The notes under the pieces were generated by a model that worked only from the letters and a program-made list of their open reading frames with translations, was not told the origin of the DNA and made no database searches. This document shows positions 1 through 34,689 of a stretch of DNA of 34,689 nucleotides, in pieces. Made by a program: the position numbers and the translations under genes. The stretch covers positions 1-34,689 of the forward strand of contig JABJGO010000061.1 of the NCBI GenBank assembly GCA_018662225.1, given 5' to 3'. Every line of letters begins with the position of its first letter. Position 1 is the first letter of the stretch. This stretch comes from Rhodospirillales bacterium (lineage in GTDB: Bacteria > Pseudomonadota > Alphaproteobacteria > Rhodospirillales > Casp-alpha2).

Positions 1-2689
1 CAATTACGTGGGCACCTATGACGCTGCCAATCCGCCGCCGCTTTTCACCCCGGTGACTGTGAAGTTCCCCAAGCCTACCCCTACCCATACCCATACCAGT
101 ACCCGTATCTGTACCCGGACCCGTACCTGCACCTGTACCCGTACCCGTACCCGTACCTGTACCCGTACCCGTACCCGTACCCGTATTCAGGGGTGTGGTA
201 AGAATGTCGCGGATGACATGATCCACCGCCGATCCAAGGGCCGCATCGCCCGCCACAGCTCGGGCTTTTGTCAGGGCCAGTCGCTCCCACGTCCAGGCGT
301 TTTCCTTGTGATACTGAACGAACGTATCCAGGGTGCAGGCAATCGGCCCGGCATTACCGGATGGCCGTAATCGCATGTCCACTTCGTACAGGATGCCTTC
401 TGCCGTGGGCGCGTTGATGGCATTGATAAAGCGCTGACCCAAACGGGCAAAATATTGTGTGGGTGGCAGGCCCTTATCACCATCTGAAAGCGTATCCTCA
501 TCCGGTGTTTCGTAGATAAACACCAAATCGAGATCAGACGTGGGCGTCATCTCATGGCCGCCCAACTTGCCAAACGCGATGGTGCAAAACTGTGCGCCTT
601 CGATGCGGCCATATTTGGTGGCAAATTCCTGCTCCACAATGGGCAGCAGTTCCAGCAACGCAGATTCTGCGGTATTGCTGAGCGCCCACGATGCATCCGG
701 CGGTGAAAGCAAGCCATTCAGGCTTTGCAGGCCAATTTGAAATTTCTGGTCATTGACCCACCGACGCGAGGTATCCAGAGCATTTTCAAAGTGATCTGAG
801 TTCTGGAGATGTTTCTCCAGGGCCCTGCGCAATTGGTTCAATTTTGGTGGCGGATCAAAGAAATCAGCGGTCAGAACACCATCAAACAACGAAGGCCTGT
901 TGCTTAATAGTTCAGCCAGGCGGGGGGCTTCCCCCAGTATGTTAGCGAGTAGCGTTAGAATCTGTGGATTGGAATACAGCATGGAGAATAGCTGTACACC
1001 CGAAGGCAGGCCCGCCAGAAATTCATCAAATTTGACAAATGCTGCATCCGGGTCGGGGGTTTCGCCCAGGGCCGATAGTAAAGTAGGCGTTAGCTCGGTC
1101 AGCATTTCGCGCGCGCGCGTAGACCGCATGGCCCGGTAACGTCCATGGTGCCAGCCCCGGATCGCGGCATCGACGGTCTCCGGATTCAGGAACCCATATT
1201 TTGTGATGGTCTCTAGCGTATCGGGATCGGAATCGCTGCCCGTGAAAACAAGATTTCCACTGACAGCGCCATCAGCACTAAGGGCCGGGGCGTCTTCAAA
1301 CAGGCGTGCATAATGATCCTCAACACGCTTAAGGTGCTCCATCAGCGCGCCAACAAATGGTGCGCGGGAATCAAACCCCATAAAGATGGCCAGCTTTTCC
1401 ATACCCGCCGTATCCTGGGGCAGGGTTTGCGTCTGCTCATCGTTGATCATCTGTAACCGGTGTTCTGTACGCCGCAGAAATTCATACGCCGCAATAAGGT
1501 CATCTGCCGTATCACGAGCCACTTGTCCGCATGTTACCAGGGCGTTCAGGGCCGAAATGGTGGCGGGGCTGCGTAATTCCGTTATGCGCCCACCCCAGAT
1601 AAGCTGTTGTGTCTGCGCGAAGAATTCGATTTCCCGAATGCCGCCTCGCCCCAGCTTGATGTTGTGGCCCAGGGTGGCGACGGTTGAGCCGCCCCGCCTG
1701 GCATTGATCTGGCGTTTGATGGAATGAATGTCCTGAATGGCGGCGAAATCGAGATTCTTGCGCCACACAAAAGGACGGAGCCACTTTACAAATGCCGCAC
1801 CGGCTTCCAGATCACCCGCAACGGGTCGCGCCTTGATCATGGCAGCCCGTTCCCAGTTTTGGCCCTGACTTTCGTAGTACGTCTCAGCGGCCCGCATGGA
1901 AACGGCCAGTGGTGTGGCACCCGGATCAGGCCGCAATCGCAAGTCTGTGCGGAACACATAGCCATCGGCTGTGCGTTCATCCATGATTCGGGCGAGATCG
2001 CGGGTCATCCGAATGCAGTGCTTTTGCAACTGAACCGGGTCGCTGCATTGCATAAGGTCTGGATCAAAGACCACGATCAGGTCGATATCACTGGAGTAAT
2101 TCAGCTCAAATGACCCCAGTTTGCCCATACCCAGGACCACGTAACCCGATTCTTTTTCAGGATCGTCAGGGTGCTTGAGCGTAATAACACCTTTGGCTGC
2201 GGCCTGTTGCAGCACATGGCTGCACGCCTTGGACAGGGTTTTCTGCGCCAAATCTGACAAGCACTGCGTAATTTTCGCCAATGGCCACAAATTGCCCATA
2301 TCCGCGATAGCAATGATCAGCGCCATTTGCGACTTCGTCACCCGCAAGTGACGGGATACGGATTGAGCGTCACCAAGGCCTGTGTCGAACATGTCCAACC
2401 GCGAAAACACGTTGCTGGCGGCGCTATCCGGGCCCTGTTGAAGAACTTCGATCAGGATAGCGGGATCACTGATGCAGGTTTGACTCAGGTAGGGGCTGTT
2501 GCCAAAAACAGCGGCCAGTACATTTTGTGCATCTTTGTCACCAGTAAGGCTTTCGACTACACTAGAAAGTTGGCTATTATCCAGTTTGTGGACAGCCTCT
2601 ATCCATTGGGTCTGGCCTAAGTCACGTAGGTCAGGGCTCGAAGGGGCCGGGAAGCTGGCTTGTCGAAATTCTGGGAATAGATCATGCAT
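1..2689 (-). CDS. glnE: Bifunctional glutamine synthetase adenylyltransferase/adenylyl-removing enzyme, 3' end beyond window
   Basis: GlnE adds and removes AMP on glutamine synthetase to match its activity to nitrogen status. The minus-strand frame is open from an ATG at 2689 to the left edge, giving 896 codons without a stop. Two nucleotidyltransferase cores are visible: the N-terminal one near residues 183-204 (GMGKLGSFELNYSSDIDL) and the C-terminal one near residues 703-722 (FGKLGGHEMTPTSDLDL), each followed by the family's MRLRPSG or LRLRPDPG type segment. This two-core layout is diagnostic. From about residue 835 the frame enters a Thr-Gly hexanucleotide repeat. After it, I see no recognisable GlnE sequence, although the family normally continues for roughly 100 more residues. 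The gene is divergent from the AsmA-like gene, with about 70 bases between them. Identity is certain; the C-terminal structure is doubtful. Confidence 0.95.
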   Translation of the reverse strand, partial: MHDLFPEFRQASFPAPSSPDLRDLGQTQWIEAVHKLDNSQLSSVVESLTGDKDAQNVLAAVFGNSPYLSQTCISDPAILIEVLQQGPDSAASNVFSRLDMFDTGLGDAQSVSRHLRVTKSQMALIIAIADMGNLWPLAKITQCLSDLAQKTLSKACSHVLQQAAAKGVITLKHPDDPEKESGYVVLGMGKLGSFELNYSSDIDLIVVFDPDLMQCSDPVQLQKHCIRMTRDLARIMDERTADGYVFRTDLRLRPDPGATPLAVSMRAAETYYESQGQNWERAAMIKARPVAGDLEAGAAFVKWLRPFVWRKNLDFAAIQDIHSIKRQINARRGGSTVATLGHNIKLGRGGIREIEFFAQTQQLIWGGRITELRSPATISALNALVTCGQVARDTADDLIAAYEFLRRTEHRLQMINDEQTQTLPQDTAGMEKLAIFMGFDSRAPFVGALMEHLKRVEDHYARLFEDAPALSADGAVSGNLVFTGSDSDPDTLETITKYGFLNPETVDAAIRGWHHGRYRAMRSTRAREMLTELTPTLLSALGETPDPDAAFVKFDEFLAGLPSGVQLFSMLYSNPQILTLLANILGEAPRLAELLSNRPSLFDGVLTADFFDPPPKLNQLRRALEKHLQNSDHFENALDTSRRWVNDQKFQIGLQSLNGLLSPPDASWALSNTAESALLELLPIVEQEFATKYGRIEGAQFCTIAFGKLGGHEMTPTSDLDLVFIYETPDEDTLSDGDKGLPPTQYFARLGQRFINAINAPTAEGILYEVDMRLRPSGNAGPIACTLDTFVQYHKENAWTWERLALTKARAVAGDAALGSAVDHVIRDILTTPLNTGTGTGTGTGTGTGTGTGAGTGPGTDTGTGMGMGRGRLGELHSHRGEKRRRIGSVIGAHVI
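77..184. repeat. Hexanucleotide microsatellite, about 18 units of ACCNNN (mostly ACCCGT), inside glnE
   Basis: On the plus strand every third codon-length step is ACC, alternating with CGT, TGT, CAT and similar triplets, for about 18 consecutive 6-base units. In the glnE frame (minus strand) this reads as alternating Thr-Gly, drifting to Met-Gly and Arg-Gly at the far end. The unit length is a multiple of three, so copy-number change would keep the frame. It may be a real expansion or an assembly artefact at a contig edge. Confidence 0.9.
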
Positions 2690-2760
2690 TGTGACGCTCT
2701 CTGGTTAACCGCAAGGTGCGCGAAGCTGAATGTCTGGTCAAGACAGTACGATAACGGAGT

Positions 2761-5700
2761 GTGCCGAGTTTGATTCTTCGAACGGCTACAGGATTGGTTC
2801 AGGTACTGGCGGGATTGGCTGCCGGTTTTGTTATTGTCACGCTCGTCGCGGTGTGGATGTTGTCGCGCGGCCCGGTGTCATTGAGCTTTTTCGAAGGCCA
2901 TATGACCGAATTTCTGCACGAAGCATTCCCCACTGTAGAGATTGAATTCGACGATACGATTCTGGCCTGGGCGGGTTGGAATCGGGCCATTGATATTCGA
3001 ATTATCAATTTACGAATGGCGACTACGGATGGGAAAATGCGTGCCGAAATTCCATCGGCGTCAGTATCCATTAGCGCCCAGGCCCTGCTGCATGGTATCG
3101 CGGCACCCTCCCGGGTAGAGATGTTTGGCCCGACGATTTCCGTTTCGCTCCAGACATCGGGTGATTTTAACCTGGCCACGGCCAGTGTAGGCGCCGTTGT
3201 AACGGGACGCCTGGAGCCATACTTGCGCCAACTATCCACAAAGCCCGATCCATCCGACCCATTGGGCTATCTGAAGAAACTTACGATCAGTGATGCTGAT
3301 TTCATTGTTATCGACAAGACCAGAGAAATGTCATGGGTTACGCCGGATGCACAACTCAGCATTGTGCGCGATGGTCGCCGCATTGATGCCGACATTTCAT
3401 TCCTGGTGGATCTGACGGACACCGTTGCAGATGTTTCAATAGTCGGCAGCTACGACGACCTGACCGAGCGCGTGGACGCAGGCGTTTCCTTCAACAACTT
3501 TATCCCATCAGAAATCGCCACCACGATTCCTGAATTGAAGTTTCTTGAAGATATTCAGTTCCCCGTTCAAGGCACCTTAACCATCGCATCGTCCATTGAC
3601 GGTCAGGTAGATGGGGTTGGGGTCGATATAACAGGTGATTTCGGTCGTATTGCGCTACCCGCCTACCTCGGCGGTGACGTTACTGTGGACTCATTGGAGC
3701 TTCGCGGCCATTTCGATGCCTTGAGTAACCAAATCGAGATCGCAACGTTTGCAGCTCACCTGCCCGAAGGGTCGCACGTGCAGTTACCGGCGCCGGTCAA
3801 TCACACCATGCCACTGAGCTCGATCAAACTGTCAGGCATGTACGCTATAGAAAGCGACACGATTCAAATCCATCAACTGGATTTGGGGTTGAATGATGTG
3901 GCCGTGGCAATTGCCGGTACGGCGGCTTCTGTTTCAACGAAACCGGAAGTGGATATCCGAATTGATGTTCCTGGAATTGATTTGGAGCAGTTGGCCGTGT
4001 ACTGGCCTGCTACAATTTTGGAGGACGCTCGCACCTGGATAACGGGCTCTGTGCACACAGGCAAAATTGAAGATATCCGCGCTGATCTGAGAACGGCAAT
4101 TGACGAAGACGGGAATCTTCGGGTTGTTGATGCCCATGGGTCATACCAGTTATCGGATGTTTCCTTTAACTATGTGGATGCCATGCCGCCCATATCGGAC
4201 CTAGCAGCCTCTGTTCAGTTTAACTTAGATCGCATGGATTTCGATGTTTTGTCTGCCCATTCCGCCGGCATGACGATTGGCCAGGCGCGGGTCTCGTTGG
4301 TGGATATTTCCAGCCACAATGAAAAAGTCAGCATAAGAACGTCCCTCAACGGCAGCTTTGCTCATGCCATCGCTCTGGCCGATCGTGACCCCCTGGGCTT
4401 TGCCAAACAGGTCGGCATAGATGCTGAAAGTGTATCGGGCACAGCGGTCGTCGATCTGGCATTTGATTTCCCATTGTTGAAAGATCTTGAATGGGAGGAT
4501 GTTTCTGCATCCGCGACAGCCAATGCGTACTCGGTGAATATCCCACAAGGGTTGTTCGGGCTCGATATCTTTGGCGGCAATCTTGATATTGCCATTGATC
4601 GGGACGGCATGGATATCAATGGTGAGATGCTGTTGGAAGCATTTCCCACGGTTTTGGTCTGGCGGCAGAATTTTTCTGCCGATAAGCCTTTCAAAAATCG
4701 GTATGAGATTTCGACACACGTAACCGACGTCAAGGATGTAACGGATTTGGGGATCGATGTGAGCCCGTTTTCTGCCGATATGATCAAGGGTGCTGTGCCA
4801 CTGAGTTTACAGGTTACCGAGCAGTTCGATGGCACCTCTGTGCTTGAGGCAAACGCGGTTCTGGATTCTGTTGAGCTGGTTGCCAATGCGATCAATTGGC
4901 GCAAACCCATGGGTTCGTCAGGCAAGGCGCAGGTTACTATTGATCTGGTCAACGACCAGATATCGTCAATCCCGAAATTTGACGTGCAAACGGATGACCT
5001 GGTGGTTTCGGGAAGCGCGCTTTATGACGAACCCGGCGGCCGCCTCAGCCGTATCGACCTTGACCAGATCAAGTATGGTCGTAACGACATATCCGGACTC
5101 TTGGTGCCGGGCGGCGAGGGGGTATGGGATGCGGATTTCCGCGGTGCCAGTCTTGATCTGACCGACGTGTGGGATGAGGTTATCCATAGCGATTTGCTTA
5201 CATCAGGCGAGTCGTTCCTCGAAGATATCGGTGTGTCCGTTCAATTTGACCGCGTGTGGCTGTCTGAGGACCGTGGCGTCAACAATCTGACAGGCGCATT
5301 TGCTCGCGAGAGCGAATTGTGGGAGACGATCTACGTTACGGCAAATGTGGACAGTGGTGAATCGCTGGAAATCAAATTAACCCCGTCAGAAAAAAGCAAT
5401 GCCCGAATTCTAACGGTGTGGTCGCTTGATGCGGGTTCAGTTCTGCGAACGCTGGATATATACGATAATATGCTGGGGGGAGAGCTTTCCCTTAAAGGCC
5501 AATTCGATGACGCCCTTCCTGATCAGCCGTTACGGGGCGTTCTTGAGGTCCACGATTACCGAATTCTCAAGGCTCCAGCACTCGCCAAAGCCATCAGCAT
5601 TCTGGCGCTTACCGGCATATTGGACGCCTTGCAGGGCGAAGGCCTGGGGTTTGATCAACTGGTCCTGCCTTACCACTACGAAGACGGTATTTTGGAGCTT

Positions 5701-6045
5701 AAAGATGCCAAGGCGACCGGTGCGTCGCTTGGTTTTACGGCATCTGGCAAGGTTTATACCAATGCCAACGCTCTTGATATCGACGGCACCATCGTCCCGG
5801 TCTATGTGCTGAATTCGCTATTGGGGAATATTCCGATCATTGGAAATATTTTTTCAGGCGGCGAAGAGGGTGGCGGCTTGTTTGCGGCGAATTATTCCAT
5901 GACCGGTTCACGGGATGATCCGGATGTCAGTATCAATCCACTCAGCGTGCTCGCACCAGGTTTCCTTCGCAACATCTTTAGCTTAGGCGACGGCACCCAT
6001 TCAGGTGAACTGGAAGAACCTGACAATTCCCACAACGACCGTTAG
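2761..6045 (+). CDS. Large AsmA-like/DUF3971 inner-membrane-anchored envelope protein
   Basis: This 1094-residue protein has one N-terminal membrane segment (about residues 9-37) and a very long beta-rich periplasmic body, the build of the AsmA/YhdP/TamB-like family thought to bridge the envelope and move phospholipids. The C-terminal 180 residues hold the AsmA-like C-terminal region: LTGILDALQGEGL, HYEDGILELKDA, the VYVLNSLLGNIPIIGNIF stretch, and a closing DPDVSINPLSVLAPGFLRN. The assigned GTG start at 2761 lies only one base after GGAG (2756-2759). An in-frame TTG at 2770 has a more normal ten-base spacing and may be the true start. It is divergent from glnE and convergent with tyrS, with 13 bases between the stops. 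The family is clear; the exact substrate is not. Confidence 0.88.
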   Translation: MPSLILRTATGLVQVLAGLAAGFVIVTLVAVWMLSRGPVSLSFFEGHMTEFLHEAFPTVEIEFDDTILAWAGWNRAIDIRIINLRMATTDGKMRAEIPSASVSISAQALLHGIAAPSRVEMFGPTISVSLQTSGDFNLATASVGAVVTGRLEPYLRQLSTKPDPSDPLGYLKKLTISDADFIVIDKTREMSWVTPDAQLSIVRDGRRIDADISFLVDLTDTVADVSIVGSYDDLTERVDAGVSFNNFIPSEIATTIPELKFLEDIQFPVQGTLTIASSIDGQVDGVGVDITGDFGRIALPAYLGGDVTVDSLELRGHFDALSNQIEIATFAAHLPEGSHVQLPAPVNHTMPLSSIKLSGMYAIESDTIQIHQLDLGLNDVAVAIAGTAASVSTKPEVDIRIDVPGIDLEQLAVYWPATILEDARTWITGSVHTGKIEDIRADLRTAIDEDGNLRVVDAHGSYQLSDVSFNYVDAMPPISDLAASVQFNLDRMDFDVLSAHSAGMTIGQARVSLVDISSHNEKVSIRTSLNGSFAHAIALADRDPLGFAKQVGIDAESVSGTAVVDLAFDFPLLKDLEWEDVSASATANAYSVNIPQGLFGLDIFGGNLDIAIDRDGMDINGEMLLEAFPTVLVWRQNFSADKPFKNRYEISTHVTDVKDVTDLGIDVSPFSADMIKGAVPLSLQVTEQFDGTSVLEANAVLDSVELVANAINWRKPMGSSGKAQVTIDLVNDQISSIPKFDVQTDDLVVSGSALYDEPGGRLSRIDLDQIKYGRNDISGLLVPGGEGVWDADFRGASLDLTDVWDEVIHSDLLTSGESFLEDIGVSVQFDRVWLSEDRGVNNLTGAFARESELWETIYVTANVDSGESLEIKLTPSEKSNARILTVWSLDAGSVLRTLDIYDNMLGGELSLKGQFDDALPDQPLRGVLEVHDYRILKAPALAKAISILALTGILDALQGEGLGFDQLVLPYHYEDGILELKDAKATGASLGFTASGKVYTNANALDIDGTIVPVYVLNSLLGNIPIIGNIFSGGEEGGGLFAANYSMTGSRDDPDVSINPLSVLAPGFLRNIFSLGDGTHSGELEEPDNSHNDR

Positions 6046-6058
6046 CCCGTAGTGAGCG

Positions 6059-7312
6059 TTAAACTGATTTGATCAGGGCGTGGCGTTTCTTACCAGCAGA
6101 CAGCTTGATCACACCATTGGTATCCAGATCAGCACTGGTCACCGCCAGCGTTTCATCTTCGATACGCTGATCGTTGAGACGTGCGCCACCGCCTTTGATA
6201 AGGCGGCGTGCTTCACCATTTGAATTGGCAAGACCAGCCCGACAGAACAGGTCGTAGACGGGAATGCCCTGTTCCAGATCTGCTGACGCTACATCGGTAG
6301 ACGGCAGGTCTTCGGCCAGCGTACCTTCTTCAAAAGTCTTGCGTGCCGTTTCTGCGGCCTGATCGGCGGCATCCCGGCCGTGGCACAGGGTTGTAACCTC
6401 AGTAGCCAAAATTTTCTTGGCGTCGTTTAACTCAGCGCCTTCAAGCTTTTCCAATCGGGCAATTTCATCCAGCGGCATTTCCGTGAACAATCGCATCAAT
6501 CGACCAACATCGGCGTCTTCCGTGTTGCGCCAGTACTGCCAGTAATCGTAGGGCGACAGCATATCGGCGTTCAACCATACGGCCCCGTCGGCGGTCTTAC
6601 CCATTTTGGCGCCCGATGATGTGGTCAGCAGCGGTGTTGTTAATCCAAACAGGCTGAGATTATCACAGCGCCGACCAAGCTCGACCCCATTGACGATGTT
6701 GCCCCATTGGTCTGATCCACCCATTTGCAGGCTGCATCCATGGCGCCGACCTAATTCCAGAAAATCATAGGCTTGCAGAATCATGTAGTTGAATTCAAGG
6801 AACGACAGCGGCTGTTCCCGTTCCAGGCGCAGTTTCACGCTATCAAACGACATCATTCGATTGATGGAAAAATGCCGACCATAGTCACGCAGGAAAGGCA
6901 GGTATTGAAGGTCCTGCAACCAATCATCGTTGTTGACCATGACCGCGTCCGTGGGGCCATCACCAAACGTAAGATACTTGGCAAAGACCTGTTTGATGCC
7001 TGCCATATTGGTTTCAATGTTCTCATCACTGAGAACTTTGCGGGTGTCATCTTTGCCCGATGGGTCACCCACCTTGGTGGTGCCTGCGCCCATCAAAACG
7101 ATTGGTTTATGCCCGCTTTGCTGTAATTTTCTCAGCAACATGATGGGCAGCAAGCTACCCGCATGCAGGCTGGGTGCTGTGCAATCAAATCCGATATACG
7201 CTGTGACGACCTGGCTGGATGCCTGTGCGTCCAGTGCGTCCATGTCGGTGCACTGGTGCAGATAGCCCCGCTCGATGATGGTGTTGATAAAATCGGATTT
7301 GTATGTGGTCAT
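6059..7312 (-). CDS. tyrS: Tyrosyl-tRNA synthetase
   Basis: TyrS charges tRNA-Tyr with tyrosine. The 417-residue length is normal for the bacterial enzyme. Class I signatures are visible: HAGS at residues 50-53 in place of HIGH, and KMGKT at 236-240 in place of KMSKS. The tyrosine pocket includes [12 protein letters not shown] (about 176-187) and the GGSDQWGNI segment (198-206). An S4 RNA-binding domain closes the protein (about 350-413, with [16 protein letters not shown]). The gene is convergent with the AsmA-like gene and divergent from anmK, separated from it by 44 bases. The start ATG at 7312 gives the typical N-terminus; no strong ribosome binding site is seen in front of it. Confidence 0.97.
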
Positions 7313-7356
7313 TGTCTTAACGATCTATTGTTTGTCGTGCGTTATACCAAAGGTCA

Positions 7357-8505
7357 GTGATAGCACAATCCCACGCGTGTGAATTGAATGGCAATAATAT
7401 TGTGAACGCAAAAATCCGCCGAGCTATTGGGTTGATGAGTGGCACGTCTATGGACGGTGTGGATGCGGCATTGGTCGAAACCGATGGTGTCCACGTGCAG
7501 CCATTGGGCGCAACAGCTTTTGTGCCTATTGACCAGGGCTTCCGAGACGCCTTTCGCGCACTGGAACGGCCTGATCCGGAAAACGCATCACACTACGATC
7601 ATCTGGTGGGGGAACTGACCGCCGTTCATGCGGACGCTGTTGATGCGGTGCTGATGGCGGCTGAACTGGACCGATCTCAGATCGACGTTATCGGATTTCA
7701 CGGCCAGACGGTCTATCATGCGCCCAAAGACGGCGTGACCATTCAATTAGGCGATGGCCAAGATTTGGCCAACCGGTACCGTGTGCCGGTGGTGGCGGAT
7801 TTTCGCAGCAATGATGTGCAGGCCGGTGGTGAAGGCGCGCCGCTGGCGCCGTTGTATCACCGTGCGTTGGCGCGCGACCTGAACAAACCACTCGCCGTTC
7901 TCAATATAGGTGGCGTGGCCAATGTTACGTGGCTGGGATCAGGGGATGTTGGTGGGGATGATGACATCCTTGCATTCGATACAGGCCCCGGAAACGCCAT
8001 GATGGATGATTGGGTCCGGGCGCATACGGGAGCCGCATTTGATGAGGGCGGCGCGCTGGCGCAGACCAGCCATGTGGATCAGCAAGCACTGAGCACGTTA
8101 TTGGACCATCCCTATTTCGATACTTTACCGCCCAAATCACTGGACCGGCGGGGCTTTGATGCATCGCCGGTGTCCGGCTTGTCACTCGAAGCTGGTGCAT
8201 CCACGTTGAGTGCTTTCAGTGTGGCAGCGATTGTCCGGTCTCAGCAACACATGCCTGAACGCCCGGAACGATGGTTGATATGTGGCGGCGGGCGCCACAA
8301 TAGCACGCTGATGCAAGGACTGCGGGATGCCCTTGGGGTGCCGGTTGACTCTGTGGAAACCGTGGGTTGGGATGGTGACTATCTGGAGGCCCAGGCTTTT
8401 GCTTATTTAGCCGTGCGCGCGATGGATGGTCTACCGCTGAGTCTACCGACAACGACAGGCGTGAGCACCCCGTTGACCGGGGGGCAGGTGTTCAACCCTT
8501 GTTAG
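7357..8505 (+). CDS. anmK: Anhydro-N-acetylmuramic acid kinase
   Basis: AnmK opens and phosphorylates 1,6-anhydro-MurNAc released in peptidoglycan recycling, giving MurNAc-6-phosphate. Family signatures are in order: the ATP-binding GLMSGTSMDGVDAAL near the N-terminus, VIGFHGQTVYH, DFRSNDVQAGGEGAPLAP, LNIGGVANVTWL, DTGPGNAMMDDW, and ICGGGRHNSTLM near the C-terminus. The open frame can start at GTG 7357, which has AAAGG just upstream at short spacing. The family normally starts only a few residues before the GLMSGTS loop, so an in-frame GTG at 7402 is a credible alternative. Divergent from tyrS. Confidence 0.95.
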   Translation: MIAQSHACELNGNNIVNAKIRRAIGLMSGTSMDGVDAALVETDGVHVQPLGATAFVPIDQGFRDAFRALERPDPENASHYDHLVGELTAVHADAVDAVLMAAELDRSQIDVIGFHGQTVYHAPKDGVTIQLGDGQDLANRYRVPVVADFRSNDVQAGGEGAPLAPLYHRALARDLNKPLAVLNIGGVANVTWLGSGDVGGDDDILAFDTGPGNAMMDDWVRAHTGAAFDEGGALAQTSHVDQQALSTLLDHPYFDTLPPKSLDRRGFDASPVSGLSLEAGASTLSAFSVAAIVRSQQHMPERPERWLICGGGRHNSTLMQGLRDALGVPVDSVETVGWDGDYLEAQAFAYLAVRAMDGLPLSLPTTTGVSTPLTGGQVFNPC

Positions 8506-8839
8506 GTGTTGTTTGACTCATATAATGAAAATTGCGGATACATAACGTGAGAACATGCCCGCTTCACCTCCAGTAATAGACATTATTGATGGGGGGACCC
8601 ACTTTCGCTAATAGCCGAAGCTGTTGAAGAAGTCCGATCATATAGCGTTTTCCGTATCCACTATAGTTAGAAGCGGACATTGATCAATTTTGCAGTGTAT
8701 GACTGGCTCTACGACATCCGCGTCATCGTAGCGAATGGCCACTTCTCCTGACTAGTTAGGCTCTCAGTTCAGATGCGAATGTTCTCTGATCGGATAATTT
8801 ACATTGACTAATAGCTAAATAACTATATGTGTTGACAGC
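8506..8839. other. Intergenic region, 334 bases, no gene seen
   Basis: No convincing reading frame with a start and ribosome binding site is visible on either strand. The region is more AT-rich than its neighbours. It holds one copy of the recurring intergenic decamer AGCGGACATT (8672-8681) and, at its right end, TTGACT at 8805-8810 followed by an imperfect palindrome just before the ArsR-type gene. Confidence 0.6.
8811..8826. promoter_or_regulatory. Imperfect palindrome, candidate operator for the ArsR-type regulator
   Basis: ATAGCTAAATAACTAT matches its own reverse complement at 12 of 16 positions. It ends 13 bases before the ATG of the ArsR-type gene and follows directly after a TTGACT hexamer. 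AT-rich palindromes overlapping their own promoter are typical of ArsR-family autoregulation. The assignment rests on position and symmetry only. Confidence 0.4.
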
Positions 8840-9145
8840 ATGGTTGACAAACTTGAACAATCCAAAGCACTCGCGAGCGATGCGCGACTATCCATTTTGA
8901 GATGGCTGATCGACCCTGACGCACATTTTTTGCATCAGGTGACCGGCAAACCATCGGAGATAGGTGTCTGTGTCACCTTGCTGACAGAAAAGTTGGATAT
9001 GGCGCAACCGACTGTGAGTCGCCACTTGGAACTGCTACGTCGTGCTGGCTTCCTGACAGTGAACAAGGTCGGTCGCTGGTCCTTTTTCCAGCGTGACGAA
9101 GCCGCTGTTATCGAGTTCAAGGCGTGGATCAATGAAAATCTTTGA
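8840..9145 (+). CDS. ArsR-family winged-helix transcriptional regulator
   Basis: The 101-residue protein has the compact size of ArsR/SmtB regulators. The recognition region is clear: LTEKLDMAQPTVSRHLELL at about residues 48-66, followed by RRAGFL and a wing (VNKVGRWSFFQRDE, 74-87). No metal-binding CVC motif is present; one Cys (residue 44) lies just before the helix-turn-helix. It is therefore more likely to sense a small molecule than a metal. The 3' end overlaps the next gene by 14 bases, which suggests translational coupling and that it controls that hydrolase. No clear Shine-Dalgarno sequence precedes the ATG. Confidence 0.85.
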   Translation: MVDKLEQSKALASDARLSILRWLIDPDAHFLHQVTGKPSEIGVCVTLLTEKLDMAQPTVSRHLELLRRAGFLTVNKVGRWSFFQRDEAAVIEFKAWINENL

Positions 9146-10046
9146 GGAAGCCGACGAAAAGCTCTTACCTGGCTTCGAGCGACGGTTTGTAGAAGTCGAT
9201 GGCAACCGAGTTCTTACCTTGACCAAAGGTGAGGGGCCGCCGCTTTTGATGCTGCACGGTGACCCGCAAACGCATTTGTGCTGGCATCATCTGGCGCCAA
9301 AGTTGGCTGATAGGTTCACGGTCGTACTGACCGATATTCGGGGACGCGGAGAAACACATAAACCCGTGCATATCGAAGGCCAAAATGCCTACACGAAGCG
9401 GGAAATGGCGGCGGAGCAGGTAGCTGTAATGCGCGCTCTTGACCATGAGACGTTCGCGTTTGTCGCCCATGACAGGGGGGCGCGAGTGGCGCGACGATTG
9501 ACCCTCGACCACCCTGAGGCAGTCACGCAACTCGCAGTCATGGACATCATCCCGGCAATCGATTTCTATGAAAACATAAATGCCCAGATCGCACAGGATT
9601 ACTTCTATTTCTCGTTTCTGACGCAGGACTTTCCGGTGCCCGATCGGTTAATTGCTGGAAATCCCGAAACATTCATGCGGCTTATACTTCTCGGGTTATC
9701 GGATCAGACTGTTCAATACGACCCGTTGGCTCTAGAGGCATATCTGATGGCCAGTACGACGCCAGAGGCTGTCACGGCGATGTGTGAATGCTTCCGCGCC
9801 GGGTATCATATTGACCGGTTGCATGACGAATCCGACCGTGTAGTTGGAAACAGGATTAGCTGCCCGACGCTGGTGATGTGGGGAGAACGTGGTGTGGTCG
9901 GAAAGCACTTTGACGTTCGGCGCATTTGGAAAGCTTCGTGCGACCAGCCTCAATTTGCCCCCATGCCAAGTGGGCACTTCATTCCTGAGGAGGCACCCGA
10001 CGCCGCACTTTTTGCGTTGAACGAGTTTCTGAGTATTCCGGAATAG
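9132..10046 (+). CDS. Alpha/beta hydrolase of the haloacetate dehalogenase/epoxide hydrolase type
   Basis: The 304-residue protein has the layout of fluoroacetate dehalogenases: an oxyanion region LMLHGDPQTH (39-48), nucleophile motif VAHDRGAR (111-118) with Asp114 and the carboxylate-binding Arg115/Arg118, Asp138 in LAVMDIIP, and His282 in PSGHFIPEEAP. The Asp nucleophile rules out an ordinary serine esterase. The residues that hold the halide in the characterised fluoroacetate enzyme (His155, Trp156, Tyr219) align with Tyr159, Phe160 and Phe221, so dehalogenation of fluoroacetate is doubtful; another haloacid or an epoxide is possible. The ATG at 9132 was chosen because it gives the family N-terminus and overlaps the upstream regulator by 14 bases; the open frame extends further 5'. 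Confidence 0.85.
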   Translation: MKIFEEADEKLLPGFERRFVEVDGNRVLTLTKGEGPPLLMLHGDPQTHLCWHHLAPKLADRFTVVLTDIRGRGETHKPVHIEGQNAYTKREMAAEQVAVMRALDHETFAFVAHDRGARVARRLTLDHPEAVTQLAVMDIIPAIDFYENINAQIAQDYFYFSFLTQDFPVPDRLIAGNPETFMRLILLGLSDQTVQYDPLALEAYLMASTTPEAVTAMCECFRAGYHIDRLHDESDRVVGNRISCPTLVMWGERGVVGKHFDVRRIWKASCDQPQFAPMPSGHFIPEEAPDAALFALNEFLSIPE

Positions 10047-10192
10047 CGATCAATTGAATCCGCAACCTGAGAGCAGACATTATCTGTAGTGCTGTCTATG
10101 GCGTTGGATTCAGTCCATCTCAGCACATAGCAAACTCTCATTATATGCGCCCAGAAGGAGGGTTATTCTTATTTTATGAATCGCAAGTGTCT

Positions 10193-10223
10193 CATACTAC
10201 GCATCAACGCGATGCATAGTATG
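10193..10223. repeat. Strong inverted repeat (13-base arms, one mismatch, 5-base loop)
   Basis: CATACTACGCATC (10193-10205) pairs with GATGCATAGTATG (10211-10223) across the loop AACGC, with one imperfect pair. It lies between the convergent ends of two alpha/beta hydrolase genes. That position suits a bidirectional terminator, but no T-run follows closely on either strand, so it could instead be a mobile palindromic element. Confidence 0.6.
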
Positions 10224-10284
10224 CCAGATAAATTGACTTTTAATTCTCACGTTATGAGTCAAGCGACATTAAGTTTGAGGTTGA

Positions 10285-10932
10285 TTACGCCGCTTCGTTC
10301 AGCGACTTTTCCAGGTAATCATTCAGGTGATCGGTCAGCTGAGGCAGGTGGTTGTTGAAAAAGTGATTACACCCTTTTACCACACGATAATCGATCTCAA
10401 TGTTTTTCTGAGCAGATAGTTTCGCCGCCAGCTTATCAACTGAACTGACCGGAACCACTTCATCAGCTGATCCATGTACGATCAGGCCGGATGCCGGGCA
10501 GGGGGCCAGGAAAGTGAAGTCATTGGTGCTGGCCGGTGGGGCAACAGAAATGAAGCCGGTGATTTCCGGGCGGCGCATCATCAGCTGCATGGATATCCAT
10601 GCGCCAAACGAAAATCCACCAATCCAGCATGACTGAGCGTTGGGGTTATGGCCCTGCATCCAGTCCAGTGCCGATGCCGCATCACTCAGTTCGCCCTGGC
10701 CGTTGTCGAAGACACCTTGCGAGCGTCCGACGCCACGGAAATTGAACCGCAATGTGGAGAAGCCACGACCGATAAAATTCTCGTACATGGCATAAACAAC
10801 CTTGTTGTTCATGGTGCCACCGTGCTGAGGATGGGGGTGAAGGATTAGCGCAACAGGCGCGCCATGCTTCTTCGAGTGGTAGTAACGGCCTTCGATTCGA
10901 CCCTCAGGGCCGTTAAATATCACTTCTGGCAT
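10285..10932 (-). CDS. Alpha/beta hydrolase, serine type, neighbour of the cysE-suf operon
   Basis: The 215-residue protein has a serine-hydrolase triad: nucleophile Ser108 in GGFSFGAW, Asp157 in VHGSADEVVP and His190 in GCNHFF. The N-terminal LHPHPQHGGTMNNKVV segment (31-46) is typical of a short alpha/beta hydrolase group common in alphaproteobacteria and often found beside Fe-S assembly genes; the substrate is unknown. The ATG at 10932 was preferred over the upstream one at 11001 because AGGA stands five bases before it and because the extra 23 residues do not resemble the family. It is divergent from cysE and may share the control region containing the IscR box. Confidence 0.88.
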   Translation of the reverse strand: MPEVIFNGPEGRIEGRYYHSKKHGAPVALILHPHPQHGGTMNNKVVYAMYENFIGRGFSTLRFNFRGVGRSQGVFDNGQGELSDAASALDWMQGHNPNAQSCWIGGFSFGAWISMQLMMRRPEITGFISVAPPASTNDFTFLAPCPASGLIVHGSADEVVPVSSVDKLAAKLSAQKNIEIDYRVVKGCNHFFNNHLPQLTDHLNDYLEKSLNEAA

Positions 10933-11027
10933 GGTGTTCCTAACAGGAGTTCGTGTTTGCTCTATATGATTTCGACTGCATGAATCCGGGTAAGTAGCCA
11001 ATAAACCAAGTGTTTTTATCAGGTATG

Positions 11028-11043
11028 AATTAGGGGCCTAATT
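11028..11043. promoter_or_regulatory. Perfect palindrome AATTAGG-GG-CCTAATT upstream of the IscR box
   Basis: Two 7-base arms flank a 2-base centre. The palindrome ends 13 bases before the IscR-type box and 17 bases before the -35 hexamer of the cysE promoter. It looks like an operator for a second dimeric regulator acting on cysE-suf or on the divergent hydrolase. No regulator can be named. Confidence 0.4.
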
Positions 11044-11056
11044 AACTTGCGTGCAA

Positions 11057-11089
11057 ATACTTGACTAAATTACTAGGGATTACTATATT
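11057..11089 (+). promoter_or_regulatory. Sigma70 promoter of cysE-iscR-suf overlapped by a type 1 IscR box
   Basis: TTGACT (11061-11066), a 17-base spacer and TATATT (11084-11089) form a good sigma70 promoter. The 25 bases at 11057-11081, starting ATACTTGACTAAATTACT, agree with the E. coli type 1 IscR consensus at about 21 positions by eye and resemble the IscR site in the E. coli iscR promoter. The box covers the -35 hexamer, so bound [2Fe-2S]-IscR would block RNA polymerase. The iscR gene lies downstream in the same operon, which closes a feedback loop. The expected transcript would start near 11096, about 70 bases before cysE. Confidence 0.75.
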
Positions 11090-11121
11090 TCGGAAATCAC
11101 ATGGTTAAAATCATCAGGGTT

Positions 11122-11139
11122 CCCCAGCGTACGCCGGGG
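11122..11139 (+). other. GC-rich hairpin in the cysE leader
   Basis: CCCCAGCGTACGCCGGGG can fold with four C-G pairs, one mismatch and a further GCG/CGC stem. It lies in the predicted untranslated leader, ending 28 bases before the cysE ATG. No T-run follows, so it is not a classical terminator. It might affect leader stability or translation. Confidence 0.35.
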
Positions 11140-11167
11140 GCCTCAGTAAAATAGTCAAGATTGCATT

Positions 11168-11917
11168 ATGTTCAAGACCTTAAACGAAGATGTTCAAGCA
11201 TTTATGAAACGAGACCCGGCGGCACGCTCGGGTTTAGAGATCGTTTTGTGCTATCCGGGATACCATGCGTTGGTGTTCTATCGCATGACACACTGGATGT
11301 GGAATGTGGGTTGGCGACTGCCGGCGCGCTTTCTTGCCCACATTGCCAAGATACTGACGGCGATCGAGATTCACCCCGGTGCGACCATTGGTCGTCGGTT
11401 TGTGATTGATCATGGTACCGGTGTGGTTATCGGCGAAACGTCGGATATTGGTGATGACGTGACGATTTATCAGGGGGTGACCCTGGGTGGCATTGCGCCA
11501 TCGGTCGATTCCGATTCTCAGATAGGCCAAAAGCGCCACCCCACCCTGTGTGATGGTGCCATTATAGGCTCAGGTGCTGCGGTGCTGGGGCCAATCACCA
11601 TTGGCGAAGGCGCTAAAGTCGGGGCCAATTCGGTTGTTACAAAATCGGTTGAGGCCTGCATGACCGCCGTTGGTATTCCGGCGCGTGTCATAATGCCCAA
11701 GGATAAAAGCAAATCAAAAGACTTCGTTGCCTACGGAACCGACGCGGACGGGCCCGACCCAATTGTGCAGACAATTGAGGCGTTGCGCCGCCAGGTTGGC
11801 ACCCTGGTCGGTCGCGTTGAAGAGCTTGAGGGCGAATTGGCCGACACGACGAAAAAGCCGGTTGCCAAAAAGAAGACGAAAACGACCAAAACGACCAAAG
11901 GCCGTCAGGTCGGGTAG
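11168..11917 (+). CDS. cysE: Serine O-acetyltransferase
   Basis: CysE acetylates serine to O-acetylserine, the precursor of cysteine. The 249-residue protein has the short EpsC-type N-terminal helical region (ending ARFLAHIAKILTAIEIHPGA) and then left-handed hexapeptide repeats: ATIGRRFVIDHGTGVVIGET, IGDDVTIYQGVTLGG, KRHPTLCDGAIIGSGA and KVGANSVVTKSV. The catalytic His of DHGTG is present. After residue about 190 comes an unusual tail: a predicted coiled coil (TIEALRRQVGTLVGRVEELE) and a Lys/Thr-rich end. It is the first gene behind the IscR-box promoter and lies 53 bases before iscR, tying cysteine supply to Fe-S assembly. Confidence 0.95.
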   Translation: MFKTLNEDVQAFMKRDPAARSGLEIVLCYPGYHALVFYRMTHWMWNVGWRLPARFLAHIAKILTAIEIHPGATIGRRFVIDHGTGVVIGETSDIGDDVTIYQGVTLGGIAPSVDSDSQIGQKRHPTLCDGAIIGSGAAVLGPITIGEGAKVGANSVVTKSVEACMTAVGIPARVIMPKDKSKSKDFVAYGTDADGPDPIVQTIEALRRQVGTLVGRVEELEGELADTTKKPVAKKKTKTTKTTKGRQVG

Positions 11918-11970
11918 TTTATTCCTTTATAACACTGGCCGGGGCTGGCCTGAGTATGGGGTAGAAGATT

Positions 11971-12480
11971 ATGAAGCTGAGCACTAAAGGACGTTACGCG
12001 GTTATGGCCATGGTTGATCTGGCCAGCACTCAAACAAGCACGCCAGTGGCGCTGGCTGATATAGCAGGTCGGCAGGAAATATCGCTGTCGTACCTGGAAC
12101 AACTGTTCAGCAAGCTGCGGCGCGGTGGTCTGGTTAATAGTGTACGGGGGCCGGGCGGCGGTTATATGGTCGCGCATCAACCCAAGGACATCCGTATTTC
12201 CGACATCATTCTGGCCGTGGATGAGCCGATCAAGGCCACACGTTGCCAACCGGGATCTCCGGCTGGTTGTCATGGCACGCTCGGTCGTTGTGTAACGCAT
12301 GATTTGTGGCAGGAACTCGGCAATCAGATTTACCTGTTCCTGAATTCCGTGTCACTGGAAGACGTGATCAATAAACGGGTTTTGGGGGCCAGCGGTTCGC
12401 TGTTCTTCAATGACAATCCGTGTGCGGCCATGTGCGCACCATCCGCTGTGGATGATCACGCTCTGAATGCGGCCCAGTAA
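11971..12480 (+). CDS. iscR: Rrf2-family Fe-S cluster regulator IscR
   Basis: IscR senses Fe-S status through a [2Fe-2S] cluster and represses cluster-assembly genes when the cluster is present. The protein begins MKLSTKGRYAVMAMVDLA, the typical Rrf2 N-terminus, with a winged helix including SYLEQLFSKLRRGGLV (40-55) and the wing RGPGGGYMV (59-67). Cluster ligands are present: Cys92, Cys100, Cys107 and His110, with slightly wider spacing than in E. coli IscR (92, 98, 104, His107). It lies between cysE and the IscS-like gene, downstream of a type 1 IscR site that it probably binds. The C-terminal 60 residues are longer than the core family and carry two more Cys (CAAMC). Confidence 0.93.
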   Translation: MKLSTKGRYAVMAMVDLASTQTSTPVALADIAGRQEISLSYLEQLFSKLRRGGLVNSVRGPGGGYMVAHQPKDIRISDIILAVDEPIKATRCQPGSPAGCHGTLGRCVTHDLWQELGNQIYLFLNSVSLEDVINKRVLGASGSLFFNDNPCAAMCAPSAVDDHALNAAQ

Positions 12481-12517
12481 GGCCGAGCTTAATTTTGTTT
12501 ACGGAAAGAAAACTCTG

Positions 12518-13636
12518 ATGCCCGAGACTGTTTATTTCGATCATAACGCAACGTCTCCGCTTCGCCCTGCTGCCATCGAAGCGGTAGAGGCGGCATTGCG
12601 CGTGGTTGGTAACGGATCGTCGGTTCACAGTTGCGGTCGTGCAGCCCGTAAAATCATCGAGCAAGCCCGCGAACATGTGGCGACCTTGTGCGGTGCGGCA
12701 CCGGAAATGATCACCTTTACCAGTGGCGGCACGGAAACCAACAATCTGATCCTGCAACATACCGGTCGCGAACGCGTTTTGATTTCGGCTGTTGAACACC
12801 CATCCGTCAAGGAAGCATCATCCGTTGCTGAAGCCATTCCGGTAACCACAGATGGCGTCATTGATGTGGCCGTGCTGGACGAGATGTTAGCATCTGACCT
12901 GCGCCCCGCATTGATATCTGTTATGTACGCCAACAATGAAACAGGCATCGTGCAGCCCGTGGCAGAAATAGCTGAATTGGCCCGCAAGCACGGCGCAATT
13001 TTCCACTGTGATGCGGTTCAGGCCGCAGGCAAGGTAGCACTGGACGTTAGATCATTCGGTGCCGACTTGTTGACGCTATCGGCGCACAAAATCGGCGGTC
13101 CGGCCGGATCAGGCGCGCTGATTAACGTCAGCGGAATTGAGATCGAGCCGTTTACACGCGGTGGCGGTCAGGAGAAGAAACAGCGATCTGGTACAGAAAA
13201 TCTCATCGGTATCGCCGGGTTCGGTGGTGCGGCGAAGGAAACGCTGGAGCTGGGGCTTGAAAACATGCGCAATGCGCGCCGCTTGCGCGACCACCTGGAA
13301 GCCGAAATCAGTACCCATATGCCGAACATTACCGTGGTCGGCGCAAACGTAGAGCGCCTCGGTAATACCAGTTACTTCGTCATGCCTGGCATGGATAGCG
13401 ACACCATGGTCATGGGCTTTGATCTGGCCGGTGTGGCGCTGAGTGCGGGCTCTGCATGTTCATCAGGGACCGTTAAAGCCAGCGGCGTTTTGCTGGCCAT
13501 GGGTTATGAGGCAGACGCTGCCGGATCGGCTATTCGCGTCAGTTTGGGTTGGTCCAGCAAAGACAGTGACGTGGATGCTTTCCTTGCTGCACTTGGGCCG
13601 TTATATGAACGCGCTGGCCATCATCAAGCCGCGTGA
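12518..13636 (+). CDS. Cysteine desulfurase, IscS/NifS type (class I)
   Basis: This PLP enzyme takes sulfur from cysteine as a persulfide. The 372-residue protein starts MPETVYFDHNATSPLRP, matches the family through TFTSGGTETNN (67-76) and HCDAVQAAGK (163-172), and has the PLP lysine Lys191 in LSAHKIGGPAGSGAL. The persulfide Cys314 lies in SAGSACSSG on a mobile loop, marking class I rather than the SufS class II. The ATG at 12518 was chosen because GGAAAG precedes it and the family N-terminus starts there; the open frame begins earlier at 12467 inside iscR. It sits 37 bases after iscR and 17 before sufB. A second desulfurase, sufS, is in the same operon, so this one may mainly serve tRNA thiolation or other sulfur acceptors. 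Confidence 0.93.
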   Translation: MPETVYFDHNATSPLRPAAIEAVEAALRVVGNGSSVHSCGRAARKIIEQAREHVATLCGAAPEMITFTSGGTETNNLILQHTGRERVLISAVEHPSVKEASSVAEAIPVTTDGVIDVAVLDEMLASDLRPALISVMYANNETGIVQPVAEIAELARKHGAIFHCDAVQAAGKVALDVRSFGADLLTLSAHKIGGPAGSGALINVSGIEIEPFTRGGGQEKKQRSGTENLIGIAGFGGAAKETLELGLENMRNARRLRDHLEAEISTHMPNITVVGANVERLGNTSYFVMPGMDSDTMVMGFDLAGVALSAGSACSSGTVKASGVLLAMGYEADAAGSAIRVSLGWSSKDSDVDAFLAALGPLYERAGHHQAA

Positions 13637-13653
13637 ATTAGGAAGAACACAGT

Positions 13654-15111
13654 ATGTCAGCCACCGTTGAAACAGTAGATCAGATCAGTGATTTAGCCGA
13701 CGAAAAGTACAAGTACGGCTTTGTTACTGATATCGAATCCGACACCCTGCCGCCTGGGCTGGACGAGGATACGGTCCGGTTTATCTCAGCCAAGAAGAAC
13801 GAACCTGAATGGATGCTTGAATGGCGTCTGAAGGCGTTCCGTCACTGGCAGACGCTGGAAGACCCGAACTGGCAAAAACCGAAGTTTCCAAAAATTGATT
13901 ATCAGGCTGCCTGCTATTTCGCCGCGCCCAAGAATATGGCCGATGGCCCCAAAAGCCTGGACGAGGTCGACCCGGAATTACTGGCCACATACGAAAAACT
14001 GGGTATTCCGCTTCGTGAGCAGGAAATGCTGGCGGGTGTGGCTGTGGATGCCGTGTTCGATAGCGTATCCGTTGCCACCACATTCAAAGCCAAGCTGGAA
14101 GAAGTAGGCGTGATCTTCTGTCCCATATCCGAAGCCATCAAGCGGTGTCCGGAACTGGTGAAAAAGTATATGGGCTCTGTTGTGCCGTTCAACGACAACA
14201 CATTCGCGACGCTGAATTCAGCGGTGTTTACCGATGGCTCGTTTGTCTACATCCCCAAGGGCGTGCGTTGCCCCATGGAGCTATCCACCTATTTCCGTAT
14301 CAATGAGGCCAACACAGGTCAATTCGAACGGACACTGATCATCGCAGACGAAGGATCATACGTTAGCTACCTGGAAGGCTGTACCGCGCCCATGCGCGAT
14401 GAGAACCAGTTACACGCCGCCGTGGTTGAACTCATTGTCATGGATGATGCAGAGATCAAATACTCCACCGTTCAGAACTGGTATCCCGGTGACGAGAACG
14501 GTGTGGGGGGTATCTACAATTTCGTAACCAAGCGGGCGGCGTGTCGGGGCAAGAACTCGAAAGTCTCATGGACTCAAGTTGAAACTGGGTCTGCCATCAC
14601 GTGGAAATACCCAAGCTGTGTTCTGTTGGGTGATAATTCAGTGGGTGAGTTTTATTCCATTGCCATTACCAACAATCATCAGATGGCCGACACCGGCACC
14701 AAGATGATCCACATCGGCAAGAACACCTCATCACGCATTATCTCAAAAGGTATTTCGGCCGGTAAATCGGACCAGACCTACCGGGGGCTGGTGCGTATGT
14801 CGGGCAAGGCCCAGGGCGCGCGAAATTACACCCAGTGTGACTCGCTCTTGATTGGCGATAAGTGCGGTGCCCACACCGTACCCTATATAGAAAGCAAGAA
14901 TCCATCGGCCATCATCGAACATGAAGCCACCACATCAACCATCAGCGAAGATCAGTTGTTCTACCTGCGCCAACGCGGGATCGACGAAGAAACCGCTGTG
15001 GCGCTCGTGGTCAATGGCTTCTGTCGTGATGTGTTGCAACAATTACCTATGGAATTCGCCGTCGAAGCTCAAAATCTTGTCGGTATTTCCCTTGAAGGCA
15101 GCGTCGGTTAA
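13654..15111 (+). CDS. sufB: Fe-S cluster scaffold subunit SufB
   Basis: SufB is the main scaffold of the SufBC2D complex, on which clusters are built. The 485-residue length is usual. Hallmarks are the N-terminal [18 protein letters not shown], the PKNMADGP region, [20 protein letters not shown] and, near the C-terminus, [20 protein letters not shown] with Cys395 at the position of the essential sulfur-accepting Cys405 of E. coli SufB, followed by [18 protein letters not shown] clear AGGAAG precedes the ATG. It is in one operon with sufC, sufD, sufS and sufU, 15 bases before sufC. Confidence 0.97.
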
Positions 15112-15126
15112 AGGACTTAAATTACA

Positions 15127-15882
15127 ATGCTCGAGATTAAAAACCTGCATGTGACTGTGGACGGTACAGAAATCCTGAAAGGGATTGATCTGTCCATCGG
15201 CAGTGGTGAAATGCACGCCATTATGGGTCCCAACGGGTCCGGCAAAAGCACGTTATCTTACACCATCGCCGGTCGTGACGGGTACGATGTGACCGAAGGC
15301 GAAATCCTGTTCAAGGGTGAGAATATCGTTGATATGAAGCCGGAAGAACGCGCCGTCAATGGCATCTTTCTGGCATTTCAGTACCCCGTGGAAATCCCCG
15401 GCGTGGCCAACACCACGTTCCTGAAAGAAGCCCTGAATGCCGTCCGTCGCCACCGCGGTGAAGACGACCTTGATGCCATGCAGTTCGTGCGCATGTTGCG
15501 CGAAAAGGTCAAAGATCTGGGCATTGCCGACGATATGCTGAAACGCGCCGTGAATGCCGGTTTCTCAGGTGGTGAGAAAAAACGCAATGAAGTTCTGCAA
15601 ATGTCGGTGCTCGAGCCGGCTCTGGCCGTACTGGATGAAACCGACAGCGGATTGGATATCGATGCCCTCAAAATTGTGGCCGATGGAGTCAACCGGTTGC
15701 GCAGCCCTGATCGTTCTATGTTGATGATCACCCACTATCAACGCCTGCTGGATTATATCGTGCCCGATTACGTACATGTTCTGGCCGGTGGCCGTATTCA
15801 ACGCTCTGGTGGCAAGGAACTGGCCATGGAACTGGAGAAGAACGGCTATGCCGAATTCGCAGCAGAAGATGCGGCGGCTTAA
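15127..15882 (+). CDS. sufC: SufBCD complex ATPase SufC
   Basis: SufC is the ABC-type ATPase that drives conformational change in SufBC2D. The 251-residue protein has Walker A GPNGSGKST (about 35-43), the Q-loop FLAFQYPVEIPG, the signature FSGGEKKRNE and Walker B LAVLDETDSGLD with the variant found in SufC. It lacks membrane segments, as expected for a cytosolic ATPase. It lies between sufB and sufD with gaps of 15 and 9 bases. SD-like AAGGA lies upstream of the ATG. Confidence 0.97.
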   Translation: MLEIKNLHVTVDGTEILKGIDLSIGSGEMHAIMGPNGSGKSTLSYTIAGRDGYDVTEGEILFKGENIVDMKPEERAVNGIFLAFQYPVEIPGVANTTFLKEALNAVRRHRGEDDLDAMQFVRMLREKVKDLGIADDMLKRAVNAGFSGGEKKRNEVLQMSVLEPALAVLDETDSGLDIDALKIVADGVNRLRSPDRSMLMITHYQRLLDYIVPDYVHVLAGGRIQRSGGKELAMELEKNGYAEFAAEDAAA

Positions 15883-15891
15883 GGGTATCTT

Positions 15892-17214
15892 ATGAGCACT
15901 CAAAACGAACAACCCCTGCCGTTTACAGGCATTCTTGATCAGTCCCCCGGTACGCTGCCGGGCGCAGATCTGGATTGGATGCGTGACCTCCGGACCCGTG
16001 GATATGCGCGCTACGTGGAACAGGGTATGCCCACCGTTGGCGAAGAAGCATGGAAATACACGCACCTCAAAACACTGGAAGACACCGTATTCCGCCTGGC
16101 GGGTGAAGACGATGCAACTCAGGCCGTGGACTCGCTGCCCAGCATCTTTGGCGGCGTTCGTCTGGTTTTTGTGAACGGCATATATCGTGCAGATTTATCG
16201 ACAGAAGATGACTTGCCCACAGGCGCCACACTGGAAAGCTTTGCTGCGACAGCGACGCGTGATGCCAACTGGCTGCAAAGCCAACTGGACAGTTCATCCG
16301 GCGATGCTCTGGTATCATTGAATACAGCGGCCATGCGAGACGGGTATGTCTTGCACGTGGGCAAGAACACGGCAGTAGCCGCACCCATTGAAGTGGTCTT
16401 TGTGGGTGGTGTGAGTGACGATCCAATTGCGGTCTTCACACGCAACGTGATTGCGATGGATGAGGGCAGCGAAGCCCAATTGGTTATCCACCGATGCAGC
16501 GCTGGCGATGCGCCGAGCTTCTCAAACAACGTCACCAGTGTCTCATTAGGCCAGAACGCCAAAATCTCCGTGACCACGTTGCAGGAAGAGAACGATACAG
16601 CCACAACCTTTAGCTCAACCCATGTGAACGCCGTCCGCGACAGTGTATTCCAGAGCCTTGCCCTGTCCGCTGGTGGGCAACTGAGCCGTACGGAACAGCA
16701 TGTGGAGTTGAACGGTGAAGGCGCTCACTGTCAGTTGGACGGCACTTATCTGGTTCGGGGCTCTTCCCACTGCGACCATACTACGCGGGTTGACCATCTG
16801 GTCCCCAACACCACCAGTAACGAGATGTTCAAGGGCGTTTTGGACGATGCGGCGCGGGCGGTCTTTCAGGGTAAAATCATCGTTCACCCCGATGCCCAGC
16901 ACACCGATGGCCGCATGCTCAACAAGACCATGTTGCTGAGTGACAAAGCAGAAATCGACAGCAAGCCTGAACTAGAAATTTACGCCGACGATGTGAAATG
17001 CGCCCACGGGGCCACATCAGGCCAGATCGATGAGACCGCACTGTTTTATCTGCAATCGCGCGGCATCCCTGAGGCAAAGGCGCGCAATCTGCTGGTTCAG
17101 TCGTTTCTGGGCGAGGTCATTGAACGCATTGATAATGAGACGCTGCGTGAAGCGATTACGGAAAAAATCGTGAGTTGGTTGCCCGGTGGGGATATGGGTG
17201 GAGATAACTCATGA
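15892..17214 (+). CDS. sufD: Fe-S assembly subunit SufD
   Basis: SufD is the SufB paralogue that completes the SufBC2D scaffold and helps iron entry. The 440-residue protein has the conserved PTVGEEAWKYTHLKTLED near the N-terminus, a central beta-helix, and the C-terminal segment KIIVHPDAQHTDGRMLNKTM, YADDVKCAHGATSGQID and LFYLQSRGIPEAKARNLLVQ. His372 in CAHGATSG matches the His of E. coli SufD implicated in cluster assembly. The stop overlaps the sufS start in ATGA (17211-17214), so translation is probably coupled. Confidence 0.95.
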   Translation: MSTQNEQPLPFTGILDQSPGTLPGADLDWMRDLRTRGYARYVEQGMPTVGEEAWKYTHLKTLEDTVFRLAGEDDATQAVDSLPSIFGGVRLVFVNGIYRADLSTEDDLPTGATLESFAATATRDANWLQSQLDSSSGDALVSLNTAAMRDGYVLHVGKNTAVAAPIEVVFVGGVSDDPIAVFTRNVIAMDEGSEAQLVIHRCSAGDAPSFSNNVTSVSLGQNAKISVTTLQEENDTATTFSSTHVNAVRDSVFQSLALSAGGQLSRTEQHVELNGEGAHCQLDGTYLVRGSSHCDHTTRVDHLVPNTTSNEMFKGVLDDAARAVFQGKIIVHPDAQHTDGRMLNKTMLLSDKAEIDSKPELEIYADDVKCAHGATSGQIDETALFYLQSRGIPEAKARNLLVQSFLGEVIERIDNETLREAITEKIVSWLPGGDMGGDNS

Positions 17215-18470
17215 GTAACGCATCCGCCATAGCTGGCGATAACTCTGCCTTGGCTTTTGACGTAGATCGCATCCGTCAGGATTTTCCGATTCTTGCGCAG
17301 GAAGTGTACGGCAAGCCGCTTGTTTATCTGGATAGCGGTGCCAGCGCCCAGAAACCACAGGCCGTCATCGACGCCATGGTGGCGGGCATGGATACCTACT
17401 ATGCCAATGTACACCGGGGTGTGCATGCCATGAGCCAACGCTCCACCGAAGCCTATGACGGTGCGCGCAAGAAAGTGGCTACGTTCCTGAACGCACGTTC
17501 TGACAACGAAATCGTTTTCACCAAGAACGCCACAGAAGGCATCAATCTGGTCGCCAACAGCTATGCTCGTACTTACCTGAAAGCCGGTGACGAGATCATC
17601 ATTTCGCACATGGAACACCATGCTAACATCGTACCGTGGCAATTGTTGCGCGATAGTCTGGGCATCGTACTGCGCGTGGTGCCGGTGGATGACGACGGCA
17701 ATCTGGATATGGCGGCTTATGGGGATATGCTGGGGCCGAAAACAAAGCTGGTGGGCATGACCCACGTATCCAACTCGCTGGGCACCATCGTGGACATCAA
17801 GAAGGTGATCACCATGGCCCATGACGCCGGTGCCAAAGTTTTGGTGGATGGCTGTCAGGCTGTGCCGCACAGTGCCGTGGATGTGCAGGACCTGGATGCA
17901 GATTTTTACGTGTTTGCGCCACACAAGCTTTATGGCCCGACGGGCATCGGCGTGCTGTATGGCAAAGAAGATATTCTGAATGACATGCCCCCATGGCAGG
18001 GCGGCGGCGACATGATCATGTCTGTGTCGTTTGAAAAAACCACCTATCAGAAAGCCCCGATGCGGTTTGAAGCCGGCACCCCACCTATTGTGGAAGCCAT
18101 CGGCCTGGGGGCCGCCATTGATTACATGAGCGCGATCGGCATGGAGAACATCGCGGCCCATGAAGAAGGCTTGTTGCATTACGCCACGGACCGCCTGTCG
18201 AAGATCAAAGGCTTGCGTATCATTGGTCAGGCCCAGGAAAAAGCCGCCATCGTATCCTTCGTGCTGGATTGCGCGCATCCCCATGATATCGGCACCATTG
18301 TCGATCGTGGTGGCGTGGCCATTCGTACTGGCCATCATTGTGCTCAACCGGTCATGGATCGTTTCGGTGTGGCAGCGACCGCGCGGGCATCGTTCGGTCT
18401 CTACAACACCAAAGGTGAAGTGGACGTTCTGGCTGATTCAATTGAAGCGGTACGGGAGATGTTTTCCTGA
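17211..18470 (+). CDS. sufS: Cysteine desulfurase SufS (class II)
   Basis: SufS supplies sulfur for the SUF scaffold. The 419-residue protein has the class II layout: NVHRGVHAMSQRSTEAYDGA (67-86), FTKNATEGINLVANSY (103-118), the PLP lysine Lys239 in FAPHKLYGPTGIGVLYG, and the persulfide Cys377 in RTGHHCAQPVM. It overlaps sufD by four bases and sufU by one base, so the three are likely translated together. SufU downstream is the expected sulfur-acceptor partner, as there is no SufE in the operon. Confidence 0.96.
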   Translation: MSNASAIAGDNSALAFDVDRIRQDFPILAQEVYGKPLVYLDSGASAQKPQAVIDAMVAGMDTYYANVHRGVHAMSQRSTEAYDGARKKVATFLNARSDNEIVFTKNATEGINLVANSYARTYLKAGDEIIISHMEHHANIVPWQLLRDSLGIVLRVVPVDDDGNLDMAAYGDMLGPKTKLVGMTHVSNSLGTIVDIKKVITMAHDAGAKVLVDGCQAVPHSAVDVQDLDADFYVFAPHKLYGPTGIGVLYGKEDILNDMPPWQGGGDMIMSVSFEKTTYQKAPMRFEAGTPPIVEAIGLGAAIDYMSAIGMENIAAHEEGLLHYATDRLSKIKGLRIIGQAQEKAAIVSFVLDCAHPHDIGTIVDRGGVAIRTGHHCAQPVMDRFGVAATARASFGLYNTKGEVDVLADSIEAVREMFS

Positions 18471-18940
18471 TGTTTGATGATCTGCGCGATTTATATCAGG
18501 AAGTTATCCTGGATCATGGCAAGAACCCGCGAAATTTCCGCCGCCCGGAGTCTTTCACAGCTGAGGCCATCGGCAACAACCCCATGTGCGGTGATGCGCT
18601 GGTGGTCTACATGAGCGTGGATGGTGACAACCTGATCACTGACGTTGCCTTTCAAGGGCAGGGATGCGCCATTTCGGTGGCGTCTGCTTCTATGATGACG
18701 GAACTGCTCACCGGCTGTCCGGTAGACCGCGCCAACGAAATCTATCAGGCCTTTCACAGTATCTGTACCGGCGAAGGCGACGTGGAAGAAATTTTGAGCA
18801 ATTTTGATGAAGAGATTGCCGAGCGGCTACACATGTTATCGGGGGTTCGTGAATTCCCCATGCGGGTCAAATGCGCCACGCTGGCCTGGCACACCATGGA
18901 TGCCGCCGTCAAAGGCGAGAATGAGATTAGTACGGAATAA
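18470..18940 (+). CDS. sufU: SufU-type Fe-S assembly/sulfur-transfer protein
   Basis: The 156-residue protein belongs to the IscU/SufU fold. The ligand set is visible: Cys40 and Asp42 in NPMCGDAL, Cys66 in GQGCAIS and Cys135 in RVKCATLAW. Before the last Cys there is an extended segment (about 103-131) typical of SufU rather than IscU, and the LPPVK chaperone-binding motif of IscU is absent. Known SufU proteins take the persulfide from SufS by zinc-ligand swapping. The start overlaps the sufS stop as TGATG. Confidence 0.93.
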   Translation: MFDDLRDLYQEVILDHGKNPRNFRRPESFTAEAIGNNPMCGDALVVYMSVDGDNLITDVAFQGQGCAISVASASMMTELLTGCPVDRANEIYQAFHSICTGEGDVEEILSNFDEEIAERLHMLSGVREFPMRVKCATLAWHTMDAAVKGENEISTE

Positions 18941-18942
18941 AC

Positions 18943-19512
18943 ATGATGAATTTTCTAAGCAAGTTTCTATCAAAGAAGCCGGATGATGAAAACGGGACGG
19001 TAACTGAGATCGTATCGGAACCGGAATCGACACCTGAGCCTGTAGTTGCAGAACCTGTAGCGGCTGAACCGATTGCTGCGGCGGCGGCGGAGCGGCCCAT
19101 GCATTATGTTGATCCGCATAGTGGTATGCCAAATCACATAGATCCGCCTTTGGGTGAGTTGGAAGAATTTGTATCCGTTATGGGTGAATCTCTGTTGCCT
19201 GATGCCGAAAAAGCCGATGAAGACGCTGTTATTGATGCCATGCGAACGGTGTATGACCCGGAAATTCCGGTGAACATCTACGATCTGGGCTTGATCTACA
19301 CGGTGAACCATGAGGAAAACGGCGATATCAATGTTGAGATGTCTTTGACGGCCCCCGGATGTCCCGTCGCCGGTGAAATGCCGGGCATGGTTAGTTCGGC
19401 TGTCTCACAAATAGAGGGCGTCGGCGTGGTCACCACCAAGATCGTGTGGGACCCGGCATGGACCATGGACCGTATGTCAGAAGACGCTAAACTTGCACTG
19501 GGTATGTTTTAA
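18943..19512 (+). CDS. sufT: SufT-like DUF59/MIP18 Fe-S maturation protein with low-complexity N-terminus
   Basis: SufT-type proteins help load clusters onto client proteins, mainly under high demand. The conserved DUF59 domain occupies residues about 92-185: AMRTVYDPEIPVNIYDLGL with the DPE signature (105-107), then MSLTAPGCPVAGEMPG with Cys140, and the closing VWDPAWTMDRMSEDAKLALG. Residues 20-50 are an Ala/Pro/Glu-rich stretch with VAEPVAAEPIAAAAA, probably a flexible linker. Two adjacent ATGs (18943, 18946) could start translation. It follows sufU by two bases. Confidence 0.92.
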   Translation: MMNFLSKFLSKKPDDENGTVTEIVSEPESTPEPVVAEPVAAEPIAAAAAERPMHYVDPHSGMPNHIDPPLGELEEFVSVMGESLLPDAEKADEDAVIDAMRTVYDPEIPVNIYDLGLIYTVNHEENGDINVEMSLTAPGCPVAGEMPGMVSSAVSQIEGVGVVTTKIVWDPAWTMDRMSEDAKLALGMF

Positions 19513-19557
19513 GACCATTTATGCTATACTACATCGAACAGATGGAATGAAATCGAG

Positions 19558-19908
19558 ATGACCATGCAGGACCGACCACAGTTAATATCACTGACAGACG
19601 CCGCGGCGGAACGCGCGCTGATGCTGATGGAACGTAGCGAGACCCCGGTTATGGGCTTGCGCGTGGGCGTGAACTCCAAGGGCTGCAACGGTATGTCCTA
19701 TGAGGTCGAGTACGCCCGTGACGAATCCAAACTGGAAGAAGTGGTCGAAGACAAGGGTGTGAAGATTTTCATTGATCCCATGGCGGTCATGTATGTGCTG
19801 GGCAGCACCATGGATTACGTGGAAGACAAATTCCATTCCGGCTTTGTATTCGATAACCCGAACGAGACGGGGCGTTGTGGCTGCGGCGAAAGCTTCTCTG
19901 TGGGATAA
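19558..19908 (+). CDS. sufA: A-type Fe-S carrier (SufA/HesB family)
   Basis: A-type carriers receive clusters from the scaffold and pass them to apoproteins. The 116-residue protein has the three conserved cysteines, Cys43 (NSKGCNGMSY) and Cys107/Cys109 (GRCGCGESF), and the typical DPMAVMYVLGSTMDYVED stretch. It follows sufT after 45 bases. From sequence alone SufA cannot be cleanly separated from IscA or ErpA; the name follows the operon context. Confidence 0.93.
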   Translation: MTMQDRPQLISLTDAAAERALMLMERSETPVMGLRVGVNSKGCNGMSYEVEYARDESKLEEVVEDKGVKIFIDPMAVMYVLGSTMDYVEDKFHSGFVFDNPNETGRCGCGESFSVG

Positions 19909-19935
19909 ACCCGCGGATAAGTCTGTTTATCCCCT

Positions 19936-20253
19936 ATGCCCAAAATCACTGTTATTACCCCGGACGAAAAACACCACGAGATCGAAGCCCCCGTTGGGCG
20001 CGCTTTGCTGACCGTATTGCGTGACCTGAACGGTTTCGATCTGGAAGGCACCTGCGAAGGCTCGCTGGCATGTGCCACCTGTCACGTGATCGTGGATGCG
20101 GCGTGGTATCCCAAACTAAAGCCCGTCGCCACCGGCGAACACGACATGCTCGATTTCGCCGAAGGCCTGACAGCCACATCCCGACTATGCTGCCAGATTC
20201 CTGTAACGGATGAACTGGATGGTCTGGTGGTGAGAATTCCGGCGGAAGGCTGA
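19936..20253 (+). CDS. Adrenodoxin-type [2Fe-2S] ferredoxin
   Basis: This 105-residue ferredoxin resembles the ISC ferredoxin (Fdx/FdxB) that supplies electrons for cluster assembly. Ligands are Cys40, Cys46 and Cys49 in GTCEGSLACATCHV and a fourth Cys at 86 (or the adjacent 85) in TSRLCCQIPV, the vertebrate/adrenodoxin-type spacing. EHDMLDFAEGLTATSRL matches the family. It is the last gene of the operon, 27 bases after sufA. No convincing rho-independent terminator follows; a run of nine G (20259-20267) stands just behind the stop. Confidence 0.93.
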   Translation: MPKITVITPDEKHHEIEAPVGRALLTVLRDLNGFDLEGTCEGSLACATCHVIVDAAWYPKLKPVATGEHDMLDFAEGLTATSRLCCQIPVTDELDGLVVRIPAEG

Positions 20254-20455
20254 GGCCTGGGGGGGGGATTTGGCCCATAAAACGAGAACTGCGACCCCGC
20301 AACTTCCATTTACCGCCATAAACCGGACATGGTTTAGGAGCGTTAGCCAGTTCCGCTGGTAGCTATTTGCAGACATTCACCACCCCAACATCAATGGTTA
20401 GATCGATAATTGAATTTGGTCGGGCTCAGACGATACCCATGTGATAATGCTCTGC

Positions 20456-21679
20456 CTACTCCTTCATGGCATCAATATCGATCTCAACCATCATCCCCGG
20501 ATAGGCAAGCTCGGGCAGGGGAACACCGGTGGAAGTCGGACCCGGATCGGTGAAATAAGATGACCTGATGGGTAGATTGGCGTTCAAGGCGTCTTCACCA
20601 CAGTCCCCATCGTAGAGCGTCAATACCTTCACAACATCGTCAAAATCAGCGCCGAATTCGCTCAGAATATTTCGTATATTCTCCATGCTCGATTTGGTTT
20701 GCTGGGTAAGCTGCCCGGGATCAATAGCGCAGCCCTTCTGATTAATGGATACCTGACCACCCAGAAAGATCATTTCACCGCACTTGAGACCATGTTTGTA
20801 GGGCAGGTGAACATGCCAGTCCCAGTGTCCTTCCGGCCATACATGCTCGCGCTTCAGATAGCTACCGTCTTCGCCCAGCATTGCGACGGTCTCGATTTTC
20901 ACACCCATGCCTTCCCAGGCGTGACGCGGAATCGGAATGCCGGTCGCGGCCGGTCCGGGTTCTTTGAAATGAGCAGCACAGGCAAGGGCGGCCGGTTCGA
21001 AATCCTCAATACCACCCTGACCGCCATACCATCGATTTATCTTCACAACATCGTCAAATCCGGCGCCGAAAGCATTGAGCGCCCGTCCGTGCTGGGCCAT
21101 CACCGTATTCGTTTGGGTGACAATGTCACCCGGGTCGATTATGACACCATTCACATCGCGTGGCGACTGGCCACTCATATAGATCATACGACCGCAACGC
21201 ACACCCTGGGCAAACGGTTCAGGCAGCGGCGACAAGCCATCAAGGGGAGCGTACTGGCGGGTCATCCGGGCATTGTCACGCCCCCGCATGGCGATGGCTT
21301 CAATTTCAACGCACATGCCTTCGTAGGCAAGATACGGAAAGGGGATCGCGGTCACGGCTGGGTGCGCGCCCGCAGGCAGGCCCGCAGCAACCATTTCCAG
21401 GAACTCGTCCTCATCACCGGTGCCATCATTTACATAAAAACAACGCAAGCGTACCAAGTCGACCAGATCGGCCCCCAGTTCTTCGAGTACGCGACCCAGA
21501 TAAGTCATCACTTCGGCGGTCTGCTGGCGAAGATCACCGAGATGGCGCACGACACCATGGGAAGTTAGGTCAACCTGACCACCTACATGAATTATTTCAC
21601 CGCACCTGAGGCCATGCTTATGCGTGATCGTAATTGGCCAGTTCCAGTGCCCTTCGGGCCAAGCATGTTGCTTTTTCAT
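20456..21679 (-). CDS. Single-chain protein of three Rid (YjgF/RidA-like) domains
   Basis: Rid proteins are normally about 130-residue homotrimers with active sites between subunits. This 407-residue protein contains three in tandem: about residues 5-132, 141-267 and 278-405. Domains 1 and 3 share an entry motif (WPEGHWxW, KHGLxCGExI, GGQV), while domain 2 starts differently (YAPLDGLSPLPEPF, RCGRMIYMSGQSP). Each ends with the family strand (VEIEAIAM, VKIETVAM, VEIDIDAM). The Arg required for imine hydrolysis in archetypal RidA (Arg105 in E. coli) is replaced in all three by Val, Ala or Ser, so classical 2-aminoacrylate deaminase activity is not expected. AGAGGA precedes the ATG. The gene stands alone, convergent with the suf operon. 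Confidence 0.88.
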   Translation of the reverse strand: MKKQHAWPEGHWNWPITITHKHGLRCGEIIHVGGQVDLTSHGVVRHLGDLRQQTAEVMTYLGRVLEELGADLVDLVRLRCFYVNDGTGDEDEFLEMVAAGLPAGAHPAVTAIPFPYLAYEGMCVEIEAIAMRGRDNARMTRQYAPLDGLSPLPEPFAQGVRCGRMIYMSGQSPRDVNGVIIDPGDIVTQTNTVMAQHGRALNAFGAGFDDVVKINRWYGGQGGIEDFEPAALACAAHFKEPGPAATGIPIPRHAWEGMGVKIETVAMLGEDGSYLKREHVWPEGHWDWHVHLPYKHGLKCGEMIFLGGQVSINQKGCAIDPGQLTQQTKSSMENIRNILSEFGADFDDVVKVLTLYDGDCGEDALNANLPIRSSYFTDPGPTSTGVPLPELAYPGMMVEIDIDAMKE

Positions 21680-22059
21680 CTATCCTCTGCTTCCCTAGTT
21701 ACGATCCGGCGCATCCCCGAATTTCCATATATAACCTGAGTGTATCATAGATGGTCGCGTGAAAAGCAGACCTTTTCGATGCTCGTCAAACACTTCTGCT
21801 AATAGTCACGAGCAGAAGTTTAAGGTCGAACCCATCCTCGAAAGCTGCCTGTTCGCATCCTGTGGTGACAAACTGAGCACACAAAATACTGCAGAACAAC
21901 GGGAAAACTTACGTCAAACTGGTTATCGGTGAAAATAAATGAGCAAGCAGAAGGGTGCTATCAGAGAATAATTTGGTTTTGATTTTTGTACCCTAGATAA
22001 ATTGAGGGTATATTTGATCTATCCTAAGTTGGCAGTTCTTGCATGAAGGAAAGCAAGGT
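21680..22059. other. Intergenic region, 380 bases, divergent control region without a gene
   Basis: No supported gene is seen. It separates the Rid gene (minus) from the lipoprotein gene (plus), so it must hold both promoters. Visible features are one copy of the recurring motif as AGCAGACCTT (21765-21774), a 9-base hairpin (21792-21819), and an inverted repeat TACCCT/AGGGTA with a 10-base centre (21989-22010) lying 50 bases before the lipoprotein start. Confidence 0.55.
21792..21819. repeat. Hairpin with 9-base perfect arms
   Basis: ACTTCTGCT (21792-21800) pairs with AGCAGAAGT (21811-21819) across a 10-base loop. It begins 18 bases after an AGCAGACCTT copy of the intergenic motif. No T-run follows on either strand, so a terminator role is unlikely. 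Confidence 0.5.
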
Positions 22060-23721
22060 ATGATTAGGCTCCGAGCCAAAACTAGAACGTTGCTGTCAAT
22101 CATCGTTCTGTTCATCATCGTCTCTGCTTGTGTTCCGGCAAAACAATATGCTCCCCTGCAATTGACGTCACTTAAAATGGGGCAGACCAGCAAGATAGAG
22201 CTCTACGGCAACGCTGGTTGGCGAGATACGGGCATCCAAATCAGTAAGGGACAGGTCTATCGCGTCAACGCCAACGGAGCCTGGAGCATGTCACCATTCT
22301 GTGGATCGACTGACAGTGAAGGGCTGGCGATTGAGCATCTAACTTGCATGAAAGGTATCTTTGCACAGAGCTTTCCTTTACCGGAAGGTAGGATCGGTGC
22401 ATTGGTTGGCAAGATTGGTCAAAACGGCAAGGTCTTCCTAATCGGCGGGACAGAAGGGTTTATTGCTGACAGGGAAGGTATCCTGTTTCTTAGAAATAAT
22501 GATCCTGACGGGTTCCTCTTTGACAACGAGGGTCAGATCGATGTCGCTATCCAACGCTATGGCGGTGGCGAAGGTGGGGCAACTGCGACGGCTTCCGGGT
22601 TGAAAAAAACAGGCCAGCCGGCCAAGGCCGACATCGACTACATTTTTGCCAATCACCTTACCCTTGATTTCGATGATGGTGGGGCATCGATGTCAGGAGA
22701 GTGGACGGAAGATGAGAAACTTAAAGTTGCGCGCTATTTCGAAATGGCCACCCAGGATGCACCAGATATTACTACCCTTCTCGGTATGGGCAGTGAGACT
22801 CATGGCCCAATTCGAGTGATCAAGCGCGATGCGGTAAAGTGGTCCCTTGGGCTGGTCAAGCGAAGCAAGGATCACTTGACTCATTATCTTGTCCTGAACG
22901 AGCATTTTTTTGATGCCTACGACACACCCGGAGCCGTTGTTGTCGGGGACGCCATCATTTACAGTTATTGGTTCTTCATCCACGAACTGGTTCATTTGGC
23001 CGAGTTGCGTTCAACTCCCATTGCCGTGTTCTCGCCGTCACTCAATCTTGTCGGTCCGGTCGGGCCCGCACTTGTCGGGAAAATAGAAGAAGCTAAAAAA
23101 TTACTGGAAGCGCGGGGAATAGACTATGACGAGTATGTTTTGTCGACCGAAGAGAGCAACCTGGATTTGGTTCACAGCATTGGACTTCCCTCCAAGTACG
23201 CAATCCGAGAGCCGCAGGAAACATTGGCCGAGGTCGTGACCGCGATGATTCTTGCACCGTCCTATCAACCGACGCAGGATGTACGCGATATCATCGACCA
23301 CTTTTTCCACCGCTCAATGGATGGTGTCGGACAAGCGTACGCTAGCGAGCCATGCAGGGCCTTAGGTGATGCAGCATCCAAGGGTGATACAGGTAAAATG
23401 TCAGCACTGATTAACTCCGGTATTAACGTAAACTGCACCTATACGGGAAGTTATGTAAGTGATGAAGGCGGCAAGACCATTAGCTATAGTACGACGCCGC
23501 TGAATGAGGCTGCATATCTTGCTCGCGTTGTCCCCGTAAAGCTTTTGCTCAGCCACGGCGCGAATGTGAACTATGCGGACGCCGAAGGGTATAAACCGCT
23601 CGATGCGGTGAGTTACGCCCTTGACGATATGGTTCTTTATGAAGACACCACCCCTCAAGAGTGGGAAGAAGGTGAAGCGGTGTTTCAGCTTTTGGAGGAT
23701 GCTGGTGCGACCTACAAATAG
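22060..23721 (+). CDS. Lipoprotein with LecA-like domain, HExxH zincin domain and ankyrin-like repeats
   Basis: I do not know a named family for this whole 553-residue protein. Residues 1-24 are a lipoprotein signal (LLSIIVLFIIVSAC, lipidation at Cys24). Residues about 43-166 resemble the PA-IL/LecA-like domain: W54-DTGI, KGQVYRVNANGAW, GALVGKIGQNGKVFLIG, GILFLRNND and DNEGQIDVAI. Residues about 190-420 form a probable zinc metallopeptidase with H308-E-L-V-H312 and a downstream SKYAIREPQETLAEVV (378-393) giving a likely third glutamate ligand. Residues about 432-552 read as two or three ankyrin-like repeats (LGDAASKGDTGKMSALINSG, TPLNEAAYLARVVPVKLLLS). ATG 22060 was chosen over the TTG at 22039 because AAGGA lies upstream and the signal peptide then starts cleanly. 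Each domain call is by motif; the combination is inference. Confidence 0.75.
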   Translation: MIRLRAKTRTLLSIIVLFIIVSACVPAKQYAPLQLTSLKMGQTSKIELYGNAGWRDTGIQISKGQVYRVNANGAWSMSPFCGSTDSEGLAIEHLTCMKGIFAQSFPLPEGRIGALVGKIGQNGKVFLIGGTEGFIADREGILFLRNNDPDGFLFDNEGQIDVAIQRYGGGEGGATATASGLKKTGQPAKADIDYIFANHLTLDFDDGGASMSGEWTEDEKLKVARYFEMATQDAPDITTLLGMGSETHGPIRVIKRDAVKWSLGLVKRSKDHLTHYLVLNEHFFDAYDTPGAVVVGDAIIYSYWFFIHELVHLAELRSTPIAVFSPSLNLVGPVGPALVGKIEEAKKLLEARGIDYDEYVLSTEESNLDLVHSIGLPSKYAIREPQETLAEVVTAMILAPSYQPTQDVRDIIDHFFHRSMDGVGQAYASEPCRALGDAASKGDTGKMSALINSGINVNCTYTGSYVSDEGGKTISYSTTPLNEAAYLARVVPVKLLLSHGANVNYADAEGYKPLDAVSYALDDMVLYEDTTPQEWEEGEAVFQLLEDAGATYK

Positions 23722-23769
23722 GGCTTGGATCTTTGACGCCCTCCTAGTCTATCAACAATTGATGTCCAA

Positions 23770-23846
23770 AATGTCTGCTCTGGGGCATTAGGAGAAGTAT
23801 TGGCAGGCCATGATTCACGTCCGCTCTGCGGCACAATCCGGACATT
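23770..23846. repeat. Cluster of the recurring intergenic motif (AATGTCYGCT / CCGGACATT)
   Basis: Between the convergent lipoprotein gene and the Glu-Pro-rich gene are AATGTCTGCT (23770-23779), CACGTCCGCT (23817-23826) and CCGGACATT (23838-23846), the last in inverted orientation. A partial copy, AATGTCTAC, follows near 23860. Related decamers occur in four other gaps of the window. The cluster looks like remnants of a dispersed non-coding element. Confidence 0.4.
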
Positions 23847-23908
23847 GTCTGTGGTACTGAATGTCTACAGCAAATGCACACTTTCGTTGCCGGTCAGCGG
23901 CATTCTGC

Positions 23909-25387
23909 TCACATGAACTGTTTCAGGTACCGATAACATAGTGGCATGGCATGTTTGCGTTGCTGGTCTTTCATGCCACCCACGAAATGGGAGATCAGGG
24001 ACTTCTTCCCATCGAGCATTTTTTTCGGTTCACGATGACAGGCAATGAGCAGCGGCAGGTCCACGTCTTTGCTCTGGATGATCAAATCAAATAACCGTCC
24101 GGCGGATTCAACATCGCCGGCAAGTTGGATCAGGTTCAGAATCTCCATTTCCAAGTCATCGAATTCTCGAAACAAGGATGCCAGCAATTGCTCATCGTCT
24201 TCGGTTGGGGGATGGAAGTCTTCAGACTCAGCAGCCAAATGTGCCCAATTTTTTCTGGCTTGTGCATTGGCTTTTTGCACCTCTGCTACCTCTTCCTCCC
24301 ATTCTTCCTGGGTCATTTCCTCTTCTTCGAACATCAGGTCATCGCTGCCAATCATCCGCGACATAAAACCCCGAATGCCTTGCTTGGCCGGATCGATGAC
24401 CGGTGGCAAGGGCTCGTCGCGTTCTGACAGGGATTCCTGCCAGGCAATTTGCCATCGTTCCCACAGCATGATGCTTTGTGAGGTGTCGGCAAAAACCCCC
24501 TTAAGATGCTGAGTCCACTGGTCCTTTGGCAATGTGCTCATGCGGCTGGTGATGACGTAGCAACTGTCGACAAAACCCGGAATGACATACGTGCGCAAGA
24601 CATCCTCCAGCCGGGATGTGAATTGCTCAGACAACAGAAACGGCGGGGTCCCGGTCAGGGACTTATCACGCGACGTGTCACGTTGCAGGACGGCCAGATT
24701 GTCCAAAATGGTTGATACGACCACATCAGCAAAAAACTTGCTCTCTGGTGTCGCATGCTCGCCGCCTGGCCAAGCAGCCTGGCCAACATCATCCATACTG
24801 ACATCGGCTGATTCTGGCGCCAGTTCTGGTTCAGACGCTGGTTCCAACTCCGGCACTGGTTCCGGTTCCGGTTCTTGTTCCGGCTCCGGCTCCAGCACTG
24901 GTTCTAACTCCGGCACTGGTTCCGGTTCAAGTTCTGGCTCAGGTGCCGGTGTGTCGTGTACGGCCAGCTTGACCGTATCGGCTTGGCGATCATCACGGGT
25001 TAGATTAGTGCCAGCCTCGGTTTCTGCTGCTGCGGCTTTGGCGGCCAGCGCTTTACGGGCGCGCTTCTTTCGATCATCGCGAAGCCGGTGAAGAATTTGA
25101 GTGATTCGGGTTTTTACGTCGGCGATAGCGGCGGCAGCTGATGGCTTGGTTTTCTGCGCATTCTCTAAAATATCGTTCACCAGATTGGTGAATACGTCGC
25201 GGCGTTCCTCATCGCCTTCATCTTCGCGACTGAACAGGGTTTCGAGAATGAGCTTTACAGCGCTCTTCAATTCGCCCCCTGACCGGGCGTTGCTGATTTT
25301 CTCCACAAGGCCGGTTTCGGGCGCATCGAAGACAGCATCCCAATCTACGATGCCTTCTTCCAGCATGGGTAATTTGATGCGCGCCAA
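23909..25387 (-). CDS. Hypothetical protein with long Glu-Pro-rich linker
   Basis: Not recognised. The 492-residue protein has no signal peptide or membrane segment and looks cytosolic. Residues 1-105 are a helical acidic domain (DVFTNLVNDILENAQK), residues 105-125 are very basic (DDRKKRARKALAAKAAA), and residues about 148-192 are a Pro-Glu alternation (EPEPVPELEP type) likely to form a stiff spacer. The C-terminal part (about 210-492) is helical, with an acidic FEEEEMTQEEWEEEVAE stretch and a conserved-looking end (GRLFDLIIQSKDVDLPLLI). It starts 15 bases after the stop of the broken PaaK-like ligase and is probably its operon partner. Codon use and length argue that it is a real gene. Confidence 0.75.
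   Translation of the reverse strand: MARIKLPMLEEGIVDWDAVFDAPETGLVEKISNARSGGELKSAVKLILETLFSREDEGDEERRDVFTNLVNDILENAQKTKPSAAAAIADVKTRITQILHRLRDDRKKRARKALAAKAAAAETEAGTNLTRDDRQADTVKLAVHDTPAPEPELEPEPVPELEPVLEPEPEQEPEPEPVPELEPASEPELAPESADVSMDDVGQAAWPGGEHATPESKFFADVVVSTILDNLAVLQRDTSRDKSLTGTPPFLLSEQFTSRLEDVLRTYVIPGFVDSCYVITSRMSTLPKDQWTQHLKGVFADTSQSIMLWERWQIAWQESLSERDEPLPPVIDPAKQGIRGFMSRMIGSDDLMFEEEEMTQEEWEEEVAEVQKANAQARKNWAHLAAESEDFHPPTEDDEQLLASLFREFDDLEMEILNLIQLAGDVESAGRLFDLIIQSKDVDLPLLIACHREPKKMLDGKKSLISHFVGGMKDQQRKHAMPLCYRYLKQFM
24846..24928. repeat. 60-base tandem duplication in the Glu-Pro coding stretch
   Basis: AACTCCGGCACTGGTTCCGG plus three further bases is present exactly at 24846-24868 and again at 24906-24928, a 60-base (20-codon) period. 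It encodes repeated Pro-Glu-Leu-Glu-Pro-type residues on the minus strand. In-frame slippage here would only change the linker length. Confidence 0.75.
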
Positions 25388-25402
25388 GGCTATTCGTCTT
25401 TC

Positions 25403-25921
25403 CTAATCTTGTGCTGCCATGTGGCAGATGAATTCTTCCAACTTACCGCCAGCATCTTGGGCAATAGCATCCACATAGTCCAGTTTCAAAGACATGTTTT
25501 CGGTGCCACCTGTGAGATTTAACCGCGTCAGCAAATGACCACGCAACGCCGTTTCCTCTTTATCAGTGAGGGGCCGTTCTACAACCAGTTGCACGTGGAA
25601 TTCCGTAATGGATTTCTGAATGATCTGATGCTGAATAACCGGGGCCAGGCCGCGTAAACCCTGCGTGCTAATGGACATCCACACGCGATTGCCGCCCGGC
25701 ATCACCATCTGGTTCTGTGAACGGCCCAGAATACGTTTGAGTGTGGGAAGTCCACGGCCACAGGTGCACGGTTCACCCACCTCGGCGAAATCATCCAGCG
25801 TGTACCGTAGCAGTGGCGTGATGAAGTTATGCAGCGGCGTTACCACAATCCGGCCAATCTCACCCGGTTTACAGGCCTCATCATCATCGTTCAAGATCTC
25901 CACGTAGGCGCTCTCAGTCAT
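25403..25921 (-). pseudogene. C-terminal part of interrupted PaaK-like (AMP-forming) ligase
   Basis: This stretch continues the ligase that starts at 26803, in the same reading frame, after an in-frame TAG at 25955-25957. It carries the family's C-terminal elements: YVEILNDDDEACKPGEIGR, VVTPLHNFITPLLRY, the DFAEVGEPCTCGRGLPTLKR segment and an ACT-like closing domain. An ATG at 25921 could allow separate translation of 172 residues, but no good ribosome binding site is seen and the fragment lacks the nucleotide loop. Between the TAG and this ATG the codons still read CPKQEHDHYHI, which matches the family, so nothing has been inserted or lost. A 15-base gap separates it from the Glu-Pro-rich gene. 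Confidence 0.8.
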
Positions 25922-25954
25922 GATGTGGTAGTGATCATGTTCTTGTTTTGGGCA

Positions 25955-26803
25955 CTACAAAGCCAGAATACCCGCTTCCTGTGTACCGTAGACATCCTGA
26001 ATGGGAAGGCCAAAGACATCCTGGGCAATTAGTCGGGTGTTGTTCGTCAACGGCTCGCCCGTGGTCTGAATGGCGCGCAGGTGGGGTAGTGGGGCACCGT
26101 CGCGTTTACTGAAATAGGCAAGCTGGCGCAGGTTTGATGGATGTGTGACGAGCAACTGTGACTGGTTTTCCACCAACCATTCGAGCTGGGATTGTGGCGG
26201 TACAGCCACATCGAAGTACTTGACCGGACCGCTTACCCATCCTGTCATCCAGCTATTGAAAACATCGGCATCGGCCTGTTCCAATTGGGCAGAATTCATG
26301 CGAACGATATTGGCCACGCTGTATTCGGGATCGTATCCGTGCCAAACACCATTGCGTACCATATTGGCGTGGTCATGCAGGCTCGATACGTTCGCCGCCT
26401 TTAAGGTAACAGGATCGCCCGTAATGCCGGGCGTCCGCACGGTATGGATGGCACCATGGGATTTAGGTGGTGCGGTGGATTCCAGTTCTGCACCATGAGC
26501 CAGGACATCTGCGCGGCTCAAAACGGGGATTCTAGCCCAGAGTTCTGCCGTTAATTTAGTGCCGGTGCCAATACCGGGCATGTCCGTGGCGAGGTGTGCT
26601 TGATAATAGGGCACGGTTTTCAGGCAGTGGGATAGTAAAGCCGTCAGTTGTGCGAACTGTCGCACGTGCAGGTCCTCAGCAGATAAATTCTGCGTGCGTT
26701 GGAACTGGTTCATGAGGATCAGGACAGGCGCCTCATTCGGCACGGGCACACGGGGCCAGCGCAGCAGATTGTCACGGGAATGGATGGTTAAGGGGGCTGG
26801 CAT
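25955..26803 (-). pseudogene. N-terminal part of interrupted PaaK-like (AMP-forming) ligase
   Basis: PaaK-type enzymes join an aryl or acyl acid to CoA through an adenylate. This 282-residue part has the family N-terminus (LTALLSHCLKTVPYYQAHLA, IPVLSRADV) and the YGTQEAG motif just before the break. It then stops at TAG (25955-25957) in the context IAL-stop-CPKQEHDHYH, where relatives have a Gln codon, so a single CAG to TAG change explains the break. The usual TSGSTG nucleotide loop reads TPGITG (124-129), losing two hydroxyl residues. Both changes suggest a decaying gene, although a sequencing error at the amber codon is possible. It starts 17 bases after the EamA gene. Confidence 0.82.
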
Positions 26804-26820
26804 AATACAGCCAATATAGC

Positions 26821-27786
26821 CTATTCGGCGTTATCTTGTGCAGTATCTTGCGTAAAAAGTCGAAAAAGTTTTGGCACACGCGGGGTGACGAGGGCTGAGC
26901 CTGCCAATACCAGCGCCAGCGCTGCCCAAATATAGACAGAATGCCGTTCGCCAAACAAAACCATGCCCCACGCCACACCGGCCAGCGTGATAATGTAGGC
27001 GCTCTGGCTGGCAAACACAGGCCCGGATGTGCGGATCACATACAACAAACAGGTAAAAGCCCCGCCGCTGAGTATGCCCGCCCCGGTGGCGGACCACTGC
27101 AGTCGGCCCCAGGGCTCAAATACAGGAATGGGATCAGCAAACAGCAAGGCGATCGGTGTCAGAAACACGATGGCCCCCAATTGGCGACCACAGCTCAGCT
27201 GAAGCGATGAAATACCCTCTGGTCGCATGCCCCCGGCATAGGTGTTCTCAGCCGACATAAAGACACTGGCGAGCAGGGCCAGCAATACCCAGGGCACCAT
27301 ATCGGGTGATGGCAGTGCGGCATCGGGTAAGATCAGCAATGCCATGGCTGCAAGGCCCACGACGACACCCAGGAACCGGATAACGTTACCTTGTTCAACC
27401 CGGAAAAGGACGGATAGTACGTAGGTAAACAGTGGCATGCTGGCAAAGGCGATAGCCACAATACCGGCTGGTAAATAGATTGCGCACCAGAACAAAATCA
27501 TGGCCGGAATAGAAACGCCGGTAATGCCACAGAACATGCTGAAAGAAATGACACTTGGGCGGGGCATGGACGGCCTGAACCAAAAAAGCCCAATGCCAAA
27601 CAACAGACTGCCACTGACGCAGACCTGCCACAGACCGAGCGTAACAGGGTGGCCACCCGAAACAGCGGCGATCTTCGATAGGGAAATAGCCAGCCCCCAT
27701 GCGACGCCCATGCACAGCAATAAGACGTAGGCCAAAACACCAACCTTTCGAGACGCGGGCTCGTTATCGGTGCTCATATGGGTCAT
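26821..27786 (-). CDS. EamA-family (DMT superfamily) membrane transporter
   Basis: The 321-residue protein has about ten hydrophobic segments arranged as two EamA repeats, starting with AYVLLLCMGVAWGLAISLSK and including PAMILFWCAIYLPAGIVAIA, WVLLALLASVFMSAEN and ITLAGVAWGMVLFGE. Such proteins export small metabolites; the substrate cannot be read from sequence. A second in-frame ATG at 27777 could be the start. It lies 3 bases after the DUF983 gene and 17 before the PaaK-like ligase, which suggests one transcript. Confidence 0.87.
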   Translation of the reverse strand: MTHMSTDNEPASRKVGVLAYVLLLCMGVAWGLAISLSKIAAVSGGHPVTLGLWQVCVSGSLLFGIGLFWFRPSMPRPSVISFSMFCGITGVSIPAMILFWCAIYLPAGIVAIAFASMPLFTYVLSVLFRVEQGNVIRFLGVVVGLAAMALLILPDAALPSPDMVPWVLLALLASVFMSAENTYAGGMRPEGISSLQLSCGRQLGAIVFLTPIALLFADPIPVFEPWGRLQWSATGAGILSGGAFTCLLYVIRTSGPVFASQSAYIITLAGVAWGMVLFGERHSVYIWAALALVLAGSALVTPRVPKLFRLFTQDTAQDNAE

Positions 27787-27789
27787 GGA

Positions 27790-28170
27790 TTATTGTTTTT
27801 CGTCGCCTGTAAGGCTGAGATGCCATAGCAAACTAACCAGCGTGCCCTTGATGCTTGGCAGCAGACTGAGTGTAAGAATCAGCACCAACGGTATCCACAT
27901 CGATAGATGCAGCCATTCAGGCGGATGATAGTTCTGTTCCACGATGACAGCCGAAGGGACAACGATGTGGCCCACCACGGCGATGGTGAAATAGGCGGGG
28001 ATATCATCGGCGCGAATGTGGCCCAGTTGTTCCGAGCATGATTGGCAGGAATCCACCGGTTTCAGGTAAGCGCGGTACAGGCGTCCGGCACCGCACCGGG
28101 GGCAACGCCGACGAAAACCACGGGTCAGTGTTCTCAGCAAGGGAGCTTTGGATTCTGTGATCATGTTCAT
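27790..28170 (-). CDS. DUF983 family membrane protein
   Basis: The 126-residue protein has the DUF983 pattern: a zinc-ribbon-like start (RRCPRCGAGRLYRAYLKPVD with Cys23/Cys26, then CQSC with Cys42/Cys45), followed by two membrane segments (YFTIAVVGHIVVPSAVIVE and IPLVLILTLSLLPSIKGTL). The biochemical role of the family is unknown. It heads a probable four-gene minus-strand transcript and is divergent from mnmA. Confidence 0.88.
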   Translation of the reverse strand: MNMITESKAPLLRTLTRGFRRRCPRCGAGRLYRAYLKPVDSCQSCSEQLGHIRADDIPAYFTIAVVGHIVVPSAVIVEQNYHPPEWLHLSMWIPLVLILTLSLLPSIKGTLVSLLWHLSLTGDEKQ

Positions 28171-28307
28171 ACGGACTTCTTGAGCCTGTTTCGGGCCATG
28201 GTCAAACCAAATAGAAGACTAGATCAATTCTAGAACAAAGGTTGGCGAACGGCTCGCCAGAGCCTATATTCCGCGCATCGAAACTTAACCTGTACGAAGC
28301 ACCCGTT

Positions 28308-29417
28308 ATGAATTCGCTTGGCATTGATAAAGATCCTGCTGATACCCGCGTGGTCGTCGCCATGTCCGGTGGCGTGGATAGCTCCACCACGGCCGGTCTG
28401 CTGGCTGAACAGGGGTATGACGTGGTCGGTGTGACGTTGCAACTTTACGATCATGGCGTGGCCATCGAACGGGCCAATACCTGTTGCGCAGGGCGCGATA
28501 TCCAGGACGCCCGGCGTGTGGCCGAAGATCTGGGCATGCCACACTATGTGCTGGATTACGAAAGCCGGTTCCGCGAACAGGTGATGGAAGAATTCGCTGA
28601 CTCGTACTTGCACGGTGAAACGCCTGTGCCCTGTATTACCTGTAATCAAACCGTCAAATTTCGCGATTTACTGGCTACAGCCAAAGATCTGGGCGCAGAA
28701 GCACTCGCCACTGGTCACTATATTCGCCGTGACGTGGGGACGGGTGGCATGGCCGAAATGTACCGTGGCGTGGATGCGGGCAAGGACCAAAGCTATTTCC
28801 TGTTTGCCACCACCAATGAGCAGTTGGAGTTCCTGCGGTTTCCACTGGGTGGAATGGATAAGGCTGAAACCCGTGCCCATGCACAACGTCTTGGCTTGGG
28901 CATCGCAGACAAGGCGGAAAGTCAGGATATCTGTTTTGTGCCGGACGGCAACTATGCCCGTATCGTAGAGCGCCTGCGCCCCGGCGCATGTGATCCCGGT
29001 GATATAGTCCATATAGATGGGCGGGTGCTGGGCCAGCACGACGGCATCATCAATTTTACGGTCGGCCAACGCAAAGGCCTCGGTGTGGCCGTAGGCGAGC
29101 CGCTTTATGTGGTGAGAGTAGATGCAGAGTCTCGGCAGGTCACGGTGGGCAGTCACGATGACATTCTTGAACGTCAGGTATCGGTACGCGATGTAAATTG
29201 GTTGGGTGACGGTGACGGTGTTCCGGGTGATGGTATCCGCCTGAGCGTTAAGTTGCGGTCCACCCAGGCACCATCCATGGCCACTGTTTACCGTAAACCA
29301 GATGGTCATGCTGAGGTTCTGCTGGATGAAACAGAAGCCGGTATTTCACCGGGCCAGGCCTGTGTGTTCTACGATGGTGAACGCGTCATGGGCGGCGGCT
29401 GGATCATGCGGCGCTAA
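28308..29417 (+). CDS. mnmA: tRNA-specific 2-thiouridylase MnmA
   Basis: MnmA thiolates U34 at position 2 in tRNAs for Lys, Glu and Gln, using sulfur relayed from a desulfurase. The 369-residue protein has the PP-loop [11 protein letters not shown] (16-26), the catalytic Cys112 in [17 protein letters not shown], and the second Cys209 in [22 protein letters not shown] and a C-terminal beta-barrel ([18 protein letters not shown]) complete the family. The ATG at 28308 was preferred because it leaves the usual short lead before the PP-loop; the open frame starts earlier at 28242. It is convergent with the Atm1-type gene. Confidence 0.96.
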
Positions 29418-29443
29418 GGATTTCGCGGGGGCTATAGGCTGGT

Positions 29444-31327
29444 CTACGAAACCTCTGGCGTACCCTCGGGATTCCTGAATTCCCCACCCGTATCATCTGC
29501 ATGTTCCAAAATTTCCTGGGCCTTGGCGGTTTCTTGCTGGCGGTTCCACATGGCGGCGTAAGCACCGTTCTTGGCAAGCAAGTCCTGATGAGTACCGCGT
29601 TCTCGGATGGTGCCTGATTCCAGCACAATGATTTCATCGGCATCGACCACGGTGGAAAGTCGGTGCGCGATCACCACGGTGGACCGATTGGCCGACAACT
29701 CTTTGAGTGATGCCTGAATTTCACGCTCTGTATGGCTATCCAGCGCCGAGGTGGCTTCATCAAAAATAAGAATATTCGGGTTCTTCAAGATGGTACGGGC
29801 AATGGCGACGCGTTGTTTCTCGCCGCCCGAAAGTTTCAGGCCCCGTTCCCCCACCAAAGACTGATATCCGTCCGGCAGCGCCATGATAAAGTCGTGGATG
29901 TGGGCGTGGCGCGCGGCTTGCTCTATTTCCGATGGCGACGCGCCCGGTCGCGCGTAAGCGATGTTATAAAAGACGGTGTCGTTAAATAGCACGGTGTCTT
30001 GTGGAACCATGCCCAGAGATTGACGAACACTTGTCTGAGTCACGTCGCGCACGTCCTGACCATCAATTAGAATAGCGCCATCATCCACATCATAGAACCG
30101 GTAAATAAGTCGAGATATGGTAGATTTTCCTGATCCGCTGGGCCCCACAATGGCGACGGTTTTACCGGCGGGAACGTCGAATGAGATACCTTTGAGAATT
30201 TCCCGGCGCGGATCGTAACTGAACCGAACATCACGGAACTCGATAGCACCACCGCTAATGGCAAGCGGCTTGGCACCATCCTGGTCGGCAATATCTGGAT
30301 TTCGGTCCAGCAGGCTGAACATTTGCTCCATATCGACCAGTGACTGTTTGATCTCGCGGTAAACAAATCCCAAAAAATTCAGAGGCAGGTACAGTTGAAT
30401 AAGATAAGCATTCACCAGTACGAAATCACCAATGGTCATCGAGCCATCAGCTACGCCACCGGCCGCCATCAACATGACCAGCGTCAATCCGATGGCAATG
30501 ATAACGCCTTGGCCGATGTTGAGATATGAGAGCGACTCGCCGCTTCTGGTTGCCGCCTTCTCATAGACCTTCAGGGCTGTATTAAAGCGCTCGGATTCGT
30601 GTTCCTCATTAGAGAAGTATTTGACTGTTTCAAAATTAAGCAGCGAGTCGATGGCCTTGGAATGGGCATTTGAGTCAGACTCGTTCATGTCGCGACGGTG
30701 TTTGATGCGCATCTCTGTGACGACCAGTGTCCAGGCGATGTAGCCCACGATGGTGGCGAAAGTTGCGATGGCGAACCACGCGCTATACATCTGCCACAGA
30801 ATGCCGCAAACCAGCCCAATCTCCAGCAACGTAGGCAGGATATTGAACAGCGTAAACCGCAGCATGAATTCAATGCCCTTGGTGCCACGTTCAATGGCCC
30901 GGCTGACCCGTCCGGTTTTGCGGGCTAAATGAAAAGACAACGATAGCTGGTGAAGGTGTCGGAAGGTTTTGAGGCCCGCCAGACGGACGGCCCGTTGTGC
31001 CACGCGGGTGAAAATAGCGTCGCGCAATTCACCAAACGCCTGGGCTAGAATGCGGGCTACGCCATAGGCCAGCAGTATCATGACTGGCACCACCACCACC
31101 GTTGCAATGCCGGCTTCGGGGCCGCTGCCAAGGGCGTCCACGGCTTGTTTGTAGAAAATAGGTACCACCACGTTGATCAGCTTGGATGCCACCAGAAAAA
31201 CCAGCGCAATGACAACACGTGCGCGAAGATTAAAAGAATCCTTCGGCCACAGATACGGCAGCAGAACCCGGACGGTTGCCAGATTTTGTTTCAGAGAATG
31301 AGGGTTGCTATGTTCGCGATTGTGCAT
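29444..31327 (-). CDS. Atm1-type ABC exporter
   Basis: This 627-residue half-transporter has a six-helix membrane domain (about 35-335) fused to an ATPase. The Atm1 hallmark SKAIDSLLNFETVKYFSNEE is at 223-242. Walker A GPSGSGKST is at 395-403, the signature LSGGEKQR at 499-506 and Walker B ILIFDE at 519-524. Arg207, Arg211, Asn270 and Gln273 fall one position from the Arg206/Arg210/Asn269/Gln272 set that contacts glutathione in Novosphingobium Atm1. The role is therefore probably export of glutathione-linked sulfur or metal species. The gene fits the sulfur theme of the window but is not in the suf operon. Confidence 0.92.
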   Translation of the reverse strand: MHNREHSNPHSLKQNLATVRVLLPYLWPKDSFNLRARVVIALVFLVASKLINVVVPIFYKQAVDALGSGPEAGIATVVVVPVMILLAYGVARILAQAFGELRDAIFTRVAQRAVRLAGLKTFRHLHQLSLSFHLARKTGRVSRAIERGTKGIEFMLRFTLFNILPTLLEIGLVCGILWQMYSAWFAIATFATIVGYIAWTLVVTEMRIKHRRDMNESDSNAHSKAIDSLLNFETVKYFSNEEHESERFNTALKVYEKAATRSGESLSYLNIGQGVIIAIGLTLVMLMAAGGVADGSMTIGDFVLVNAYLIQLYLPLNFLGFVYREIKQSLVDMEQMFSLLDRNPDIADQDGAKPLAISGGAIEFRDVRFSYDPRREILKGISFDVPAGKTVAIVGPSGSGKSTISRLIYRFYDVDDGAILIDGQDVRDVTQTSVRQSLGMVPQDTVLFNDTVFYNIAYARPGASPSEIEQAARHAHIHDFIMALPDGYQSLVGERGLKLSGGEKQRVAIARTILKNPNILIFDEATSALDSHTEREIQASLKELSANRSTVVIAHRLSTVVDADEIIVLESGTIRERGTHQDLLAKNGAYAAMWNRQQETAKAQEILEHADDTGGEFRNPEGTPEVS

Positions 31328-31399
31328 TCAGTGGAGCCTACGCAGAAAACAGGATTCAGAGATAGTCATGGAGCCAATCATTACAAGGCTGTTTAGTAT

Positions 31400-31741
31400 T
31401 TACTTCAGGCAGTTAGCGCGTAACGCCACCAGGAATAACAGCGGGGCAGATTTACCCAACAGAGCCGGGTTGGCGGACAACCAGCGATCAAACATGGCGG
31501 TCAGTTCCGTTGAGTGTTTACCCTTGGTGCAGGCCACAATCCAGGCTGCATTGATATCGCCAGAATCAGTCAGAGCATTCAGCGTATCACTAACACCGGC
31601 CACATAGAGCGTGCGGGCAGGTTCAGGCGCGTTGAGATAGGTCTCGCCCGTGTAAAATGTCCAGATTTCCCCTGCTGTCGCGGAAAGCGATGTGCTTATA
31701 CACACAACACTGACCATGATGCAGGCCAATAGGCGCCGCAT
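31400..31741 (-). CDS. Small secreted protein, possibly Rap1a/Tai-like
   Basis: The 113-residue protein has a signal peptide (residues 1-23, hydrophobic ACIMVSVVCISTSLS, cleavage near ATA-G). The mature part has the rhythm of Rap1a/Tai immunity-type domains: YVAGVSDTLNAL, IVACTKGKHSTELTAMFDRW and a closing LVALRANC with two cysteines that could form a disulfide. No toxin gene or type VI secretion gene lies nearby, so if the family call is right it is an orphan. AAGGAGA precedes the ATG at good spacing. The homology is suggestive only. Confidence 0.6.
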   Translation of the reverse strand: MRRLLACIMVSVVCISTSLSATAGEIWTFYTGETYLNAPEPARTLYVAGVSDTLNALTDSGDINAAWIVACTKGKHSTELTAMFDRWLSANPALLGKSAPLLFLVALRANCLK

Positions 31742-31758
31742 TATCTCTAATTCTCCTT

Positions 31759-31777
31759 AGTCGGGCGAATCCCGACT
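31759..31777. promoter_or_regulatory. Perfect 7-base hairpin in the leader of the small secreted protein gene
   Basis: AGTCGGG (31759-31765) pairs exactly with CCCGACT (31771-31777) across a 5-base loop. It directly adjoins the AAGGAGA ribosome binding site of the minus-strand gene, so it could influence translation. A smaller stem (CTCG/CGAG, 31776-31785) follows. Confidence 0.4.
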
Positions 31778-31855
31778 CGTGCGAGTGTAGCAACGCATCT
31801 CCCATAGGCCTAGCGCGGTCTGGCGGAATAGCCATGAACAGCTCATATGGGCATC

Positions 31856-31884
31856 TTGACATGAGAACAAAAAGAGAACATACT
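31856..31884 (+). promoter_or_regulatory. Promoter with an alphaproteobacterial LexA (SOS) box between its hexamers
   Basis: TTGACA (31856-31861), a 17-base spacer and CATACT (31879-31884) form a plausible sigma70 promoter. Within it, GAAC-AAAAAGA-GAAC (31865-31879) fits the direct-repeat LexA box of alphaproteobacteria (GAACN7GAAC, or GTTCN7GTTC on the other strand). Its position between the hexamers would let LexA block transcription. The nearest downstream gene is the 68-codon ORF at 31919. Confidence 0.55.
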
Positions 31885-31918
31885 TATAAATACAAGAACA
31901 CAGGAAGGGTTTAGTCCC

Positions 31919-32125
31919 ATGTATACCATCATGAACAAAGCAATGATCGAAGTTAGATTTCGCCCGATTCGCAAGAATCTGGACCTGGGCCCCATGAAAA
32001 TATTCCATGCGGCGGGCCATCCCGGCGAAAGCGCACACCGCACCGCAGACCGTGTTTTGGCGAAGCGTTATCGCACGCGTGATTATTTAATTATGGATGC
32101 TGAGCCGATTTTGGGTGTGCACTAG
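31919..32125 (+). CDS. Small basic protein, possibly SOS-regulated
   Basis: Not recognised. A 68-codon frame starts at ATG 31919, nine bases after AGGAAGGG. A second ATG at 31931 and a third at 31943 are possible starts. The product is basic with no membrane segment; the C-terminal part reads RTADRVLAKRYRTRDYLIMD, with an amphipathic Arg-rich helix that could bind nucleic acid. Support is the good ribosome binding site, the promoter with LexA-like box in front, and the absence of any better gene on the other strand. Homology is unknown, so it remains tentative. Confidence 0.45.
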   Translation: MYTIMNKAMIEVRFRPIRKNLDLGPMKIFHAAGHPGESAHRTADRVLAKRYRTRDYLIMDAEPILGVH

Positions 32126-32174
32126 GCTATTTTAGGCGCATCGGGCCAGAGGGCCTGTGGAGCAGAGGATCGAC

Positions 32175-32432
32175 TTAATCCCAATCTTTGTAGACGCCTT
32201 CTGCATCTTCTTCACCAAAAAGGTCATGATCCTTATATTCATCGTCATCATCATCCAATGATGACCCGCGCTTCTTTGCCGCAGCTTTCTTCGCCTTTTT
32301 GGCAGCAGCTTTCTTTTTGTCTGGGCCAAATATCACCCGAGTAGCCACGTAGAGAAGAACACAAAGGCCGATGCCAGCGATCATCGTGATTTCATATCTG
32401 AAATCACTTAGAAATTGTAGAAAACTGTCCAT
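32175..32432 (-). CDS. Small single-span membrane protein with Lys/Ala-rich and Asp-rich tail
   Basis: Not recognised. The 85-residue protein has one membrane segment (about residues 15-36, ITMIAGIGLCVLLYVATRVI), then a Lys/Ala block (KKKAAAKKAKKAAAKKRG, 39-56), then an acidic end (SSLDDDDDEYKDHDLFGEED). The sharp charge switch suggests a cytoplasmic tail that contacts nucleic acid or ribosomes through the basic block. It lies 67 bases after guaA on the same strand. Confidence 0.65.
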   Translation of the reverse strand: MDSFLQFLSDFRYEITMIAGIGLCVLLYVATRVIFGPDKKKAAAKKAKKAAAKKRGSSLDDDDDEYKDHDLFGEEDAEGVYKDWD

Positions 32433-32499
32433 TTTCGCTACCTGTACCGTGCCCTCGCCGAATCTCAGACGATTCTAGATACGTAAGGTTACAAAAACA

Positions 32500-34077
32500 T
32501 TACTCCCATTCGATAGTACCGGGTGGCTTTGACGTAATGTCGTAGACAACACGGTTTATACCGGGAACTTCGTTAATGATTCGACTGGACGCACGGCCCA
32601 GAAAGTCGTGATCAAAAGGGTAATAATCAGCTGTCATGCCATCGGTCGAGGTAACAGCGCGAATGGCACAGACGAATTCATAAGTTCGCCCGTCACCCAT
32701 TACACCGACGGTCTGAACCGGCAGGAGAACGGCGAAAGCCTGCCAAATGTCATCGTAGAGGCCGGATTTTCGGATCTCATCAAGATACACCGCATCGGCT
32801 TTGCGAAGGATCTCCAACTTATCGCGGGTGATTTCGCCCGGCATACGGATGGCCAAACCGGGCCCCGGGAATGGGTGCCTGCCAACAAACCGATCCGGCA
32901 AGCCCAATTCACGGCCCAGTTCACGGACTTCGTCTTTGAATAACTCGCGTAACGGCTCAACCAGTTGCATATTCATACGTTCAGGCAGGCCACCCACATT
33001 GTGGTGCGATTTGATGGTCACGCTGGGGCCACCGGTGAAAGATACGGACTCGATCACATCCGGGTACAACGTACCCTGGGCCAGGAAGTCGGCACCGCCG
33101 ATGGCTTTCGCCTCGGCTTCAAATACATCGATGAAGGTAGCACCAATGATTTTTCGTTTCCTTTCCGGGTCGCTGACCCCATCAAGTTTGCCAAGAAACA
33201 AATCTTCGGCTTCGTTATGAACGAGCGGAATGTTGTAATGGTCGCGGAACAGACCAACCACTTCATCGGCTTCGCCCATGCGCATCATACCGGTATCCAC
33301 AAATACGCAGGTAAGCTGCTCACCGATAGCTTCATGTAACAGGACGGCCACCACAGACGAATCCACGCCGCCGGAAAGCCCACAGATTACCTTGCCATCG
33401 CCAACTTGTTCACGGACACGGGCAATTGCTTCCTCGCGAAAAGCGGCCATGGTCCACGATCCACTGCACCCGGCAATCTTGTGGGTGAAATTGGCCAGTA
33501 GTTTGGCGCCAGATGGAGTGTGGACCACTTCCGGGTGGAACATCAGGCCGTAAAACTGCCGCTCGTCATCCGCGATGAGGGCAAACGGCGCGTTTTCTGA
33601 TTTGGCGACAGTTCGGAACCCGGCAGGTGCTTCGATGATCCGGTCGCCGTGGCTCATCCAAACCTGTTCATTGTCACCTTGTTTCCATACGCCGTCGAAT
33701 AAAGCACAATCTTCGATCACATCCACATAGGCCCGACCGAATTCCCGGTGATCAGAGCTTTCGATGGTTCCACCCAACTGCTCAGCCATCACCATCTGGC
33801 CGTAGCAGATGCCAAGAATGGGTAGGCCCAGATCAAAGATACCATCTGGCGCGCGTGGCGTACCCGAGTCGGTTAGTGACGCCGGGCCACCTGAAAGAAT
33901 GATACCCTTTGGATTGAAGTCGCGGATCGAATCCAGCGTCACCTTGTTGAAGGGGTGAACTTCGCTGTAAACACCGGACTCGCGCACCCGCCGAGCGATA
34001 AGCTGGGTGACTTGGGAGCCGAAATCTACAATGAGAATGCGATCAGATGTGGTGTCGTCAGAAGCGGAAGAAGACAT
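32500..34077 (-). CDS. guaA: GMP synthase (glutamine-hydrolysing)
   Basis: GuaA converts XMP to GMP using glutamine and ATP. The 525-residue protein has the glutamine amidotransferase domain first ([13 protein letters not shown], nucleophile Cys91 in LGICYGQ, His181/Glu183 in MFHPEVVHT), then the ATP pyrophosphatase loop GLSGGVDSS (233-241), [11 protein letters not shown], the HHNVGGLPE region and the dimerisation domain with [11 protein letters not shown] and the terminal GTIEWE. All catalytic residues are present and length is normal. It lies downstream of the GMC oxidoreductase gene on the same strand, with 99 bases between them. Confidence 0.98.
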
Positions 34078-34176
34078 GATGTGTCCGGTAAATTAGCCGA
34101 TGTTGAATTGGCGCGACATTACCCCACGACCATGCTTATCGCCAGTGGATTCCGCGTAAAATGGCGGTCTTGGCTC

Positions 34177-34689
34177 TCAATTCACATCCCGCATGATCAG
34201 GTCTGCTCCTTTTGCCCCAACCATCATTGCTGGCGCGTTTGTGTTGCCCGATGTGACTTGCGGGAAGATGGATGCATCAACAACCCGCAGACCCTGAATA
34301 CCGTGTACTTTCAGGGTTTCATCAACCACAGCTGTTTTTGGATCAGGTCCCATCATGCAGGTACAACTGGCGTGAAAAACGGTACCGGATCGCTTGCGGA
34401 AATCATCAATAATATCCTGATCGCTCATTTCTGATAAAACAGGCGCCATCTCCTCGGTGATCAAACCTTGCATGGATGGTGTGGCGACGATCTTTTGCAC
34501 GGCGCGCGCAGCGTCAATGATGGCGGCGATGTCACTGTCGGTGGATAGGTAGTTAGGGTGGATTGCCGGATGGTCGAACGGGTTGGATGACCGGATGCTA
34601 AGGTGCCCCCGGCTGGTGGGTCGGCACGGTTGGTTGCCGATCATAATCGCAGAGTAGGGATCCGGGGTCATCATCGGGCGTTCGCCCGC
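34177..34689 (-). CDS. GMC-family FAD oxidoreductase, C-terminal part (5' end beyond window)
   Basis: Only the last 170 residues are in the window; the frame stays open to the right edge. The GMC C-terminal domain is clear: SRGHLSIRSSNPFDHPAIHPNYL, the active-site His in GTVFHASCTCMMGPD, VHGIQGLRVVDASIFPQ and the second catalytic residue Asn in SGNTNAPAMMVGAKGADLI. Choline/alcohol dehydrogenases of this group usually have a Gly-Thr-Cys-Arg-Met-Gly run after the His; here it reads CTCMMG. Substrate cannot be told from this part. Confidence 0.92.
   Translation of the reverse strand, partial: AGERPMMTPDPYSAIMIGNQPCRPTSRGHLSIRSSNPFDHPAIHPNYLSTDSDIAAIIDAARAVQKIVATPSMQGLITEEMAPVLSEMSDQDIIDDFRKRSGTVFHASCTCMMGPDPKTAVVDETLKVHGIQGLRVVDASIFPQVTSGNTNAPAMMVGAKGADLIMRDVN

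Follow-up and report, generated by a model that had tools for sequence, protein, structure and literature searches.

The gene at positions 22060 to 23721 on the plus strand of the window, by which we mean the whole stretch of 34,689 nucleotides analysed here, encodes a protein of 553 amino acids in which a lipoprotein signal peptide is followed by a LecA-like head, a zincin-like module and an ankyrin module. The combination is real and unusual: the lectin fold is known, the zincin-like family is undescribed, the ankyrin is of an exported type, and the whole is a single case. In the explanation that we consider best, to which we assign a probability of about one half, the protein sits in the outer membrane as a lipoprotein on the periplasmic side, its middle part is a zinc metallopeptidase domain from a family without earlier description, and its ankyrin module docks substrates or partners.

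The gene starts with ATG (an in-frame TTG lies 21 bases upstream), and translation of 22060-23718 gave 553 codons without a stop. A genome search found it in single copy in its own genome of 3.5 Mb and 103 contigs. Third-position G+C is 0.54, 0.56 and 0.51 across the three modules, which are broadly similar by codon position, and lies a little below the 0.57-0.64 of four neighbour genes. The sequence-only reading of this DNA had placed a signal peptide with Cys24, a LecA-like domain, a HELVH motif and an ankyrin-like domain in one gene, and the intact single frame bears this out. Its LecA-like and ankyrin domains found support in profiles and its lipoprotein signal stood as well, whereas the zincin part rests on motif conservation and a weak alignment with MtfA.

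The upstream genes, up to position 20253, resemble by reading a suf iron-sulfur cluster. The RidA-like gene that directly precedes, on the minus strand at 20456-21679, encodes by reading a protein of 407 residues with three tandem RidA/YjgF-like repeats and is separated from the start at 22060 by a gap of 380 bases. The next genes downstream also lie on the minus strand. The flanks comprise, by reading, suf, RidA-like, EamA-like transporter, tRNA thiouridylase-like and GMP synthase-like genes, and because the gene of interest stands alone on its strand between them, the genes around it offer no clue to its function. In the window, Rfam gave no match at gathering scores, and no tRNA was found. 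The downstream order of g23909, an AMP-binding-like, an EamA-like and a DUF983-like gene is common to a genome of the same genus (G385), the contig of which ends inside g23909. The AMP-binding/CoA-ligase-like gene (25403-26803, minus strand) contains one in-frame stop at a position where G385 reads through. The spacer downstream of the gene of interest, at 23770-23857, matches other places of its genome on contig 82 (92% over 64 bases) and contig 49 (78% over 85 bases) and is perhaps a dispersed repeat.

A hydrophobic stretch leading into VSAC at residues 21-24 forms the predicted lipoprotein signal peptide (22060-22131, plus strand; lipobox VSA-C with Cys24 at 22129-22131). Reading and hydropathy both agree with the signal peptide and Cys24 proposed before. 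The residue after the lipobox cysteine governs the membrane sorting of lipoproteins (the +2 rule); here it is valine, so that outer-membrane sorting is to be expected, and the residue suggests the outer membrane as the location of the protein. Besides C24, the only cysteines are C81, C96, C432 and C459.

The LecA/PA-IL-like domain was delimited to about residues 37-170 (22168-22569, plus strand) with an alignment of 11 rows, a profile comparison with the PDB, and Pfam. Pfam PA-IL (PF07828) matched the full-length protein below threshold (E 0.089) and residues 1-187 with E 0.011 and 16.2 bits against a cut-off of 22.5, and seven of the 11 members of the head profile matched it at E <=1, the best with 1.4e-7. 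When the profile of 11 relatives was compared with the PDB, PllA (E 1.4e-6) and LecA (E 2.6e-6) aligned along the domain; the top match, 8prj (E 7.1e-10), was set aside as the sum of eight weak stretches. A structure model of the domain calculated with one relative reached a pLDDT of 34.4 and was unusable. At the level of sequence, the resemblance to the LecA fold that had been claimed for the first domain is supported by the comparison with PllA and LecA, and residues ~37-170 are, on this evidence, homologous to LecA lectins.

A calcium loop with D148, D155 and N156 is predicted at 22501-22527 (plus strand) from the alignment and from a ligand spacing as in EclA. D148 is present in 10 of the 11 head rows, D or N at 155 and N156 in all 11, and the loop is shorter in at least two of the rows; Cys81 and Cys96 are each found in 10 of 11. 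According to the consulted part of the EclA paper, the calcium of that protein is coordinated by D114, D121 and N122 through their side chains and by two main-chain oxygens (PMC11875179), and the spacing of these ligands (0, +7, +8) equals that of D148, D155 and N156. The same source describes EclA as a LecA homologue that kept calcium and did not keep the galactose contacts (PMC11875179), a precedent, within that portion of the paper, for the galactose contacts vanishing while the calcium site stays, and one that weighs on the earlier suggestion of a protease directed by sugar.

The zincin-like module covers about residues 192-425 (22633-23334, plus strand), as defined by searches and alignment, and is below all Pfam cut-offs. 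HELVH lies at residues 308-312 (22981-22995, plus strand; H308, E309, H312) and ETLAE at 387-391 (23218-23232, plus strand), where the alignment and a comparison with MtfA point to E387 as candidate third zinc ligand and E391 as the alternative. When the whole protein was shuffled 20,000 times, an HExxH motif occurred by chance in 1.5% of the shuffles. Taken alone the motif would be moderate evidence for a zincin; its alignment with HExxH in three of six distant relatives adds to its weight.

These relatives were collected from genome draws that overlap. A domain-only search of 385 genomes of the class gave 11 genomes at E <=0.1. Apart from the source genome these were G383 and G114 (both about 2e-5), G336 (0.0028) and seven more, of which five (L024-L027, L030) were judged to be chance matches after reading of their ORFs, while G001 and G175 (L028, L029) were excluded from the count of relatives. 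Profile searches added G217 (five genomes searched) as well as G811 and G808 (199 genomes of the order). Nothing was added in ten genomes of the family of G336, which also form its order; 398 genomes of the phylum yielded chance matches only (L037, L038, ORFs read), 318 genomes of the class only G114, G217 and the source genome, and viral contigs no relative with a profile of four sequences. A further profile match (L061) was set aside as chance after ORF reading. The six relatives share 16-23% identity with the module of the 553-residue protein, and no close homologue was found in these searches.

HExxH is intact in G336 (HEIAH), G808 (HEMVH) and G811 (HELTH) and lost in G383 and G114 (both RDVAH) and G217 (RALAH). 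Glutamate occupies position 387 in five of six relatives (Gly in G808) and position 391 likewise in five of six (Gln in G217). The conservation of H308, E309, H312 and a third ligand had been named earlier as a check; HExxH was found in half of these proteins, and Glu 387 and Glu 391 are each frequent and neither is invariant. Loss of HExxH in close homologues had been named as counting against a zincin; it was seen in three of six relatives, all of them distant. Since HExxH is kept in three and lost in three, protease activity appears plausible for the 553-residue protein and is not a constant of the family. By reading, the relatives carry export signals, with a lipobox in G336. TPR tails follow the module in five of six (by Pfam in G336, G383 and G808, by reading in G114 and G217), and the G811 gene has one in-frame TGA within the domain, its protein ending soon after the module. 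Among the seven proteins with the zincin-like module, only the 553-residue protein has a LecA-like head and an ankyrin tail. Three zincin-TPR relatives (L010, L012, L041) lack HExxH and keep the remaining module, possibly a series from enzyme to scaffold.

No Pfam family was matched at cut-off by any of the seven members, scanned at E up to 10. Below threshold, M35 (best E 0.006) and eCIS_core were each matched by two of seven, and YfjL_C, DUF6782, M48, Mx1 and YgjP-like by one each; such matches of single members are mostly to metallopeptidase families (M35, Mx1, M48, DUF6782, YgjP-like). MtfA, a zincin of family M90, is cytosolic, and its family is present in Pfam-A; it was listed for none of the seven members at E up to 10. 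In a profile comparison with E. coli MtfA (hhalign), HExxH and a later helix with YA...P.E..A were aligned with a score of 30.3 and a probability of only 22%. In a shuffle control run for MtfA alone, a score of 30.3 was reached by one of 100 shuffles in which the HExxH core was preserved. E387 is aligned to the Glu within ECFA of MtfA and for this reason is the likelier third zinc ligand compared with E391, as a lead and not an assignment; the glycine at 387 in G808, where HExxH is intact, speaks against E387. Membership in M48 was rejected, since the profile likeness is centred on HExxH and the probabilities are low (few sequences, low power): three E. coli M48 proteins taken as one set aligned over 38 columns around HExxH only, with 18.5% probability, and singly BepA, LoiP and HtpX scored 25.1, 22.6 and 27.7, HtpX over 69 columns, with probabilities of 2.9-10.9%. 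The Pfam M48 match in one of seven members had an E-value of 0.17 only.

Profile searches of the PDB gave no credible relative of the zincin-like module. The designed helical repeat 5cwd (E 1.3e-4, 3.4e-5 and 5e-6) was rejected as a sum of weak repeated stretches up to the third-ligand helix that leave the HExxH region uncovered, and 4jiu (proabylysin, E 0.96) and 2cjj (E 0.9) were not listed again with more sequences. A single-sequence model of residues 185-432 had a pLDDT of 35.8 and was unusable. Because both structure models were unusable, the zincin reading rests on the motif and a weak alignment and not on a fold. The earlier interpretation of HELVH and a downstream helix as a zincin draws on the aligned motif in three of six relatives and the weak MtfA alignment, and found no Pfam match at cut-off and no credible match in the PDB.

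For the ankyrin module (about residues 428-553; 23341-23718, plus strand), Pfam, phmmer and alignment were used. Two Pfam families were listed, Ank_2 with E 8.3e-5 and Ank with E 0.0012, neither of which reached its curated cut-off. The phmmer matches included designed ankyrins, with E-values down to 1.6e-17, and a natural ankyrin, tankyrase-1 (1.7e-11). Five relatives are above the Pfam cut-off. The aligned relatives are of small size and, by reading, carry export signals; G059 has three copies (37-48% identity), and G016 (34%) and G097 (27%) have one each. The equivalents of C432 (23353-23355) and C459 (23434-23436) are invariant in all six rows of the alignment, from which the matches in G261, G346, G061 and G006 were excluded, and the pair is as expected of a putative disulfide in an exported protein. 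The ankyrin-like repeats with cysteines noted earlier in the third domain were in this way recovered. PADLOC gave a weak match on the ankyrin part only, and both NCBIfam matches were on the ankyrin part as well, far below cut-offs.

The three-part combination was not found beyond the source genome among 384 other genomes and 40 others, in which more than one module was never matched in one place. Plasmids gave no match with the 553-residue protein, the zincin-like module of a relative or the LecA-like head of a relative. G385, from the same genus and 89% complete, had no match to the 553-residue protein either, which indicates that, in the sample searched, conservation of the gene does not extend across its genus. 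Among the matches listed in literature searches, none described a LecA-like domain joined to a metallopeptidase or to ankyrin, a result that is not proof of absence, and queries for the architecture of PA-IL-like domains or for PA-IL with a caspase domain had no match. In the main text of PMC3501461, the terms lectin, PA-IL and LecA are absent. The earlier remark that no family with this build has been described is in agreement with the Pfam, NCBIfam, PADLOC and literature searches.

LecA-like heads are also found in front of other tails. A survey of 199 genomes of the sampled order with the head profile matched 15, including the source genome. Caspase (C14) tails were identified by Pfam in G423, G424, G847 and G829 of the order and, outside the order survey, in G287 and G211, six genomes in total. 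PDZ-region tails in the order occur in G812 (above the Pfam cut-off) and G871 (below), and G864, the head protein of which is identical to L002 over 600 residues compared, was counted with them; the PDZ of a further such tail, in G397, is below the Pfam cut-off. The proteins with a PDZ-containing region (L002, positions 3305-6685; L044; L048; L031) are large lipoproteins of ~1,100 residues where complete. FGE-sulfatase is joined to two LecA-like domains in G091. Heads stand alone in G014 and G404 (195 residues), which like G091 and G397 come from other searches; within the order survey, the G914 head belongs to a frame that runs off the stored stretch, and the G398 head is a fragment of 86 residues. 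The closest heads are those of G397 (66% identity) and G404 (54%), from the same family as the source genome, and neither has a zincin-like module. At the C-terminus, LecA-like domains were found by Pfam on Tle1-like catalytic proteins in G417, G870, G858, G862 and G806 of the order survey, and outside it a Tle1-like protein with such a domain is present in G164. These proteins from six genomes (L051, L053, L054, L055, L056, L014) match PF09994, which is named for T6SS phospholipase effectors.

We tentatively propose, as a possibility that falls well short of even odds, that the LecA-like lipoprotein head is a general, calcium-bound platform for targeting to the envelope, with caspase-like, PDZ-containing or zincin and ankyrin tails swapped behind it for delivery or sensing in envelope proteolysis. 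The occurrence of the head with several different tails is a more general point than the single-case combination. If the head were a shared targeting module, a lectin fold that is mostly known as secreted or soluble would gain a second career in the envelope, attached to proteases.

The preferred reading of a periplasmic metallopeptidase has to be weighed against others. The middle domain could be a scaffold with a zincin fold that works by binding and has no protease activity. The loss of HExxH in half of the relatives and the glycine at 387 in G808 favour this, and since the module is otherwise kept in the relatives without HExxH, the fold has a use without catalysis; the 553-residue protein, however, possesses the two histidines as well as E309, E387 and E391, and we regard a pure scaffold as rather unlikely. 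The motif could also be coincidental and the middle domain no zincin at all, as the 1.5% chance in shuffles, the lack of a Pfam match at cut-off or a credible PDB match and the unusable model would allow. Against a coincidence stands its alignment in three of six relatives at about 20% identity, where a helix follows with Glu 391 in all three and Glu 387 in two of three, and this possibility is strongly disfavoured.

Another explanation places the head on the outside, making the protein a protease, displayed on the surface or released, that targets glycans of neighbour or host cells. It would accord with the extracellular sugars bound by LecA relatives, with the conserved calcium ligands and with the C-terminal LecA-like domains of the Tle1-like proteins. 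However, no secretion gene or toxin-like neighbour is among the listed ORFs of the window, named by reading, and ankyrin and TPR tails would fit a periplasmic partner better; an outward-facing protease is decidedly unlikely. Finally, the combination could have arisen through faulty assembly, or it could be a recent fusion that has no settled function, given that it was seen in one draft assembly of 103 contigs and nowhere else in the genomes searched. We hold this to be very improbable: one unbroken frame of similar G+C by codon position runs through the three modules, the downstream gene order is shared with the same genus, and an accident would require two in-frame assembly joints.

For the periplasmic metallopeptidase we arrive at the following model, in which we infer zinc binding, proteolysis, the disulfide, the side of the outer membrane and the ligands of head and tail. 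The lipid on Cys24 would anchor the protein in the outer membrane, facing the periplasm. The head would form a beta-sandwich stabilised by calcium, and its ligand, either a glycan of the envelope or a partner, need not be galactose. Envelope proteins would be cut by the zincin, with H308, H312 and E387 (or E391) holding the zinc and E309 acting as the base, and the ankyrin module, stapled by a disulfide between C432 and C459, would dock substrates or partners in the manner of TPR in BepA. The zincin-like module would then represent a new family of peptidases, in which some members look active and others degenerate. Such a family could help in studying how proteases of the periplasm become scaffolds that resemble chaperones, a subject connected with the two roles of BepA, as protease and in assembly.

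Several known systems resemble parts of the protein. MtfA is similar through the weak alignment of HExxH and the third-ligand helix including YA...P.E..A, at a probability of 22% only, whereas it is cytosolic and has neither head nor ankyrin module. The small exported ankyrin proteins of G059, G016 and G097 share 27-48% identity and the same invariant cysteine pair with residues 428-553, yet they stand alone, while the ankyrin of the 553-residue protein is the tail of a multi-domain lipoprotein. The LecA-like lipoproteins with Peptidase_C14 tails (six genomes) or a PDZ-containing region have lipobox and head in common with it and differ in the tail. LecA, PllA and the N-terminal domain of EclA (PF07828) resemble the head by the profile match along the domain and the calcium ligands D, D and N, as far as the consulted part of PMC11875179 describes the latter; in contrast to them, the head is lipid-anchored by prediction, belongs to a multi-domain protein and has two conserved cysteines. 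In the portion of PMC8423444 consulted, BepA is described as a periplasmic M48 protease, the TPR domain of which makes contact with LptD and with the BAM complex. The likeness to BepA, within the limits of that source, lies in an exported HExxH domain with a repeat domain for protein binding behind it, and the relatives of the zincin-like module themselves carry TPR. In the 553-residue protein, ankyrin replaces TPR, a LecA-like head and a lipid anchor are added, and the zincin-like module does not belong to M48 by profile (18.5%, HExxH region only).
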